From: Acidobacteriota bacterium
GTDB taxonomy: Bacteria > Acidobacteriota > Holophagae > Acanthopleuribacterales > Acanthopleuribacteraceae
Direction: 5' to 3'
Assembly (NCBI GenBank): GCA_020439745.1
Contig: JAGQSC010000043.1
Coordinates: 1-64,000, forward strand
Length of the DNA: 64,000 nt
How positions within the stretch are numbered: position 1 is the first letter of the stretch; every line of letters starts with the position of its first letter. The position numbers and the translations under genes are program-made. The notes below the pieces were generated by a model, which was given only the letters and a program-made list of their open reading frames with translations, was not told the DNA's origin and did not search any database. Shown one piece after another: positions 1 through 64,000 of the stretch.

Positions 1-630
1 CCAAACCCGGACAGTCAGGCCAACGGAGCCATGATGCGGATCAGCCCACTCGGGATTTTCGGGGCCGGATTTGAATTGAACCAAGTGGCTGAATGGGCGA
101 TGCAGGATGCGGCGCTCACTCATCCCAACCCGATCTGTCAGCAGGCGAACGCGCTGTTTGCCATGGGGATTGCCCACGCCATTCAATCCGGATGCGACCG
201 CAAAAAGCTATACCAGCACATCAGGCAGTGGGCAGCAGACATGCCCGTTGAATCCGCTTTGCTGGATACCATCGACAAGGCTGCCAAAGAGCCGCCAGCA
301 GACTATGTCCACCAACAGGGCTGGGTGATGATCGCTTTTCAGAATGCTCTGTATCAGCTGCTTCATGCACCGAGCCTCGAAGAAGGTGTTGTCGATACCA
401 TCATGCGCGGAGGTGACACCGACACCAATGCGGCCATTTGCGGGGCGTTGTTAGGCGCTGTGTGCGGTCGGGAGGCTATTCCGGCCCAGTGGCTCGACTG
501 CCTGCAAAACTGCCGCCCAGAGGCCGGACATCCGCGAGTTCGCCATCCGCGCCCGGAATGCTTCTGGCCGGTGGATGTTTTGGAGCTGGCAGAGCAACTT
601 GTTACAGAAACGAGGGAAAAACATGGATGA
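1..630 (+). CDS. ADP-ribosylglycohydrolase family protein (C-terminal part, 5' truncated by window edge)
   Basis: The reading frame is open back to base 1, so the gene begins before the window. An internal Met at 31 is not the start, because the conserved family motif ANGAMMR (normally GNGALMR) spans it at bases 22-42. Further on, GGDTDTNAAICGALLGA (about residues 129-145 counted from base 31) is the C-terminal metal-binding Asp cluster of the DraG/ADP-ribosylglycohydrolase fold, with its two Asp residues intact. Such enzymes remove ADP-ribose from proteins, nucleic acids or small molecules, using two Mg ions. The stop overlaps the next start by 8 bp, so the two genes are translationally coupled. 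The substrate cannot be read from sequence. The family is seen; a role in defence or toxin reversal is inference. Confidence 0.88.
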   Translation, partial: PNPDSQANGAMMRISPLGIFGAGFELNQVAEWAMQDAALTHPNPICQQANALFAMGIAHAIQSGCDRKKLYQHIRQWAADMPVESALLDTIDKAAKEPPADYVHQQGWVMIAFQNALYQLLHAPSLEEGVVDTIMRGGDTDTNAAICGALLGAVCGREAIPAQWLDCLQNCRPEAGHPRVRHPRPECFWPVDVLELAEQLVTETREKHG

Positions 631-1582
631 CATGAACAGCAGGCAGTTGGCGCGAACATGGCCATTTAAGCGTTACAAGGCATTTGAACGTGAACTTCGG
701 AATGCTGCTTCTGGATGGTTTTCCCAAAAGGGATTGGCTACACATTCAAGAATGGGATATTGCCTTAAATCCCTTGATCTCTGGCCACAAAATATCATTT
801 GCCCCGACGTGGCCGAATATATCAAAAATGAACATGAACGGAATTTAGGTAAGGATTCATTTCCGCTTCACAAATACCTTCACCACGGGTTGAGCAGTCA
901 GGCAATGGTTTTCAATCTTGTGGGAACATTGATTGTAAAAAAAGACCTTGAGCCACTGCGCATAATTATGGAGGAGGCAGGCATACCTTGGCCGACCGGA
1001 GAGATCACTGCTGGATTTGAATATGATGACCGAGCGGTATTTAACGAGGATTCCGGACAACCTACATCGGTCGACTTGGCAATCTCAGGTGAGGAGACTG
1101 GCCGGATCTTCATTGAGGCGAAACTCGTGGAGAGAGAGTTTGGTGGCTGCTCTGTTTTTTCTGGTGGTGATTGTGACGGTAAGAACCCTGCTTCGTATGG
1201 ATTTGAGGGTTGCTATCTTCAGCACATCGGACGGAAATATTGGGAACGGATGAACGAGTTCGGTTTTGGTGAGCCCCCACTCGGATCAGGCCCTTTATGC
1301 CCCTTTGTCAGTTACTACCAATTTTTTAGGGAAGTTCTGTTTGCCCTCAAGAAGGATGGCTATTTTGTGCTCCTGCATGATGAAAGGAACCCCGCCTTCC
1401 TGAAGGTTTCAACAGACGGAAAAGAGTCTGGTTTGTGGCCATTCCTTATTGAATCTGTACCTTCAGAATATGCTAATAGAATCGGGAGAGTGACTATCCA
1501 AAAGCTTGTCAGCGCAATTGATGGATCTGGTCGTCACCACGACTGGATCAGTGAGTTTAAGCAGAAATACGGAATCGAATGA
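623..1582 (+). CDS. PGN_0703-like putative restriction endonuclease, PD-(D/E)XK fold
   Basis: The ATG at 623 is chosen because a purine-rich GAGGGAAAAA lies just upstream and the start overlaps the end of the ADP-ribosylglycohydrolase; the frame is open further upstream to 575. The 319-residue protein carries a PD-(D/E)XK nuclease core: Asp151 in VDLAIS, then Glu165 and Lys167 in FIEAKL. A cysteine-rich segment follows (Cys177, Cys184, Cys197), and SSQAMVFNL lies ahead of the core. This layout matches my memory of the PGN_0703 family of putative restriction endonucleases. The gene is visibly richer in A+T than its neighbours (runs such as aaaatatcattt), which suggests horizontal acquisition. 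No methyltransferase is visible. A defence role is inferred from family and context. Confidence 0.72.
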   Translation: MDDMNSRQLARTWPFKRYKAFERELRNAASGWFSQKGLATHSRMGYCLKSLDLWPQNIICPDVAEYIKNEHERNLGKDSFPLHKYLHHGLSSQAMVFNLVGTLIVKKDLEPLRIIMEEAGIPWPTGEITAGFEYDDRAVFNEDSGQPTSVDLAISGEETGRIFIEAKLVEREFGGCSVFSGGDCDGKNPASYGFEGCYLQHIGRKYWERMNEFGFGEPPLGSGPLCPFVSYYQFFREVLFALKKDGYFVLLHDERNPAFLKVSTDGKESGLWPFLIESVPSEYANRIGRVTIQKLVSAIDGSGRHHDWISEFKQKYGIE

Positions 1583-1951
1583 ATAGATGTCAGTCAGTTC
1601 AGACATGAGTTGTAAAACACACCGTCGGGTATTCAATCGGGAATCGAACCCACGTCCGTTCTCTGTTTCGGGAAAATGTAGAGAATTAAATTTCTCTCGG
1701 CGTCCGGCAGTCTGAAGGGATTTGATGTGTGGTAAGGTGTTGAATAAACAGGGTTTGCGGATGTATTTTTGTTTGGAGAACGAATTGGGGTAAGGCTCCG
1801 TGTCCTCCACCATACCTTTTTTTGAACGCTCCGAAATCAACCTAGTTGGTGGCCTTTTTGCGCTACTTAACCAGTACCTAAATTGTTGCACCATTACTCG
1901 CTTCGCGTCTTCGCGCCTTCGCGTGCAAAATGATTCTCAAAAACGATCCCC
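1583..1951. other. Gene-free stretch of 369 bp with tRNA/tmRNA-like fragments
   Basis: No convincing gene lies here; a 143-codon minus-strand frame (1463-1894) overlaps the nuclease antisense and looks like chance. On the minus strand, bases about 1632-1658 read CGGACGTGGGTTCGATTCCC, which closely resembles the T-arm of tmRNA or a tRNA. Separately, on the plus strand, TCCTCCACCA at about 1804-1813 resembles an acceptor end and is followed by a T-run. The two do not form one intact RNA gene, so they may be remnants of an integration site. A triplicated CTTCGCG-like run lies at about 1899-1924. Confidence 0.4.
1632..1658 (-). other. tmRNA/tRNA T-arm-like fragment
   Basis: The reverse complement contains GGACGTGGGTTCGATTCCC, matching the invariant GGTTCRAnYCC T-loop together with the GGACG that precedes it in tmRNAs. 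No acceptor stem or D-arm could be folded around it and the 3' side does not end in CCA. It is most likely a relic or an attachment-site repeat; chance resemblance is possible. Confidence 0.3.
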
Positions 1952-2587
1952 CTATTCACTCAGCCGTTGGAATTGACCTGAGGTTTCGTGGTACTGATAC
2001 AGCTCACCGCGAACCAAATCGAAGTACCAGCCCACCAGTGTCAATTTTCCGGCACCTACCCGTTCATCGATGAATGGGAAACTGCGCAGATTCTTGAGCG
2101 ACAACACAATCGCCGCTTGTTCCAGTGCCTTGCGTTTGATCTTGTCACCGGCATCTGGAAGCTCCGCGCACACCCGTTCCCGAGCGGCTTCGGCAATGGT
2201 CATCCAGCGCGAGATGAATCCCCCACCCAGCGCACCACAGGTTCCGTTCATGAGTGCTTGAATGCCGCCACACTGGGCATGGCCCAAGACAATGATGTTG
2301 GTGACGTTCAAGTGACAGACTGCAAATTCAAGGGCCGCACTGACGCCATGTTGGCCCGTATCCAACTCGTAGGGAGGAACCAGATTCGCCACGTTACGCA
2401 CCGTAAACAGATCGCCGGGCGCGCTATTGGTTAGGATCGCTGGATCCACCCTGGAATCAGAGCAACCGACAATCATGGTACTGGGACTCTGGCCTTTGCT
2501 CAATGCATCATAAGGCGAGTCCTCGGCATCAAAATAATCCTTCTGAAAGGATCTGAACCCCTGGATCAATCGATCGACATCCGTCAT
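1952..2587 (-). CDS. Beta-class carbonic anhydrase
   Basis: This 211-residue protein has the usual length and signature of beta-carbonic anhydrases, which interconvert CO2 and bicarbonate in the cytoplasm. The zinc ligands Cys42, His103 and Cys106 and the catalytic Asp44-Arg46 dyad are seen in GCSDSRVDP and LGHAQCGG. The start ATG is preceded at a good distance by GGCGAGG. The gene stands alone and is divergent from the FG-GAP pair. Upstream, a 7-bp inverted repeat overlaps the likely promoter. The motif set makes the assignment secure. Whether the enzyme serves bicarbonate supply for carboxylases or pH control cannot be told from here. Confidence 0.95.
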   Translation of the reverse strand: MTDVDRLIQGFRSFQKDYFDAEDSPYDALSKGQSPSTMIVGCSDSRVDPAILTNSAPGDLFTVRNVANLVPPYELDTGQHGVSAALEFAVCHLNVTNIIVLGHAQCGGIQALMNGTCGALGGGFISRWMTIAEAARERVCAELPDAGDKIKRKALEQAAIVLSLKNLRSFPFIDERVGAGKLTLVGWYFDLVRGELYQYHETSGQFQRLSE

Positions 2588-2604
2588 GTAATACCTCGCC
2601 TACC

Positions 2605-2623
2605 ATGCTACCGGGCGTAGCAT
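2605..2623. promoter_or_regulatory. Inverted repeat in the divergent promoter region upstream of carbonic anhydrase
   Basis: ATGCTAC-CGGGC-GTAGCAT forms perfect 7-bp arms. On the minus strand the right arm overlaps TGTATGCT, which resembles an extended -10 box for the carbonic anhydrase gene 33 bp downstream. It could be an operator or a 5'-leader hairpin. No regulator was identified. Confidence 0.35.
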
Positions 2624-2711
2624 ACACGATCTTGTGCGGTGAATCAGCATTTGCTAAACCAAAGTCAGGTGAGCCGCGTTTGAACGAACAACCATTTGGG
2701 AGGAGAGAGCC

Positions 2712-4136
2712 TTGTTGTGTGTACTGTTCTGTCTGGTTTGGCAACAGCCTACAATTGATTTAGAAGGTCACCCTTTACGCTTGTTGTGGCACGACCTCAA
2801 CGGGGACGAGCGTTTAGACCTGGTGGCACTTATGGTGCGTTCACAATCCGTGGGAGAAATCGACGCATTTTTTGCTCAGGGCGACCTGATCGGTAATTAC
2901 TCAGAAACCACGTTTAAAGACCGGTACCTCCAGGTATATATTCAGTCTGACGAAGGTTGGATTCCTCGACCCAGCGTTTCGTTTGACCAGGACCCGGTCT
3001 ATGCCATCTACGCCGATAAGTCCCAGCCAGGCATGATTTGGATTTGGCTCAACGATGGGCTGCAGTCGTGGACGTGGGCCGGCGACCATTGGGATCAGGT
3101 GCTGATTCATCCGACGCCGCAGTTACAGTCGCCTGTTCCTCTAGCCTCTTATGAGCTACCGTTGCTTGTGCCGTCCCCTTCGGGTCCCCAATGGTTGATT
3201 CCCGATCTGGAAGGCATCCATATGGTTGGGACCGACCATCGATTTCTCAGCTATCCTGCTCACAGTGTGGACACCTCAGGTAGCATGAACCAAGCAGCCC
3301 AGTCCATTACCATCACTTTGCCCCGCCTTTTACAGGTGGACGCGGACCCTTATCCCGATCTCGTGTTTCGAAGTCGGTCCCATCATTCCGTGTTTCGGCT
3401 GAGCGATCTGAACGAAACCGAAATAGAGTCAGAAGGTACCCTGTTCGATCTGAACAGCGACGGGCTTGCCGACCGAATTGAGGTGGAGGAAGTGGACAAC
3501 GTGGACGGCCCCCGTGACCTTCCAAAAATGAAGTCCATCATTCGTGCCTACCTTGCGGATGGCCCTCTCTCCTTTCCCAATGAACCCAATGTGGAGCAAG
3601 AAGTACCTGGCATCGTCTTTTCAACCGAGGACATGCCACTCAAAATAACGGACCCCTTCTTTGACATCAACAACGATGGTTTGATGGATCTGGCGGGCAT
3701 CGCACTCAAACTATCGTTTTTTCAGATTGCCAAAGTGATGACCTTGGGGCGAATGAAAATCACTTTTCTTATGCATTTGAGCATTCAACTTGAGAATGGC
3801 CGATTTCATACCCTCGCCGGTGGTCCCTTCGAAATGGTCTGGAAACTAAACTTGAGAAACTTGTCCATGCCGGATTTTGGTCAAATCACCGCCGACTTTG
3901 ACGGCGACGGGTGGTTGGATATTTTCACGGTCGATGACAAGAAGGTCACGGTTGTTCCCGTCACAATGTCGGGCCTGCAGACAAAAGGCAGCTATTCGGC
4001 AAAGATCGACAAGTCTTTGCGCGATCCCGATGTGTATATCGGCAAAGATCTGAATGCCGATGGCCGTTCGGAGTTGATCCTCGCGGTCTTCTCTGATAGC
4101 CACACACGAATCGGGGTCATGGAGGTATCGCCATGA
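2712..4136 (+). CDS. Exported FG-GAP/VCBS-repeat protein (first of a coupled pair)
   Basis: The start is the TTG at 2712, supported by GGGAGGAGAG just upstream and by a short hydrophobic N-terminus (MLCVLFCLVW) typical of an export signal. The protein has 474 residues. At least five Asp-rich loops recur: HDLNGDERLDL near the N-terminus, FDLNSDGLADR, FFDINNDGLMD, ADFDGDGWLD and KDLNADGRSEL. These are FG-GAP/VCBS calcium-binding-type loops that build beta-propellers in extracellular or periplasmic proteins. It overlaps the next gene by 4 bp (ATGA), and that gene has the same architecture. A structural or ligand-binding role outside the cytoplasm is likely; no enzyme motif is visible. Confidence 0.75.
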   Translation: MLCVLFCLVWQQPTIDLEGHPLRLLWHDLNGDERLDLVALMVRSQSVGEIDAFFAQGDLIGNYSETTFKDRYLQVYIQSDEGWIPRPSVSFDQDPVYAIYADKSQPGMIWIWLNDGLQSWTWAGDHWDQVLIHPTPQLQSPVPLASYELPLLVPSPSGPQWLIPDLEGIHMVGTDHRFLSYPAHSVDTSGSMNQAAQSITITLPRLLQVDADPYPDLVFRSRSHHSVFRLSDLNETEIESEGTLFDLNSDGLADRIEVEEVDNVDGPRDLPKMKSIIRAYLADGPLSFPNEPNVEQEVPGIVFSTEDMPLKITDPFFDINNDGLMDLAGIALKLSFFQIAKVMTLGRMKITFLMHLSIQLENGRFHTLAGGPFEMVWKLNLRNLSMPDFGQITADFDGDGWLDIFTVDDKKVTVVPVTMSGLQTKGSYSAKIDKSLRDPDVYIGKDLNADGRSELILAVFSDSHTRIGVMEVSP

Positions 4137-5446
4137 TCATGCTTGCCAGTCTATTGGTATGGACCGATCTACAGGTACCTGCGCTTTTTGAAAGACCGAG
4201 CATTTTTTGGGAGGACGTCAACGCAGACGGGGTCATGGATATCTGGATTCGGTCGGAAGATGGCCTAGTGTGGTACTGGCCTGGGGGTAGCCGGGAAACA
4301 GACCTCCATTTTCTAGGTGGGAACGCGGCGTTTTTAGACGCACGTCCCGTGTTGATGGATGAGCAGGTTGTGCTCGTGGCCTGTGCGTCCGGGATGATCC
4401 TTCAATACAGAGATGACACTTGGGCCGTCGTTCAGGACCTGAGCCATCAGGTCTCGGTTCAAAGGACAGGATTCAGCTATCAATCACCCAGGCTTCTTTT
4501 TCCTGCCTCTCCCGGTTATCTGGCGGTGTCTGTTGGATGTGAGCCAGAGATCCTCGAAGTGAAGCCCGCAATCAAACGAAAAGATCGATCCATACAGATT
4601 TCCTACCCGGTACCTTTACCAGAGCAGTTGCTTAATGACGCGACCTATATGGCACCGGTCCTAGATGCAGATCGCGGCAAGTTGCTGATTCAGGTATTGG
4701 ATCGCAGTGGCAAGCTGTATTTGTCTGAAACCCTGTTTCCTTTTGGATTTGCCCTAAATGGATACACCTATGGCGATATCAATGGCGATGGTTGGCTCGA
4801 TCTGGCAGTGTTGTGTGCACCTGACAAAGATATGTCCATTTTCGAAGAGCTGACGTTAATGGTCGTCATGGGGTCCGATCGACATTTGTTCGACAATCAC
4901 GTCCTCTTAAGTTTGCGCACCGAACAGAATCTCTGGCAGAAGGGTCCAATGGTCATCGAGAGAGGTGCCGTCATTACCCACTACTATAAGGGTCTGATGA
5001 GCGCTAAGTTTCGTCGAGACGTTTACTTCTGGGACGAAGCTGGATTTCTGAATCCTGAACCGAAGTCCATGCGTTGGAAGCTAGACGATGCGAATCGCGG
5101 TTGGATTGCGGTTGATCTCGATTTCAATGGCGATCAACGACCTGATCTACTTCTCCTGGAACAAGGTACCTTGCGCATCCACTATCAGACCGGCTCAGAC
5201 ATGGTCTCTGCGTTTGCAGAGACTCCTCAAACCCTGAGTTATAGCCGCAGTGGGGGTTACCATGATGAGATTGAGCTGGCATTCTCGGGTGACGCGACGC
5301 TCAATGTCTCCGTGGATATTGGCAAACGCAACCGATTACGGGGTCGGTCAGGTGTCGTGTTGGTGGCGGATCATGGTTCCGGCCAGTTCTGGCGCGTTCG
5401 AGATGAAGGCGAATCGTTGACCCTATCGCCCATTGAATTGCGTTAA
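4133..5446 (+). CDS. Exported FG-GAP/VCBS-repeat protein (second of a coupled pair)
   Basis: The ATG at 4133 lies inside the stop of the previous gene, so translation is probably coupled. The 437-residue protein starts with a short hydrophobic stretch (MIMLASLLVW). It has the same kind of Asp-rich propeller loops as its neighbour: WEDVNADGVMD, YGDINGDGWLD and VDLDFNGDQRPD. The spacing of loops and similar length suggest that the two genes arose by duplication and then diverged strongly. Probable calcium-stabilised beta-propeller acting in the periplasm or on the surface. No catalytic motif or sorting signal is visible, so the specific job is unknown. Confidence 0.72.
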   Translation: MIMLASLLVWTDLQVPALFERPSIFWEDVNADGVMDIWIRSEDGLVWYWPGGSRETDLHFLGGNAAFLDARPVLMDEQVVLVACASGMILQYRDDTWAVVQDLSHQVSVQRTGFSYQSPRLLFPASPGYLAVSVGCEPEILEVKPAIKRKDRSIQISYPVPLPEQLLNDATYMAPVLDADRGKLLIQVLDRSGKLYLSETLFPFGFALNGYTYGDINGDGWLDLAVLCAPDKDMSIFEELTLMVVMGSDRHLFDNHVLLSLRTEQNLWQKGPMVIERGAVITHYYKGLMSAKFRRDVYFWDEAGFLNPEPKSMRWKLDDANRGWIAVDLDFNGDQRPDLLLLEQGTLRIHYQTGSDMVSAFAETPQTLSYSRSGGYHDEIELAFSGDATLNVSVDIGKRNRLRGRSGVVLVADHGSGQFWRVRDEGESLTLSPIELR

Positions 5447-5467
5447 CTGCTGAAGCCATAATGGCAT

Positions 5468-6433
5468 ATGTTGGCCATCCACATTGACAACCACGGAGCT
5501 CTGGTATGGCGGGAATCCCCTGACCCAGAAATGAAACCGGGCCATTTACTGATTGATGTTTGTGCTGCAGGCGTCAATCGCGCCGATCTTTTGCAAGCGC
5601 AAGGGCTTTACCCACCACCATCCGGAGAAAGCGACCTACTGGGCCTGGAGGTGGCAGGCACAATTGTTGCCAAAGCAGAGGATGTGAGCGGGTTTCAGGT
5701 GGGAGAGCGGGTATTTGGTCTGGTGGGCGGGGGCGGTTATGCCCAACGCTGCCTGTTAGACAGTCAACAGGCCATTCGCACGCCTGAAGATATGAGTCAC
5801 GAAGAAGCGGCCTGCATCGTAGAGACAGGTTTTACCGCAAGCGAAGCACTGATCCATGCAGGAAATCTGACCGCCGGCGACCGTGTTCTGATCCAGGCCG
5901 GCTCAAGTGGTGTAGGCACCATGGCTATTCAAATGGCCAAATTGGCTGGAGCCTCCAGCATCATGACGACGGCAGGCTCAGCCGAAAAGGTGCAAGCTTG
6001 TTTGCGCTTAGGAGCAGATGTGGCGTTTAACTATCGAACCGATGACTGGTCAGTGGAAATTGAACGAGGGTCTGTAGACCTGATTGTCGATTTTATGGGC
6101 GCCAAGTACTTGGAACCCCATTTTTCGCTTCTCGCTGACGAAGGTAGGTTGGTGATCGTGGGGCTGCTGGGTGGACGTCACGCTTCGGTGGATTTGGGCC
6201 AATTGTTGCGTCGACGAATTCGTATGGTGGGCATCATCATGCGCAGTTTGCCTCGTCGTCAAAAGGCTCAGATCAAACAAAGATTCATGGACCGATGGTG
6301 GTCAGCCATCAAGAGTCGTCAAATTAGAGTTCCCATCCATGCCCGAATCCCCATGCACGAGGCGCAAGAAGCCCACCGGATGTTGCTGGCTCGCGAGCAT
6401 TTTGGCAAGGTGGTACTGATTTCGTCAGAATAA
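5468..6433 (+). CDS. Zinc-independent MDR NAD(P)H:quinone oxidoreductase (PIG3-like)
   Basis: This 321-residue protein is of standard length for the quinone-oxidoreductase branch of medium-chain dehydrogenases. AGVNRADLLQAQGLYPPP is the N-terminal GroES-like signature of the PIG3/QOR group. AGSSGVGTMAIQMAKLAG (about residues 139-156) is the NADPH-binding Rossmann loop. The zinc-ligand cysteines of true alcohol dehydrogenases are absent, as expected for this branch. The family reduces quinones or other electrophiles with NADPH in the cytoplasm. It lies 21 bp after the FG-GAP pair and before algH on the same strand, but no functional link is evident. The physiological substrate is not predictable. 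Confidence 0.88.
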   Translation: MLAIHIDNHGALVWRESPDPEMKPGHLLIDVCAAGVNRADLLQAQGLYPPPSGESDLLGLEVAGTIVAKAEDVSGFQVGERVFGLVGGGGYAQRCLLDSQQAIRTPEDMSHEEAACIVETGFTASEALIHAGNLTAGDRVLIQAGSSGVGTMAIQMAKLAGASSIMTTAGSAEKVQACLRLGADVAFNYRTDDWSVEIERGSVDLIVDFMGAKYLEPHFSLLADEGRLVIVGLLGGRHASVDLGQLLRRRIRMVGIIMRSLPRRQKAQIKQRFMDRWWSAIKSRQIRVPIHARIPMHEAQEAHRMLLAREHFGKVVLISSE

Positions 6434-6485
6434 GTTTTGAAATTCGATCAAACATCACCTAGATTGAGCTTATTGAGGAGCAGTC

Positions 6486-7052
6486 ATGAACGACGCATTC
6501 CAAACCGAGCTGCTAAGCACCGCGCCAGGATTACTGCTGGCCATGCCCGACTTGGATGATCCCAATTTTCAAAAAACCGTGGTGCTCATGTTGGAACATA
6601 CAAAAGAGGGCGCACTCGGCCTGGTGATCAATCGGGAAACACCCATTCGAGTTGCAGACATCTTTGAAACATTGGACTTGGTTTGGCACGGACAAGAAAA
6701 CGCACACGTATGGAATGGCGGACCGGTCATGAGAGAAATAGGCTGGATTTTGCACGAGCCCACCGATGCCATAGCAGGAGCTGAGGTGGTGCCTGGTATC
6801 CAGTTGGCCACCACCCCTGACAAGATGAAGGTGCTAGCCAAAGATCCTCCTCACCAAATGAGGTTCTTGTTGGGTGCTGCAGGTTGGGGACCTGGTCAGC
6901 TGGAAGACGAACTGGCTCAAGGGGCGTGGATGACAGCGGATGCATCCGCCGACCTCATCTTCAATACCCCTCCCGATCACATGTGGGATGCTGCATTCAG
7001 GTTATTGGGGATCGATCCAACGCTACTCGTTCGCGTGGATGGTATTCATTAG
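6486..7052 (+). CDS. YqgE/AlgH family protein
   Basis: The 188-residue protein matches the AlgH/YqgE (DUF179) family in length and in its conserved blocks. These are PGLLLAMPDLDDPNFQKTVV near the N-terminus, GALGLVINR at about 42-50, WNGGPV in the middle and a C-terminal GWGPGQLEDEL. The ATG at 6486 follows a clear GAGGAG ribosome-binding site. AlgH is a widespread cytoplasmic protein first tied to alginate regulation in Pseudomonas; its biochemical activity is unsettled. Its end overlaps the convergent 134-residue minus-strand gene by 4 bp. The family call is secure, the function is not. Confidence 0.92.
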   Translation: MNDAFQTELLSTAPGLLLAMPDLDDPNFQKTVVLMLEHTKEGALGLVINRETPIRVADIFETLDLVWHGQENAHVWNGGPVMREIGWILHEPTDAIAGAEVVPGIQLATTPDKMKVLAKDPPHQMRFLLGAAGWGPGQLEDELAQGAWMTADASADLIFNTPPDHMWDAAFRLLGIDPTLLVRVDGIH

Positions 7053-7453
7053 TCGTTGTCGCTCAAATGTACCGTAGAGCTTTCACTGAGTAAATCGCTG
7101 TTTGTGCCTGTTATCCCATAGACGACAATGAAGGGCAGTTCGGTACTGTCATGGCGCAAGGCCGCATAAACAAAATGGCCCTTCTGTCGCCAATAGCTGA
7201 ATCTAAGTGCCGGATACCAGGTTGGCGCCTGGTCATTGGGCTCACTGTCATCAAAACTCGGCGAACCCAGGGCCGTGGTCAACTCGCGCTTCAGGTCCAG
7301 ATACTTCAAAGTGTATTGAGCCTCAATTGATGCCAATTGCCTTACTTCTGAACCCTTGCCCAGCGGCTCAGATATGGCGTAGGTCATCTCGTGATCGGTT
7401 TCAGGCTTGGCGGCTAAAAGCTTCTCCAGCATGACATGAGGTGCCTCGATCAC
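7049..7453 (-). CDS. Hypothetical protein coupled to kinase 1
   Basis: This 134-residue, probably soluble protein has no signal peptide, membrane segment or motif that I recognise. It begins at 7453, overlapping the kinase stop by 4 bp, so it is almost certainly the second gene of a kinase operon and is translated in step with it. The second half is rich in aromatic residues (WYPALRFSYWRQKGHFVY), suggesting a beta-rich fold, and mentions of a small alpha/beta domain would be speculation. The context suggests a kinase partner or substrate, but this is inference only. Confidence 0.6.
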   Translation of the reverse strand: MIEAPHVMLEKLLAAKPETDHEMTYAISEPLGKGSEVRQLASIEAQYTLKYLDLKRELTTALGSPSFDDSEPNDQAPTWYPALRFSYWRQKGHFVYAALRHDSTELPFIVVYGITGTNSDLLSESSTVHLSDND

Positions 7454-9846
7454 GGTGTCTCCTGGTGTTCAAAAAGATCTTTCAAAGGTGCAGGGTTACG
7501 ACCCAATTGCTGATACAGATCCAATCCGAGCTGATAGGCTTCCGCCTGTTCCTCGGCCTCAAGTGCATTACCAATGGGCACTAACAAATCATACAGTTGA
7601 ATGGCGTCCTGGTTCTGGCCTTGAGCAACCAAGAACTTCGCGAACAGTAACCGTGTCAGTGCCAATTCGCGATGATCTTCCGAAAGTTGCGTTTCCGCTC
7701 GTTGATGGGCAGTTTCAAACAAGGCCTCGGCTTCTTTAGAGTCGCCACTGACAGAAAGCGCATCAGCCAGGTAAACAAGCGATCGGATCACATGCGGGTG
7801 TCCGGGATCCAACATGGCCTCACGACCATTGCGTGTTTCCCGCAAGGTTGCAATCGCTAGGTCCATTTGGCCAAGCGCTTGTTGGCACCGGCCAATCAAC
7901 TCTTCAGCTACATAGGTTTCAGGGTGGTCACCCAGACTCTCCTTCAAATGACGATAGGTGTCGTCAGCCAGAGCCAGCGCTTCCTCGTAACGTTTCATAT
8001 GAAACAAGATCAAAGCAAGATTACTGGCAGAATTGAGCGTATTGGGGTGGTCTGCCCCTAATACCGCCTTGAGTTTCTTCCAATTATCGCGCTGCAACGC
8101 GTCGGCTTCCTCGTGACGCCCAATGCGAGATAGAAACAGGCTCAGGCTGTTCATGGATACAAGGGTGCTGGGGTGATCTTCACCCATGACCTCAGTCCGA
8201 ATTCGCAGGTTCTTACGATACAGAGACTCGGCTTCTTGCAATTGGCCCATTCGGTCCAAGACCTTGGCGAGATTGTACATGGTCCAAAGGACCGTGGGAT
8301 CGCGTTCGCCCAATTTTGCAGTCTGCTGTGCCAACACTTCACGATGAATGCGCTCCGACTCCGCATATCTGCCCAGTTTGTAGTATAGGCGTCCAAGCGC
8401 GTTCCGCGTTTCCAGTGTGATGGGATTGTTCGCACCCAGATGTTCTTCCTGAATGAGGTACGCAGCGCTAAGTTCTTCCTGGGCCTTGTCGTATAACCCC
8501 AATTCCAAAAATGTCCAGCCCAGTGTTTGGCGCACGGCTGCAACCGCTTCCGGTTGTCCGGATAGATCAGACTGAACGGTTTCAGAGGCATTCTGCAATA
8601 ATTCCTCAACCGTCATCTTCCGTCCGTCACGGTAGGGGTCTGCCGATGAAAGCACTTTGCGTAGGTATGCGACTGATGCCTGAGCTTTTGCCTCAGAAGC
8701 CAGTGCAGCTTCTTTGGCCCGAACCGCACGTACCATCCCCACCGATGTGCCAATCACTCCAGCGACCAGACTCAAGAGAAAAAGCAGGCCTCCAATTGTC
8801 GCCAACTTGTTGCGCACCACTAGCTTACGCAAACGATAAATCGGAGAAGGGGGTCCCGCACTAACAGGCTCATGATTGAGAAATCGTTCAATATCTTCCG
8901 AGAATTGAGCCACCGAAGGATAGCGACGGTCTCGGTCCTTCTCCATGGCCCTCATGATCACCCAGTCCAGTTCTCCACGCAATCTTCGAACCAATGCCGA
9001 TACTGAGGTTCCCCTTGAGATAGCAATTTCGTCGCGGTTCTCCAACGTGCTCAATCGATGGCTAGGCGTGGGTGCGATTTCATTAAGCACCATATGAAAC
9101 AGGCGGGCATGACTGACAGAATGAACGTCATGGGGAAAATCTCCCACCAACAATTCGTAAAGGAGCACACCGAGCGAGTACACATCGGAACGCGTGTCTA
9201 TGTCCGTAATCTCACCTTCCATTTGTTCTGGACACATGTAAAGGGGCGTTCCCATGGTCCAACCAAATTCGGTGGGATGGGCTCGGGTATGTTCGTGTGC
9301 ACTATCCAGATGCTTGGCCATACCAAAATCAATGATTTTGGGTACCGGCTGGCCATTATCATCTTCAACCACCAGAATGTTGGAGGGCTTGATATCGCGG
9401 TGAATGATGCCCTTCTGGTGGGCATGTTGGATACCGCGACAGACATCTAAAAACAGCTTCAGTCGCTCATTCACACCCAGTTGATTGCGGTCGCAGTAGT
9501 CATTAATGGCGACGCCGTCCAATAGCTCCATCACAAAGTACGGCATGGCGTGCCGTGTGGTCCCCGCATCATGAACAACCGCAATATTGGGGTGATTCAT
9601 GGAAGCAAGAACCTGGCGTTCCACCTCGAAGCGGGCGAGAAACTGCTCGCTGTCCATGCCAAACCGCACAACCTTAAGCGCTACTTCCCGTTTCACCGGT
9701 GCGATTTGCTCAGCGCGATACACCGTCCCCATACCACCCTGCCCTAGCACGGACAAGATGCGGTAGGGGCCAATGGTCTCCTGCCGCGCAAATAAATCGT
9801 CATCGCTCGGCTGTGTTTCTTTTTTGGGTTCGTGGGGTTCCGACAC
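7450..9846 (-). CDS. Membrane-anchored Ser/Thr protein kinase with C-terminal TPR repeats (kinase 1)
   Basis: The 798-residue protein has an N-terminal Hanks-type kinase domain (about residues 27-310) with all key residues. These are the glycine loop LGQGGMGTVY (34-43), Lys58 in VALKVV, catalytic Asp151 in HRDIKPSN, Asp173 in the DFG motif and the activation-segment GTPLYMCPEQ. A single membrane helix follows at about 350-372. The rest is tandem TPR/kinesin-light-chain-type repeats, seen as recurring A-LY-GR/YAEAE-type helices. The kinase would lie in the cytoplasm and the TPR array outside or in the periplasm, where it could sense a protein ligand. This architecture is typical of Acidobacteriota, Planctomycetota and Myxococcota. 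It is coupled by a 4-bp overlap to a small downstream gene. Confidence 0.95.
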   Translation of the reverse strand: MSEPHEPKKETQPSDDDLFARQETIGPYRILSVLGQGGMGTVYRAEQIAPVKREVALKVVRFGMDSEQFLARFEVERQVLASMNHPNIAVVHDAGTTRHAMPYFVMELLDGVAINDYCDRNQLGVNERLKLFLDVCRGIQHAHQKGIIHRDIKPSNILVVEDDNGQPVPKIIDFGMAKHLDSAHEHTRAHPTEFGWTMGTPLYMCPEQMEGEITDIDTRSDVYSLGVLLYELLVGDFPHDVHSVSHARLFHMVLNEIAPTPSHRLSTLENRDEIAISRGTSVSALVRRLRGELDWVIMRAMEKDRDRRYPSVAQFSEDIERFLNHEPVSAGPPSPIYRLRKLVVRNKLATIGGLLFLLSLVAGVIGTSVGMVRAVRAKEAALASEAKAQASVAYLRKVLSSADPYRDGRKMTVEELLQNASETVQSDLSGQPEAVAAVRQTLGWTFLELGLYDKAQEELSAAYLIQEEHLGANNPITLETRNALGRLYYKLGRYAESERIHREVLAQQTAKLGERDPTVLWTMYNLAKVLDRMGQLQEAESLYRKNLRIRTEVMGEDHPSTLVSMNSLSLFLSRIGRHEEADALQRDNWKKLKAVLGADHPNTLNSASNLALILFHMKRYEEALALADDTYRHLKESLGDHPETYVAEELIGRCQQALGQMDLAIATLRETRNGREAMLDPGHPHVIRSLVYLADALSVSGDSKEAEALFETAHQRAETQLSEDHRELALTRLLFAKFLVAQGQNQDAIQLYDLLVPIGNALEAEEQAEAYQLGLDLYQQLGRNPAPLKDLFEHQETP

Positions 9847-9896
9847 ATCTACCCTTTCGTGTGCGGTACCCTCTATTCTAATGTCGTGTGGGGCCG

Positions 9897-9923
9897 AAAA
9901 AAAAGGGCGGAATCATCCGCCCT
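9897..9923 (-). terminator. Rho-independent terminator of rpmE2
   Basis: GGGCGGA (9905-9911) pairs perfectly with TCCGCCC (9916-9922) across a 4-base loop. The minus strand then reads eight Ts (complement of the A-run 9897-9904). It lies about 30 bp after the L31 stop, so it ends that transcript and separates it from kinase 1. Confidence 0.85.
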
Positions 9924-9951
9924 ATCATTCGCCTTAACGTAAAACTCTGTG

Positions 9952-10194
9952 TTAGTTGCGCCCGTACTTGCGCTGGAAGCGCTCGATACGACCTTCGGTA
10001 TCGACTAGCTTCTGTTGACCTGTCCAAAAAGGATGGCTATCAGCCGTAATTTCCAAACGAATCTCGTAGTGGTCTACGCCATCTACGCTACGCACCTTGT
10101 CCGAAGTGGTTGTGGACATGGTAAAGAATTCTTTTCCCGTACTCGTATCGACAAAAATAACCGGGTGGAGTTTGGGATGTATGCCTGACTTCAT
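9952..10194 (-). CDS. rpmE2: 50S ribosomal protein L31, type B
   Basis: The start at 10194 (MKSGIHPKLHPVIFVD) is preferred over the longer frame from 10212, because GGAGG lies 9 bases upstream of it and family members begin with MK-GIHP. The 80-residue product has the type B features: GIHP at the N-terminus, SHPFWTGQQKLVDTEGR near the C-terminus, and none of the CxxC zinc ligands of type A L31. It binds the large subunit near the central protuberance. Zinc-free forms usually replace the zinc form when zinc is short. No Zur box was identified here. A terminator follows directly. Confidence 0.95.
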   Translation of the reverse strand: MKSGIHPKLHPVIFVDTSTGKEFFTMSTTTSDKVRSVDGVDHYEIRLEITADSHPFWTGQQKLVDTEGRIERFQRKYGRN

Positions 10195-10286
10195 GCTATC
10201 AATCCTCCGCATGCGCTAATCGCACGGGCACCGATTATTTCATAACTCATGAGCCCTGTCATCCATTTTTTGCATCAGGCACGCAA

Positions 10287-11192
10287 TTGAGTCGCCTTAA
10301 GCTAGAATGGAGCCTTCAGGGGGCGTGCTTGAAGCAATTGTTTGTCAGAGTCTTTTTCTTTCTCTTCGTGCTCGGATTAATCGGCGGGATTTACGGATTC
10401 TTTTCTGCACCGCCTTTACCCAATCCTTTTGACGAAATGAACGAGCTATTGGCGGAATACCCAGATGTCGCAATCATTGTGACCCGCTTCGGGAACCGCA
10501 TTTACACACAGGGTGAAACAAGTCATGCCGTGCCTTTGGGCAAGGCCGCGGAGCCATTTGTAGCTGCACTTGCCTACAAGCTCCTGCCTCCAGATGCTTG
10601 GACCGATTCCATAGGTACCCTTTGGTCGGACGCCCCCGAAGAGGTTCGTCAAGCACCCTTGTGGTCTTTGCCCCAACACGCGGCAGGCTTCCTCAACTCT
10701 GACAATGGACCGCTCAATCGTTACGACCCTCAGCATCCGATCTGGTTAGCCAGTATCGTTTCAAACCAACAACGGGAAGGCTTATGCCAGTTATTTGAAC
10801 AGCACATCGCCAAGCCTCTTTCTTTCGAACACACCCGTTGTGATCAGACCTGGACGAGTAGTGCCGAGGACTTGACCTTGTGGCTCGGTTCCTTTCAATC
10901 CAATCAGGTGATGCCTATGAGGCCGATGCTTGACATGTTGACCACGAAGTCGCTTAAGGAAGGGCACCGTTCTGATTTCGCTGGTTTCTGGGAAATACGG
11001 AACATGGGTGGGTTGCGATGTGAACGAATAATTAGCGATCACGTTGCCCTGGTGCGTTTTCCGGAAAAGACGTGGACCGCAGTAGTCACGTGTGAAGAAG
11101 CAGAAGAGTTGGATCGCTTAGTCGACGAGGTGGTTCAAATATACTTGCGCCGAGAAATGCGAGGCGGCAGCAGTTCCAGGGGGAAAACATGA
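10287..11192 (+). CDS. Membrane-anchored protein resembling a degenerate serine beta-lactamase-like domain
   Basis: The longest frame starts at TTG 10287. A second TTG at 10329 has a better ribosome-binding site (AGGGGG, about 6 bases upstream) and is an equally likely start. One membrane helix (about residues 19-40, VFFFLFVLGLIGGIYGFF) anchors an outer domain of about 250 residues. Its order of features loosely follows class C beta-lactamase/penicillin-binding folds: a strand pair IIVTRFGNRIY, then VPLGKAAEPFVAALAYKL where SxxK would stand, then PLWSLPQHAAGF and TSSAEDLTLWL. The catalytic Ser is missing, so this would be a non-catalytic relative. It overlaps pgi by 4 bp. The fold call is tentative; no function is assigned. 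Confidence 0.5.
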   Translation: MSRLKLEWSLQGACLKQLFVRVFFFLFVLGLIGGIYGFFSAPPLPNPFDEMNELLAEYPDVAIIVTRFGNRIYTQGETSHAVPLGKAAEPFVAALAYKLLPPDAWTDSIGTLWSDAPEEVRQAPLWSLPQHAAGFLNSDNGPLNRYDPQHPIWLASIVSNQQREGLCQLFEQHIAKPLSFEHTRCDQTWTSSAEDLTLWLGSFQSNQVMPMRPMLDMLTTKSLKEGHRSDFAGFWEIRNMGGLRCERIISDHVALVRFPEKTWTAVVTCEEAEELDRLVDEVVQIYLRREMRGGSSSRGKT

Positions 11193-12724
11193 TAGACACA
11201 TCCGCATATCAATCACTCAAACGACTGGCTGACGATCCCGTGGATTTGAGGCAGGGCATCTCCAAAGATAGACTGCTTCGTTTTGCTAGCCACACCAAAT
11301 TGCTTTCTCTTCACTATGCTTTGGAACGAGTGGATCAACGCGTCTTACTGACCCTCCAGCAATTGGCTCGGGAAACAGACGCCGTCCAACAATTTCACGC
11401 TATGGCCGAAGGTGCGTTTATCAACCAAGTGGAGGGATGCACCGACCGACCGGTTCAAGTTCTGCACTTGCTCAACCGGTTGATGCCCAAAAAGGGATTG
11501 GACCAGGCTCGCAGTCATATCCTGGAACAACGACGCAACATCATCGATTACTTGACAACCTGTCCGTTTGAAAGGGTGGTACAGATAGGCATAGGGGGTT
11601 CAGAGCTTGGTCCAAAAGCGATTTATCGCGCATTGACCCATCACCACGACGCCAAAAGACGCCTGAATTTCTTGTCCAACGTGGATCCTGACCATACTGA
11701 GGCGGTATTGCAAGCCGTGGACCCTCGCAAGACACTATTTGTCGTTGTTTCAAAAAGCGGATCCACCTTGGAGACTCAAGTTAATGAAAGGCGCGCAAGA
11801 GAATGCCTGGCTGCCTGTGGTCTGGACCCACGTCAGCACATGGTCGCCATTACGACACCTGGAAGTAAACTGGATCAGGATACCGATTTCCACGCCAGAT
11901 TCACCATGCTTGAAGCGGTAGGTGGCAGATTCAGTGCAACCTCGCCTGTGGGTGAGTTCTGTTTGAGATTCGGTCTGGGTAATGAGGTTGTAGATCACTT
12001 TCTGGCGGGCGCTGCCACCATGGACGAGACCGCCTTGAACACCGACATCCGACACAATCCGTCCCTGCTTTCCGCGCTCTTGAACGTGTGGAACCATCAT
12101 TTCTTGGGTATTAATAATCGAGCGGTACTGCCCTATGCACATCATTTGGATGAATTCGTACTCCACTTGCAGCAGTGTGCCATGGAGAGCAACGGTAAGT
12201 CTGTTCATAGAATGGGGTATCCAATCTCCTACCCTACGGCGGCCGTACTTTGGGGAGCACCCGGAACCAATAGCCAACATTCGTTCTTTCAACAGTTGCA
12301 CCAGGGCACCGTTCAGACCCAGTGCACATTTTTGGGCTTCGAATGCTCACAGAGCAAGACAGCCGACACCCAAGCACACCTGGCGCTCAACCAAAATCTC
12401 GTGGCACAAATGGTGGCGCTTGCTTGCGGTCAGCCATCGGAAAACGCCAATCGCCGATTTGAAGGCAACCGCTGTTCCAGGTTAATCACCGCACGTCAAC
12501 TCAACGCGGAGACCGTTGGGGCCCTTCTGTCTTTCTTTGAAAATGAAATTGCCTACGAAGGTTTTCTCTTGGGCGTCAACTCGTTTGATCAAGAAGGCGT
12601 ACAACTGGGTAAGGTATTGGCAACCGCTTTGGACCCTGAACAGACAGCACTCAGAGAGAAATTGGGTGGGTTGAGCCAGGTGTTGTTGGATGCAGAATCA
12701 GCGTTCTTAGGACGCACCAAATAG
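11189..12724 (+). CDS. pgi: Glucose-6-phosphate isomerase
   Basis: This 511-residue enzyme interconverts glucose 6-phosphate and fructose 6-phosphate in glycolysis and gluconeogenesis. Diagnostic blocks are QIGIGGSELGPKAIYRAL, VSKSGSTLETQVN (sugar-phosphate binding), ATSPVGEFCLRFG, CAMESNGKSV with the catalytic Glu, GTNSQHSFFQ with the ring-opening His, and FDQEGVQLGK with the C-terminal catalytic Lys. Its ATG lies in the stop of the preceding gene. It links the alpha-glucan enzymes and the phosphofructokinase found 33 kb downstream. The last 18 bp overlap the convergent membrane-protein gene. Confidence 0.97.
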   Translation: MIDTSAYQSLKRLADDPVDLRQGISKDRLLRFASHTKLLSLHYALERVDQRVLLTLQQLARETDAVQQFHAMAEGAFINQVEGCTDRPVQVLHLLNRLMPKKGLDQARSHILEQRRNIIDYLTTCPFERVVQIGIGGSELGPKAIYRALTHHHDAKRRLNFLSNVDPDHTEAVLQAVDPRKTLFVVVSKSGSTLETQVNERRARECLAACGLDPRQHMVAITTPGSKLDQDTDFHARFTMLEAVGGRFSATSPVGEFCLRFGLGNEVVDHFLAGAATMDETALNTDIRHNPSLLSALLNVWNHHFLGINNRAVLPYAHHLDEFVLHLQQCAMESNGKSVHRMGYPISYPTAAVLWGAPGTNSQHSFFQQLHQGTVQTQCTFLGFECSQSKTADTQAHLALNQNLVAQMVALACGQPSENANRRFEGNRCSRLITARQLNAETVGALLSFFENEIAYEGFLLGVNSFDQEGVQLGKVLATALDPEQTALREKLGGLSQVLLDAESAFLGRTK

Positions 12725-13114
12725 GGAACTGATCCAAGCCCAGCCTTTGCCGATGCCATAACCGAGGACAACGATGGCCACAATAACGCCCACACCGATC
12801 AATAAGCAACTGACCATCTGTCTCTTCGCATCAGCGCGCTGTTCCAGAAATTGAGATTGGCTCAGAGCCACAAACTGTTCAAATTCGCGCTCAGGATTGA
12901 TGGCTTTTGGCTGTTTTTCGCCTGACTTTTGATTCAAGTTCTTGGCGGGTGAAGGTGAGCAAACCGCCTCGTGGTTGTCTTTGACCGTTGCGAGCAAGGC
13001 ACGTCGATCTGCGTCGGTCAACGAATCGATCATCTCGCGTAGAAACAAGACCCGTTGATCTTCTGGAATTGCCTGAAACATGCTTTGAATCAGTTGTTTA
13101 TGATTGTCCGCCAT
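12707..13114 (-). CDS. Small membrane protein of unknown function
   Basis: The start at 13114 (MADNHKQL) is chosen because GGGAG lies just upstream; the frame extends to 13141. The product of about 135 residues has a charged N-terminal helical part (QAIPEDQRVLFLREMIDSLTD), a lysine-rich linker and one C-terminal membrane helix (about 100-125, LLIGVGVIVAIVVLGYGIG). It is likely a tail-anchored protein with its bulk in the cytoplasm. It lies just downstream of the minor-pilin-like trio on the same strand, 20 bp after that cluster, and may belong to its transcript. I do not recognise the family. Confidence 0.65.
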   Translation of the reverse strand: MADNHKQLIQSMFQAIPEDQRVLFLREMIDSLTDADRRALLATVKDNHEAVCSPSPAKNLNQKSGEKQPKAINPEREFEQFVALSQSQFLEQRADAKRQMVSCLLIGVGVIVAIVVLGYGIGKGWAWISSLFGAS

Positions 13115-13134
13115 GGTGCTCCCGAAACACGAGT

Positions 13135-13449
13135 TTACCATGTCCGGACACCGGCGTCTCGAACCACAACGATGCGACTTTCAAAACCAACAATAAGGGC
13201 TGTGGCCCCCGACTCGTCTGTCAGTTCATCCGCCCATACCCACGTTTCAGGTACTATTTCCGGCGGAACCCATTCGGACCAAAGATCCACTCTCCTTTGC
13301 AGATCGTGAAATCCGCTAACCATACTCTGATTGCCTTTTTGCAAGTTGAGTACAAATGCGCGTTGCGCATATACCAAGTGAAGAAATAGCACCAGGCATA
13401 TCAATGTCATCAACGTCAAATAACTGCGATTACCAGGCGACAAAGGCAT
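13135..13449 (-). CDS. Minor-pilin-like small protein (third of trio)
   Basis: This protein of about 104 residues begins with a short polar stretch (MPLSPGNRSY) and one hydrophobic helix (LTLMTLICLVLFLHLVYAQ), then a soluble part with no cysteines. It overlaps the 3' end of the PilW/GspJ-like gene by about 20 bp. Position and architecture (short leader, N-terminal helix, small globular domain) suggest a PilX/GspK-type pseudopilin, although the Glu at +5 is lacking. PilX/GspK proteins are known to tolerate or lack this residue. An alternative start at 13455 adds two residues. Assignment rests on context and is tentative. Confidence 0.5.
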   Translation of the reverse strand: MPLSPGNRSYLTLMTLICLVLFLHLVYAQRAFVLNLQKGNQSMVSGFHDLQRRVDLWSEWVPPEIVPETWVWADELTDESGATALIVGFESRIVVVRDAGVRTW

Positions 13450-14242
13450 GCACATCCTCCTGGTGGCTGATTAATTCGACACTTGGAGGCTGCTCGGTAA
13501 CAGCCAACTTTTCTAGGTTGTAGTAAGAGGTAATTCCTCGCCCGATCTTGTAGGCACCATCAGCGCGTTCCAGTGTGTGCGTCTTTAGCTTGCCGCCTCG
13601 TTGTGGATCTTCCACGACCGCAAGATGGATCAGTTTCAACTGTCCAAGGTGGATCGCGTGGGTGTTGACCCAGTCGAACTCTAACTCGGTCGACCAAGGT
13701 TGCAGCTCCCCCTCCCGCAAGAAAATTTGCGTGTGACCCACGCGATCCACTAACAAGGGCCCGTGCCGGATGCCGTCGCTGAGAAGCACTACACTAAAGG
13801 GCTTCCATGCCGGTCCCAGTCCAGGCGGACTCAAATCGTCCAAAGGTACAAGCGTCAGTGATTGAGGAAATTCATGATCCGCCACGCGATACACCTCTCG
13901 GTCACGTTCTGTAGCTTCCAGGTTCCAAAAGGTGAGACAAGCACCTTTTGCTTCATCGAGTGAACAGGTCATGGACACGTCAATGGCTGGGTGTATGGGC
14001 TCATCAGAGAGACAAACCGCAGAATGGCGCCTGGGAAATACTTCCCAGAACTCTGGCTCTAGCTCCAACATCAAATCCAAAACGCTATCCCTAGCCATTT
14101 GCACGTTGCCTTCCACGCCAACCTGTTGGCGCAACGCCACGTATCCTGCACTGATGGATCGACCTATGGAAACAATGGCGCCCACAATGACGGTTCCCAA
14201 GAGCAACGCAAAAAGTAGTTCGATCAGCGACTGGGCTCTCAT
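13430..14242 (-). CDS. Prepilin-type minor pilin (PilW/GspJ-like)
   Basis: The start at 14242 is chosen because it overlaps the preceding stop by 4 bp and gives a textbook short prepilin leader: MRA then QSLIELLFALLLG, with Glu at +5 and a continuous hydrophobic helix. The longer frame to 14311 lies inside the neighbouring gene. The remaining 240 residues form a soluble domain rich in beta-strand sequence, with two nearby cysteines (CLSDEP and SMTCSL). Length and position after a PilV-like gene fit PilW of type IV pili or GspJ of type II secretion. The residue before the cleavage site is Ala rather than Gly, which prepilin peptidases can accept. Confidence 0.68.
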   Translation of the reverse strand: MRAQSLIELLFALLLGTVIVGAIVSIGRSISAGYVALRQQVGVEGNVQMARDSVLDLMLELEPEFWEVFPRRHSAVCLSDEPIHPAIDVSMTCSLDEAKGACLTFWNLEATERDREVYRVADHEFPQSLTLVPLDDLSPPGLGPAWKPFSVVLLSDGIRHGPLLVDRVGHTQIFLREGELQPWSTELEFDWVNTHAIHLGQLKLIHLAVVEDPQRGGKLKTHTLERADGAYKIGRGITSYYNLEKLAVTEQPPSVELISHQEDVHAFVAW

Positions 14243-14577
14243 GGTGACACCGCAAACCGCCGTTGCAGACGACACCGTTCCACACCCTGTTCGATGTCGA
14301 GAATGCGGCATTCATACACACGCTGCCACCCCTCGTCACGGCGAGTCACCTCAAGGGCAAACGCAGGATCTCGTTGGGTCGGTGCGCCCCAGACATCGAA
14401 TTGCTCGGACTTCAAGTGATCTTCCGTGCTCACCAATACAGACGTGGCTAGGTTCCAGATCGCCGATTGATGCCGGTAATCGTGATATCCCTGATGGGCA
14501 CGAACTGACACAGCACTTGCCCCCATCAAAGCCATCGCCACAAGCATCATCGCCATCAACGTGTCTACCAATGACAT
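14239..14577 (-). CDS. Minor pilin-like protein (PilV/GspI-like)
   Basis: The ATG at 14577 is supported by GGAGG 6 bases upstream; the frame is open to 14637. The N-terminus MSLVDTLMAMMLVAMALMG aligns with the mature N-terminus of PilV/GspI (FTLIE...), with Asp replacing Glu at +5. With this start, the initiator Met itself occupies +1 and no leader is left. The longer frame would provide a basic leader (RRGRRCT) but has no visible ribosome-binding site. The C-terminal part of about 90 residues is soluble and has two Cys (CRILDIEQGVERC). It heads the coupled minor-pilin-like trio. Confidence 0.6.
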   Translation of the reverse strand: MSLVDTLMAMMLVAMALMGASAVSVRAHQGYHDYRHQSAIWNLATSVLVSTEDHLKSEQFDVWGAPTQRDPAFALEVTRRDEGWQRVYECRILDIEQGVERCRLQRRFAVSP

Positions 14578-14717
14578 GGTGCACCTCCTGCCGCGTCGAA
14601 GGGCACACTTTATGCCAACAAAGACTCCACCACTCAATGATAAATAACTTGATCCATTAAGCTTAAATCGACTGATGCAAGTACCAGAAACCAGGGTGTC
14701 GCATCAAGGCGACGGAC

Positions 14718-15248
14718 TTAAAGCTTCAGGATTCCTATATAAGGCAATTGGCGGTAGTGTTCATCGAAATCCAATCCATACCCAACCACAAAGTGGTCCT
14801 CAATCACAAACCCGGTGTAGTCGATGGGAATTTGCACCTCACGCCGACTGGGCTTGTCGAGCAAGGTGCAGATCTTAAGCGATCTGGGTTGACGGAACCT
14901 TAGTAAATCCAGTGTCTTAGCCAAGGTTCTTCCCGTATCGACAATATCTTCCACCACCAAGACATCCAAACCGGATATGTCACGGTCCAAATCCTGAAGA
15001 ATCTTGACACTGCCCGATGATTCGGTGGCATCACCATAACTCGATGCTCGCATCACATCGATGGTAAGCGGCATTTGCAAACGGCGAATAAGGTCGCTCA
15101 TAAAGACCACGGATCCCTTGAGTAGACAAACAGCCAGAAGCTCGCGGCCCGCATAGTCGCGATTGATTTCCTCACCCAAAAGGTCAATCCGTTGTTGTAT
15201 TTCAGGTTCTGATAGCAGGACGCTTTCTACGGTGCCACGCATCGACAT
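14718..15248 (-). CDS. hpt: Hypoxanthine phosphoribosyltransferase
   Basis: The 176-residue cytoplasmic enzyme salvages hypoxanthine and guanine with PRPP to make IMP and GMP. The PRPP-binding block VLVVEDIVDTGRTL with its paired acidic residues is intact, as are LLKGSVVFMSDL and MRASSYGDATESSG, the flexible loop that closes over the active site. The C-terminal GFVIEDHFVVGYGLDF is the purine-binding part typical of bacterial Hpt. Its start abuts the stop of the upstream 155-residue gene, so they share a transcript. The assignment is secure. Confidence 0.95.
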   Translation of the reverse strand: MSMRGTVESVLLSEPEIQQRIDLLGEEINRDYAGRELLAVCLLKGSVVFMSDLIRRLQMPLTIDVMRASSYGDATESSGSVKILQDLDRDISGLDVLVVEDIVDTGRTLAKTLDLLRFRQPRSLKICTLLDKPSRREVQIPIDYTGFVIEDHFVVGYGLDFDEHYRQLPYIGILKL

Positions 15249-15716
15249 TTAGAAAAACCTGCACGACGCGTTAGCATGATCTGCTAATGGCAAATCGAGA
15301 TCGGGCTTTCCGCCCAACATAAAAATCATGGGCTCCCAATGCTCTGCTTCCATTTCATACAAAACGCAAAGACGATTCCGATCCGATGTTTGGCGCAGCA
15401 AGGTTACCAAACCAGAATGGTTGAGCACTGATAACATGGCGAACATGGGTTCAATGGGGACATTCCTTTGAAGATCCGGTCTTTGGAAAAGCACCATCAG
15501 GTAAGGCATGCGGGTCACCAACGAAGCGATGTCATCTTCTGGAATGTCCATGGACAAAATCTCAAGAGACCGCGCCAAATAGTGCGGATCTTGGACAAGC
15601 ACCCATTGATAAGCCGTGCGATCGGCGGTCAAATAACGCTCCCATTCCAAGATTGCCCGCGCCATCAATCCCTTTATGGATGATTCCAGTTTTACAAACG
15701 AAAGTTTTTTCGCCAT
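15249..15716 (-). CDS. Hypothetical protein upstream of hpt
   Basis: This 155-residue protein is predicted to be soluble and helical, with many Leu and Met residues and no signal peptide. The N-terminal half (LARSLEILSMDIPEDDIASLV, broken here into helix-like units) and the middle (MFAMLSVLNHSGLVTLLRQ) look like an all-helical fold. The last residues HANASCRFF hold its only pair of notable Cys/His positions. It ends one base before the hpt start, so the two are cotranscribed. I do not recognise the family and see no catalytic motif. Confidence 0.6.
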   Translation of the reverse strand: MAKKLSFVKLESSIKGLMARAILEWERYLTADRTAYQWVLVQDPHYLARSLEILSMDIPEDDIASLVTRMPYLMVLFQRPDLQRNVPIEPMFAMLSVLNHSGLVTLLRQTSDRNRLCVLYEMEAEHWEPMIFMLGGKPDLDLPLADHANASCRFF

Positions 15717-15805
15717 GAATGCTCCAGGTCCGTACAGTGAACGCGGTCATTTTAGCCGTTTGAACTTGCGGAACCAAGGACTTCAGCGAATTTTTTCCCT
15801 AAACT

Positions 15806-16876
15806 ATGGGAATGCATCTAGCTGTTTTCATCACGGACCACGGTTTTGGCCATGCGGCACGTACATGTGCCATCCTCGAATCGCTGAACCCTTTGGTACC
15901 CGAACTGAGCGTCACCCTAGTATCCGCAGTGCCAACCTGGTTTTTTGACGAAAGCCTGACTTTCCCGTTTACACATATCTGTGAACAGGTCGATGTGGGC
16001 TTTATGCAGACGGACGCGTTCAATGAGCAGCCCCGTGAAACGGTGCAAGCGCTCGCATCGGGCAAACCCTATTCTGAACGATATCTAGCCTTGACTTGCC
16101 AAAAGCTCTCAACCGACATCGATTTTTTGATCACAGACGTCACGCCATTGGCGTTCCAGGTTGCCCAACGGATGGGGAAACCGATTGTTCTCGTTGAAAA
16201 CTTCACCTGGGACTGGATCTATGGGCACTACCTAAACGTCGAACCTGCGTTGCGCTCTTTTTGCGATTTATTTGCGCATAACTACGCACACGTCGACCGC
16301 CATTATCAAACCGAACCCATATGCAAACCCATCGCAAACGCCATCCAGGTTCAGCCTGTTTCGAGACGTCCGCGAACACCACCTTCTATAACCCGACAGA
16401 GATTGGGTTTGAACGATGATCAGCGTATCGTTTTGGTTTCTTTAGGGGGTATTGGGGCGCAAATCGAACTCAAGGCACCTGACCATGTCGTTTTGATCGT
16501 GCCTGGCCGTTCATGGCACAAAACCGCCAATGTGGTTTCCTTGCCGCAGCCCTCGTCCTTTTTCCATCCGGACTTGGTCGCATGTGCCGATGCCGTCATT
16601 TGCAAGTTAGGCTACAGCACTATTGCCGAAGCCTGGTTCACGGGCACACCCATCGGTTACGTCACACGTTCCAAATTCCCGGAATCACCAGTTTTGGAGC
16701 AATTCGTTACCAAACACATGCCCTGTTTGCGCATCGAAGAGTCCGATTTGCGATATGGCGATCTACAACCTGCAATTGATCAGCTCTGCCAACTCTCGCG
16801 AGGACCAGTTCCCTCAGCGAACGGGGCAGACACGATCGCACATGACATGCGAAAATGGTTTTACCGGATCAACTGA
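15806..16876 (+). CDS. GT-B fold glycosyltransferase, MurG/UGT-like
   Basis: The 356-residue protein opens with MHLAVFITDHGFGHAARTCA, the N-terminal acceptor-domain loop seen in MurG-like enzymes and in the transferase-like half of plant L-arabinokinases. The C-terminal donor domain shows VLVSLGGIGAQ and ADAVICKLGYSTIAEAWFTG, the Gly-rich and sugar-nucleotide contact motifs of the GT1/GT28 group. There is no signal peptide, so it acts on the cytoplasmic side. It precedes an FAD oxidoreductase by 12 bp in an apparent operon. The sugar and acceptor are not predictable. Confidence 0.75.
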   Translation: MGMHLAVFITDHGFGHAARTCAILESLNPLVPELSVTLVSAVPTWFFDESLTFPFTHICEQVDVGFMQTDAFNEQPRETVQALASGKPYSERYLALTCQKLSTDIDFLITDVTPLAFQVAQRMGKPIVLVENFTWDWIYGHYLNVEPALRSFCDLFAHNYAHVDRHYQTEPICKPIANAIQVQPVSRRPRTPPSITRQRLGLNDDQRIVLVSLGGIGAQIELKAPDHVVLIVPGRSWHKTANVVSLPQPSSFFHPDLVACADAVICKLGYSTIAEAWFTGTPIGYVTRSKFPESPVLEQFVTKHMPCLRIEESDLRYGDLQPAIDQLCQLSRGPVPSANGADTIAHDMRKWFYRIN

Positions 16877-16888
16877 AAGGAACCGCCC

Positions 16889-18052
16889 ATGAATCAATCC
16901 TTCTGGAACCAGCCACCTGCGCATTGTGACGTAGTGATTGTAGGTGGTGGTCTGATTGGAACCAGCATCGCTTTGCATTTATCCATGAATGACATTGGTA
17001 CTTGCCTGCTGGAGCGCGGTCATTTGGCATCGGGAGCCTCAGGCCGAAACGACGGGCAGATCATCCTCGAAACCGTAGATTACTACCCACGCATGATCGA
17101 GCTATATGGACACGACACAGCCAAAGGAATCTTGAGTTTCAAACGCAAGGGACAGCTGGCGCTTCATCAGTTTTTAGAACATGTAAGTCATTCGCCACAA
17201 TTGGCTTATCACCGACTGGGAAGCTTGACGTTGGCCTACAATCAGGCCGAACGCCTCAAAATTGAAGCGGCCGTAGACGCCATGCTAGCCGATGGTTTTT
17301 CCTGCGAGTTGGTGGACGGGGACACAATTGCATCGATGATCGGAACTAAGGTGCTGGACTTTGGCAAATACGACCCATTGGACGCGGTTGTGAACCCGGC
17401 GGAACTCACACGCCTTTTTGCGCGTGAAGCTGCCATTCGCGGTTGCCAGGTCCATGAAGGGGTCCAAGTAACGGGCGTCGAATCGGGCATGGTGCATCAT
17501 AACTATGGCGCCACCAAATGCGAAATTGTCATCATAGCTACCAATGCTTACTGTGCAGATATTCTGCCCAGTTACAAGCAGTGGGTATACCCAACCCGCG
17601 GCCAGGTTTTTGCCACCCACCCCTCTCCCCAGCGTTTCCAGCCAGTAGGTTGCATTACGAATTTTGGATATGACTATTGGCATTGGACGGAAGATGGTCG
17701 CTTGATTCTGGGTGGGCGCAGATTTGTGGATGAACATCAAGAGGTTGGAACCGAAGAGCTTGTGAATCAAAAGGTGCAAGCAGCTCTGGAGTCATTCGCC
17801 CGGGAAATATATCCAGATATGTCGCTTGAAGTGGCCACACGCTGGAGTGGCATTATGGGCTTTTCGGTGGACGGACTGCCGATTGTCGGTCCTGTGAGCG
17901 GAGACCCCACTGTTTGGTCGGCTGTTGCCTTCACGGGGTATGGTCTTGGAATGGCTTGGTCTATTGGTTCTGGAGTGGCCGATGTTCTGGCGGGCGAGGA
18001 AACATCGGAGGCCGATTTCATGGCCCGGCTAAGCGCGAATCGGTTGGGTTGA
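16889..18052 (+). CDS. FAD-dependent amine/amino acid oxidoreductase (DAO family)
   Basis: The 387-residue protein begins with the dinucleotide-binding beta-alpha-beta unit DVVIVGGGLIGTSIALHL followed by LLERG, the FAD site of the D-amino-acid oxidase superfamily. The C-terminal blocks WSGIMGFSVDGLPIVGPV and FTGYGLGMAWSIG are the FAD-contacting signature of the DadA, glycine oxidase and gamma-glutamylputrescine oxidase group. The ATG follows GAAAGGAA. It would oxidise a primary or secondary amine in the cytoplasm or at the membrane. The substrate cannot be settled; GASGRNDGQI resembles the putrescine-oxidase subgroup. It is followed by orn on the same strand. Confidence 0.88.
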   Translation: MNQSFWNQPPAHCDVVIVGGGLIGTSIALHLSMNDIGTCLLERGHLASGASGRNDGQIILETVDYYPRMIELYGHDTAKGILSFKRKGQLALHQFLEHVSHSPQLAYHRLGSLTLAYNQAERLKIEAAVDAMLADGFSCELVDGDTIASMIGTKVLDFGKYDPLDAVVNPAELTRLFAREAAIRGCQVHEGVQVTGVESGMVHHNYGATKCEIVIIATNAYCADILPSYKQWVYPTRGQVFATHPSPQRFQPVGCITNFGYDYWHWTEDGRLILGGRRFVDEHQEVGTEELVNQKVQAALESFAREIYPDMSLEVATRWSGIMGFSVDGLPIVGPVSGDPTVWSAVAFTGYGLGMAWSIGSGVADVLAGEETSEADFMARLSANRLG

Positions 18053-18092
18053 AATTGGTGAGTAGGATGGTTGATTTGGTAAGGAGAGACCC

Positions 18093-18620
18093 ATGAACCG
18101 CATGCTGTGGATGGACTTGGAAATGACCGGCCTGGACCCCAACACCTGCCATATTATTGAGATTGCAGCTGTTGTCACCGATGTCCATCTGAGCCCTTTA
18201 CATCAATACCACAAAGTGGTTTATCAGCCTCCAGAGATCCTTGAAACGATGGATGCGTGGAACCAGAAAACACATTCCGACAGTGGGCTTTTGGCCGCTA
18301 TACCCAATGGAACGCACATCGATTCCGTGGAGCGCGATTTGGTGGGATTTGTCGATGCCTACTTTGAGAACGAACGGCCCGTTATCTGTGGCAACTCTAT
18401 TCATCAGGACCGGAAATTTATCGATAAATACCTGCCTGCCTTTGCACAAAAACTACACTACCGAATGATTGATGTCAGCGCATTCAAGCAGGTTTTTGAT
18501 TGTAGATACGGGATTACCTTCAAGAAGAACGGCGGACATCGCGCTGTGGACGACATCTTGGAGTCCATTGCCGAGCTCAACCACTACCTGTCGTTCATCA
18601 AACTTGAGGTTCAGAGTTGA
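18093..18620 (+). CDS. orn: Oligoribonuclease
   Basis: The 175-residue DEDDh exonuclease degrades di- and short oligoribonucleotides, including pGpG from cyclic di-GMP turnover. MLWMDLEMTGLDP carries Asp8 and Glu10 of motif Exo I. CGNSIHQDRKFIDKYLP is Exo II, and GGHRAVDDILESIAEL is Exo III with the catalytic His and Asp. Length and motifs match the E. coli enzyme. An AAGGAGA ribosome-binding site precedes the ATG. Its stop overlaps the TTG start of the following acyltransferase gene. Confidence 0.96.
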   Translation: MNRMLWMDLEMTGLDPNTCHIIEIAAVVTDVHLSPLHQYHKVVYQPPEILETMDAWNQKTHSDSGLLAAIPNGTHIDSVERDLVGFVDAYFENERPVICGNSIHQDRKFIDKYLPAFAQKLHYRMIDVSAFKQVFDCRYGITFKKNGGHRAVDDILESIAELNHYLSFIKLEVQS

Positions 18621-21079
18621 AAGTAAGACCCTGGATCGCGACGTCCTGTGTCACGGGTGCCTTGGCAGGCAGCCTGGGCCTGATGATCTGGAATTTTCAA
18701 GTGCATAGCGCCATCGTTTTATCAGCATTCGCTGTGGCCTTTGGCTTGACCTTGTTGGTTTCGTTTTTCGCCGACCACATGCAACAACAAGTCGGCATTT
18801 CGGCAGCGGCTGGCGCCTTTACGATCATCTTCATGGCGTTGTTTTTCTTGTTCGACTTGGGTTGGTTCGAAAGAACCCTTCTTCCGCCTGCGCTATTTGG
18901 CTTTTCCATCATGATACTCACACAATTCAGTACATTGTCAGATGAGGACCGCAATGGCAGAGCGTTGATGGCATCGGTCGGTGTGGCCGTGATCCTGGTT
19001 GTGGGCACCGGAGTATGGATTTCCGGCCTTTTGCTGGATACGCAATCCACTTGGTGGTTTTTTGCCGTCATGTTGGGCATGTGTGCCTTGGTCTTGGGCA
19101 TCATGTCACTGCGACACCTGAGAATGGGATCTGTCTATGAGGTTCCCCGCCCAGCCGTACAGGATATTTTCCGCGACCTCAGTTCCTTAGGCACCCAAAA
19201 AGACATGGTCTATTTCACCTTTGCATCCACGTCCATTGTGACGGCCTTGGTGATTCTTGCAGTAGGTAATTACCAGTATGCTGCCGCCCATTTCGACCAA
19301 TCCAACTGGGATACGATCACATGGCTGTTCCTATTTGCAGCGCCCTTGGGCTCTGTGTTTGCCATTGCCCCTTTACGTGAATTGGGGGCACGTCGTTCGT
19401 TTGTGTGGGTGGTGTTGTTGTGGTTTGGATTCGTGCTAGCCGGCCTGTTTGCAACACACGAATGGGAACGTGCTTTGCTCCACATTTGCTATGTGTTTGT
19501 ACTGGGGATGATGTTGGCGGTCTCAGCCGCTTTCCAGGCCGCCATCACGCCTTCTGAAAAACCGGCGCAACTGGCATCTGTCTTTGCCTTCTGCATCAGC
19601 CTCGGCTGTATTGTAGGGTGGCTGGTGGCTCAACATCTGGAAATTGAATGGGCCGTCACCTGGGCTGTAATTAGTGCCACCGTTGGGCTGTACGCCCTTC
19701 AAATTACTGGTTACACGACGATTACTCCATCAGGGAATCAGGACTGGGAAAGTCATCAGGAGTTGGGTCGCCATACGGCGTTCAGTCGTTTCTCTCAGGC
19801 ATTGGCACGAATCGCCATGGAATTGTTTTTCGGGAAAGTACACGTGGTTGGTTGGGACAGATTGACCAAACACGAACATGTTATTCTGGTGTCCAATCAC
19901 CCGAACACCTTCCTTGACCCGCTATTGATCACTGCTCTGGTACCCGGTCGCCTCCACTATCTTGCCAAATCAACCATTTGGCGTATTCCCTTACTCGGCA
20001 GCATATTGGACCGAATGGGGGCTATCCCAGTGCATCGCCGCCAAGATCATCCCGATATGACGGTATCCGCTAACGATCACATGTTTGATTCCGCTGTAGA
20101 GAAACTTGTCAAAGGTGCTCAGATTCTGGTGTTCCCTGAAGGTGTGAGTCAAAGTGGGTTGTCTCTAAAACCCATCAAGACTGGGACCGTGCGGTTGGCT
20201 TTGAAGGCGCTGGCCCACCCGAAATGGCACGGTCCGATTGCCATTATTCCAGTAGGCCTTGACTATGAAGAACCGGCGCTTTTTCGATCATCTGTGTCCA
20301 TTCGCATAGGCGAACCGATCTTACTAAAGCGCGACCAGGCGAACGAAGAAAAGGTTCGCAATCTCACTGACACGATTTCTCAACGCATGTGTCAACTGAT
20401 TCCACACCTGGAAACAACCGAACTGGAAGATTTGGTCCACCAGGTGGAAGACCTCTATGGTGCGCATTTGACCTCCGTTATGGGATTCGAAGACCCCCAA
20501 GAGGCGAGATTACGTATTACTGAAGCGATTAATCATTACCATCGTTTGGATCCCGAAACTGTCTGCCTTTTCCGAAGCAGAATTTTGGCATACTCCCGAC
20601 AAGCAACCGATTTGGCCACTCCGGCCAATCACCCGCCCATCCCCTTCCTGGCTCTGCTCTCGTCGTTTTGGATGCTGGTTTCGCCGACCATGATTGGCCT
20701 GATGCTGAACTGGGTCCCCTATCGGGTCACGGGTATTGCAGTTGAACGACTCAATGCCGATAGGGTATGGCGAGCAACCGCGAAATTGGGATTGGGAACC
20801 ATCGTATATGCCCTTTACTATGCAGCAATTGGTGCTGTGGTCGCCGTGCTTGCCGGCTTTCTCGCGGCCTACCTAGTGGTTGTGTTCCTGGTGGGAACAG
20901 GGCTGATGGCGCTGGGCGCGATTGATCGCTACGCCTTTCGTATCCAGCAGATTGCCACGGTCTGGCGTGCGTTCTGGACGCAAGACACCGACGACGAATT
21001 AGCCGAGATGCGCATTCAATTGATACAGGATCTGGAGCGATTTCGCGAGTCCTATGCCTTTTACCGAGAAAACACATGA
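18617..21079 (+). CDS. Multi-domain membrane protein with PlsC-type acyltransferase domain
   Basis: The start is the TTG at 18617, embedded in the orn stop. The 820-residue protein has three parts. Residues 1 to about 370 contain roughly eleven hydrophobic helices, resembling a transporter-like bundle. Residues about 400-600 form an LPLAT/PlsC domain with NHPNTFLDPLL (acceptor His-Asp pair), GAIPVHRR and FPEGVSQSG. The last 150 residues contain more membrane helices. NHPNxxxDP is the variant of the HX4D motif found in GPAT-like lysophospholipid acyltransferases. It would acylate glycerol phosphate or lysophospholipid at the inner membrane; the N-terminal bundle could move the product. It overlaps the next gene by 4 bp. 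Confidence 0.82.
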   Translation: MKVRPWIATSCVTGALAGSLGLMIWNFQVHSAIVLSAFAVAFGLTLLVSFFADHMQQQVGISAAAGAFTIIFMALFFLFDLGWFERTLLPPALFGFSIMILTQFSTLSDEDRNGRALMASVGVAVILVVGTGVWISGLLLDTQSTWWFFAVMLGMCALVLGIMSLRHLRMGSVYEVPRPAVQDIFRDLSSLGTQKDMVYFTFASTSIVTALVILAVGNYQYAAAHFDQSNWDTITWLFLFAAPLGSVFAIAPLRELGARRSFVWVVLLWFGFVLAGLFATHEWERALLHICYVFVLGMMLAVSAAFQAAITPSEKPAQLASVFAFCISLGCIVGWLVAQHLEIEWAVTWAVISATVGLYALQITGYTTITPSGNQDWESHQELGRHTAFSRFSQALARIAMELFFGKVHVVGWDRLTKHEHVILVSNHPNTFLDPLLITALVPGRLHYLAKSTIWRIPLLGSILDRMGAIPVHRRQDHPDMTVSANDHMFDSAVEKLVKGAQILVFPEGVSQSGLSLKPIKTGTVRLALKALAHPKWHGPIAIIPVGLDYEEPALFRSSVSIRIGEPILLKRDQANEEKVRNLTDTISQRMCQLIPHLETTELEDLVHQVEDLYGAHLTSVMGFEDPQEARLRITEAINHYHRLDPETVCLFRSRILAYSRQATDLATPANHPPIPFLALLSSFWMLVSPTMIGLMLNWVPYRVTGIAVERLNADRVWRATAKLGLGTIVYALYYAAIGAVVAVLAGFLAAYLVVVFLVGTGLMALGAIDRYAFRIQQIATVWRAFWTQDTDDELAEMRIQLIQDLERFRESYAFYRENT

Positions 21080-22086
21080 TGCAAACCTATCAATTCAGCG
21101 ATTTCGGGTTGGATGCTGCCGACATACAGACGATAGGCCTACCGCCCTTGGCCAACGACCATATCAGAGTCGCTATCCGGGCCATCTCACTGAATTACCG
21201 GGACTGGCTCATGGTGCAGGGATCCTACAATCCCCGCCTACAGAAACCATTCATACCCTGCAGTGACGCCAGTGGAGAAATCATCGCAGTTGGTGCTGAG
21301 GTAGGGACATGGCAGGTGGGCGAACGAGTCATCACGCACATGCTTCCTGGATGGGAAGCTGGACCACCCCCGTTTGACGTACATCGGCATACATTGGGCG
21401 GACCTGCGCCTGGCGTGGCTGCATCCATCGTAGACCTCCCCGCCAACGCGCTCGTGAGGTTGCCCAACAGTTTGGACTGGGTTACGGCTGCCTGTTTGCC
21501 AGTGGCAGGGCTTACAGCATGGAATGCGCTTCGTTGCTTACCGAAATGGCGAAAACCCGCATGGGTCTTAACCCTCGGAAGCGGAGGCGTCAGTTGCTTC
21601 GCAGTGCAAATTGCCAAGGCATTGGGGCACCAAGTCATCGCCACATCAAGTAGCGAAATAAAGTTATCCACCATGATTGAATTGGGCGCAGATCACGGGA
21701 TCAACTATGTGACTCATGCAGCTTGGGACAAGGCTGTTTTGGAATTCTGCCCCAACGGCGTCGATCTTGTTGTGGAAGTTGGAGGGTCGGGAACACTGGA
21801 CCGATCCGTGAACGCTACAAGATTGGGAGGTGCCATCGCTCTTATTGGTGTCTTGGCAGCAACGGATGCTTCGCCCAATCTCACCAAAGCACTTATGAAA
21901 GACTTGCGACTGCAAGGCATTTTGGTTGGCAGTCGGTCTCGACTTGAAGAGTTCGTAGCCTTTGTAGCCCAACACCACATAAAACCGCTAATAGCCAAGC
22001 ATTTTCATGGCTTTAAGGCCCTTCCCGCCGCATTCCGTTATCTGTCCAACCTAGCGACTCCCGGAAAGGTGGTTATCTCGCTGTAA
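21076..22086 (+). CDS. MDR-superfamily NAD(P)-dependent alcohol dehydrogenase-like oxidoreductase
   Basis: The 336-residue protein starts in the stop codon of the acyltransferase (ATGA). The GroES-like half shows ISLNYRDWLMVQG and FIPCSDASGEIIAVG. The cofactor half has TLGSGGVSCFAVQIAKALG, the Rossmann loop, and FRYLSNLATPGKVVISL at the end. The structural-zinc Cys cluster is absent, placing it with quinone-reductase/enoyl-reductase-like members that reduce C=C or carbonyl groups using NADPH. Being coupled to a lipid acyltransferase gene hints at a lipid-related substrate, which is inference. The 3' end overlaps the convergent tesA-like gene by 36 bp. Confidence 0.88.
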   Translation: MMQTYQFSDFGLDAADIQTIGLPPLANDHIRVAIRAISLNYRDWLMVQGSYNPRLQKPFIPCSDASGEIIAVGAEVGTWQVGERVITHMLPGWEAGPPPFDVHRHTLGGPAPGVAASIVDLPANALVRLPNSLDWVTAACLPVAGLTAWNALRCLPKWRKPAWVLTLGSGGVSCFAVQIAKALGHQVIATSSSEIKLSTMIELGADHGINYVTHAAWDKAVLEFCPNGVDLVVEVGGSGTLDRSVNATRLGGAIALIGVLAATDASPNLTKALMKDLRLQGILVGSRSRLEEFVAFVAQHHIKPLIAKHFHGFKALPAAFRYLSNLATPGKVVISL

Positions 22087-22701
22087 CTGTTCATCGATGA
22101 CGGGCTCCAAATAATGCCACACGGTTTCCGCAACGATACGGTGACCTGCCACATTGGGATGAATGCCATCAGCAAGGTTCAATCCTTGATCGCCTGCCAC
22201 GCCCTCTAATAGAAAGGGAATCAACACCAGATCCAGGTCCTTTGCCAGTCTAGGGAAAACACCCGCGAATTCTGAAGCATACGTTGCCCCCATGTTCGGA
22301 GGCACTTGCATACCCGCCAACAAGATGATGCAGTCGGGAATTGCTGCACGGGTATTAGTGACGATTTGTGCCAGGTTGCGATAGGTTTCTTCTGGTTTCA
22401 GGCCCCGCAATCCGTCATTGGCACCTAACTCCAAAATCATCACATCAAAATGTTTCTTCAAAAGCCACGACAGACGGCGGAGTCCCCCAGCTGATGTTTC
22501 CCCACTGAGACCCGCTCCAATCACTTCAACGGGCCACTCCAGATGGTCCAATTTGTTCTGTATCAAAGAGGGATAAGCGTCCTCTGGAGACAATCCATAT
22601 CCTGCCGTCAAGCTGTCACCAAACACGAGAACGCGCAAGTTTTCTTGCGCCCATACGACTGGTGATAAACAAATCAGGAGCGTGAACCGTTTGAAACTCA
22701 T
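22051..22701 (-). CDS. tesA: Exported SGNH/GDSL esterase, TesA-like arylesterase/lysophospholipase
   Basis: The start at 22701 gives a signal peptide, MSFKRFTLLICLSPVVWAQ; the frame itself is open to 22782 but that would overlap the divergent ABC gene. The mature part has the four SGNH blocks: VFGDSLTAGYG (nucleophile Ser), GLSGETSAGG (Gly), LGANDGLRG (Asn) and DGIHPNVAGH (Asp-His). The family cleaves acyl-CoA, lysophospholipid or aryl esters in the periplasm. It is divergent from an ABC pair of the LolD/FtsX type. This is the same gene order as E. coli tesA-ybbA-ybbP, which supports the name. Confidence 0.92.
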   Translation of the reverse strand: MSFKRFTLLICLSPVVWAQENLRVLVFGDSLTAGYGLSPEDAYPSLIQNKLDHLEWPVEVIGAGLSGETSAGGLRRLSWLLKKHFDVMILELGANDGLRGLKPEETYRNLAQIVTNTRAAIPDCIILLAGMQVPPNMGATYASEFAGVFPRLAKDLDLVLIPFLLEGVAGDQGLNLADGIHPNVAGHRIVAETVWHYLEPVIDEQLQRDNHLSGSR

Positions 22702-22753
22702 GGGATAGAATCTTAGGCTGGACGGTTCAAAATGACAATCATAGGGAGCGACC

Positions 22754-23428
22754 TTGATCCTAGAATGCCGCAATGTTTCCAAAAGCTACACCCGTAACCA
22801 GGACAAACTCCCCATCCTGGAAGACATCAATTTCTGCATCTATGAGGGCGACAGCCTATCCATTGTCGGCCCCTCAGGAAGCGGAAAAACCACGCTGCTC
22901 GCACTCTGCGCAGGACTCGACGACCCGACCACCGGCGAGGTGTACTTCGACGGTCATGTACTTGCGCAGCTCAATGAACGCGAACGATCTCGAATTCGCA
23001 ATCAGCGCATTGGCTTCATTTTCCAGAGTTTTCACCTGATTCCCAGTCTAACGGCACTGGAAAACGTGATGGTGCCCATGGAAATAGCTGGTGCAATAGA
23101 CGTTGCGACACGGGCGATGGAATGGTTGGACCGCGTGGGCTTGGCCGAAAGATCGACGCATTTGCCCTCGCAAATGTCAGGCGGTGAACAACAACGCGTG
23201 GCCATTGCGAGAGCGTTTGCCAATACACCGCCTATCCTATTTGCCGACGAGCCAACCGGCAATCTGGATGATACGACCAGTCATCGCATCGAAGATCTCC
23301 TTTTTCAGCTCAATCGAGAGTCCGGCACGGCATTGGTGTTGGTAACCCACGACCTCACTCTGGCCGCGCGTACGTCCCGATCAGTCCAGCTGTCGGGGGG
23401 CCGAATGTTGGAAAGGACCGCCACATGA
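22754..23428 (+). CDS. ybbA: ABC transporter ATP-binding protein, LolD/YbbA-like
   Basis: The start is TTG 22754 with AGGGAG just upstream. The 224-residue ATPase has Walker A GPSGSGKTT, the Q-loop, the signature MSGGEQQRVAIARA and Walker B ILFADEPTGNLDD. This last form is characteristic of the LolD/MacB/FtsE group that works with FtsX-type permeases. Its stop overlaps the permease start by 4 bp. With the divergent tesA gene it reproduces the conserved ybbA-ybbP locus. The pair may move lipids or hydrophobic products out of the inner membrane; this is inferred, as the substrate is unproven in the family. Confidence 0.94.
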   Translation: MILECRNVSKSYTRNQDKLPILEDINFCIYEGDSLSIVGPSGSGKTTLLALCAGLDDPTTGEVYFDGHVLAQLNERERSRIRNQRIGFIFQSFHLIPSLTALENVMVPMEIAGAIDVATRAMEWLDRVGLAERSTHLPSQMSGGEQQRVAIARAFANTPPILFADEPTGNLDDTTSHRIEDLLFQLNRESGTALVLVTHDLTLAARTSRSVQLSGGRMLERTAT

Positions 23429-25932
23429 ATTGGGTCTGGCGCATGGTGCGCCGTGACCTCAGAACACAGTGGCTAAAATTTCTGTCGTTCTCAGCGGCGG
23501 TCGTCATGGGTGTGGGTGCTTTGGTGGCCACAGAAGGGTTCTCGCTGACGGTCAAACAGGCCATGGTAGATCAGTCAAAGACCCTCTTGGGGGCTGATCT
23601 TTTGATTAGCAGCAACAACCCCATTGATTTAAACGAACCCTTTCTCGCCGATTTGCCACCTGAACAGTCATTAACCATCAGTTTCGCTTCCATGGCACGA
23701 TTTGAATCAACCGGCGAAACCAGACTTGCGCGTGTTAGAGCGATCGAGGGTGGTTTTCCATATTACGGCAGTCTTGAAACCAGGCCTGCCCAAGCCGTTT
23801 CCGCTCTTTCAGGTTCGGAGCCCATGGCCTTGGTGGACGAAGGACTGATGACGCAACTCGACGTGAAACCTGGCGATCGAGTTTCGATTGGAGCCACTTC
23901 CTTTGAAATCGCGGGTGCATTGCTAAAAATACCCGGTGAAGCCGCGCTCGCGTCGAGCGTGGGTCCCCGAATTTACATTTCGTATGGCGATGTCAATCAA
24001 ACAGAGTTGCTGCAGAAGGGATCACGCGTTAACTATCGATTGGCGATCAAAGCGCCTTCGAGTTTCAATGCAGATACATGGGCCGAATCCCACAAAGAAC
24101 AACTCGAATCACGCAACATGTCGGTGGACACAGTGGCCAAGCGGCGGGAAAACCTGGGCGAGGCGCTGGACAACTTGTTCACGTTCCTCAATCTCATTGG
24201 TATCGCCGCGCTCATATTAGGGGGCATTGGAGTTTCGAGTTCCATGTACATGTATGCCAAGAGCAAAATTAAAGTGATTGCCGTGTTGCGATGTGTCGGC
24301 GCCACGTCAGGACAGGTTGGTTCCATTCTGTTGGGTCATGCAGCAGCCGTGGCTCTTCTGGGGACTGTTGCAGGGACTGCCATGGGTATTGGGGCACAAC
24401 ATCTGCTTCCGGGACTCATTCAAGAATTTCTTCCCATGCAATTGGAGACCCACATTGAATGGACAGCCGTGCTCAGGGCCTCACTTGCCAGTTTGTCGTT
24501 GGCCTTTGCATTTACGGTCTTGCCGTTCAGCAAGGTGTGGTCGACCAGTCCCATTCAATTGCTGCGTTCAGGCACGGAAGTGGCCAAGCGACCAAGAAGT
24601 CAGCGTTGGACCCTATTGACCACGGTTGCCGTGGTCATTGCCGTCACTCTGGCGCAATCGCCTTCGTGGGGGTTGGGCATTTCCATGTTGGCGGCCTTTG
24701 CGATTGCTTTGGGGCTGATGTCAATCGTGGCTTATCTGGTCCTGAAGTTGAGCCGATCTCTGAGATCGAAGTCCCTACCCTTTTCAGTTCGGCAAGGCAT
24801 TGCCAATCTTCACCGCCCCAATAACCAATCCCTCATGGTGCTTATCGCTGTGAGTGTAGTCACTTTTGCGGTTGCCAATCACTTATTGGTGCATCACAAC
24901 ATCATCGGCCAGTTTCAAGACGCGGCAAGTGCCGAACGACCCAATCTGATCCTTTTTGATATTCAGGCGGACCAACGAGGTGCCATCGACGCATTGGCTG
25001 TGGAAAACGCGCTTGTGCCTGGAGAATCGATTCCCATGGTCACGATGAGACTGACCCATCGTGATGGAAAACCCCTGCACGAGGCGGAAATACCGGAATG
25101 GGCGCTGAGATGGGAGTACAGAGCCAGTTATCGCGCCATGCTCAGGCCCACCGAAACAGTGATTGAGGGCCAATGGATCAGCCGGTTTGCGGGCGGTATC
25201 GAAGGGGTCATCCCCATTTCACTGGAGTCTAGCATCGCCAAAACACTGGCAGTCGGTGTGGGTGACAAGCTGAGCTTTGATGTTCAGGGAATCCCCATCC
25301 ACACTGAAATCGCCAGCATTCGTGAGGTTGATTGGCAAAGCATGCAGCCCAATTTCTACGTGCTTTTTCCCGAAGGCGTTTTGGAAGATGCACCCCAGAT
25401 ATTTATTCAAGCAATGAATGCCCCGACCCTGGAACAGTCCGCTCAGTTTCAACGCAAACTGGTTCACGACCATCCCAACGTCTCCGCCGTTGATCTGCGA
25501 TTACTGTTGCGAACAGTAGACGACGTCATTCAAAAGGCAAGGACGGCGATCCAGTTCATGGCATTTTTCTTCATCGGCGCAGCTTTCTTGGTTTTGGTTA
25601 CCTCACTTTACAACACGCGCAATGAACGTCTACAGGAGTCGACCATCCTGAGAGCCTTGGGTGCGCCCAGAAGTCTGGTCACTCGGGTCTTGGCATCAGA
25701 ATATCTGGCCCTGGCCGTCTTCAGCACCGCCATGGGACTCGTACTCGCAACCCTGGGAAGCTATCTCATTGTCACTCGCTTGCTCCATATGAATTATCAG
25801 TTCCATGTACCAACAGCACTCTGGCTGGCATGCGTCATGATAAGTGTCACCGTATTGGTCGGTAGCGTATCAACGTGGGGCGTGTGGCGATTGCCGGTGA
25901 TGACCGTTCTTAAGTCAGAAAAGGACGCCTAG
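23425..25932 (+). CDS. ybbP: ABC transporter permease with two FtsX domains, YbbP-like
   Basis: The 835-residue membrane protein has an N-terminal helix (residues about 15-35), then a large extracytoplasmic domain. A first FtsX four-helix bundle follows at about 250-420 (LNLIGIAALILGGIGVSSSM), then a middle membrane pair and a second periplasmic domain. A second FtsX bundle ends the protein (MAFFFIGAAFLVLVTSLYN to STAMGLVLATLGSYLI). This 4+4-type layout and length are those of the YbbP/AcvB-type permeases. It overlaps its ATPase by 4 bp. Together they likely form a homodimeric or fused exporter complex acting on envelope lipids. Confidence 0.92.
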   Translation: MNWVWRMVRRDLRTQWLKFLSFSAAVVMGVGALVATEGFSLTVKQAMVDQSKTLLGADLLISSNNPIDLNEPFLADLPPEQSLTISFASMARFESTGETRLARVRAIEGGFPYYGSLETRPAQAVSALSGSEPMALVDEGLMTQLDVKPGDRVSIGATSFEIAGALLKIPGEAALASSVGPRIYISYGDVNQTELLQKGSRVNYRLAIKAPSSFNADTWAESHKEQLESRNMSVDTVAKRRENLGEALDNLFTFLNLIGIAALILGGIGVSSSMYMYAKSKIKVIAVLRCVGATSGQVGSILLGHAAAVALLGTVAGTAMGIGAQHLLPGLIQEFLPMQLETHIEWTAVLRASLASLSLAFAFTVLPFSKVWSTSPIQLLRSGTEVAKRPRSQRWTLLTTVAVVIAVTLAQSPSWGLGISMLAAFAIALGLMSIVAYLVLKLSRSLRSKSLPFSVRQGIANLHRPNNQSLMVLIAVSVVTFAVANHLLVHHNIIGQFQDAASAERPNLILFDIQADQRGAIDALAVENALVPGESIPMVTMRLTHRDGKPLHEAEIPEWALRWEYRASYRAMLRPTETVIEGQWISRFAGGIEGVIPISLESSIAKTLAVGVGDKLSFDVQGIPIHTEIASIREVDWQSMQPNFYVLFPEGVLEDAPQIFIQAMNAPTLEQSAQFQRKLVHDHPNVSAVDLRLLLRTVDDVIQKARTAIQFMAFFFIGAAFLVLVTSLYNTRNERLQESTILRALGAPRSLVTRVLASEYLALAVFSTAMGLVLATLGSYLIVTRLLHMNYQFHVPTALWLACVMISVTVLVGSVSTWGVWRLPVMTVLKSEKDA

Positions 25933-25934
25933 CA

Positions 25935-26990
25935 CTATGTCTCTTTCTGTTCTTGGATGATCTTTGCGAGGGCGCTTGTGAAGCGTTCCTTTTCTCCCGC
26001 TGCAAGATGAGACCATTCAGGCAATGTGTAGCCCTGTAACTGTGGGTAGTCTTCGAAATGGATGCCGATGGCATTCGTTTCCGCAATCAGACGGTCCCAT
26101 ACCCTTGATCTTGGGAATGCTTGGCGCTCCACTTCGAGAAAATGCCCATTTGAGGGGCACCGCACAAAAATCACACGTCCACCGCGGCTCCGAATCAGGT
26201 CTACATCTGAATGAATGCGGCCAATGACGTCCGTCACGTGTTCATCCGTTAAAGGGGGTGCAGGAAACGAAAGAATCGTAGACCAGGTGTCCTGGGCCAT
26301 TTTTTGGTAGGCCAGATCCGTTTCTAGTCGATGCCACATCGTCGATTCTCGGAAACGATCCATAGTCGACAGCTTGCGTACACCCAAGAATCGGGGCGGC
26401 ATGCCTTCCCGATCAGGCCAATCCATTCTTTCGATCAGCGTAAATAGCCTGAGATCAGGATCCAGCATGCCAAGATGGTGTTCAAAAAGCAGTGATATCC
26501 GGTGCCCCATACGATCCGAAGGTGTTTGCTTCTGGAAACGCTGAAGCATATCTCCCCTTTCACCACCGGGCCGACCGAACAGAAGTCCTTCGGTGACACC
26601 CACGAGTAAGGTGCCCTTGAAGAGTGGATCGACGGCAATATCATGGAGAAAATCATAGGGGTTGGTGCCTTCGAGTGCCAATTGGATGGGATAGGGTGCA
26701 TCCAATTCTTCGCTGAGTACGTTCAAATCGAGGTCAAAGAGGATCCGTGAGGAACCCACAATCACGAGGTCACGGTTGCCATCAGTGCCCACTTTCCTTC
26801 GCGCATCCGCCCACAAACCCACCGAATTCAAATAACTGGGCTCATAGCCTTGATGACGCCAAAACCACTCCCAAACGCCTAGTGCCAACATCCATAGAGG
26901 GATCGCGAGCCACAAAGCAGCCCGCCAAGAAATCGTAGGCGTGTGGTAATGAAGATGATAATCAGAATTGGAAGTAGATGAATGCGTCAT
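25935..26990 (-). CDS. Single-pass membrane protein, SGNH-like partner of the MBOAT acyltransferase
   Basis: The start at 26990 (MTHSSTSNSDYH) has GGAGG 5-6 bases upstream; the frame is open to 27017. A single N-terminal membrane helix (about 27-47, ALWLAIPLWMLALGVWEW) precedes an extracytoplasmic domain. LVIVGSSRILFDLDLNVL at about 85-100 has the Gly-Ser pair of the GDSL/AlgX-type nucleophile block, and a C-terminal EWSHLAAGEKERF carries a possible catalytic His. Genes of this kind often sit beside MBOAT genes as O-acetylation partners (AlgI-AlgJ/X). It overlaps the upstream MBOAT gene. It probably completes acyl transfer to an exported glycan. Confidence 0.72.
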   Translation of the reverse strand: MTHSSTSNSDYHLHYHTPTISWRAALWLAIPLWMLALGVWEWFWRHQGYEPSYLNSVGLWADARRKVGTDGNRDLVIVGSSRILFDLDLNVLSEELDAPYPIQLALEGTNPYDFLHDIAVDPLFKGTLLVGVTEGLLFGRPGGERGDMLQRFQKQTPSDRMGHRISLLFEHHLGMLDPDLRLFTLIERMDWPDREGMPPRFLGVRKLSTMDRFRESTMWHRLETDLAYQKMAQDTWSTILSFPAPPLTDEHVTDVIGRIHSDVDLIRSRGGRVIFVRCPSNGHFLEVERQAFPRSRVWDRLIAETNAIGIHFEDYPQLQGYTLPEWSHLAAGEKERFTSALAKIIQEQKET

Positions 26991-28374
26991 CCGATCCTCC
27001 TGAAACAGCAATAGCAAACGCCATAAACGCCCAAGCCAATGCCACCAACCAAGATGGCATGCGACTGACGAAGTCAGACACCAACGTTTCGCGCAATTTC
27101 CAATGGCAGGTAAGCATCACAAGTGTCACACCCCAAGCCATTGCGAGGTGGTAGCTACTCAAGCATTTCTCAGGAGAAGCCGCACCAAACATCGACTTCA
27201 ACATCAGCCAAGCTGTGCCGAAGTCGGGCGCACGGAAAAACACCCAAGCCAATAACACCAACACCCAAGTAAGCAGGCCGAGCGCAAATAACATCGCCAC
27301 GTGGGTCGATCGATCGCCCCAAAGTCTTTTCAATATTCGTTCACCCACGAGATACAACCCGTGTAAGCCCCCCCAAACCACAAAGGTCCATTGAGCTCCA
27401 TGCCAAAGCCCTCCCAGCAACATCGTCAACATCAAATTGACTTGCGTGCGAGTTCGGCCCTTTCGATTCCCTCCAAGGGGAATATACAGGTAGTCCCGCA
27501 ACCATGACGATAGTGTGATGTGCCAGCGCTGCCAGAAATCCGAAAACCCAATCGCCGCATAGGGATAGCGGAAGTTACGCGGCATGTGAAAACCAAGGCA
27601 TAAGGCAGAGCCAATAGCCACCGTTGAGTAGCCGGCGAAGTCACAAAAGATTTGTGCAGAAAATGCGACGACGCCTGTCCAAGCATCGAGCGCGTTTGTC
27701 GCCCCACCTGTCCCAAACACCATATCCGAAACAGGACCCACCATGTTGTCAGCAACCACAACTTTCTGGAACAGCCCGAAAGTCATCAGGAACAAACCCC
27801 AAACAAACTGTCCCGGATCCCGTTGTGGCGGCTTTTCAAATTGTGGCATCAGATAGCCGGGCCTCACGATGGGACCAGCGACCAGTTGCGGGAAAAAGGT
27901 CACAAACAAGGCGAAATCGAGAAATGAACGGGAGGGTTCGGTCTTGCCCTGATAAACATCCAAACTGTATGCCATGGTTTGAAAGGTGTAAAACGAGATA
28001 CCAACCGGAAGCACCAGGTCCGGTGCTGCAGGCTGAAAAGTCGCGCCCAACCAACCCAAAAGCAGATTGAAATTTTCTATTAGAAACGCACCGTATTTGA
28101 ATGCAGCGAGGATACCCAGGTTGGTCATCACGCTGAGTGAAAGCCAGGCCCGCCGGTGGGCACTGCTTGACGATTCGTGGATCCTTCTTGCTGCTGTCCA
28201 ATCAATAAGCGTGGAGATCCAGATAAGGATGACCAACGGCGGATTCCAAGCGGCATAGAACACATAGGACCCGAGTAATAGGATCCCCTTCTTCGCGCGC
28301 CAAGCCATGGGCATGGCGTACAAAGCCAGAACAACCCCAAAAAACAGGACAAAGGTGAGGCTGTTGAATAGCAA
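26962..28374 (-). CDS. MBOAT-family membrane O-acyltransferase (AlgI-like)
   Basis: The 470-residue integral membrane protein has about ten hydrophobic helices and the AlgI/DltB signature blocks. These are NLLLGW...PVGISFYTFQTMAYSLDVYQG, FFPQLVAGPIVRP, FWQRWHITLSSWLRDYLYIPLGG and, crucially, MLLGGLWHGAQWTFVVWG with the invariant catalytic His. The family moves acyl groups, usually acetyl, across the inner membrane onto polysaccharides or teichoic acids. Its 3' end overlaps the SGNH-like partner by about 29 bp. No polysaccharide synthase lies nearby, so the acceptor is unknown. Confidence 0.94.
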   Translation of the reverse strand: MLFNSLTFVLFFGVVLALYAMPMAWRAKKGILLLGSYVFYAAWNPPLVILIWISTLIDWTAARRIHESSSSAHRRAWLSLSVMTNLGILAAFKYGAFLIENFNLLLGWLGATFQPAAPDLVLPVGISFYTFQTMAYSLDVYQGKTEPSRSFLDFALFVTFFPQLVAGPIVRPGYLMPQFEKPPQRDPGQFVWGLFLMTFGLFQKVVVADNMVGPVSDMVFGTGGATNALDAWTGVVAFSAQIFCDFAGYSTVAIGSALCLGFHMPRNFRYPYAAIGFSDFWQRWHITLSSWLRDYLYIPLGGNRKGRTRTQVNLMLTMLLGGLWHGAQWTFVVWGGLHGLYLVGERILKRLWGDRSTHVAMLFALGLLTWVLVLLAWVFFRAPDFGTAWLMLKSMFGAASPEKCLSSYHLAMAWGVTLVMLTCHWKLRETLVSDFVSRMPSWLVALAWAFMAFAIAVSGGSDDAFIYFQF

Positions 28375-28379
28375 GGGAT

Positions 28380-28832
28380 TTAGGCTGACAAATCAGATGT
28401 GCAGTGCGGACACTTGACCGCTTTGATTGGGACCTCGGTACAGCAGTACGAGCAGTCCTTGGTCGTTGGATCTGCGGGTTTTTCCTCTTCCTTGCGTTTC
28501 AGCTTGTTCATCGCCTTGACCAAAACAAACACGGAAAAAGCCACGATGAGAAAACTGATTACGGCATTCAAAAAGAGACCGTAATTTAAGGTTACCGCCC
28601 CTGCATCCTTAGCGGCTGCCAATGATGCGTAAGGAGCTGCTGTTGCGCCCTCTCGGATGACGAGAAATAAATCTGAAAAATCAACGCCTCCCAGCATGAG
28701 TCCAATGGGCGGCATGATGACGTCAGAAACCAGACTCTTGACGATCGTGCCGAACGCGCCACCAATGATAATCCCCACAGCCATGTCAACGACGTTGCCA
28801 CGCATGGCAAACTCTCTGAATTCTTTCAGCAT
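28380..28832 (-). CDS. mscL: Large-conductance mechanosensitive channel with C-terminal zinc ribbon
   Basis: The start at 28832 ([20 protein letters not shown]) has GGAGG 5 bases upstream; the frame extends to 28871. The 150-residue protein has the MscL order: N-terminal helix, TM1 ([19 protein letters not shown]), periplasmic loop and TM2 ([23 protein letters not shown]). The cytoplasmic tail then continues past the usual end into [18 protein letters not shown], a compact two-CxxC zinc-ribbon-like module. MscL opens at high membrane tension to release solutes on osmotic downshock. The ribbon is extra to the minimal channel; its role is unknown. Confidence 0.95.
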
Positions 28833-28998
28833 AAGTCCTCCAAAATTGTACGTGCGGTGATAAACAGTCAAAGTCTATGAGATAAGCCGTCAAAGAACAA
28901 TACTTTGCACATTGACAGAACACTCATGACACAGGGTTGTCAGTAGGAACCATGAAAGCTGCCCGGAACGCGATAGAATGCATTCAAAGGAGAAGCCT

Positions 28999-31900
28999 TT
29001 GTTTCACCCTATTGTCTCCTGTTGGTTAAGAGACAGGTTTGGTCACGCCACTGAAGTCCAGGAGGCGTCGTGGCCGATGATTGCCCATTGGGACAACCTT
29101 GTCATGGCCGCTCCAACGGGGTCAGGTAAGACGTTGGCAGGTTTTTTGGCCATTATCGATCGACTGTTACGCCGTGGACTTGAGGGTGAATTGAAGGACC
29201 AGGTGTATTGTGTCTACGTCTCACCGTTGAAGGCGCTGGTTCGAGACATCCACGCCAATCTGCTGGATCCACTTGCTGAGATCAAACATCGCACGCGAGA
29301 TTCCTTGGGTATTGATTTGGAAATCAAGGCGGCCATGCGTACCGGCGACACCCCATCCAGTGAACGAGCCGCCACTTTGCGGAAACCACCTCATATCTTG
29401 GTGACCACGCCGGAGTCGCTGTATCTGTTGCTCACCTCGACCAAAGGTCGTGCACTACTTGCACCCTGCGAAACCGTGATTGTCGATGAAATACACGCGT
29501 TGGCACCCAACAAGCGCGGCGCACACTTGCTTTTGTCCCTAGCGAGGCTTGAAAGATTGGCGCATAAACCCATCCAACGCATTGCCATTTCTGCAACCCA
29601 ACGACCTCTGTCGCGCATTGCGTCGTTTATTGGCGCGAACAAGACGGTCGATTGCGGTCACTACCGAAACCTCTCACTTTCCATCGAACTTCCTGATTCA
29701 CCGTTGTCGGCGGTCATGTCGCTTGAGGTTTGGGATGAGATTTATCGCAAGCTTGCCGACCATATCAATCAACACACGACCACCATCGTGTTTGTGAATA
29801 CGCGCCGGTTGGCGGAGCGAGTGACCCACCAACTATCGCGTATTTTGGGCGAAGATGCGGTGGCAGCCCATCATGGCAGCTTATCCTTCGCAAGGCGTCA
29901 GGCTGCAGAAGAATCGCTTCGCTCAGGTGGCCTTAAAGCCCTTGTAGCCACGGCCTCCATGGAATTGGGCATCGATGTTGGAGACGTAGATCTGGTATGT
30001 CAGATTGGATCACCCAAGCGCGTCAACGCCCTTCTTCAGCGGGTTGGGAGGTCGGGACATCACTTGGGTGGCACCCCCAAAGGCATCATGTTTCCACTCA
30101 CTCGGGACGAATTGCTGGAGTGTGTGGCCGCTCGCCACCTGGCTCTCGACGAGCAATTGGAAGTTTTGGAGCTGCCACAAGCACCAATCGACGTGCTTGC
30201 GCAACAGATCGTTGCCGAAGTCGCCAGCGCCCATGGGTCGGCGACTGATTTGTATCAATGTTTTTCGTCGACACACCTGTACCGCAATCTTGATCGCGCA
30301 ACGTTTGACCAGGTGTTGGAGATGCTTTCAAGTGGATTTGCAACGCCGCGTGGGCGTCGTGCTGCATGGATACATTGGGACAAACGCGATGACCAATTGC
30401 GCGCGCGAAGAGGCGCACGCTTAACCGCATTGACCTCCGGAGGCGCTATTCCCGACAATGCCGACTACAAGGTTGTGATGGAGCCCAAAGGCATCCAAAT
30501 CGGCACGTTGAATGAAGATTTCGCCATTGAGTCGTTGCCGGGTGATATTTTTGCGCTCGGCTCGTCTTCATGGCGAATTCTTCGTATCGGTCAAGGTGAA
30601 GTGCGCGTTGAAGACGCATCGGGTTTACCCCCTACCATCCCGTTCTGGTTTGGCGAGGCGCCATCGCGCAGTCGCATCCTGTCCCAAGCCGTCTCCTCGG
30701 TCATGAACCGAGTCGCGGAGCCGTTTGAGCATGTGGCCACCGACCTTGCTGAAACCTATGACCTGAGTCAGGCATGCGCTCAACAACTGGCGGATTACCT
30801 CATCGCATCGCGTCAAGCATTGGGCACACTTCCCAATCAAAAGCAGGTGGTGATTGAGCGGTTCTTCGATACGTCGGGCGGCATGCAGTTGGTCATTCAC
30901 GCCCCATTTGGCGCCGCCATCAACCGAGCATGGGGATTGGCACTGCGCAAGCGTTTCTGTCGCAGTTTCAACTTCGAATTGCAGGCCGCAGCAATAGAAG
31001 ACGCTATTGTCATTTCACTGTCGCAAGTCCATGCATTTCCTCTGGAAGACGTGATTCACTTCCTTCATCCCCATTCAGCGCGGCAGGTCCTGGAACAGGC
31101 ATTGCTTGACGCCCCAATTTTCCAGACTCGATGGCGCTGGACCGCTTCTTTATCGTTGGCTATTCCTCGTCGTTCAGGTGGTAAAGAGGTGCCGCCTTTT
31201 ATCCGTCGCATGCAAGCAGAGGATCTCATCACGGCCGTGTTCCCTGATCAGCTAGCTTGTCTCGAGAATATTCAAGGCGACCGTGAGATCCCAGATCATC
31301 CTCTGATCCAACAAACACTTCACGACTGCCTACATGAGACCATGGACGTCAATGGCTTTGTGCATATGCTGGAAGAGATCTATGCCGGCACCATTGCGGT
31401 TCATACCATTGATTTACCTGAACCTTCATTGTTGGCGTCCGAGATTATCAACGCCAAGCCTTACGCCTTTCTCGATGATGCACCCTTGGAGGAACGCAGA
31501 ACACGAGCTGTCCAGCAACCACAGTTCATGACACAAACGTCAGCAACCATTCATGCAGATGCGCTGCAACAACTGAGGCAACGAATCTGGCCCGTGATGG
31601 ACTCCATTGACGACGCCTATGACGGCCTGTATCTGATGGGATGTCTTGAAGGTACGGAACGCCAGGAACGCTGCATTGACGATGACGGGTATCTGCAGGC
31701 GTTGGTAGATCAAGGTCGCGCGGTAAAGATGCATCGTGACGGCAAGGATTTTCTTGTGGCCTGGGAACGGGTTGACGCCTTCCGGTTGGCTTCGGAGGGC
31801 AGCCAAGAGGATCAACGTACATTGATACTTGCCCTGCTTCAAACCAGGGGCCCCTTGTCCGAATCCTTCATAGCTGACTGGCTGCGCTGGCCCATGAACG

Positions 31901-33126
31901 ATGTCACTGCACGGCTCATGGAACTTGAAGCATCGGGCCAAGTGTTTCGCGGCCATTTTGACCCCACATTGGACCATGCAACATGGAGTGAGCGATGGGT
32001 TTTGGACCAGCTACATCGACTCAGTCGAGAAATACGGCGCGCCAGCATTTCCCCCATAAGCTCGGCGGACTACATGCGCTTCCTGCTGGAATGGCAGTTC
32101 CTAGATCTTGAGACCAGAATGGCAGGTGCAGATGCTTTGGCACCTGTTCTGCACCGTTTGGTGGGTGCTTCGGTGGCTGCTGCGGCATGGGAATCCAACC
32201 TCCTGCCCCAACGAATTCGGGGTTACCAAAAGCAATGGTTGGATACTTTGGGAAGTGCCGGTCGAATTGCTTGGATGCGAGCCCTGCCCTCTGACGAGGT
32301 GCAACGCGCACTGGGCCATACGCCTATTTGTTTGGTTCCCCGGGAAGAAGTGGGCCTGTGGTCACAGGTGGACTCGCAAACGCCACCTGGCGAAACAGGC
32401 GCTGTTTTGGAAGCATTGCGTACGCGCGACTGGTTTGTGGACGAAATCGTCGCTCAATTGGGACTACCAGAAACCCGTGTTGAGCAAGCATTGAGCGGGC
32501 TAGCGGCCCAGGGATTGGTGCGTTCGGATCTGTTTGCAGGATTGCGTTCACTGATTCGCAACGAAAACGAACGACGGAAACACACCAAACATCGGCGCCT
32601 GAGCTGGTTTCCGGTTGGAACCCACGCGGGAGGCCGCTGGGCTGCGGTTCCTGAGCGAGTGGTAGAAGACAACGATTCGCGAAGTCTTAGATTTGCTCGC
32701 TTGCTCTTGGATCGGTACGGAATCGTGTTCAGGCGCATTGCCGAAATGGAATCTCTTGCCCCCAGTTGGCGAGACCTTGTCCGGGCATTTTGGCGACTGG
32801 AAGCGCAAGGCGACATTCTTAGCGGTCATCTGGTTTCTGGTTTCAGCGGCCAACACTTTGCCTTGCGCAGCGCATGGTCGCAGGCCAAACAGGCAGCACG
32901 CAAGAGTCATCAAAGCTTAGTTGTGATTAATGCCTGCGATCCGGTTAATCTGACTGGTGTGATTGCAGGCAGTTCGAGGGTGCCAGCTCGTTGGGGAACA
33001 AACATCCTCTACCGCAATGGCGAAGCATATCTTTCCAGCAGCAAAGGGCGCTGGACGGCATTGAATCCGCAAGCGCAGAATCCGCCAGCTGAAATGCTTC
33101 AAGCATTGAAAGGTCGCAACACCTAA
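28999..33126 (+). CDS. lhr: Lhr-type ATP-dependent DNA helicase
   Basis: The frame is open from ATG 28978. The TTG at 28999 is preferred because AAAGGAG lies 7-8 bases upstream and the family usually begins FHP-V--W---RFG. The product of about 1375 residues has superfamily 2 motifs: APTGSGKTLAGFLA (I), VDEIHAL (II, DEIH), ISATQRP (III), STKGRALL upstream, MELGIDVGDVDLVCQIGSP (V) and QRVGRSGHHLGG (VI). A long Lhr-specific C-terminal region with winged-helix-like parts follows. Lhr proteins translocate 3' to 5' on single-stranded DNA in repair. Three same-strand genes follow closely, possibly as one operon. Confidence 0.94.
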   Translation: MFHPIVSCWLRDRFGHATEVQEASWPMIAHWDNLVMAAPTGSGKTLAGFLAIIDRLLRRGLEGELKDQVYCVYVSPLKALVRDIHANLLDPLAEIKHRTRDSLGIDLEIKAAMRTGDTPSSERAATLRKPPHILVTTPESLYLLLTSTKGRALLAPCETVIVDEIHALAPNKRGAHLLLSLARLERLAHKPIQRIAISATQRPLSRIASFIGANKTVDCGHYRNLSLSIELPDSPLSAVMSLEVWDEIYRKLADHINQHTTTIVFVNTRRLAERVTHQLSRILGEDAVAAHHGSLSFARRQAAEESLRSGGLKALVATASMELGIDVGDVDLVCQIGSPKRVNALLQRVGRSGHHLGGTPKGIMFPLTRDELLECVAARHLALDEQLEVLELPQAPIDVLAQQIVAEVASAHGSATDLYQCFSSTHLYRNLDRATFDQVLEMLSSGFATPRGRRAAWIHWDKRDDQLRARRGARLTALTSGGAIPDNADYKVVMEPKGIQIGTLNEDFAIESLPGDIFALGSSSWRILRIGQGEVRVEDASGLPPTIPFWFGEAPSRSRILSQAVSSVMNRVAEPFEHVATDLAETYDLSQACAQQLADYLIASRQALGTLPNQKQVVIERFFDTSGGMQLVIHAPFGAAINRAWGLALRKRFCRSFNFELQAAAIEDAIVISLSQVHAFPLEDVIHFLHPHSARQVLEQALLDAPIFQTRWRWTASLSLAIPRRSGGKEVPPFIRRMQAEDLITAVFPDQLACLENIQGDREIPDHPLIQQTLHDCLHETMDVNGFVHMLEEIYAGTIAVHTIDLPEPSLLASEIINAKPYAFLDDAPLEERRTRAVQQPQFMTQTSATIHADALQQLRQRIWPVMDSIDDAYDGLYLMGCLEGTERQERCIDDDGYLQALVDQGRAVKMHRDGKDFLVAWERVDAFRLASEGSQEDQRTLILALLQTRGPLSESFIADWLRWPMNDVTARLMELEASGQVFRGHFDPTLDHATWSERWVLDQLHRLSREIRRASISPISSADYMRFLLEWQFLDLETRMAGADALAPVLHRLVGASVAAAAWESNLLPQRIRGYQKQWLDTLGSAGRIAWMRALPSDEVQRALGHTPICLVPREEVGLWSQVDSQTPPGETGAVLEALRTRDWFVDEIVAQLGLPETRVEQALSGLAAQGLVRSDLFAGLRSLIRNENERRKHTKHRRLSWFPVGTHAGGRWAAVPERVVEDNDSRSLRFARLLLDRYGIVFRRIAEMESLAPSWRDLVRAFWRLEAQGDILSGHLVSGFSGQHFALRSAWSQAKQAARKSHQSLVVINACDPVNLTGVIAGSSRVPARWGTNILYRNGEAYLSSSKGRWTALNPQAQNPPAEMLQALKGRNT

Positions 33127-33161
33127 CTGGGTTTTGGGTTAAGCTGCCCAAGAGGCGAGTT

Positions 33162-34289
33162 GTGTCGTTTAATTGGAAAGAGAAGATGAGGCAGTTAGGT
33201 TTCAACCGTGCCCCCAAATCGGCTGACGAATACATAGTCGCCGTGATTCAACAAAAACGATGGGGTCAACCGTTGCGCGCCATGGAACTGCTGCGGGAAG
33301 CCCATCAACACTTCCCTGAGCGATTCGATTTCTTGGAGCAGTATTGGGACCAAGCTGTTCGCTGCGGCAAAGCGGACCAGGCACTTTCAGCCTTCAAAGA
33401 ACTGTTTCAACGGTTAAACGAGAAGGACGATTGGGTGCGCGCCTATTTTCACTGGTGCGAGGCGACTCACGCTTTGAACACAGAAGTTCTATCACTTCAG
33501 ACATCATTGAAATTCGGGACCGATCTTTTGAAGGCCAATATGGCGGACCAGGCCCACAAAGTGATGTCCTACGCACTGAATCATGCCCCGCCAAGTTTGC
33601 CCTCAGAGCAGGTCTTTGGCATCGTTGCTGCGCTTGGGCCCTTCGAACCCAATCTCATTGTTCGGGCCATTGATCTGTTTTTGAAAGGGACACGAAAGGG
33701 CTCTGAGCGGGAAGCATTGATCGCCATGAAACAGGCTATCATTCAGAAGTCACCACAACTGACCGAATCGGTCCATTACGAACCGAGCATCGAAGTCCTG
33801 CCCCCATTGCCCACAGACCTCGTAGATGATCCGTTCGTGGTCACCCGAATCAAACAACTGCATGTGACGCAGGCTAACCTCCTAGCTGCCGACCACAATG
33901 CCATCACTTTGACGGACGGCAATCGGTCCAGGCGCATTGAATGGAACCACATCCGAGCACTTTCCTGCGCTCAAATAAAGGAATTTGGGAGTGATTACAC
34001 CTACATCATTGATTTGCTGGACCGTGATCCGTTTGTGGAAGCGCCCTTTCATCGCGTTCTGCGGCTTATGGGACGGGCTGAACAGTTCAAATGTGCCATC
34101 AATGAGGAGTTTGGAAACGACATTGAATGCATCTTGTCCTTAGCCATCCACATTGCCGATCGATCAGGGGGGCGACTTATTCCCGAAGACTACGGAACGG
34201 GCGTTTTGCCTGAATTACCGGAGTTCGGTTCTGTCGTCGCTTTTGAATGCGAGGTGTATGGCGTGGACGCTTGCGAGCAGTCGCATTGA
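33162..34289 (+). CDS. Hypothetical TPR/helical-repeat protein
   Basis: The start is GTG 33162, preceded by GAGGCGAG. The 375-residue protein has no signal peptide. The N-terminal half is helical, with TPR-like pairs (RAMELLREAHQHFPERFDFLE and QALSAFKELFQRLNEKDDW, each part of a pair). The second half is different: ANLLAADHNAITLTDGNRS and IEWNHIRALSCAQI look like a small beta-rich domain with a PH-like or regulatory feel. It sits 35 bp after lhr and 41 bp before the Ycf46-like ATPase on the same strand. The family is not recognised, and a role as adaptor is only suggested by the repeats. Confidence 0.62.
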   Translation: MSFNWKEKMRQLGFNRAPKSADEYIVAVIQQKRWGQPLRAMELLREAHQHFPERFDFLEQYWDQAVRCGKADQALSAFKELFQRLNEKDDWVRAYFHWCEATHALNTEVLSLQTSLKFGTDLLKANMADQAHKVMSYALNHAPPSLPSEQVFGIVAALGPFEPNLIVRAIDLFLKGTRKGSEREALIAMKQAIIQKSPQLTESVHYEPSIEVLPPLPTDLVDDPFVVTRIKQLHVTQANLLAADHNAITLTDGNRSRRIEWNHIRALSCAQIKEFGSDYTYIIDLLDRDPFVEAPFHRVLRLMGRAEQFKCAINEEFGNDIECILSLAIHIADRSGGRLIPEDYGTGVLPELPEFGSVVAFECEVYGVDACEQSH

Positions 34290-34330
34290 TCCTTTATGCT
34301 CTTCAAATCTAGCTGCTTTGAGGAGTAGGG

Positions 34331-35809
34331 TTGCCCGATCTGCGCGATTTGAAAATGATGGTTCAATCGCTGACCCCTTTGATTGCTGTAGAAACGCATG
34401 AGGAAAGGCGCGTCATTGATATGTTGCGCCTGATCGCGTTAGAGCGACAACAACCCTTTTTTCGTTGGTCGGTTACCGATGGTTTACAACGGGCAGAAAC
34501 AGGTGTTTTGCCCCATAAGACCGCATCCTCGCCTGAAGATGTGCTGAAGCACATTCGCGGCATTAAGACGCCCGCGTTTTTTGCGCTGCTGGACTTTCAT
34601 CCCTATTTAGAGAACCCCTTGCACATTCGTTTGATTAGAGAGTTAGCACAGGGTTATGTCAACACGCCCCATCATTTGTTCTTTTTGAGTCCCGAAATTG
34701 ACATGCCAAGAGAGCTTGCGCCCTACAGTGCCAAGTTCAGGTTGACCATACCCGATGAAGCTAAATTGCTGCAGATCATTACCGCAGTCGCCCAAGAGTG
34801 GTGCCGATCCAATCCTGGGCGTCGTGTGGTTGCGGACAAAAAAGCCGTCCAATTACTGGCTCGCAATCTTTTGGGACTCACCACAGGAGATGCGGAACGG
34901 CTGGCTCGTCAAGCAATCTACGACGACGGTGCCATCACCAAGTCAGACATGAAGGGCGTGATGCAGGCCAAATACAACATGATCAGTCAGACGGGCGTTC
35001 TGAGCTTTGAATATGAAACCGCGGCTTTTGCCGAGGTGGGCGGCTTGTCCAAAATCAAGGAGTGGGTTGCCCTCCGAAGAGCTGTCTTTCAGGGAACCGC
35101 CCATAGTTACGGGCTCGACCCACCCAAGGGTATCCTTCTACTGGGCGTTCAGGGGTGCGGAAAAAGTCTGGCGGCAAAAGCGGTCGCAGGCGTCCTGGGC
35201 GTTCCTCTACTTCGATTTGATTTTGCAGCCCTTTACGACAAGTACTTGGGTGAAACAGAGCGCAATTTGAGAGAATCGCTTCAGGCGGCGGAAACCATGT
35301 CCCCTTGCGTGTTGTGGGTGGACGAGATCGAGAAGGGATTAGCTTCGGGCAGCGGAGATGACGGTGTTTCCAGGCGCGTTCTTGGCACCTTACTCACCTG
35401 GATGGCTGAAAAAAAGAAACCCGTGTTCATCGTGGCTACGTCCAATGACGTCTCAGCCTTGCCCCCTGAATTACTGCGTAAGGGTCGATTTGACGAGATC
35501 TTTTTTGTGGACTTGCCTGATGCCGAGACACGTGCATTGATTTTTAAGATCCAGATGACGAAGCGGAAACTGGACAGCGCTCCATTCGATTTGAACGCGC
35601 TAAGCGCGACTGCTGACGGCTTTTCCGGTTCGGAAATTGAACAGGCAATTGTTTCAGCACTTTATGTGGCCATGGCAGCGAATAGAATGGTGACCCAGCA
35701 AGACATTGAAGCGGAGATTCTCAAAACACGCCCTCTTTCTGTGATGATGAGCGAAAAGATCTCGCAGTTGCGCGAATGGGCTTTAAGTCGAACCGTGCCC
35801 GCCCATTGA
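34331..35809 (+). CDS. AAA ATPase, Ycf46-like
   Basis: The start is TTG 34331 with GAGGAG upstream. The 492-residue protein has an N-terminal domain (1 to about 230) typical of the Ycf46 group: LIAVETHEERRVIDMLR, then a segment handling FFALLDFHPYLENP. A classical AAA domain follows, with Walker A GVQGCGKS (272-279), Walker B LWVDEIEKG (about 317-325), sensor 1 FIVATSNDVSALPPELLRKG and the Arg finger GRFDEIFFVDLPD. Ycf46 proteins are poorly understood; some are implicated in CO2/pH regulation of photosynthesis or in membrane-protein handling. Here it lies between a helical-repeat protein and an NTF2-like protein. Confidence 0.85.
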   Translation: MPDLRDLKMMVQSLTPLIAVETHEERRVIDMLRLIALERQQPFFRWSVTDGLQRAETGVLPHKTASSPEDVLKHIRGIKTPAFFALLDFHPYLENPLHIRLIRELAQGYVNTPHHLFFLSPEIDMPRELAPYSAKFRLTIPDEAKLLQIITAVAQEWCRSNPGRRVVADKKAVQLLARNLLGLTTGDAERLARQAIYDDGAITKSDMKGVMQAKYNMISQTGVLSFEYETAAFAEVGGLSKIKEWVALRRAVFQGTAHSYGLDPPKGILLLGVQGCGKSLAAKAVAGVLGVPLLRFDFAALYDKYLGETERNLRESLQAAETMSPCVLWVDEIEKGLASGSGDDGVSRRVLGTLLTWMAEKKKPVFIVATSNDVSALPPELLRKGRFDEIFFVDLPDAETRALIFKIQMTKRKLDSAPFDLNALSATADGFSGSEIEQAIVSALYVAMAANRMVTQQDIEAEILKTRPLSVMMSEKISQLREWALSRTVPAH

Positions 35810-35839
35810 TGTGCTACATTGCCCACGACAGAAGGTGTT

Positions 35840-36253
35840 ATGCACGACATTGACCACATCATCGTACAGCTTTATGAGTCGGTCTCCTTTGAACCGTACA
35901 GCCAACCTGACTGGGACACGCTCAAAGGACTATTTGCCGAGCAGGCACAACTCATCAAAGCAGGATCCGGATCGGAGCTTGACCATTGGTTTCTGGATCT
36001 CAAGCGTTTTGTATCCTTAAGTGAAAGGCATGTAAGTCAAAGCCAGCTACAACATACAGGGTTTAAGGAAACTGAAACCATGCGACGCACCGAACGATAC
36101 GAACGAATCGCCCATGTCTTCAGTAGTTACGAAGCAGTAACGGCAGACGGGAGGGACCAAATCATTGCAAGGGGCACCAACAGCATCCAACTGGTCCATT
36201 TCCTTGGTAAATGGCGTATTACTTCGCTGTTGTGGGATGAACAGAATCCATAG
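35840..36253 (+). CDS. NTF2/SnoaL-like small protein
   Basis: The ATG at 35840 (MHDIDHIIVQLYESVSFEPY) is used; the TTG at 35819 would also be in frame. The product of about 137 residues has the pattern of a SnoaL/DUF4440-type cone fold: an N-terminal helix ending in WDTLKGLFAEQAQLIK, a central helix, then strands AHVFSSYEAV and NSIQLVHFLGKWRITSLLWD at the end. Members bind small ligands or serve as scaffolds; many have no known activity. It closes the Lhr-TPR-AAA run and is convergent with egtD, the stops lying one base apart. Confidence 0.6.
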   Translation: MHDIDHIIVQLYESVSFEPYSQPDWDTLKGLFAEQAQLIKAGSGSELDHWFLDLKRFVSLSERHVSQSQLQHTGFKETETMRRTERYERIAHVFSSYEAVTADGRDQIIARGTNSIQLVHFLGKWRITSLLWDEQNP

Positions 36254-36254
36254 A

Positions 36255-37211
36255 TCAGGCAGAAAAAATGGTGACGGCGTACCCTTGGGTAGCGTCTTTC
36301 AAGTCCTCACAGTGATTCCAACCGGCTCTTAATGCCAGCTTACTAATCTGGCGCGTGGTGTACTTCCGACTAATTTCAGTGTGGATGGTTTCCCAAGCCT
36401 CAAACGTGACGGTCATGTTTAATCGGGCCAGCCGTACCACTTGATTGCGGGTTGAAATCAGGTAACTACGTGCTTCTCCCCGTTCAGGATCATAGACGGG
36501 CACATGGTCAAAATAGTCCAGTTCAAAATCGGCCCCTAATTCACGATTCAAGCGCGTTAATAGATTTAGGTTAAACTGCCTGGTGACCCCGTGTGCGTCA
36601 TTGTAGGCAGCCTTGATTGCTTGAGGGGACTTTTTTAGGTCATATCCCACGCACAACAAATCTCCTGGGTTCGCAAACGCATTGAGATTGGATAGCAGTT
36701 CTAATGACTGCACATCGTCCAAATTCCCGATATTCGAACCCATGTAAAGCCAGACCTTTCGACCAACATGTCCCGAATAGGACAATTGAAAATAGTCGCC
36801 TTGCAATGGGGCCACGTGTAATGTCGGCAGGGCTTGTTTGAATTGAGCCACCAAAACTTTGAGAATGGCCGCGCTGATATCGACCGGTTGATAGGTGATG
36901 GGCACCTTGTTGGACACAAATGAAGATAGCAACGCCAAGGTTTTCGATCCATCGCCTGGACCCAATTCAATGAGTCGCATCGGTCGACCATCATGGAGCA
37001 ACTCTAACAAGCGGTCGTGGTGCCGAGTTAGTAACTCCTTTTCGCAGCGCGTTAGATAGTAGTCATCCAATTCCGTTATTTCCTGAAACAATCGGTCGCC
37101 CGTTGCATCATAAAAATACTTTGATGGAATATATTTAGGATGCGTTTTTAGGCCGGTCATCACGTCGGCTGCCAATTCACTGTTCAAATTCACATTACGA
37201 GCAAGATCCAT
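36255..37211 (-). CDS. egtD: L-histidine N-alpha-methyltransferase
   Basis: The 318-residue enzyme trimethylates histidine with three S-adenosylmethionine to give hercynine, the first step of ergothioneine synthesis. Family blocks are PKYIPSKYFYDATGDRLFQEI (N-terminal, quoted in part), the SAM-binding loop IELGPGDGSKT at about 81-91, WLYMGSNIGNL, and the C-terminal SRKYTTRQISKLALRAGW. Length matches EgtD of mycobacteria. It is the second gene after egtB on the same strand, 9 bp apart. No EgtA, EgtC or EgtE lies nearby, so the C-S lyase must be elsewhere. Confidence 0.94.
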   Translation of the reverse strand: MDLARNVNLNSELAADVMTGLKTHPKYIPSKYFYDATGDRLFQEITELDDYYLTRCEKELLTRHHDRLLELLHDGRPMRLIELGPGDGSKTLALLSSFVSNKVPITYQPVDISAAILKVLVAQFKQALPTLHVAPLQGDYFQLSYSGHVGRKVWLYMGSNIGNLDDVQSLELLSNLNAFANPGDLLCVGYDLKKSPQAIKAAYNDAHGVTRQFNLNLLTRLNRELGADFELDYFDHVPVYDPERGEARSYLISTRNQVVRLARLNMTVTFEAWETIHTEISRKYTTRQISKLALRAGWNHCEDLKDATQGYAVTIFSA

Positions 37212-37220
37212 TTCACTCCC

Positions 37221-38366
37221 CTACCGAGCTAGCCTGAGCCCTGAATACATCCAACGTTCATCAGGGTGGAAAAAATTCCGATAAGTCGGTCGTATTTGAT
37301 CAGCAGGTGTTGCCACCGATCCACCGCGCAATACCATTTGATTCACCATAAACTTCCCGTTGTATTCGCCTATAGCCCCTGTAGATGCCCTGAATCCGGG
37401 GTATGAACCGTAAGCCGACTGACTCCATTCCCAAAGCTGACCATTCTGTAAATCAGCTGCGGCTACTTCGCGCTCGAACTCAGTAGGCAGCCGCATTCCC
37501 ACGAATCGCGCGTAGGCGTCTGCCTCGTAATAACTCAAATGCTGCACGGGCGCCGACTCGTCCAACTCGGTCAGCCCCTTTTCCAGGTCATAGACACAGC
37601 GATCGTTCACGTGCCAATACAGGGGTGCCTCAACACCCTGTTGTTGAACCCAAGTCCAGCCTTCATCCAACCACAAAAGCGGCTGGCGATAGCCACCCGC
37701 ATGAATAAAAGCCAAGTATTCACCATTACTCACGAGACTTTGTGAAATTTCACTATTCGGGAGGTATACGGCGTGCTGGGGTGCCTCATTGTCGAAAAAG
37801 AACCCCTCACGAGCACCAATCTGATACATTCCACCGTCAATCTGCAACCATCCTGGAATTCCAACTTGCGGTTGCCGCACTGGCAAATCGATCGAAGGAA
37901 ATAGCGGATTTAAGCCCAAAATGTATTTGATGTCGTAGATCAACAATTCCTGATGTTGCTGTTCATGTTCTAATCCCAAAACGACTCGCGTCGCCATATC
38001 ATCTGTCAGTTCACCCAATAAAAACTCTCGCATCGCCCGATCAACAACGTCGCGATAGGCCCTGACCTCTGAAACCGTCGGGCGCGTTAATGATCCGCGA
38101 GCCACGCGAGGTGTGCGATCCCCCGCTGAATGGTAATAGGAATTAAACACAAAGCCATAACTTGGGTGGTGAGCCCGGTATTCAGCGACAAATGGCTCCA
38201 AAACAAAGGCCTCAAAGAACCAGGTCGTATGGCCCAAATGCCATTTGGGTGGACTGACGAAAATAGCGGGTTGGGCCACATGATCTTCGATTTCCAGCGC
38301 GTTACAAAGCGCAACCGTATGAGCCCTCACGCGCGAATAATGTTCAACCAGTTCCGTCAATATCAT
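37221..38366 (-). CDS. egtB: Ergothioneine biosynthesis sulfoxide synthase EgtB-like
   Basis: The 381-residue protein joins a DinB-like iron-binding domain to a C-terminal FGE-sulfatase/C-type-lectin fold, the layout of EgtB. Iron ligands are in WHLGHTTWFFE (about 42-52) and GLEHEQQHQELLIYDIKY (about 132-150), the HX3EXH-type site. The C-terminal part has RLPTEFERE, WEWSQSAYG and VLRGGSVATPADQIRPTYRNFF. EgtB uses O2 to join hercynine with cysteine or gamma-glutamylcysteine. Which thiol this one uses cannot be read directly; absence of EgtA/EgtC neighbours favours cysteine. It heads the pair with egtD. Confidence 0.92.
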   Translation of the reverse strand: MILTELVEHYSRVRAHTVALCNALEIEDHVAQPAIFVSPPKWHLGHTTWFFEAFVLEPFVAEYRAHHPSYGFVFNSYYHSAGDRTPRVARGSLTRPTVSEVRAYRDVVDRAMREFLLGELTDDMATRVVLGLEHEQQHQELLIYDIKYILGLNPLFPSIDLPVRQPQVGIPGWLQIDGGMYQIGAREGFFFDNEAPQHAVYLPNSEISQSLVSNGEYLAFIHAGGYRQPLLWLDEGWTWVQQQGVEAPLYWHVNDRCVYDLEKGLTELDESAPVQHLSYYEADAYARFVGMRLPTEFEREVAAADLQNGQLWEWSQSAYGSYPGFRASTGAIGEYNGKFMVNQMVLRGGSVATPADQIRPTYRNFFHPDERWMYSGLRLAR

Positions 38367-38460
38367 GCTCCGTGACGCGAATATGCCCGACAGCTACTGA
38401 CATCGTTGTGTCAGTTGGGATCCTGTCGCACATCAAATGGTTATCGAAGAACAAATGTTA

Positions 38461-40713
38461 TCACAGCGAGGAAAGCTCGCCGACAATCTCAGCCAACTCC
38501 AGGGACATGGGTGCATCTTCGCCCAGCGCCTCATTCACGGACCTCTGAAGCTCTTTGAATTTGATCCGTGCAGTATCGCGATCTCCAATCGTGCGATAAC
38601 CATCAGCCACAATCCACAATACCTCTCGCAAGCTCGGTTCTCGTGAATCAACCGTATTTTTTGCACGTTCAGCCAATTCAAGCATTCGCTGTAGAGCCCC
38701 CTGTTCTCCCCGGCCAAGACGCATTTCCAAGTAATACAACTCATTCAATATCACCTGAATATGATCAGGCCCCAGCAGGTCGCGGTAGCCTTCAATCGCT
38801 GTTTCAAATTGCTGATTCGATTCATTGATGTGCCCCAGCCAGCCAAGCGTTTGCGCCAACAATACCCTGGCTCTTAGCGTCTCTTGATGATGCAGGCCAA
38901 AGGCTCTCTCCGAGTCAGCCAATAGTTGATGGGCCAGTCTGTCAGCCAGTTGCCAATCTTCCTGGTTCACGACCGTGGTCAGGTAATCAGATAGATACGT
39001 CAATGTACGCGGGTGACTGGGCCCAAACTGTTGACAAGCCGTTTCATAGACTTTGTCATGAAGCGCCATGGCTTGGGTCACCTCACCGAAACGCCACAAG
39101 AGATCGGCCCACATGGAAGTTGCATCAAGGGTTCGCCGATCCAACGCGCCATACAGATGCTCAAATCCAGTCACGAGTTGTTCAGCTAATGGCCTGGCAC
39201 TTTCGTCTTGTCCGTAATCGAGCAGAAGGTTCAACTGGTCCCGTTCCAGGTCGAGCTTAAGGGCCAGGTCACTTCCCGCCTCTTGAATCAGACGCTTGTA
39301 AAGATCATGAGCGCCTCGAAAATCACCGTCGCGGTCAAGGGCCCGTGCCAAAGACCAATCAACGAGTACATCTTTTCCCTGATGCGGTCGCAGCAACTCG
39401 ACCGCTTCTGAAGCTCTGCCAAGGTCGACCCAACAATCAGCCACCAACCAACAGGCAGACCATGTATCTTTGTGATCGGAACCCAACAGCGACCGCCGCA
39501 ACTTCATGGCTTCTTCAGCCCGTTCGGTAGCTGCATTCAGCTCGCCCAGCGCCAGGAATGTCTTGGCAAATGACATCAACAGATTGGCTTGGATCTCGCC
39601 ATCAGCGGACAAGTCTGCTGGGTTGTAGGCAATCAACAAATCCCGAACCTTGATATCTTTTCCGTCAGCCATAGGGTCCGCAGAACCGAGAATTCGGTCC
39701 AAAATGTTCAGCGTTTCATTCGCAATTTCAGCTTGTCTTATCGCACGCGCTTCAGATTGCCGTGCTCGGATGTAACCCCACCCCGAGGCCACACAGGCCA
39801 CGCATAAACTAGACATAATCGCTGCAATCATCCATCTTTTGGCGCGCCTGCGCGGCGCTTCCCTGATCCAAGCGATGCGTCGAGCTACATCCTGTGCCGC
39901 AGGTCTCGAACCGGCACTCAGACTTTTCATCTGCTCAATCAAGTTCGCTTCTTCGCCTTTCAAACCGGTTAATGGTAGCGACTCGCCGCTGACCACTTTC
40001 CATAACAAAGCGACTGAATTCAGATTGGCACGATACGGATGTTGCCCGGTAAATAGGAACTGGTAAATAAGGCCTAGAGAAAATATGTCAGACGCCGTGG
40101 TCAAGGTTTGTCCCCGAGCCTGTTCGGGGCTCATGTATTTGGGCGTGCCCACGATAGCACCCACCTGGGTACTGGAGTCATCGAGATTCGATGTTTCTTG
40201 CCAGGTATGCTCATTCATCTCATCGTCGATTGTCTTATCGAGTGGCTTTGCGAGTCCGAAATCAAGAATCTTCACCTGGAAGTCCTCAGTGATCATCACA
40301 TTGTCAGGCTTCAAGTCTCGGTGCACCAAGTTTTGGTCGTGCGCACAACCGACAGCGACTGCAAGTTGCTGGGCAATATCCCATTTTTGTCTTTTGGTGA
40401 GCCCCGATTGGGCGTCTGTCAACGTTTGCCCAATTACATATTCCAGTACGATGGCATCGTTTCCATGGGTCTCCACCAAATCGTAGATCTGACAGATGGC
40501 TGGATGATTGAGTTTGGAAAGCACCCTCGCTTCCCGTTGAAACCGATCCTTGCCAATCGTATCTAGGCGACCTTTCTCGTTGATAAACTTAATCGCCACC
40601 TGCCGTTGCAGAAGCGTATCAAAACCTAAATAGACCGATCCCATCCCACCTTCGCCGATCAGATGTTTCACCTGGTACCGGTCGCCTATCAACCTGACCT
40701 CAGCTTGATTCAT
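38461..40713 (-). CDS. Membrane-anchored Ser/Thr protein kinase with C-terminal TPR repeats (kinase 2)
   Basis: This 750-residue protein shares the layout of kinase 1. The Hanks-type kinase domain shows IGEGGMGSVYLG (19-30), Lys42 in VAIKFI, Asp133 in HRDLKPDN, Asp151 in DFGLAK and GTPKYMSPEQ in the activation segment. A single membrane helix lies at about 292-312 (WMIAAIMSSLCVACVASGW). The C-terminal 400 residues are TPR-type repeats. It lies 94 bp upstream of egtB on the same strand, so it may be cotranscribed with the ergothioneine genes. An orphan terminator and structured sequence lie just ahead of its start. The kinase call is secure; its ligand is unknown. Confidence 0.95.
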   Translation of the reverse strand: MNQAEVRLIGDRYQVKHLIGEGGMGSVYLGFDTLLQRQVAIKFINEKGRLDTIGKDRFQREARVLSKLNHPAICQIYDLVETHGNDAIVLEYVIGQTLTDAQSGLTKRQKWDIAQQLAVAVGCAHDQNLVHRDLKPDNVMITEDFQVKILDFGLAKPLDKTIDDEMNEHTWQETSNLDDSSTQVGAIVGTPKYMSPEQARGQTLTTASDIFSLGLIYQFLFTGQHPYRANLNSVALLWKVVSGESLPLTGLKGEEANLIEQMKSLSAGSRPAAQDVARRIAWIREAPRRRAKRWMIAAIMSSLCVACVASGWGYIRARQSEARAIRQAEIANETLNILDRILGSADPMADGKDIKVRDLLIAYNPADLSADGEIQANLLMSFAKTFLALGELNAATERAEEAMKLRRSLLGSDHKDTWSACWLVADCWVDLGRASEAVELLRPHQGKDVLVDWSLARALDRDGDFRGAHDLYKRLIQEAGSDLALKLDLERDQLNLLLDYGQDESARPLAEQLVTGFEHLYGALDRRTLDATSMWADLLWRFGEVTQAMALHDKVYETACQQFGPSHPRTLTYLSDYLTTVVNQEDWQLADRLAHQLLADSERAFGLHHQETLRARVLLAQTLGWLGHINESNQQFETAIEGYRDLLGPDHIQVILNELYYLEMRLGRGEQGALQRMLELAERAKNTVDSREPSLREVLWIVADGYRTIGDRDTARIKFKELQRSVNEALGEDAPMSLELAEIVGELSSL

Positions 40714-40762
40714 GTCTCTATTCTACTGACTAAGGCATTGAGTTGGCAGCATGAGCATCGAC

Positions 40763-40789
40763 AAAAAAGTGGGGCGCGATAGGCGCCCC
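40763..40789 (-). terminator. Rho-independent terminator or attenuator upstream of kinase 2
   Basis: GGGGCGC (40771-40777) pairs with GCGCCCC (40783-40789) over a 5-base loop, and on the minus strand is followed by six Ts (complement of 40763-40768). It lies about 50 bp upstream of the kinase 2 start. No annotated minus-strand gene ends here, so it must end a small RNA or act inside the kinase leader. Confidence 0.8.
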
Positions 40790-40990
40790 GAGAAAAGTTG
40801 AGAACGGAGTCTTCATGCCAATGCATCAAAAGGCGACAATCTGCCGCCATAGGAATGGTGACAAATCCGGTCGATGCACCTTATTTATACGATTACATGA
40901 CCAGACAAACCTCTATAGAACAAAGTAGGTTTCTGTCGGCTGATTTGCAAGTGTTGCGTGTGGTCTCGCTCTTTTCTTGGGGTCTCCCCA
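40763..40990 (-). ncRNA. Candidate structured small RNA or attenuated leader upstream of kinase 2
   Basis: The minus-strand sequence ahead of the orphan terminator contains nested pairing. TGCATC (complement of 40873-40878) pairs with GATGCA (complement of 40822-40827), enclosing GGCG/CGCC (40832-40835 with 40845-40848). Farther upstream a TGGGG-AGA-CCCCA hairpin lies at 40978-40990. There is no credible minus-strand coding frame. No known riboswitch or 6S/SRP signature was recognised. The 5' end is a guess, taken from the outermost hairpin. Confidence 0.35.
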
Positions 40991-41047
40991 CAGCCAGTCG
41001 ATGAAAGCGCTTGCCTCCCCAACTGACACATTTCAAAAAAATTCATT

Positions 41048-41093
41048 TTGACTGAAACCCGGCGCGCGTGCTACCGTATTACTTGACTAATAC
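41048..41093 (+). promoter_or_regulatory. Promoter region with a palindromic operator for the GntR operon
   Basis: GTATTA (41076-41081), six bases, then TAATAC (41088-41093) make a perfect inverted repeat, of the type bound by YtrA-subfamily GntR dimers. It lies 20 bp ahead of the gntR ATG. A -35-like TTGACT (41048-41053) lies upstream and the -10 would fall at about 41071-41077, abutting the repeat. Autorepression of the operon is the natural reading. Confidence 0.55.
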
Positions 41094-41112
41094 ACCAGAT
41101 CGGTTGGTGGCT

Positions 41113-41493
41113 ATGTTAATCCATGTTGAACATCATTCAGGCGTGCCCGTGTACCGGCAGATCATAGACCAAGTGGTCTTTCACATCGCGTCGGGAATAC
41201 TCAAGGTAGGAGATGAATTGCCTTCCGTGCGACATCTATCGAAACAGCTACAGGTGAATCCTATGACCATTTCCAAAGCGTTTTCGTTTTTGGAACATGA
41301 TGGCTTTGTAGAACGACGGCCAGGCAGGCCGCTCTTGGTTTCAGAACAACATGCAGCCAACGAAATCGCAAAAAAACTGACTCTGGTTCGAGAAGACTTA
41401 AAGAACACAGTCGTCAAGGCGCAACAACTGAGCATCGATAAACAAGCTCTGAAACATCTCATGGATGAGATTTGGCAAGAGGTGGATTCATGA
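41113..41493 (+). CDS. GntR-family transcriptional regulator, YtrA subfamily
   Basis: The start at 41113 (MLIHVEHHSGVPVYRQI) is chosen because the family begins here; the frame is open to 41068. The 126-residue protein has a winged helix with VYRQIIDQVVFHIASGILKVGDELPSVRHLS (quoted in part) and NPMTISKAFSFLEHDGFVERRPG, followed by only a short helical tail. The short tail instead of a ligand domain defines the YtrA subfamily. Such genes regulate the ABC operon they head. The next ATG overlaps its stop by 4 bp. An operator-like palindrome lies directly upstream. Confidence 0.92.
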   Translation: MLIHVEHHSGVPVYRQIIDQVVFHIASGILKVGDELPSVRHLSKQLQVNPMTISKAFSFLEHDGFVERRPGRPLLVSEQHAANEIAKKLTLVREDLKNTVVKAQQLSIDKQALKHLMDEIWQEVDS

Positions 41494-42362
41494 TTGCCGC
41501 AGAAACGAAACAATTGTCCAAATCCTTCGGCAAAACCAAGGCCCTTGACGATGTGAGCGTGAAGCTTGCCCGAGGATCGGTCGTCGGCTTGATCGGGCTG
41601 AATGGTAGCGGTAAGACGACGCTTCTCCATCACTTTACGGGACTTCAAATCCCATCCTCAGGTGAATGCTTCACTTTTGGTGTTCCGGCCCATAAGCTCA
41701 ATGCAGACCAGTTGGGCAAAATCGGTTGTGTGTTTCAAAACCAGCGTTTGTTGGAATGGATGTCGGTTGATACGCACCTTCAATACATCAGCCGATTTTA
41801 TGCACATTGGGACACAGAACTCGCAGAGCGCTTGCTCCGCGATTTCGACCTCGACCCCAAGGCACATGTGGGTAGTCTTTCACCGGGCAATTTGCAGAAA
41901 TTAGCAGTGATCTGTGCCACCTGTCATCGACCTGAGTTTTTAATCTTGGATGAACCCGCAAGCGCTATGGACCCCATCGCAAGAAAATCCTTTCTGGTCT
42001 TACTTTTTGAATTGCTGGAACAAGAAGAACAGACGGTCGTGATTTCCTCGCATACGCTCACTGAAATCGAACGTATTGTGGATCACATCATATGCCTCGA
42101 CCGAGGCAAGTTACGGGAAGATTTGCCCTTCGATTCACTTCAAGAACAGTTCAGCGAGTGGCGCTTAAGTGGAAACACTCCTCTTGAACTTACAAAAGAA
42201 CCCTGGGTTTTGAATTGCGAAAGTGAATTGGGGTTGGCACGCGTGGTGTTGCGAGCTGAACCGGCCCAGCAAGCCGAATTGGCCGCCAAATATGGGCTCA
42301 AACCTGAAGCCAGGCGTATGAACCTGGACGAAATTTTTCCGTTCTTGATTGGAAAGGCGTAA
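41490..42362 (+). CDS. ABC transporter ATP-binding protein (YtrB-like)
   Basis: The ATG at 41490 overlaps the regulator's stop. The 290-residue ATPase shows Walker A GLNGSGKTT, a variant signature LSPGNLQK (canonical LSGGQ), and Walker B FLILDEPASAMDP, then the H-loop in VISSHTLTEIERI. The last 90 residues form a C-terminal extension. It pairs with the following multi-span protein as an ABC-2-like exporter, as in YtrA-type operons, which often respond to cell-wall-active compounds. Its permease starts 1 bp before its own stop ends (TAATG). The substrate is unknown. Confidence 0.9.
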   Translation: MIAAETKQLSKSFGKTKALDDVSVKLARGSVVGLIGLNGSGKTTLLHHFTGLQIPSSGECFTFGVPAHKLNADQLGKIGCVFQNQRLLEWMSVDTHLQYISRFYAHWDTELAERLLRDFDLDPKAHVGSLSPGNLQKLAVICATCHRPEFLILDEPASAMDPIARKSFLVLLFELLEQEEQTVVISSHTLTEIERIVDHIICLDRGKLREDLPFDSLQEQFSEWRLSGNTPLELTKEPWVLNCESELGLARVVLRAEPAQQAELAAKYGLKPEARRMNLDEIFPFLIGKA

Positions 42363-43690
42363 TGCAGGCCTACTTCTCACTCGTCATTAGGCCAAGTCTT
42401 GTCCTTTGGACGCTATGGTTAATGGCCATTAGCATCGGACTTTTTCAGTCTGAAATTGGCCATAAGGTCCTACTTGGTCTCATCCCGCTGTTGGGTTCCA
42501 TGCTGTTGTTGCAACCCGTGCGCGATTTACAGTCACGCCAATTCTCCTGGCTTTTGCCTCACCTTCGCCCGAAGGTCTTTTCGGGTGCACTGCTGATGTG
42601 CCTCTTGCTGTGCGCTTTGACGTTACTCATCCTTCGTCCCGAAATGCCACTCCTTCAAGCTGCCTTCATTGCCACGACGTATTCAGCCATGGGCACGTCG
42701 TTAAAAACCGATCAAGTGTCCATAATCCAACTGCGCGCCAACCTATCACTGGTCAGTTGGATACTGGCTCTAATCACCTTGGTTCGCATGGACATCGTCT
42801 GGGATCTCATGATGGACCACCCCTTTTGGATGTCCTTGGCCTGCCTAGCCACAACGATTGCTTACACGGTCTATTTGGTGGCTGAGGAAACCCATCGCGA
42901 GCTGACCAGATCTGGGTTCTTTTCGCTTTTCAACGCTTTGAATGCCTCTGTGGTCAAATCCTACAATCAGGCCTTGAAACAAAGACGCCGTTCTCGAGTG
43001 GTTCATAACTTCGATTGGTTACGCCCCGATATGAGTACCTGGCAAGGTTTGCGAATCGCGTTCACGGATCAATTTGGTTATCTGGGACTGGGGCGATACC
43101 TAGCCAGGTTTGTAGGTGCCACAGCGATTTTGATGCTGGTCTTCGGCATCACCATGCAGCACTTATGGGGCATGATGATTCCGCTCATGATTTTTGTTTA
43201 CATGTACCAATACCCGCTCAAGCTTAGAGATCATCTTCCCCGCCCCATAGATCGCACACAAAGGTGGCGTTCAGCGTTCTGGTGCTGTCAAGTGGAAACG
43301 CTCTTGTACACGGGCACTACCTTGGGGCTGATTTGGCTAATACAGACCTACCCGATACCTGTGTTCTCTGTGTCCAATGATGTCACCATCTCATTTCAGT
43401 CACCCGCTAAAGCCACGCTTTGGGTGGCCAGTACCTTTTGCCTGCTCCCAATTGTCCAATGGATGAGGAGACAGTTCGGATTCAAGGTATCAGCCTACAT
43501 CCTCATTAGTTCTGTGATGTTCGCAGCCAGCGCATTATTGGCGGCCGCGCTGGAACACATCGCAATCAGTTTCAGTGCCGCGTATGCGGTTTCACTTTTT
43601 GTTGTATTGACCCTGATTGTCCACACCACCTGTGCCCTATTGACCCGGCACGCCACGCTCCACAAAAGTTTTAAGTTTACAGACTGTTGA
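42362..43690 (+). CDS. Multi-span ABC permease-like membrane protein
   Basis: The 442-residue protein has about ten to twelve hydrophobic segments, beginning LVLWTLWLMAISIGLFQSEIG and ending AYAVSLFVVLTLIVHTTCALL. It includes a basic cytoplasmic loop in the middle (SYNQALKQRRRSRVVHN). No motif of a characterised permease family was recognised. Its place is directly after the YtrB-like ATPase, with a TAATG junction, and this makes it the membrane partner. A second ABC module follows after 13 bp, so the four genes and the regulator are probably one transcript. The start has no separate Shine-Dalgarno and relies on coupling. Confidence 0.75.
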   Translation: MQAYFSLVIRPSLVLWTLWLMAISIGLFQSEIGHKVLLGLIPLLGSMLLLQPVRDLQSRQFSWLLPHLRPKVFSGALLMCLLLCALTLLILRPEMPLLQAAFIATTYSAMGTSLKTDQVSIIQLRANLSLVSWILALITLVRMDIVWDLMMDHPFWMSLACLATTIAYTVYLVAEETHRELTRSGFFSLFNALNASVVKSYNQALKQRRRSRVVHNFDWLRPDMSTWQGLRIAFTDQFGYLGLGRYLARFVGATAILMLVFGITMQHLWGMMIPLMIFVYMYQYPLKLRDHLPRPIDRTQRWRSAFWCCQVETLLYTGTTLGLIWLIQTYPIPVFSVSNDVTISFQSPAKATLWVASTFCLLPIVQWMRRQFGFKVSAYILISSVMFAASALLAAALEHIAISFSAAYAVSLFVVLTLIVHTTCALLTRHATLHKSFKFTDC

Positions 43691-43703
43691 AAGGGGAAAG
43701 CCC

Positions 43704-44492
43704 ATGATTCAAGTAAATGCCATTGGCAAGAAATTCAAAATCAAAAAGACCAAGAAAACTCAAACCGAATTAGACCCAAGGGAACAGGATGGTTACTTCC
43801 ATGCCGTGCGCGACGTCAGTTTCACCTGCCCCGATGGATCGATCCTCGGATTGCTGGGCCCTAATGGTGCCGGGAAGACCACCGTGCTGCGCATGTTATC
43901 GACTGCTTTGAAGCCCACCTCCGGTTCTGCATCGATCAATGGCATCGACATTGTGCGGGACTCACTGGAAGTGCGACGTCAAATCGGCTTCCTGTCCGGA
44001 GCCACCGGGCTGTACGGTCGACTGACCCCGCGGGAGATGATCTATTACTATGGTCAACTTCACGGCATGACTCGCGAAGCTTGTCGATCAGAGTTGGAAT
44101 CCCTCAGCAGCATCATGCATATGGGCAGTTTTCTAGATCGACGCAACGACAACCTCTCCGCAGGCATGAAGCAGAAAGTAAGCATCGCGCGAACCCTGAT
44201 TCATGATCCGCAGGTGATTGTTTTTGACGAACCCACAACCGGCCTGGATGTAGAAGCCGCCGAAGCCATCATTCGGCTCATTGAAGATTGCAAGGCGCGA
44301 AAAAAGACGGTTCTTTTCTCAACCCACCACATGCATGAAGTGGAACGATTGTGTGATTCCGTGGTTTTGATTCATCACGGCGAAGTGGCATTCAACGGAA
44401 CCGTTGCTGACATGAAACGAACCGCCAACGAGACTCATCTTGACAAGGCTTTTCTCAACCTGATCGGCAAGGAGGCACGCCGTGCTGCGTAA
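43704..44492 (+). CDS. natA: ABC transporter ATP-binding protein, NatA-like
   Basis: The 262-residue ATPase starts at ATG 43704 after GAAAGGGGAAAG. Walker A is GPNGAGKTTVLRML, the signature is LSAGMKQKVSIA, Walker B VIVFDEPTTGLD, and the H-loop STHHMHEVERL. This is the NatA/CcmA-like exporter type. Residues about 10-30 hold an unusual basic insertion (KIKKTKKTQ). It overlaps the NatB-like permease by 11 bp. In Bacillus NatAB exports Na+; other relatives export drugs or peptides, so the name marks the family and not the substrate. Confidence 0.88.
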   Translation: MIQVNAIGKKFKIKKTKKTQTELDPREQDGYFHAVRDVSFTCPDGSILGLLGPNGAGKTTVLRMLSTALKPTSGSASINGIDIVRDSLEVRRQIGFLSGATGLYGRLTPREMIYYYGQLHGMTREACRSELESLSSIMHMGSFLDRRNDNLSAGMKQKVSIARTLIHDPQVIVFDEPTTGLDVEAAEAIIRLIEDCKARKKTVLFSTHHMHEVERLCDSVVLIHHGEVAFNGTVADMKRTANETHLDKAFLNLIGKEARRAA

Positions 44493-45693
44493 TGTATTGA
44501 CCATCTTCTTCAAGGAATTCAAAGAGATTATTCGCGATCGCAAAACTCTGATTTTCATGTTGGTACTTCCCACAGTGGCAGTTCCATTGCTGATCAGTCT
44601 GATGACCGAGTTCATGCTTAAGGCCGAAAAGAAAGCACAACAGGAAACTCTGCGATATGCAGTCTTCGGCGAAGATAATCTGCCGGACCTCGCAGACGCG
44701 TTCGCCGCCGATTCGAGTTTTGAACGAGTCATTCTCAAAGACCGTTCGGAAATCAATGATGCCATTGCTGACGAGCGCATCAAGTTTGGACTCATTATTC
44801 CCGAAGGTGCGAACGACAAAATGACCGAAGGCACACAATGCCAGGTGAAGTTGTACTACAACAACGCGTCCGTGGTGAGCCGTGTCAAGAAACGCGCGAG
44901 CGAATTGATCCAAAACTACTCGGAGGAAATCCGCAACAAGCGCCTCGCTGGTATTGGCGTAACTGGAATCCTCCAACGTGACGAATTGCTGAACCCCATC
45001 ACCATCGAAGACATTGGAACAGCAGATCAGCGCGAGCTCATCGGTGAGCGACTGGGCGGATTTCTCCCGTATTTCTTCATCATCTTCAGTTTCCTTGGCG
45101 CGCTCTATCCCGCCATTGACCTAGGTGCTGGAGAAAAAGAGAGAGGAACATTGGAGACGCTGCTCTTAACACCCGTTCCCAGGCTCCATCTTGTCTTCGG
45201 CAAGTTTCTGGTGGTGTTCACCACAGGCGTGGTTTCCTCAGTCCTCAGTCTGGTGGGGATGGCTGGGTACCTGTACACCAAAGGACAAAAGGTGCAGGGT
45301 GTCATGGGCGAAATCCTTTCATCCATCAGCGCGTCTGACCTTGCATTGGTGGGATCCATGCTTATCCCGACTGCTGCCATCTTTGCCGCACTGCTGCTGA
45401 GCATTTCGATCTATGCCAAGAGCTTCAAGGAAGCACAATCCTACGCCACACCGTTCAATTTCCTGTGCATTATTCCGGCCGTGGCCGCCATGATACCGGG
45501 CGTCGAGTTGAATTGGAAAACGGCCATGATCCCGATCACCAACGTATCGTTGGCAATTAAGGAACTGATCAAAGGCACTATGGACTACCAATTGCTGGTA
45601 GTGATTCTTACATCCACCACCATCTTGGCAGCTGGGTTGATGATCTTCAGCACCAAGTGGTTCGAACGGGAAAGCGTGCTTTTCCGCGAATAG
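44482..45693 (+). CDS. natB: ABC transporter permease, NatB/ABC-2 type
   Basis: The start is GTG 44482 with AAGGAGG about 6 bases upstream. The 403-residue protein has an N-terminal helix (about 20-40, TLIFMLVLPTVAVPLLISL), a large outer loop of roughly 130 residues, then five or six helices. The signature LGAGEKERGTLETLLLTPV sits before the second helix, the hallmark of the NatB/ABC-2 permease. It ends the regulator-led operon and is followed by a strong terminator. Together with NatA it forms a complete exporter. Confidence 0.9.
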   Translation: MLRNVLTIFFKEFKEIIRDRKTLIFMLVLPTVAVPLLISLMTEFMLKAEKKAQQETLRYAVFGEDNLPDLADAFAADSSFERVILKDRSEINDAIADERIKFGLIIPEGANDKMTEGTQCQVKLYYNNASVVSRVKKRASELIQNYSEEIRNKRLAGIGVTGILQRDELLNPITIEDIGTADQRELIGERLGGFLPYFFIIFSFLGALYPAIDLGAGEKERGTLETLLLTPVPRLHLVFGKFLVVFTTGVVSSVLSLVGMAGYLYTKGQKVQGVMGEILSSISASDLALVGSMLIPTAAIFAALLLSISIYAKSFKEAQSYATPFNFLCIIPAVAAMIPGVELNWKTAMIPITNVSLAIKELIKGTMDYQLLVVILTSTTILAAGLMIFSTKWFERESVLFRE

Positions 45694-45757
45694 CGTCACG
45701 GCCCAATCCACAATATCGGACCATTCACATGACACGTAAACGGGTCCGCAACAAGAC

Positions 45758-45805
45758 GACCTCCTGTTCGCATAGGAAACATGCGACAGGAGGTCATAGC
45801 TTTTT
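45758..45805 (+). terminator. Strong Rho-independent terminator after the GntR-ABC operon
   Basis: GACCTCCTGT-T-CGCAT (45758-45773) pairs with ATGCGACAGGAGGTC (45781-45795), giving fifteen pairs with one bulged T and a 7-base loop. A run of five Ts starts 5 bases later at 45801. It lies 65 bp after natB and separates that operon from pfkA. Confidence 0.85.
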
Positions 45806-45888
45806 GTAAAGAAGGGTTGAGATCGTGGTCATCGAAGCTGACGTATGCTAATGATGGAATCGCTCTCATTCATGGAGGAGGTATATAC

Positions 45889-46929
45889 ATGGAGCGCATC
45901 GGAGTTTTGACAGGGGGCGGCGATTGCCCCGGACTTAATGCTGCCATTCGAGCTGTCGTTCGCAAGGCGCGTGCCCTTGGTTATGATGTGATTGGCTTGA
46001 GACGAGGTTGGCGAGGTCTCATGGAAAAGGACATCGTTTCCCTAAACCTGGACTCGGTTTCTGGCATTCTGCCCAAGGGTGGCACCATCTTAGGCACCAG
46101 TCGCACGAACCCCTACAAATCAGCTGAAGACGCCGCTGTTGCTCAAAAGAACTTCAAAGAGCTTCAACTGAAAGCGCTGGTCGCGATTGGCGGCGAAGAT
46201 ACCTTGGGCGTTGCAGCCAAGTTAAGCCGTGATGGTTTTCCTGTGATAGGCGTGCCCAAGACTATCGACGGTGATATTTGGGGTACTGAGGCCACCATTG
46301 GTTTCGATACAGCCGTCAACATAGCCACCGACGCCATTGATCGCCTGCACTCCACAGCGGAGAGTCACGATCGCGTGATGATCGTTGAAATTATGGGACG
46401 GCACGCTGGTTGGCTTGCCCTTCGGTCAGGATTGGCAGGAGGCGCAGATCTGATTCTCATTCCCGAGGTACCCACCAACATCCAATCAATTACCGAAACA
46501 ATCATCAAACGGCATAAACGCGGCAAGAACTTTTCAATCGTGGTCGTATCAGAAGGTGCCAAAGTTGATTTCGGTGAAGCGGAGAGCACCGAGGTGTTGA
46601 AGAATGCGGAATTGGACGAATTCGGCCACGTGTCATTGGGCGGTGTTGCCAATGTCTTGGCGTCCAAGTTGAAAGCCATCACTCATTTCGACACTCGGGT
46701 CACCACACTGGGACATGTTCAGCGTGGTGGTACACCAACTGCGTTTGATCGCGCTTTGGCCAGTCACCTGGGTGTGCTTGCCGTTTCACTGATCCATCAG
46801 GGCAAATCCGGCCGAATGGTGGCGCTCAAAGACGGCCGTTTCACAGACGTGGACTTGGAAGGCGTGTTGGGCAAACTGCGATTGGTTGATGAAGGCGAAT
46901 ACCGGGTTGCAGAAGTCTTTTTTGGATAA
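45889..46929 (+). CDS. pfp: 6-phosphofructokinase with pyrophosphate-type active-site residues
   Basis: The ATG at 45889 follows a very strong GGAGGAGG; the frame is open to 45781. The 346-residue protein aligns residue-for-residue with E. coli PfkA in the core: GGGDCPG (with Gly11), Arg72 in TSRTNP, GGEDT (101-105) and PKTIDGD (123-129), then MGRHAGW. In ATP enzymes positions 104 and 124 are both Gly. Here they are Asp104 and Lys124, the combination known for pyrophosphate-dependent enzymes, which work reversibly. It leads the alpha-glucan block and overlaps the debranching gene. The kinase fold is certain; phosphoryl donor is predicted only. Confidence 0.9.
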   Translation: MERIGVLTGGGDCPGLNAAIRAVVRKARALGYDVIGLRRGWRGLMEKDIVSLNLDSVSGILPKGGTILGTSRTNPYKSAEDAAVAQKNFKELQLKALVAIGGEDTLGVAAKLSRDGFPVIGVPKTIDGDIWGTEATIGFDTAVNIATDAIDRLHSTAESHDRVMIVEIMGRHAGWLALRSGLAGGADLILIPEVPTNIQSITETIIKRHKRGKNFSIVVVSEGAKVDFGEAESTEVLKNAELDEFGHVSLGGVANVLASKLKAITHFDTRVTTLGHVQRGGTPTAFDRALASHLGVLAVSLIHQGKSGRMVALKDGRFTDVDLEGVLGKLRLVDEGEYRVAEVFFG

Positions 46930-48799
46930 GGACCTGAATGAAGCGATTGCCCGCTCAGATTTAGAATCCCTGTGCAGTAGAGAATGGCTGTGCACAAACG
47001 GTCTCGGCGGCTTCGCTTCAGGCACGGTTTCTCTGGCTCATACGCGCAAGTACCACGGACTCCTGGTTACAACCATTAGAGGAAGGTCCGGCCGATACAA
47101 TCTCCTCAATCAAATGGAGACCTGGATCGTCTTGGACGGCGAAGAGTTTCCGTTGAGTACCAACTTGTACGGCGACGTTTGCTATCCACATGGCTACAAG
47201 CACATTCGGGGGTTCAAATCTCGTCCCCATCCTACCTGGCAATTCCTCATCCGCGACATGCTGTGGTCGATGAGCCTGGCCATGGTACCAGGCCAACCCA
47301 CCATCCTCATCAGGTATCATTTCGTCCAAGGTCCACAAGGCGCTCACTTACGATGCCGACCGCTCTTAGCGTTTCGCAACATGCACCAAGTGGAAGAAAT
47401 ACGCGACCACGCTTGCTTCGATGTCACCCCGCATGATCAGGCTTGGGAACTAAGGCCTTTTCCAGAGGACCCTTCCCTATTCTTATCGAGCTCAATGCCA
47501 GGAGTATTCCAGGCTGAACCTCATTGGCACCAAAACCACACCTATCCCGAGGAATATCGAAGAGGGTATCCTTACCGCGAGACGCTCTTGCATCCTGGCG
47601 TGTTGGCGTTTCAGTTGGAACCTGGTCAAGACTGCGTGATCTCTGCCAGCACGAAACCCTTCATGAGCCCGGGTCCATTGTGGCAAAACCTACCGAGCGG
47701 TCATTCCGATACCTTGGTCCAGTCGGCCAGGAGCTTCGTGATTACCAATCCCGCCGGCCAGCGGTCCGTATTGGCTGGATATCCATGGTTTGATGAGTGG
47801 GGACGAGACACATTAATAGCCCTTCCCGGACTCACCCTGCATGAGCAGCAAGGCAATTGTGCAGCCGAAATCCTGCAAACCTATGCCAATCAGCGCATCG
47901 ACGGCCTTATCCCCAATACCCTTGGTTTTGGCGGTGGTTCGCATGGAACCAACTCTCTGGACGCTTCACTCTGGTTTGGATGGTCACTTTGGCACTGTCA
48001 GCGGCAATGGCCTGATCACCACCACCTCGGGGCACTAGGTGACGTACTATGTGAGCTTCGTACATCGCTACAAAATCGACACTCTGGTCTGATTCAGGTC
48101 CACGTAAATGGATTGATCTGGTCCGGCACTTCCATGACCAATCTCACGTGGATGGACGCGCAGGTGGATGGCGTGCCCATCACACCGCGTTGGGGTTATG
48201 CGGTCGAAATTAACGCACTCTGGCTACACTTGCTCTATTTGACGGACGCACCCGAATTTGAACGGACCCTCGATTCCTTTCGACGGCTTTTTTGGAATGG
48301 AACTTACCTTTGCGACACTGTTACCGACAATGGCCAAGACTCATCTATCCGTCCCAATCAACTGGTCGCACTTGCCTGTGCACCTGAGATCGTTTCATCA
48401 GACATGGCTTGCAGTATGCTTCGCATCATTCATGACGAATTGGTCACGCCCTACGGTTTGCGCACATTGTCACCCGACGATCCCAACTATCGGGGGCAAT
48501 ATGCAGGCAGTCAAGCCGAGCGGGACAGCGCTTACCATCAAGGCACCGTGTGGCCTTGGCTCTGCGGCATTTACGCGGACGGTGCACTTCGCTATGCGAC
48601 CAATCCAGAAACAACCGCAATGCAACTATTGAAGACCTTTGAACCCCTATGGAGCGCTCATCTGGCAGACGCCGGAATAGGCCACATCAGCGAAGTCTTC
48701 GACGGTGATCCGCCCCATCGGCCGGGCGGATGTTTCGCTCAAGCTTGGAGCACGGCCGAGGTGATCCGTGCGAAAATGATGCTGGAAAGGGGCATCTAG
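46886..48799 (+). CDS. Amylo-alpha-1,6-glucosidase (glycogen debranching enzyme, GH133-like)
   Basis: The 5' end is uncertain: TTG 46886, ATG 46889, TTG 46907 and TTG 46922 are all in frame, and all overlap pfp. The protein of about 630 residues has an N-terminal sugar-binding domain with WLCTNGLGGFASGTV and TRKYHGLLV, the signature of bacterial debranching enzymes. The alpha/alpha catalytic barrel has YPWFDEWGRDTLIALPGL, DASLWFGW, GLIWSGTSMTNLTWMDAQV with the catalytic-region Asp, and HQGTVWPWL near the end. It removes alpha-1,6-linked glucose stubs left by phosphorylase. The next gene starts directly at its stop. Confidence 0.93.
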   Translation: MMKANTGLQKSFLDKDLNEAIARSDLESLCSREWLCTNGLGGFASGTVSLAHTRKYHGLLVTTIRGRSGRYNLLNQMETWIVLDGEEFPLSTNLYGDVCYPHGYKHIRGFKSRPHPTWQFLIRDMLWSMSLAMVPGQPTILIRYHFVQGPQGAHLRCRPLLAFRNMHQVEEIRDHACFDVTPHDQAWELRPFPEDPSLFLSSSMPGVFQAEPHWHQNHTYPEEYRRGYPYRETLLHPGVLAFQLEPGQDCVISASTKPFMSPGPLWQNLPSGHSDTLVQSARSFVITNPAGQRSVLAGYPWFDEWGRDTLIALPGLTLHEQQGNCAAEILQTYANQRIDGLIPNTLGFGGGSHGTNSLDASLWFGWSLWHCQRQWPDHHHLGALGDVLCELRTSLQNRHSGLIQVHVNGLIWSGTSMTNLTWMDAQVDGVPITPRWGYAVEINALWLHLLYLTDAPEFERTLDSFRRLFWNGTYLCDTVTDNGQDSSIRPNQLVALACAPEIVSSDMACSMLRIIHDELVTPYGLRTLSPDDPNYRGQYAGSQAERDSAYHQGTVWPWLCGIYADGALRYATNPETTAMQLLKTFEPLWSAHLADAGIGHISEVFDGDPPHRPGGCFAQAWSTAEVIRAKMMLERGI

Positions 48800-49993
48800 A
48801 TGAGGATACTCGAGTTAGGTTGGGAGTTCCCACCACAAAAGAGTGGAGGACTTGGAACGGCATGCGAAGGAATTTGCCGTGGCCTTTTGCGCTTGGGCCA
48901 TGATGTCACGTTTTTCATGCCAAGCGCGCCTGAACGCGACGACATAGCCCTTGTGGGTGCAAATTCTATTCATCAAGACAATCCTACCGATGGCTCGCTG
49001 ACCCCTTACTCAATAGCCAGCTCGCTCCTTCCCTATCATTCCGAAACAAGTTATCAGGACACGCCACACCCGTTCGAAGGTGGATATGGCGCGTCGCTTT
49101 TCGAAGAGGTCCAACGGTTCGCCAGCGTGGCCGCCCAGTTCGCGCGAAAAGGTGCATTTGACGTGATTCATGCCCATGACTGGATGACGTTCCCAGCAGC
49201 TTCGGCAATCCGTCACCTGGCCCAGGTGCCCATAGCGGCTCACGTTCACTCACTTGAAATCGACCGTGCACCACAAGGTGCGAATCAGACCATTATGGAC
49301 ATGGAGAAGCAGGGTTTGCAGGCGGCTGATGCAATCATTTGTGTCAGTGGCAGAACGAAGTCGATGGTGATCGATCAATATGGCATTGAGTCTAAGAAAA
49401 TCCACGTCGCACACAATGCTGCTTTTCCGGTGACTCGTCCTCGCAAAAAGCATCCATGGGGTTCTGACAAGCTGGTCGTGTACCTAGGGCGAATCACTCA
49501 CCAAAAAGGGCCCGAAACCTTTGTTCTTGCGGCTGCGCAATTACTGCAATATATGCAGGATGTACAGTTCATTATGGCCGGCGATGGTGACCTGCTTCGC
49601 CCAATGATTGAGCGCGTCACCGACGCAAGGCTACAGCGCCACTTCCATTTCACCGGTTTTCTGAAAGACAACCACGCCTCGGATCTGTTGGCCATGGCTG
49701 ATCTTTATGTGCTGCCGAGTGTTTCTGAGCCTTTTGGTATCGCGCCTCTGGAGGCCATGCTCCACGGTGTCCCGGTTATTGTCACGAATCAGGCTGGCGT
49801 GGTCGAAGTCATGCCCAGCGCCCCACGTGTAGACCATTGGGACGTCGTAGGATTGTCTGATTGGATGCAACGGATTCTGACGAACGACGATCTGGCAAAC
49901 GAGCTTGTGCGTTCAGGTGCCAAAGACCTGACAGCCGTAAGTTGGGACCACACTGCAGAAACCATCAGTCAAATACTCCAAAACCTCGCCTGA
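48800..49993 (+). CDS. GT4-family glycosyltransferase (glycogen synthase/GlgM-like)
   Basis: The ATG follows the debranching stop without a gap. The 397-residue GT-B protein has the N-terminal GWEFPPQKSGGLGTACEG loop that binds the glucosyl donor, VIHAHDWMTFP, VYLGRITHQKGPE, and the donor-site motif SEPFGIAPLEAMLHGVPVI with its two conserved Glu. This EX7E pattern is the GT4 retaining signature. Neighbours handle alpha-glucan. GT4 members in such clusters make alpha-glucan or maltose 1-phosphate (GlgM), so a role in glycogen or maltosyl-donor synthesis is likely. The specific reaction is inferred from context. Confidence 0.85.
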   Translation: MRILELGWEFPPQKSGGLGTACEGICRGLLRLGHDVTFFMPSAPERDDIALVGANSIHQDNPTDGSLTPYSIASSLLPYHSETSYQDTPHPFEGGYGASLFEEVQRFASVAAQFARKGAFDVIHAHDWMTFPAASAIRHLAQVPIAAHVHSLEIDRAPQGANQTIMDMEKQGLQAADAIICVSGRTKSMVIDQYGIESKKIHVAHNAAFPVTRPRKKHPWGSDKLVVYLGRITHQKGPETFVLAAAQLLQYMQDVQFIMAGDGDLLRPMIERVTDARLQRHFHFTGFLKDNHASDLLAMADLYVLPSVSEPFGIAPLEAMLHGVPVIVTNQAGVVEVMPSAPRVDHWDVVGLSDWMQRILTNDDLANELVRSGAKDLTAVSWDHTAETISQILQNLA

Positions 49994-51162
49994 TGCGGCT
50001 CTGTTTCTATTTTCAGGTCCACCAACCCTATCGGCTCAATCGAACTTACTCCATTTTTGATATTGGCACGCGAACTTCCTATTTTGACGATTCCCTGAAT
50101 CAAAGCGTTATGAGTCGGGTCTCACAAAATTGCTACCTGCCCACCAACAAGTTACTCCTGGACCTGATTCGCCAATGGGATATGCGCTGTGCCTTTTCGA
50201 TTACGCAAACGGCGCTCTCTCAAATGAAGCAATGGGTCCCCGAAGTCATCGACTCCTTTACAGCCTTGTTTGAAACAGGTCGCGTTGAGTTACTTTCGGA
50301 GTCCAGCCACCACAGTCTGGCATCGGTGTACTCCATGGCCGAGTTTTGTGACCAGGTGCGACTGCACACCGTGACCTGTAAACAGCATCTCCAAGCACCG
50401 TCGCGTATTTTCCGCAACACGGAATTGATCTATTTCGACCAGGTGGCTGAAGCCGTTTCTCAATTGAACCTGGACGCCATGCTTTGCGAGGGAAGTCAAA
50501 GCGTGCTTGGCTGGCGCTCACCCAACCACGTTTATCGTGGACCGTCCTCCGTCAAACTGTTGCCGCGGCACTTCCAGTTCTCTGACGACGTCGCATTTCG
50601 ATTCGCGAACCAAGCGTGGGAAGGCTACCCGCTGACGGCGCATAAGTATGCAAAATGGCTGGAGCAATCAACCCTTGAAGCCGACTGCATCAACGTCTTT
50701 CTGGATTATGAAACGTTTGGTGAACACCATAAATCGTCAAGCGGCATCCTGGATTTTCTCACCCAGCTTCCTGCCGCAGTGCACAAAACGAGATCGATGA
50801 CTTTTGCCACACCGTCTGAAGTCGTTGACAACTGCCGCCCTCGTGATGTCCTGGCTGTCCCCAATCCGGTCTCATGGGCTGATTCGGCACGTGATCTATC
50901 TACCTGGGCGGGGAACCACATGCAGCGTGCCTTGCTTGAAGACCTGTATGCGCTCGAATCCGCGGTCAAGTCTCGGGGCGATGCTCATTTACTAGAGGTT
51001 TGGCGTCGCCTACAGACTTCAGATCACTTCTACTATCTGAGCACAAAAACAGATGCGGATGGAGCGGTCCATCAGTATTTCAACCCGTTCACCAGCCCCT
51101 ATCACGCTTACATGGTCACCCATCACATTCTCACCGACATGCGACTCAAGTTGAATGCCTGA
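49993..51162 (+). CDS. GH57-family alpha-amylase/4-alpha-glucanotransferase-like enzyme
   Basis: The ATG overlaps the previous stop by one base (TGATG). The 389-residue protein begins MRLCFYFQVHQPYR, GH57 motif I (HQP). The nucleophile Glu144 lies in RNTELIYFDQ and the acid/base Asp238 in FLDYETFGEHH, both the family's invariant positions. SESSHHSLAS is motif II. Intracellular GH57 enzymes rearrange or hydrolyse alpha-1,4-glucans and some form alpha-1,6 branches. No signal peptide is present, so it acts on stored glucan. The trio debranching-GT4-GH57 is directly coupled and should be one transcript. Confidence 0.92.
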   Translation: MRLCFYFQVHQPYRLNRTYSIFDIGTRTSYFDDSLNQSVMSRVSQNCYLPTNKLLLDLIRQWDMRCAFSITQTALSQMKQWVPEVIDSFTALFETGRVELLSESSHHSLASVYSMAEFCDQVRLHTVTCKQHLQAPSRIFRNTELIYFDQVAEAVSQLNLDAMLCEGSQSVLGWRSPNHVYRGPSSVKLLPRHFQFSDDVAFRFANQAWEGYPLTAHKYAKWLEQSTLEADCINVFLDYETFGEHHKSSSGILDFLTQLPAAVHKTRSMTFATPSEVVDNCRPRDVLAVPNPVSWADSARDLSTWAGNHMQRALLEDLYALESAVKSRGDAHLLEVWRRLQTSDHFYYLSTKTDADGAVHQYFNPFTSPYHAYMVTHHILTDMRLKLNA

Positions 51163-51199
51163 ACTGTACGTTTCGTCACGGACTCAAACCTAGGAGCTA

Positions 51200-51227
51200 G
51201 TTTTTCTTCAGCGAATTTCGCTACAAT
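51200..51227 (+). promoter_or_regulatory. Possible promoter of the di-haem oxidoreductase gene
   Basis: TACAAT (51222-51227) makes a good -10 box 30 bp before the ATG at 51257. AGCGAA-T-TTCGCT (51210-51222), an almost gapless palindrome, fills the spacer and could be an operator. The -35 position (about 51199-51204, AGTTTT) is weak, so an activator may be needed. Confidence 0.35.
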
Positions 51228-51256
51228 ACGGCATTACATCATTGTGGGGATTAGCG

Positions 51257-52630
51257 ATGCGTATAGGGTGGATGTTATGTATGGCCACGGGTTTGTTGGC
51301 ATTTGCGCAGGTTGTGGACGGACCAAGATTGCCGCGTCCGCGCATTCAACAGTCTGAGATAAACTTTGAATCGAACCTGGATGAACTCAGGCATCTGGGT
51401 ATGTTGATGTTTTCATCACCGATGAACAAGCACGATGGTTACGGCGATGGCCCCATGGACCACACCGATACCACCTCGCCGGGCGGTAGGCCCACACTAC
51501 AGCATAATGGGACCTTCCTGCGCATTAACGGACTTGACGGTCAAACCTGCCTGGAGTGCCACTCCATCATCAGCAACGCATCGGTACCTGCAAAGTTCGG
51601 TGTGGGCGGCGTAGGTGGCGCGGTAACCAACGCCATGTTTATGCCAACGCATATAGATGTGGACGACGAAGCCGTGAATGGATTTGCTGATTTTGATGGG
51701 CGATTCATCAATCCTCCCTTCCTTTTCGGGTCAGGTGGCATCGAGTTGTTGGGCAAAGAAATGACCGCTGAATTGCAAGCCATCAAACTGCAAGCACGAC
51801 AACATCCTTGGAAATGGTTTCCGCTGACCACTAAAGGCGTAAATTTCGGCGAGATCATGTATCGAAACGGAACCTACAACACGTCTCGTGTTCGAGGCGT
51901 CGACCGAGACCTGGTGATCCGCCCATTCGGCCGCAAAGGTGAATTTCCCACTACGCGTTCATTTGATGTGGAAGCCATGATGTTCCATTTTGGGATGCAA
52001 CCGACCGAAAAAGTAGGCGAGGACGTGGACGCTGATCTTGATGGCGTCATGAACGAGATTCTGCCCGGTGAACTATCGACACTAGCCATTTTCAACACCA
52101 ATCTGGAACGCCCCCTTGAAACCACCGTTGAAAACCGCGGCGTCATGATGGCTGCTTTCCAAGAGATCGGATGTGCAGATTGTCACGTGCCTGCTCTCTC
52201 GACCCAATCACCCATCCTTACGTACAGCTTTCCCGAGGTCGAAACAGACCCCAGCGCCAACGTGTTCTACGCCGTGGATCTCACGGAAACACCCGCGGGA
52301 TTTGATGCCTCCACAGAGGGAGGCATTGTCGTACCTCTTTTCTCTGATTTGAAACGTCATGCCATGGGCGACGAATTGCAGGAATCCTTTAATTCATCCG
52401 TGGACCAAATGTTTATCACAGCGCGTTTGTGGGGCGTGGCAGACACCGCGCCATACATGCACGATGGGCGTGCACTTACCCTGCGTGACGCAATTGCGAT
52501 GCACGGCGGCGAAGCCGAGGAAGTGCGGGATACATTCTTGGCCAGTAGCCCGGAAACCCAACAATTGATTTTGGACTTGCTCGGTACTCTGCGAACCCCA
52601 ACTCAACCGGCGGCGGATCTTCAGGACTGA
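51257..52630 (+). CDS. Exported di-haem c-type oxidoreductase (thiol oxidoreductase/cytochrome c peroxidase-like)
   Basis: The ATG at 51257 has GGGGA upstream; the frame is open to 51242. The 457-residue protein has a signal peptide (MRIGWMLCMATGLLAFAQ) and two CxxCH haem-binding sites: CLECH (98-102) and CADCH (306-310). Together with TSPGGRP and YMHDGRALTLRDAI near the C-terminus, these fit the COG3488/DHOR group of periplasmic di-haem proteins, relatives of MauG and CcpA. It has its own promoter-like region and breaks the alpha-glucan gene series. It probably passes electrons in the periplasm; its partner is unknown. Confidence 0.85.
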   Translation: MRIGWMLCMATGLLAFAQVVDGPRLPRPRIQQSEINFESNLDELRHLGMLMFSSPMNKHDGYGDGPMDHTDTTSPGGRPTLQHNGTFLRINGLDGQTCLECHSIISNASVPAKFGVGGVGGAVTNAMFMPTHIDVDDEAVNGFADFDGRFINPPFLFGSGGIELLGKEMTAELQAIKLQARQHPWKWFPLTTKGVNFGEIMYRNGTYNTSRVRGVDRDLVIRPFGRKGEFPTTRSFDVEAMMFHFGMQPTEKVGEDVDADLDGVMNEILPGELSTLAIFNTNLERPLETTVENRGVMMAAFQEIGCADCHVPALSTQSPILTYSFPEVETDPSANVFYAVDLTETPAGFDASTEGGIVVPLFSDLKRHAMGDELQESFNSSVDQMFITARLWGVADTAPYMHDGRALTLRDAIAMHGGEAEEVRDTFLASSPETQQLILDLLGTLRTPTQPAADLQD

Positions 52631-52681
52631 ATCCGACTCGAAGTGACAATCAAACCGAACTGACCACACACCGTGCTAAAC

Positions 52682-52707
52682 TGGCGCGGCTCCGCATGGA
52701 CGCGCCA
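52682..52707. promoter_or_regulatory. Hairpin upstream of glucan phosphorylase
   Basis: TGGCGCG (52682-52688) pairs with CGCGCCA (52701-52707), 18 bp before the phosphorylase ATG and 52 bp after the previous stop. There is no T-run, so it is not a classical terminator. It may be a leader hairpin or operator. Confidence 0.35.
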
Positions 52708-52724
52708 CGTATTAGCCGGATGAG

Positions 52725-55277
52725 ATGACCATGAAAATCAGATCGTTTGTTGTTTTGCCTCAACTACCAGAAGCGTTGGAGCCTTTACGGGAACTGGCTT
52801 TCAACCTGTATTTTTGTTGGCACAGCGATGTACAACATCTGTTTCGAAAACTGGATCCCGATCTTTGGGAACAGTCGCAGGCCAATCCCGTTCGCATGTT
52901 GAGTCTTGTGGATCAATCTGTTCTCAATCAGTTGGCTGAGGACAAGCATTATCTTGCCGAATTGAAGTCGGTACACGCTCGTTTTACCGAGTACATGAAC
53001 GCGAAAACCTGGTATGAGACCCAGCACGGCAAGTCGGACCATCCCGTCTATGCCTACTTCTGCGCAGAATTCGGTATTCATGAATCGCTCCCCATCTACT
53101 CCGGAGGCCTGGGAGTCCTTGCTGGTGACCATATGAAAGCGGCCAGCGATATGGGATTGCCTTTGGTGGGCGTAGGTCTCCTGTATCGTCAGGGCTACTT
53201 TCATCAATATCTGAACGCAGAAGGGATGCAGCAGGAAGCCTACCCAGAGAACGATTACTACACCATGCCCGTGTCGCAAGTTCTAAACAGCGAGGGACAC
53301 CCTATCTCGATCAAGGTTCCCTTGGGCGAAGACTCCATCAAGGTACACCTGTGGCGTGTAAATGTGGGGCGTATTTGCATTTACCTATTGGACACCAATC
53401 TGGAAGAAAACCAACCCGTTCACCGCGATATCACGCGAGTTCTCTACGATCCCGACCGCGATACCCGCATCAAGCAAGAGATCATCCTTGGGATCGGAGG
53501 GTTCAGAGCACTGGAATCCATGGAAATCGCGCCGGAGGTCTTTCACGTCAATGAGGGCCATTCAGCCTTTCTAGCCATAGAACGACTTCGTCAACTCACC
53601 ACCCAACACCAACTCGATTTGAACGAGGCCAAAGAAGCCATTTGGGCATCAACCGTGTTCACGACACATACGCCAGTTCCGGCTGGCAACGAACGATTTG
53701 ACATGCACCTGATCAAAACCTACCTGAAAGATTACGTTGAATCGTGCAACATACCCTTCGAAACACTCTGTTCATGGGGCCAGGAGAAGGCGGGCATCAA
53801 TGGCAGTTTCTCAATGACTGTTTTGGCGTTGGCGTTTGCGGCTCATTGTAATGGAGTTTCCAAACTACATGGCAGTGTATCGCGAAATATGTGGCAATCC
53901 CTTTACCCTGCTATTCCAGTAGGTGAAGTACCTATTTCTCACATCACCAATGGGGTCCACGCGCCCACTTGGCTCAGCAATCATTTGAGATCACTTTTTC
54001 TACGCTATGCCACGTCGGATGAACTTGAAGGATCAAACGGGCAAGCCTGGGACTTTGTCGACCGTATACCTGAAGACGAACTATGGGAAATCCATGAATT
54101 CATGCGCAGGCGCATGGTGAACGCCGTTCGCAGACGTATTCAACGCCATTTGGAGCGGCGCAGTGCCGGCGCGGAAGAGCTGGCCCACATCAACCGGCTG
54201 CTGGATCCAAAAGTGCTTACCTTGGGCTTCGCTCGGCGTTTTGCCACTTACAAGAGGGGTTATTTACTCTTTTCTCAGCCAGATAGACTCAGTGAATTGA
54301 TCAACAACAAAGATCAACCCATCCAAATCGTCATCGCGGGGAAAGCCCACCCTGCCGACATGGCTGGCAAGGAAGTGATCAAAGGCATTTACACCTTGGC
54401 TAATCGTCCTGAGTTCAGGGATCGGATCGTATTCGTCGAGGATTACGACATGGAAGTGGGCCGCTTCATGACTCAAGGCGTTGATGTTTGGGTGAACACA
54501 CCAAGACGCCCCTTGGAAGCATCTGGAACATCCGGAATGAAAGCAGCCCTGAATGGGGTACTCAACCTATCCGTTCTGGATGGCTGGTGGGACGAGGCTT
54601 TTCATGCAGGCGTGGGTTGGCCCATTGGCAATGGCGAAACCTATATGGACCAACAGACTCAAGACGCCATTGAATCGGATCTTCTATATGGAACACTCGA
54701 ACGAAAGATCGTGCCCATGTTCTATTCACGGGACGATCGTGATGTGCCCTGTGAGTGGGTCAAGATGATGAAGAACTCCATACGTGAACTTGGAGGCATG
54801 TTCAATGCCAGCCGCATGCTGCGTGAATACACCCAGCATCACTATGTACGTGCCCTTGATTTCAGCCGCCGTTTATCGGCCGATGAATACCAGGGTGTTC
54901 GAACCCTCTCGACCTGGCGTGAGCGCGTGAATGCCGCATGGCCACAGGTGAGTATCGCTCATGTGGAGTCCAGCAACGGCGATGTCATCAAAAAAGGCGA
55001 AGAACTCACCATTCAGTGCTGGGTCAACCCAGGTGAGCTTACGTCGGATGATCTTAGGGTTGAATGTATCCACGGTTCCATTTCCGGTAAGAACGAGTTC
55101 ATTACCTATCACAAAACACCCATGACACCCAATGAACGCCAGGATGACTTGCAGCATTACGTGGCCACTATCCGCTGTATGGAAGGCGGGCACTATGGTT
55201 ACACGATTCGTGTCATGCCCGGGCATACCGACCTGGCCCACGAGATCATGAGTGGCATGATGAAGTGGACAGACTGA
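52725..55277 (+). CDS. glgP: Alpha-glucan phosphorylase
   Basis: The 850-residue enzyme releases glucose 1-phosphate from alpha-1,4-glucan using orthophosphate and pyridoxal phosphate. The N-terminus (LPEALEPLRELAFNLYFCWH) is the extension of the GlgP/TIGR02094 subgroup. The core has EFGIHESLPIYSGGLGVLAGDH, TTHTPVPAGNERF, RFATYKRGYL, and the PLP site EASGTSGMKAALNG with Lys606. A second ATG lies two codons in. The C-terminal 130 residues add an extra beta-rich part (QCWVNPGELTSDDLRV). It is followed by the GH13 enzyme, which overlaps it by 13 bp. Glucose 1-phosphate made here would enter glycolysis via phosphoglucomutase, Pgi and Pfp. Confidence 0.96.
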   Translation: MTMKIRSFVVLPQLPEALEPLRELAFNLYFCWHSDVQHLFRKLDPDLWEQSQANPVRMLSLVDQSVLNQLAEDKHYLAELKSVHARFTEYMNAKTWYETQHGKSDHPVYAYFCAEFGIHESLPIYSGGLGVLAGDHMKAASDMGLPLVGVGLLYRQGYFHQYLNAEGMQQEAYPENDYYTMPVSQVLNSEGHPISIKVPLGEDSIKVHLWRVNVGRICIYLLDTNLEENQPVHRDITRVLYDPDRDTRIKQEIILGIGGFRALESMEIAPEVFHVNEGHSAFLAIERLRQLTTQHQLDLNEAKEAIWASTVFTTHTPVPAGNERFDMHLIKTYLKDYVESCNIPFETLCSWGQEKAGINGSFSMTVLALAFAAHCNGVSKLHGSVSRNMWQSLYPAIPVGEVPISHITNGVHAPTWLSNHLRSLFLRYATSDELEGSNGQAWDFVDRIPEDELWEIHEFMRRRMVNAVRRRIQRHLERRSAGAEELAHINRLLDPKVLTLGFARRFATYKRGYLLFSQPDRLSELINNKDQPIQIVIAGKAHPADMAGKEVIKGIYTLANRPEFRDRIVFVEDYDMEVGRFMTQGVDVWVNTPRRPLEASGTSGMKAALNGVLNLSVLDGWWDEAFHAGVGWPIGNGETYMDQQTQDAIESDLLYGTLERKIVPMFYSRDDRDVPCEWVKMMKNSIRELGGMFNASRMLREYTQHHYVRALDFSRRLSADEYQGVRTLSTWRERVNAAWPQVSIAHVESSNGDVIKKGEELTIQCWVNPGELTSDDLRVECIHGSISGKNEFITYHKTPMTPNERQDDLQHYVATIRCMEGGHYGYTIRVMPGHTDLAHEIMSGMMKWTD

Positions 55278-56854
55278 ATCCGGTCGCCAGCTGGACGGGT
55301 GCTGCGCTCACACATCTCCAGAAGCACCAGAGAATCGCGGCGGTTCAACAACACGCTCAAACCGAATGGCTCATTCAAGGTGCCGTTGACCAGATCAACG
55401 TTCACATGCGATGTCTGCATGGCAACCAGCCTGAAAGAGTCATCGAACTAAAAAAAACATCACGCCACTCCTTCGCGTTCACCCACCAATGGCCATCCGT
55501 TGGGACTTTTGCGCTTTCGTTCTCGTATGTCTTCAAAAGAACACAGTACTGGGACAAACATGGCGAGTTCATGATTACCGTGAACCCGCAACACATGGAT
55601 CGTTGGCGTACCTACACCCTGGTACCGCGCGCGTCCGGCCATCTTCGTGATTGGACTCGTGATCTGAGCCGCATTGCAGACTTGGGCTTCAATGCGATTC
55701 ACCTGCTTCCGATTACCCGGCAAGATGTATCGCTAAGTCCCTACGCTGCCACAAGTTTCAAAGAAATAGATGCGGCCTGGCTCGACCCCGTTTCCAATGT
55801 GTCAGCCGAGAATCAATGGCTTGCATTTGTCGATCGAGCCAAGGAATTGGATCTGGCGCTGTGTATTGATCTTGTGGTCAACCATGTGGGCCTAAACCAC
55901 GAAGTCATTCGCCAACATCCACATTGGGTCCAACAAGACGTTTCTGAACCGGACGGGCTAAAGCGAGCGGGCTGGAAAGGACCCGATGGTTGGCACCTGT
56001 GGCGTGACCTCGCTTTGCTCAACTACGACCTTCTACCCGAAAAGGAACGACACGACTTGTGGTCCGCCATCGCTGACTACGCCTGTTATTGGGCGGGTTT
56101 TGCCGCAGACACCCAGGGCTACGTACGTTTGGACAACCTTCACACCACGCACAGGTCTTTTGGCCGATACCTCACGACTCAGTTGAGGCAGTCATATCCA
56201 GAATTGGTCCTTTTTGGCGAAGTCTTTGCCGATGAAGACGAAATCGATCAAGTGGCGGGTTCATTTGGATTGAATGCCATTTTGGCTACGCCTTGGGAAC
56301 ACCGCTTCGCGCCAAGCTTGCGTCAATACCTCAAATACATCCATAACCGGGCGCCTCATCTGCGCATGTTCTGTCCGGTCGGCACTCATGACAGTCACGC
56401 GATTCCTGAAGAGTTTGGCGATCTGGCCTCAACCAAACCTCGCATCGCCGTCAGTGCCCTTTTCGGTGCAGGGCCATGGGGCATACCGCAGGGTCTGGAA
56501 TACGCGGTTTCTTCACGTATCCCGTTCATCGGCTCACCTCTACCGTACGATCATTGGGGGTCCATGGACCCGGAGATCGCGTCCTACATACAACGCGTGA
56601 ACCAGTTGCTCGCTCGGTATCATGTTTTCTCCGTTCCCGGCAATTTGGAGTTTGTCGATGGTGATCACGTTGCCGTACTCGCCGGCATTCGGATCCACGA
56701 ATCGGGGTCGTTCTTAGTCCTTGCAAATTTGGATATTTTGCAAGGACACCGCCTACATCTCGAACTTCCAATCACCGGCGCCTGTCTACTCAGTGGTGCC
56801 TCATTTAGCCACCAAGTGCCGCCTGGTGCCACACGAGTGTTTCCGTTATCCTAG
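55265..56854 (+). CDS. GH13-family enzyme with GlgE-like nucleophile region
   Basis: The start is GTG 55265, inside glgP. The 529-residue protein has an N-terminal beta-sandwich (1 to about 115) that could bind glucan. The barrel that follows has DLVVNHV (202-208), GYVRLDNLHT with nucleophile Asp290, LFGEVFAD with acid/base Glu319, and GTHDSHA with the third Asp (376). The triad is complete, so it should be active. The D-N-x-H-T stretch after the nucleophile resembles GlgE (maltosyl transferase) more than ordinary amylases. Its substrate is probably a glucan or maltosyl donor. The 3' end overlaps the convergent transporter gene by 4 bp. Confidence 0.85.
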   Translation: MDRLNPVASWTGAALTHLQKHQRIAAVQQHAQTEWLIQGAVDQINVHMRCLHGNQPERVIELKKTSRHSFAFTHQWPSVGTFALSFSYVFKRTQYWDKHGEFMITVNPQHMDRWRTYTLVPRASGHLRDWTRDLSRIADLGFNAIHLLPITRQDVSLSPYAATSFKEIDAAWLDPVSNVSAENQWLAFVDRAKELDLALCIDLVVNHVGLNHEVIRQHPHWVQQDVSEPDGLKRAGWKGPDGWHLWRDLALLNYDLLPEKERHDLWSAIADYACYWAGFAADTQGYVRLDNLHTTHRSFGRYLTTQLRQSYPELVLFGEVFADEDEIDQVAGSFGLNAILATPWEHRFAPSLRQYLKYIHNRAPHLRMFCPVGTHDSHAIPEEFGDLASTKPRIAVSALFGAGPWGIPQGLEYAVSSRIPFIGSPLPYDHWGSMDPEIASYIQRVNQLLARYHVFSVPGNLEFVDGDHVAVLAGIRIHESGSFLVLANLDILQGHRLHLELPITGACLLSGASFSHQVPPGATRVFPLS

Positions 56855-57705
56855 CGTTGCCTTCCCATAATGACCACGAGAATGCCACCGAGAATCAACG
56901 TGGTCGACAATGCCAAACGCCATCCAATGGACTCACCCACGAACAGAACGCCCCCTAGCGCCGCGATGATGGGTACAGAGAGTTGCACGACCGCAGCTCG
57001 CGTAGCGGTGAGGCCCCTCAAAGCGGCATACCAGATCGCATACCCAATCCCTGAGGTCACGGCCCCTGACAGAACAGCCAAGAGGATGCCGGTTCGCGAT
57101 AGGTCGATCATGTGAACAAACCCGGCCATCAGGACAAGACTTAACGGCACAGTGCGCAAAAAGTTCAGCGAGGTATCAATCAGAGGAAATTGGCTGCCTC
57201 GGCCTTTCAGACTATACATACCCCATCCATATCCCGCCAATGCCATCAACACGAAACCCAGGATCGGTGGCGCATGGATGCCCGGAAGGATCAAATACAC
57301 AAATCCGCCAAAGGCCAACAGGAGACCGATCCATTCCCATGGACTCAACCGGTTTCCAGCAAACCAAGACACAAGAATCATGGTGATTTGTACAGAGCCA
57401 AACAAGATCAGTGCACCCGTACCCGTGTCCAAAGTCAAATAGGCAAAGGAAAAACAAAACGCATAAAGCATCAACATCAATGCCGGAACCCAACTTCGAT
57501 GCGCTGACTGAGCGTGACCTTTCTTGAGGGTCAGGATGAAGAGTACCAAGGCACCACTCACCAACCTGATGGTGGAAAAGCTGACGGCGTCAATGGCGTC
57601 GGTACCTAGGGCCTTGCGACAAATCACCGAGTTGGCCGCAAACGCAATCATCGCCACGGTCGTCAACACGATGGTCTTTAATCCGATACTGAGGGCATTC
57701 ATCAA
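56851..57705 (-). CDS. DMT-superfamily transporter (EamA repeats)
   Basis: The 284-residue protein consists of ten hydrophobic helices in two EamA halves. The first begins TIVLTTVAMIAFAANSVICR and has VSFSTIRLVSGALVLF. The second has WEWIGLLLAFGGFVYL and ends ALGGVLFVGESIGWRLALST, the repeat signature. Family members export amino acids, purines or other metabolites from the cytoplasm. It is a single gene, convergent with the GH13 enzyme. There is no regulatory or substrate clue. Confidence 0.92.
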   Translation of the reverse strand: MMNALSIGLKTIVLTTVAMIAFAANSVICRKALGTDAIDAVSFSTIRLVSGALVLFILTLKKGHAQSAHRSWVPALMLMLYAFCFSFAYLTLDTGTGALILFGSVQITMILVSWFAGNRLSPWEWIGLLLAFGGFVYLILPGIHAPPILGFVLMALAGYGWGMYSLKGRGSQFPLIDTSLNFLRTVPLSLVLMAGFVHMIDLSRTGILLAVLSGAVTSGIGYAIWYAALRGLTATRAAVVQLSVPIIAALGGVLFVGESIGWRLALSTTLILGGILVVIMGRQR

Positions 57706-57849
57706 AACGGAGCCTGAAGGTTCATGGGTTTCATTCTAATCGCCATCACGAATTCCGTGGCCAACACTTTTCTCGGCCACATGTTTTGAGATCGCAATCC
57801 AAACTGTGAGCCAGTTCACGCGGGTTTGGTGAGGATTCTTACGCTTTGA

Positions 57850-57865
57850 CGCAAATCCGTTTGCG
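57850..57865. promoter_or_regulatory. Perfect palindrome upstream of the metzincin-like protease gene
   Basis: CGCAAA-TCCG-TTTGCG is a perfect 6-bp inverted repeat inside the 225-bp gap between the divergent EamA gene and the protease. It overlaps a TTGACG (57846-57851) that could be a -35 box. It looks like an operator; no regulator gene lies beside it. Confidence 0.35.
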
Positions 57866-57930
57866 CGTGGCCCTTTCGTTCACAGCGCATCGCCTTGGCG
57901 GTTGAGTGAATAAACACCAAGGAGACCACC

Positions 57931-59913
57931 ATGAAACACATACTTTTGATTCTCACCATTGTTACAGGTTGGGTACCGCTGTTGGCCCAACAAATCATCG
58001 AGCCGGAAATCGATCTGGCTCATTACCCCCAAGAACCTTTTACCGTATCGATCGACGAACAATCGGGACTCTTTAATTTCCTTGAAGACATGGAAAACCC
58101 GGAACAGCTCAACATGATCATGGAAGAGATCATGGAACACGGAGCTGCATCGCTGGGTCAAGCCAACGAGTCAGGTGACATGCTGGCGTTCGTCCATGAA
58201 GCGGACATGCGTGATGAACCTGCCATCGAAGCGTGGGCATTCGATGAATATGAGCAAATGATGGAGGATCTGCGTCAGGATCCCATCAAACGGACGGCTG
58301 CGGTCTTTTTTGCAGAACGGTTTTTTGCGCACCAGGTTCGAGAAGAAGATCCATTCTCGGACTGGTCTGAAGAAGAGAAGCTGCGTTTCCTGTTACCCTT
58401 CGTGGAAGACCCCATTGAACGGGAACGCATTGAGTACCAAATCGCCGGATTGGAATGGCCGGGTATGCCTTTGGACACCGAGCCTGACGACCTGTTTACC
58501 GAGGACATCGAAGCTGAATTGGCTGAAAGTGACGCGGACAGCACGTTCCATGGTGACATGGCGCAAAACGCAGCAGAACAAATGCTGGGCAAGAACCGAT
58601 TGACGGGTGCGAGCTGTGGCGATACACGCCCATTCTGGGGCCCGGGCACCTTGCAAACGTCAGAGTTCATGGCAGGTAGCGTGACGGCTGCGGTCATCTA
58701 CATCAACCGACCCGGTGGTGCCTGGGGGCCATGGGAAAAGGACCGAATGCGTCGCGTCATGAGTTACGGTCACAATCGATGGATGCAGGCTGCCAAAAGT
58801 CAAGGTGCAAGCCTATCGTTCAACGTGGTGGAATATGATGCCAGCTTTATGGACAACAGCCGCGGTCCTGGCTCGTGGACTGAAAACGAAATCACCTACG
58901 GCGCCTTCATCAAGGCAGGCCTCATGCCACAAAAGAACTGGCGGCAAATGGATTGGGTGAACCGCGATTGGCAAGACCGTTACCGCGATATCCGTGAAGT
59001 GGCCGACTCAATCCGCAAAGCCAACGGAACCGATTGGGCGTACATTATCTTCGCAGTTGATCGCGGTTGGGAGCTGGGGCCCACCTTCGAAAACGGATAT
59101 GGCTGTTTTGCCTACGTCAATGGTTCCGCCATGTTCATCAACTCAACGGCCTGGGAATTCACCATGGCCAACCACTATTCCTTCACCCATGAACTCGGTC
59201 ACGTGTTCGGCGCGCTGGACCATTACCTAAGCGATCTGCCCTGTGATACCCGAAGTGGATACATGGGCTATCCCACGAATATCCAGGAGAACGGGAACAA
59301 CAAACCGGGTTGCGTCGGCGATCAAGTGGACGTTATGGACCGATTCTCCAGGCAGTTCTGGAATGGCTTGTGGTTTGGTGTGGCCATGCCGACGACAGAA
59401 GCTACCTTGCAACAGGTCGGATTGAGAGGTTTGGACGATGCGCCGCGCATGGATGTGGAAGTAAAAGGTGCCTATGAGTTTCCAGTGCAAAGTTTGGGCA
59501 CTTCCCTGTTTCTTTACGATGTGCGCTACGAAGTAGAAATTGGTGCCAATCGACGGTACTTCTCACCGGGCTACGAGCCAAACCTATCAGGATTGACCAA
59601 TTACCTCAGTGCAGGGAACTTGGTTTTTCTGCAACACAAGCAACCCTGGAAACTCTATACGGCCTTCCAATCTTGGGAAACCACGGCCCTGAAGGCAGGA
59701 AACCAGACACAGGTCCAATGCGGTCATATCGTCTTCGCCCATTGGGGAACGCCGCTTACCAGTATGGCGATTCGTACGCTTAGCCAGAATCGGCTGTTGC
59801 GCACTCGAAACAACACCAACATGACGTGCGTGAGCATTGAACGCATCCCCGGTCAGCCGCTCACACGCAACAGCTTCGTCGTGAAACAAGGCAACGGTTC
59901 CAGTTGCTGGTAA
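57931..59913 (+). CDS. Exported metzincin-like zinc protease
   Basis: The ATG follows AAGGAGA. The 660-residue protein has a signal peptide (MKHILLILTIVTGWVPLLAQ), a long acidic N-terminal region (about 25-230) probably acting as propeptide, and a catalytic part. HELGHVFGALDH at 420-431 has the zinc-binding His420 and His424, the Glu421 and the Gly427 of HExxHxxGxx(H/D). At the third-ligand position stands Asp430, as in the snapalysin type, with His431 adjacent. VDVMDRFS, 50 residues on, would be the Met-turn. It likely degrades proteins outside the cell. The exact MEROPS family is not assigned. Confidence 0.75.
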   Translation: MKHILLILTIVTGWVPLLAQQIIEPEIDLAHYPQEPFTVSIDEQSGLFNFLEDMENPEQLNMIMEEIMEHGAASLGQANESGDMLAFVHEADMRDEPAIEAWAFDEYEQMMEDLRQDPIKRTAAVFFAERFFAHQVREEDPFSDWSEEEKLRFLLPFVEDPIERERIEYQIAGLEWPGMPLDTEPDDLFTEDIEAELAESDADSTFHGDMAQNAAEQMLGKNRLTGASCGDTRPFWGPGTLQTSEFMAGSVTAAVIYINRPGGAWGPWEKDRMRRVMSYGHNRWMQAAKSQGASLSFNVVEYDASFMDNSRGPGSWTENEITYGAFIKAGLMPQKNWRQMDWVNRDWQDRYRDIREVADSIRKANGTDWAYIIFAVDRGWELGPTFENGYGCFAYVNGSAMFINSTAWEFTMANHYSFTHELGHVFGALDHYLSDLPCDTRSGYMGYPTNIQENGNNKPGCVGDQVDVMDRFSRQFWNGLWFGVAMPTTEATLQQVGLRGLDDAPRMDVEVKGAYEFPVQSLGTSLFLYDVRYEVEIGANRRYFSPGYEPNLSGLTNYLSAGNLVFLQHKQPWKLYTAFQSWETTALKAGNQTQVQCGHIVFAHWGTPLTSMAIRTLSQNRLLRTRNNTNMTCVSIERIPGQPLTRNSFVVKQGNGSSCW

Positions 59914-59944
59914 CCTACTAACATTCAGAACTTGTAGAACCAAA

Positions 59945-59975
59945 GGGGTAAAGCCGGATAGGCTTTGCCCCTTCG
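59945..59975 (+). terminator. Probable terminator after the protease gene
   Basis: GGGGTAAAGCC (59945-59955) pairs with GGCTTTGCCCC (59961-59971), eleven pairs with one G-T, over a 5-base loop. Only two Ts follow directly, so termination may be inefficient or Rho-assisted. It is 31 bp after the stop. Confidence 0.55.
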
Positions 59976-60101
59976 ACGTTTCTAGTAAGCGGACACCTTA
60001 AATGCATGACCGAAGAAGGAAGGCAATAGTAGAACAAAAAATACTCGCCAGTATAATCGAATAGAATAACGATGGTTACTGCGTTTATTTGAGGACTAGC
60101 T

Positions 60102-60494
60102 ATGTACCCAGGCGCCAATCTTAGGATACAAAAAACGGTTTCCACGCCAATTCTAGAAAGCAGGATGAATGAAATCACAAAAGCCATAACATGGTTTGAA
60201 GAATTCACGGAAGGTCACCTCATTCGTCCGACTCCAAAACAAATTGATGCACAAATCGAAAAAAGAAAAGGTGGTTTTCTGGTATATAGGGTTGATTCAG
60301 AGCCTATCCAGTCCGAATTCATTTTCAAAGATGACCTCTTCAGCATCGTCGTAGCGATCCATGATTACTATTGCCTGGATGAAATTGAAGTCAAAGGGCA
60401 GCCGGAATATCGATTGCTTGAATATTGTCGGTCAATGGATAGTAGCTATGAAGCCATCGAAGTTGTTGTGCCTTCGCTGAAATACCCCGGCTAG
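60102..60494 (+). CDS. Hypothetical protein in an AT-rich island
   Basis: This 130-residue protein has no signal peptide or membrane helix. It contains an N-terminal helix (MNEITKAITWFEEFTEGH) and a mixed strand-helix second half with several Tyr and Cys. I do not recognise it. The gene and its flanks (about 59990-60560) are clearly richer in A+T than the surrounding sequence, with long A-runs. There is no strong ribosome-binding site. These features suggest recent transfer, or a fast-evolving orphan. A gene lies on either side on the same strand, but spaced by more than 100 bp. Confidence 0.55.
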   Translation: MYPGANLRIQKTVSTPILESRMNEITKAITWFEEFTEGHLIRPTPKQIDAQIEKRKGGFLVYRVDSEPIQSEFIFKDDLFSIVVAIHDYYCLDEIEVKGQPEYRLLEYCRSMDSSYEAIEVVVPSLKYPG

Positions 60495-60614
60495 TTATTA
60501 GAACTTCACAGTTTCAATCTAGCTGATCACCCACATGAAAAAGGTTGCAACACAATCAGAACTGGTCGGGTCATTAGACGTAAGACCTACCATGAACAAC
60601 ACAGTGGTTTTGGG

Positions 60615-62153
60615 TTGAACGCATTACTAATTTGCCTGCTGTTATGCCAGGTTGACCAAAAACTGGTAGACGCTTTTTGGGAACAGGAAAATCCCACCCG
60701 TATTGCCAAGAAGATATTGAGAGCTGAGCCCGATTTTGATGCATTATGGGCGGCACTTTCTGCCCCAAGAAATTACAGCAAAGATGTGCCTACGGGGCGT
60801 ATTGAGGCAAGGCATGCTCTTCGTGGGACCTGGTACCCCTACGTACTACAGGTGCCCGAAAATTACGATCCATCGCAGGCCTATCCCCTGGTGTTTTGCC
60901 TACATGGCGGTGTCGCCCGTCCAAAGGAAGAAACCTTCAGAATATTCGACACAACGCCCATTGTTTCGGACAGCCACATCACCGTCTACCCTCAGGGTTG
61001 GGACCGAGCCCTGTGGTGGCGGGCCGTCCAAATTGAGAACCTGCACATCATTCTCAACCTGGTTAAATCGCGGTACCGCGTCGACACCAATCGCGTACAT
61101 ATCATGGGTATTTCCGATGGAGGTACGGGCGTCTATTACCAGGCCTTCAAAGCGCCTACGGATTGGGCCAGTTTCACCTCCTTGATAGGCCACAGCGCGG
61201 TTCTGGCCAATCCGTCCAATTACGCCGAAGGCACCATGTTCCCTATTAACCTCAAGAACAGTCGTTTTTTTGCGGCCAACGGAGCACACGATCGACTTTA
61301 TCCCGTTCATCAAGTGATGCCTTATGTGGCGTTGTTTCATTCTTTGGGCTGCGACTTGCAATTCACACCCCTACCGTTCTCGGGTCACAATATCTTTTGG
61401 CTGCGACAGTCTGATCGCGGATTAGGCGACTTCTGGCAATCATCCCTCCGGCAAGCTCATCCCGCGCAATTGGTTTGGGAAACCGACGACCCAAAACGAT
61501 TCGGCCGCCGTTCGTGGTTGGTCATCGACGAGATCGATGATGATTTTGGCAAACCCGAATCCTTTGAGTTTCCAAGAGTTCACCTTGAACCCTACTTGGG
61601 CATTGAAATGAATGTGGACCAGCCACTGGTTGTTTTCAATGTGGTGGCATCCTCTCCTGCACAACTTACAGGTTTGGCCAAGGGTGATCGCATTACCCAT
61701 GTCAATGAGCAGCAGATCCATACGGATCAGGAACTTTGGCAAGCTGCTTTGGACCTTCGCCAGTTGCGCTTGACCGTAGAACGTGATGGCGCGAGCTACC
61801 AAGCGACGCTCAACTTGCCTGCATCCGTCTGGTCAAAACCCACCACAGCCTTTCCAACCAAGGCCCACTCAGGCAGGGTTAGTGTTCAGGTTGAACAACA
61901 GGAAATCCATTGCGAGTCGACCGGAGTTTCTGCCTTCAGACTGCTGATCTCGCCACAAGCCTTTGATTTCAAGGCACCCATAAAGGTGGTGGTCAATGGC
62001 GTAACGGCGTTTGACGACATAGTTCGGGGCGACCCTTCCATTCTGATGAAGTGGGCCAGCATAGATCGCGATCCCGCCCAACTCTACGGCGCAGAAATCA
62101 CCATCGAGGCTCCGACACCCTCGAGTGAACCCAAAATCCAGTCAAAAGAGTGA
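60615..62153 (+). CDS. Exported alpha/beta-hydrolase esterase with C-terminal PDZ domain
   Basis: The frame starts at TTG 60615, which directly yields a short export signal (MNALLICLLLCQ); the ribosome-binding site is weak. The 512-residue protein has an esterase-D/feruloyl-esterase-like alpha/beta-hydrolase half. In it are LVFCLHGGVARP (oxyanion loop), Ser167 in MGISDGGTG, Asp in ANGAHDRLYP, and His in FSGHNIFWL. A PDZ domain follows (about 330-400, VVASSPAQLTGLAKGDRITH) and then a beta-rich tail. It would hydrolyse an ester outside the cytoplasm, the PDZ domain binding peptide C-termini or tuning access. Substrate unknown. Confidence 0.8.
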   Translation: MNALLICLLLCQVDQKLVDAFWEQENPTRIAKKILRAEPDFDALWAALSAPRNYSKDVPTGRIEARHALRGTWYPYVLQVPENYDPSQAYPLVFCLHGGVARPKEETFRIFDTTPIVSDSHITVYPQGWDRALWWRAVQIENLHIILNLVKSRYRVDTNRVHIMGISDGGTGVYYQAFKAPTDWASFTSLIGHSAVLANPSNYAEGTMFPINLKNSRFFAANGAHDRLYPVHQVMPYVALFHSLGCDLQFTPLPFSGHNIFWLRQSDRGLGDFWQSSLRQAHPAQLVWETDDPKRFGRRSWLVIDEIDDDFGKPESFEFPRVHLEPYLGIEMNVDQPLVVFNVVASSPAQLTGLAKGDRITHVNEQQIHTDQELWQAALDLRQLRLTVERDGASYQATLNLPASVWSKPTTAFPTKAHSGRVSVQVEQQEIHCESTGVSAFRLLISPQAFDFKAPIKVVVNGVTAFDDIVRGDPSILMKWASIDRDPAQLYGAEITIEAPTPSSEPKIQSKE

Positions 62154-62239
62154 GCTCCAGTCTCAAATGGAGATCGACGACATTCATTTTGCTCGAAAAG
62201 CGGTTCGTGAAACATCGCTTGACGGTCGGACGACAATAA

Positions 62240-63565
62240 TTGTGGAATATATCTATGCCGTTACTCATCTTGTTCCTAGCGTTTGAGGGGCCCGTCACGC
62301 CTGAGGGACTTACAGCTTTTGTCTGTTCACCTAGTGGTGTCCTTAGCGTTGGCAGTGGCAACGACTTCTCCGTGCTTCGCATTCAGGAAGATGGAGGTTA
62401 TCAAGGCCCTAACGAAATAACTGCGATTTGGAATATTGCGCTTCGAGCCAACGGAGACGCGGCATTCGTTGCCTCAGTAGACAAACAATTGACTTCCAAT
62501 GCCCGGTTATTCTTTTGGTGTGCCCCGTCAGATGATCCCATCAGTCAGGCCGGCGCCAAACGGCAGTTGTTCGCCTTGTCGTATTGGCTACAAAACCTCC
62601 AGTTGGAAGGTAAACAGAATGAACGATTTGTGGACGCTTACAATTTTGAAGGTGAGACCATGTTCTGGTCACCTGATGGAAGTAAGTTGATCCTATGGGC
62701 ACAGCGTTTTTGCTTTCAGATCGACCTAATAAAAAAGACATTGAAGGAGTTCGAATTAGAAGAATTGGAAATCGGCAATTTTCTTGTTGAAGAGCCTCGT
62801 TTGTGGCCGCCTGTAGTACCCGGAGCAAATGCATATTTGACGACACCCACGAATCTCATCGAATTTTCGCATCTGGAAGGGGCACGAGTGCTTTTCGATT
62901 GGCCCGTTCTCCCCAAGTCTCGAACAGTGTTTGGAAAAAGAACTGTTTCGCAACGAACCGACCGCAGTTCCTTTGATGGCTTTCTCAATGACGATCAACA
63001 TGCATATGTTGCAAAGCATTTGATTGATAAGAAAGGCAATGCGGTCGTGTCTGTCGGAAAGGAAAAACCCATATTGTCAGGTGACCATAAGCGCTTTATT
63101 GTTATCCAAAGACGAAACATCTCTCTATTCGGATTGCCAGGTGGAGAGTTGCTGGCCAGGTATAAACACGATCACGATGTCGACTCGGTCCTACTTTCCG
63201 AACACGGCAACCGCATTGCCATACTGGGCCATATCAAACAGCACAAGTTCCCAAGCATTCGTGTCCTCACCGTTTTAGACTTGACAGAATCTCAATTCAA
63301 GAAATCGGCATCTGAACAACATGTTGAAAAGGCATTCTTTTTGGGCAACGACGTTGCTTGTTTCAAGAACAACAGATTGCGAATAGTGACTTCAGACAAC
63401 CAGCGGTCAGACTATGAGCTTACATTCGACGACGACACCACGTACGTCCTCATTTATCAAGGTAAGTTGGTGTTTTCAAATGTCAAAGATACCCGTAGAA
63501 AACGTGGTGACACGACGGATTATCAAAAACTGCATGGGTTCAACGATCCCCTCTTTCGTCGTTAA
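62240..63565 (+). CDS. Exported beta-propeller-like protein of unknown function
   Basis: GTG 62240 and ATG 62255 are both possible starts; the second gives MPLLILFLAFEG, a short export signal. The protein of about 440 residues is strand-rich and contains WD40/YncE-like phrases such as FWSPDGSKLILW, VLLSEHGNRIAILG and YELTFDDDTTYVLIY. These suggest a multi-bladed propeller. It lies 86 bp after the esterase on the same strand. No catalytic motif or named family was recognised. Secretion plus a propeller suggests protein or glycan binding. Confidence 0.6.
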   Translation: MWNISMPLLILFLAFEGPVTPEGLTAFVCSPSGVLSVGSGNDFSVLRIQEDGGYQGPNEITAIWNIALRANGDAAFVASVDKQLTSNARLFFWCAPSDDPISQAGAKRQLFALSYWLQNLQLEGKQNERFVDAYNFEGETMFWSPDGSKLILWAQRFCFQIDLIKKTLKEFELEELEIGNFLVEEPRLWPPVVPGANAYLTTPTNLIEFSHLEGARVLFDWPVLPKSRTVFGKRTVSQRTDRSSFDGFLNDDQHAYVAKHLIDKKGNAVVSVGKEKPILSGDHKRFIVIQRRNISLFGLPGGELLARYKHDHDVDSVLLSEHGNRIAILGHIKQHKFPSIRVLTVLDLTESQFKKSASEQHVEKAFFLGNDVACFKNNRLRIVTSDNQRSDYELTFDDDTTYVLIYQGKLVFSNVKDTRRKRGDTTDYQKLHGFNDPLFRR

Positions 63566-63891
63566 AAGCCCTTTTTTCATTCGCCAGATGAGTGCGGATA
63601 TGAAGATCATTCTCGAACCCACCACCTGAAAAGTGGCTGCGAATGGGTCTGTCCAGGAGATCGCTCAATCATACCCAAGGCCATGCACAATGATTACCTG
63701 ATTTCGAATCCACTACACCGCTCACGGGGTTCCGGTTTCCCGGAGAGCGCGCCACCCCGTCAGGTTTTGCTGCCTCCCCTCCACGAGAGGGAAATTTTCC
63801 GAGAAGCGCCTTCACTCATGTGGCAAGCCCACCTCACAGTCTTCAACCAGACCCGAATCGGCTATTGCAAGGGCAGGTCACTGGCTGCTGA
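63566..63891. other. Gene-free stretch of 326 bp with a nested hairpin
   Basis: No supported gene was seen; a 75-codon frame (63683-63910) has no ribosome-binding site and biased composition. A nested structure lies at 63725-63759: outer CGGGGT/ACCCCG and inner TCCGG/CCGGA. Its role is unknown. Confidence 0.4.
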
Positions 63892-64000
63892 CTACTGTTC
63901 GCTGGGCTGATCGGGGTCCATGACGATCATGTTTTGAGCCATCAGGTTGGTTTGACGGGACTCCTCCATATCCGCTTCGACACTTTTGACCTTTTTCAAG
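63892..64000 (-). CDS. C-terminal end of an unknown protein (cut by window edge)
   Basis: On the minus strand, an open frame runs from the window end to a TAG at 63892-63894. It reads KKVKSVEADMEESR and ends MIVMDPDQPSEQ. The charged, helix-like sequence and normal codon use suggest the 3' end of a real gene. Too little is visible to name it. Confidence 0.45.
   Translation of the reverse strand, partial: LKKVKSVEADMEESRQTNLMAQNMIVMDPDQPSEQ

Follow-up and report, generated by a model that had tools for sequence, protein, structure and literature searches.

An orphan intrinsic terminator ahead of a kinase-ergothioneine gene block in an Acidobacteriota genome: candidate end of a small RNA gene

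What does an intrinsic transcription terminator do where no gene stands before it? The question is raised by the minus strand of a 64,000-nucleotide stretch of DNA from an Acidobacteriota bacterium of the family Acanthopleuribacteraceae (contig JAGQSC010000043.1, positions 1 to 64,000; hereafter the window), in the 399-bp gap between the ATG of a protein kinase gene (40713, minus strand) and a divergent gene for a GntR-type regulator (41113, plus strand). An original prediction, made from the letters of this DNA, placed here a terminator with no gene to terminate and proposed that it belongs either to a new small RNA or to a riboswitch-like attenuator of the kinase-ergothioneine transcript. 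The neighbouring genes are the following:

38461 to 40713, minus strand: Ser/Thr protein kinase with C-terminal tetratricopeptide repeats ('kinase 2')
37221 to 38366, minus strand: egtB, downstream of the kinase (Pfam FGE-sulfatase/DinB_2)
36255 to 37211, minus strand: egtD, downstream of the kinase (Pfam Methyltransf_33)
41113 to 41493, plus strand: divergent gene for a GntR-type regulator, at the head of an ABC-transporter operon (same-genus ortholog, 63%)

The nearest GntR subfamily of the divergent regulator is presumably YtrA. Mycobacterial PknD phosphorylates EgtD. The kinase of the window (38461-40713) has 89 matches in this 5.1-Mb genome, which seems to hold a large set of Ser/Thr kinases; a search of the genome contigs with its C-terminal part found no relatives.

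The sequence of the terminator is as the original prediction described it, a minus-strand hairpin of 7 bp, all GC (40789-40771), followed by AC and a run of six T, and its distance from the kinase start, put at 50 bp, measures 49 nt from the last T to the ATG:

40763 to 40789, minus strand: intrinsic terminator (GGGGCGC 40789-40783, loop CTATC 40782-40778, GCGCCCC 40777-40771, AC, six T 40768-40763)

This exact pattern is present as a single copy in the genome. No minus-strand gene of at least 80 codons was seen in the gap, and eight stretches in 40710-41070 gave coding scores of -0.071 to -0.007, with the 5th percentile of coding pieces at 0.008 and the kinase at 0.158. Because all eight score below that percentile, the word 'orphan' is correct: the terminator has neither a protein gene nor a tRNA gene of its own, and the claim that it has no gene to terminate holds, with no coding-like stretch before it.

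Several other identities were considered for the region and rejected. A hidden short protein gene was dismissed since the open frames of 56 and 61 codons carry neither a Pfam match nor a coding signal, and the 56-codon frame, the first of the two, has no phage match. A tRNA or tmRNA was ruled out, as was a repeat or mobile element (one genome copy; no phage or plasmid match). 6S RNA was discarded for want of an RF00013 match, the 6S RNA of this genome being located at C51:87627-87804, and no known Rfam family matched at its gathering score, the nearest matches being at chance level (E 1.3 to 8.4).

Could a hairpin and a T run of this kind have arisen by chance? A permissive scan speaks for this, having found 11 terminators against 9.8 in shuffles. 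In contrast, a strict rule (a stem of at least 6 that includes 5 or more GC pairs, 6 or more T among 8, a score of at least 21), applied to the window and 2.0 Mb of the same genome (2.063 Mb in all) with an ORF-based gene model of at least 80 codons, yielded 55 sites, 13 within genes and 42 intergenic. Two shuffled 1.264-Mb copies contained 19 strict sites in total, scattered over all sequence, and intergenic DNA makes up about 6% of the sample (125,206 of 2,063,000 bases), so that about one intergenic chance site is expected per 2 Mb, against the 42 observed. Most of the intergenic sites (35 of 42) come after the end of a same-strand gene, and of the 18 gene-following sites in the first 1.264 Mb, 16 lie no more than 43 nt from the stop. 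Among the seven others, one (C33:152586) marks the end of a tRNA, and another (C6:237114) comes after an ORF of 55 codons whose codon use resembles that of coding sequence (score 0.114). Four more sit at a distance of 4-29 nt from a convergent gene's 3' end, whose terminator they may represent as read from the opposite strand. The seventh is the window terminator, the sole one without an ordinary explanation. With about one chance site expected per 2 Mb, one of the seven could be of this origin; set against 42 intergenic sites, a chance product is nevertheless highly unlikely.

Whether the terminator lies within the kinase transcript was approached through a survey of TATAAT-like hexamers ahead of 1719 ORFs (ATG start, at least 150 codons) in sampled stretches of this genome. 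These hexamers show a sharp peak at exactly -12 from the ATG (17 of 1719 genes), with 5 at -11 and between 0 and 7 at each position from -20 to -13. An SD-like motif precedes none of these 17 genes, as opposed to 34% of all genes; their -10 hexamer is often TAGAAT, and at -35 their matches exceed the average by little (mean 3.4 versus 2.9). Judged from these features, the -12 class is apparently the signature of leaderless transcripts, the first base of which would be the A of the ATG, and since about 2 to 3 of the 17 would be background at -12, any one member would have a chance of roughly 85% of being a true leaderless case. The kinase is itself among the 17, with a TAGAAT that starts exactly at -12, and its membership of this class puts its likely promoter downstream of the terminator:

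40720 to 40749, minus strand: likely kinase promoter (CTGCCA 40749-40744, 18 bp, TAGAAT 40725-40720), giving a leaderless mRNA from the ATG at 40713

The last T of the terminator is separated from the kinase -35 by 13 nt, which would leave the terminator outside this transcription unit. The genome-specific rule that a -10 at exactly -12 denotes a leaderless gene is the more useful by-product of the analysis, as a cheap way to decide whether an upstream hairpin is inside or outside a transcript. An attempt to define a promoter of the clade from the regions upstream of 6S RNA gave no usable result.

The original prediction also reported nested stems and a GGGG-AGA-CCCC hairpin in the minus strand upstream of the terminator, and these are present in the predicted fold of the 228-nt stretch (40763-40990), which reaches an MFE of -73.9 kcal/mol with z -3.41 and 0 of 200 shuffles as good (z -3.78 in a second run). 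Among 128 sampled 228-nt pieces of the window (25 shuffles each), z was at or below -2 in 7 and at or below -3.4 in 3, and the plus strand of the whole 228-nt stretch gave z -1.74 (12 of 200 shuffles as good). When the terminator is removed, the 197-nt remainder has z -2.02, with 5 of 200 shuffles as good. A 116-nt version from 40878 gives -39.1 and z -3.13 with the terminator, its 88 nt without the terminator z -1.25 (equalled by 24 of 200 shuffles), and the 120 nt upstream z -0.63. The significance of the fold rests mainly on the terminator; the remaining fold is unremarkable and counts as weak evidence. Its predicted elements are as follows:

40820 to 40880, minus strand: predicted 10-pair closing stem (40880-40871 with 40829-40820) around one or two hairpins in the 116-nt fold, candidate 5' domain of an RNA of about 116 nt with a putative start
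40790 to 40819, minus strand: pyrimidine-rich linker from the stem-loop to the terminator, mostly unpaired in the predicted fold
40979 to 40989, minus strand: GGGG-AGA-CCCC hairpin of the fold, the CCCC of which, with AAGAAAAG, may alternatively pair with CTTTTCTCGGGG at the terminator 5' arm

For the comparison with relatives, one other genome of the same genus (G001) and five more of the family were used. A blastn search of 41 genomes with the whole gap returned the self-match only. A single-sequence covariance model likewise found only itself at a significant E-value, both in 93 genomes of the class (one other match, E 0.37) and in 36 relatives (two matches in one genome, E 0.18 and 0.35). 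The covariance search suggested along with the original prediction thus brought no homolog in 93 or 36 genomes and hence no material for a covariation test. Conservation of sequence or structure, the usual if not strictly required criterion for small RNA genes, was not found in these genomes, and the one other genome of the genus that was compared lacks the whole segment.

In G001 an NTF2-like gene (56% identity) stands directly before the GntR gene, with 90 bp between them, a gene order from which it follows that the kinase-egtB-egtD block and the terminator region are either an insertion here or a deletion there. In the window the egtD-egtB-kinase block (36254-41040) sits between the NTF2-like gene and the GntR gene that are adjacent in G001. 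The only stretch of the gap that aligns well with the G001 spacer is one of 29 bp (41069-41097). This box, a near-palindrome (GTATTA-N-TTGACTAATAC) kept upstream of GntR in both the window and G001, is probably the promoter and self-operator of the GntR gene. The best relatives of EgtB in the genome collection are mostly from Bacteroidota (up to 55%), which hints at horizontal transfer. A total of 83 loci was examined (80 EgtB loci of other genomes and 3 others), with EgtD in 80 and the kinase in one; since the kinase was found in 1 of 83 loci and in none of the 80 EgtB loci, the kinase-ergothioneine order, judged from these sequences, is not a conserved operon among the loci examined.

Our preferred answer, to which we give a probability of about 0.45 and which is thus tentative, is that the terminator ends a separate short non-coding unit on the minus strand of the divergent gap between the GntR and kinase genes. 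A separate unit is favoured because strict intergenic terminators mostly sit after same-strand genes (35 of 42), and because no coding frame precedes this one while the kinase promoter signature lies downstream of it. Polymerase would start between about 41100 and 40875, read leftwards and stop at 40763. The product, an RNA of about 115 to 330 nt, would begin with a stem-loop domain at its 5' end, continue through a pyrimidine-rich linker and close with the terminator hairpin and its U tail. This would be the layout of a trans-acting, possibly Hfq-bound, small RNA; the kinase would be transcribed afresh from its own promoter (40749-40720), yielding a leaderless mRNA. Hfq is encoded in the genome, and its presence was counted in favour of a small RNA. 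Counted against it were the missing homolog, the unremarkable remaining fold, the chance-level Rfam matches and the lack of a convincing promoter: upstream of the terminator only weak candidates were found, among them a -10-like TATAAA at 40889-40884 with a poor -35, and even the best -10 candidates go with a -35 that matches at no more than 3 of 6 positions. The existence of the transcript, its start and any regulatory target are what we infer from the sequence. Of the two proposals of the original prediction, the small RNA stays the best reading, as a candidate, and the attenuator is disfavoured by the leaderless-type promoter signature of the kinase downstream.

The attenuator, or riboswitch, would belong to the leader of kinase-egtB-egtD, where the 5' GGGG-AGA-CCCC hairpin would compete with an antiterminator (CCCC and AAGAAAAG with CTTTTCTCGGGG, the latter including part of the 5' arm of the terminator) and a signal would decide between termination and read-through. 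Strand and distance (49 nt) are correct for such a device; moreover, once the 3' arm is blocked, the antiterminator becomes the best fold (-65.7 kcal/mol, the unblocked leader reaching -74.0), and the same form has the lowest free energy in the transcript just before the 3' arm of the terminator emerges. However, the pairing barely beats shuffles and is weak: for the two longer targets, 34 to 137 of 1000 shuffled sequences pair equally well, and for the two shorter ones more than 830 of 1000 do. The terminator of a riboswitch lies within the regulated leader, and here the kinase -10 at -12 is downstream of it. No conserved aptamer was found in Rfam or in the 93 genomes, in G001 the most similar full-length kinase (39%) is preceded by a spacer of about 60 bp without such an element, and the gene order itself is not conserved. 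Because of the downstream promoter signature, the bare spacer of the same-genus kinase and the missing Rfam match, we regard an attenuator as unlikely. A special form of it, with a second, longer kinase-egtB-egtD transcript from near the GntR operator and a GGGG toggle that senses thiol or redox state, has only the slightest chance of being right; if true, one RNA element would couple a protein kinase to ergothioneine synthesis.

The main rival to a small RNA is a real terminator without a functional RNA, which either insulates the kinase promoter, by blocking stray minus-strand transcription from the GntR control region, or is the leftover stop of a gene that disappeared as the kinase-egt block arrived at this site. 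The direct neighbourhood of the NTF2-like and GntR genes in G001, with the block as insertion or deletion, and the mere 29 bp of the gap that align well with the G001 spacer are in keeping with such an origin, as are the weak fold without the terminator and the unclear promoter of the RNA. Against it, the gap holds no recognisable gene remnant, with no coding signal and no Pfam match except a spurious one (E 0.049). We consider an insulating or relic terminator quite possible, if doubtful.

A small RNA gene would have parallels in known systems. In the screen of Sinorhizobium meliloti, orphan terminators were a scoring criterion for small RNA candidates, and the candidates of its Table 1 were conserved in a related species, with one exception (PMC2573895). 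Like such intergenic genes of Hfq type, the locus has an orphan terminator on a strand on which no flanking gene ends, a predicted 5' stem-loop, an unpaired linker and a U tail, in a genome with Hfq. Unlike them, it has no conserved homolog and no clear promoter, and its transcript is a putative one. The Rfam small RNAs ncS025, ncS16 and suhB/mmgR also carry a terminator hairpin after a pyrimidine-rich linker, but with 14.4-17.6 bits (E 1.3-3.1) the locus stays below their gathering scores of 41-48 and is not a member of these families. With attenuators and riboswitches it shares a terminator ahead of a co-directional gene and a conceivable antiterminator; it differs from them in the kinase promoter signature downstream of the terminator and in having no known aptamer.

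The feature is likely ordinary and lineage-specific, and neither the approach nor this type of object is new. Were the region transcribed, it would add a small RNA gene to a lineage in which these genes have apparently received little study; a title-level search of the literature on Holophagae riboswitches and Acidobacteriota small RNAs found no title on such RNAs. At L095:13635-13680 a strong terminator lies 243 nt past one gene and 69 nt short of the following one, after a CTCCTCCTCC linker; it has no match in Rfam and is a candidate second site of the small RNA kind. At L237:17100-17400, on the minus strand, a coding-like small ORF of 55 codons stands in a long divergent gap and is followed by a strong terminator.
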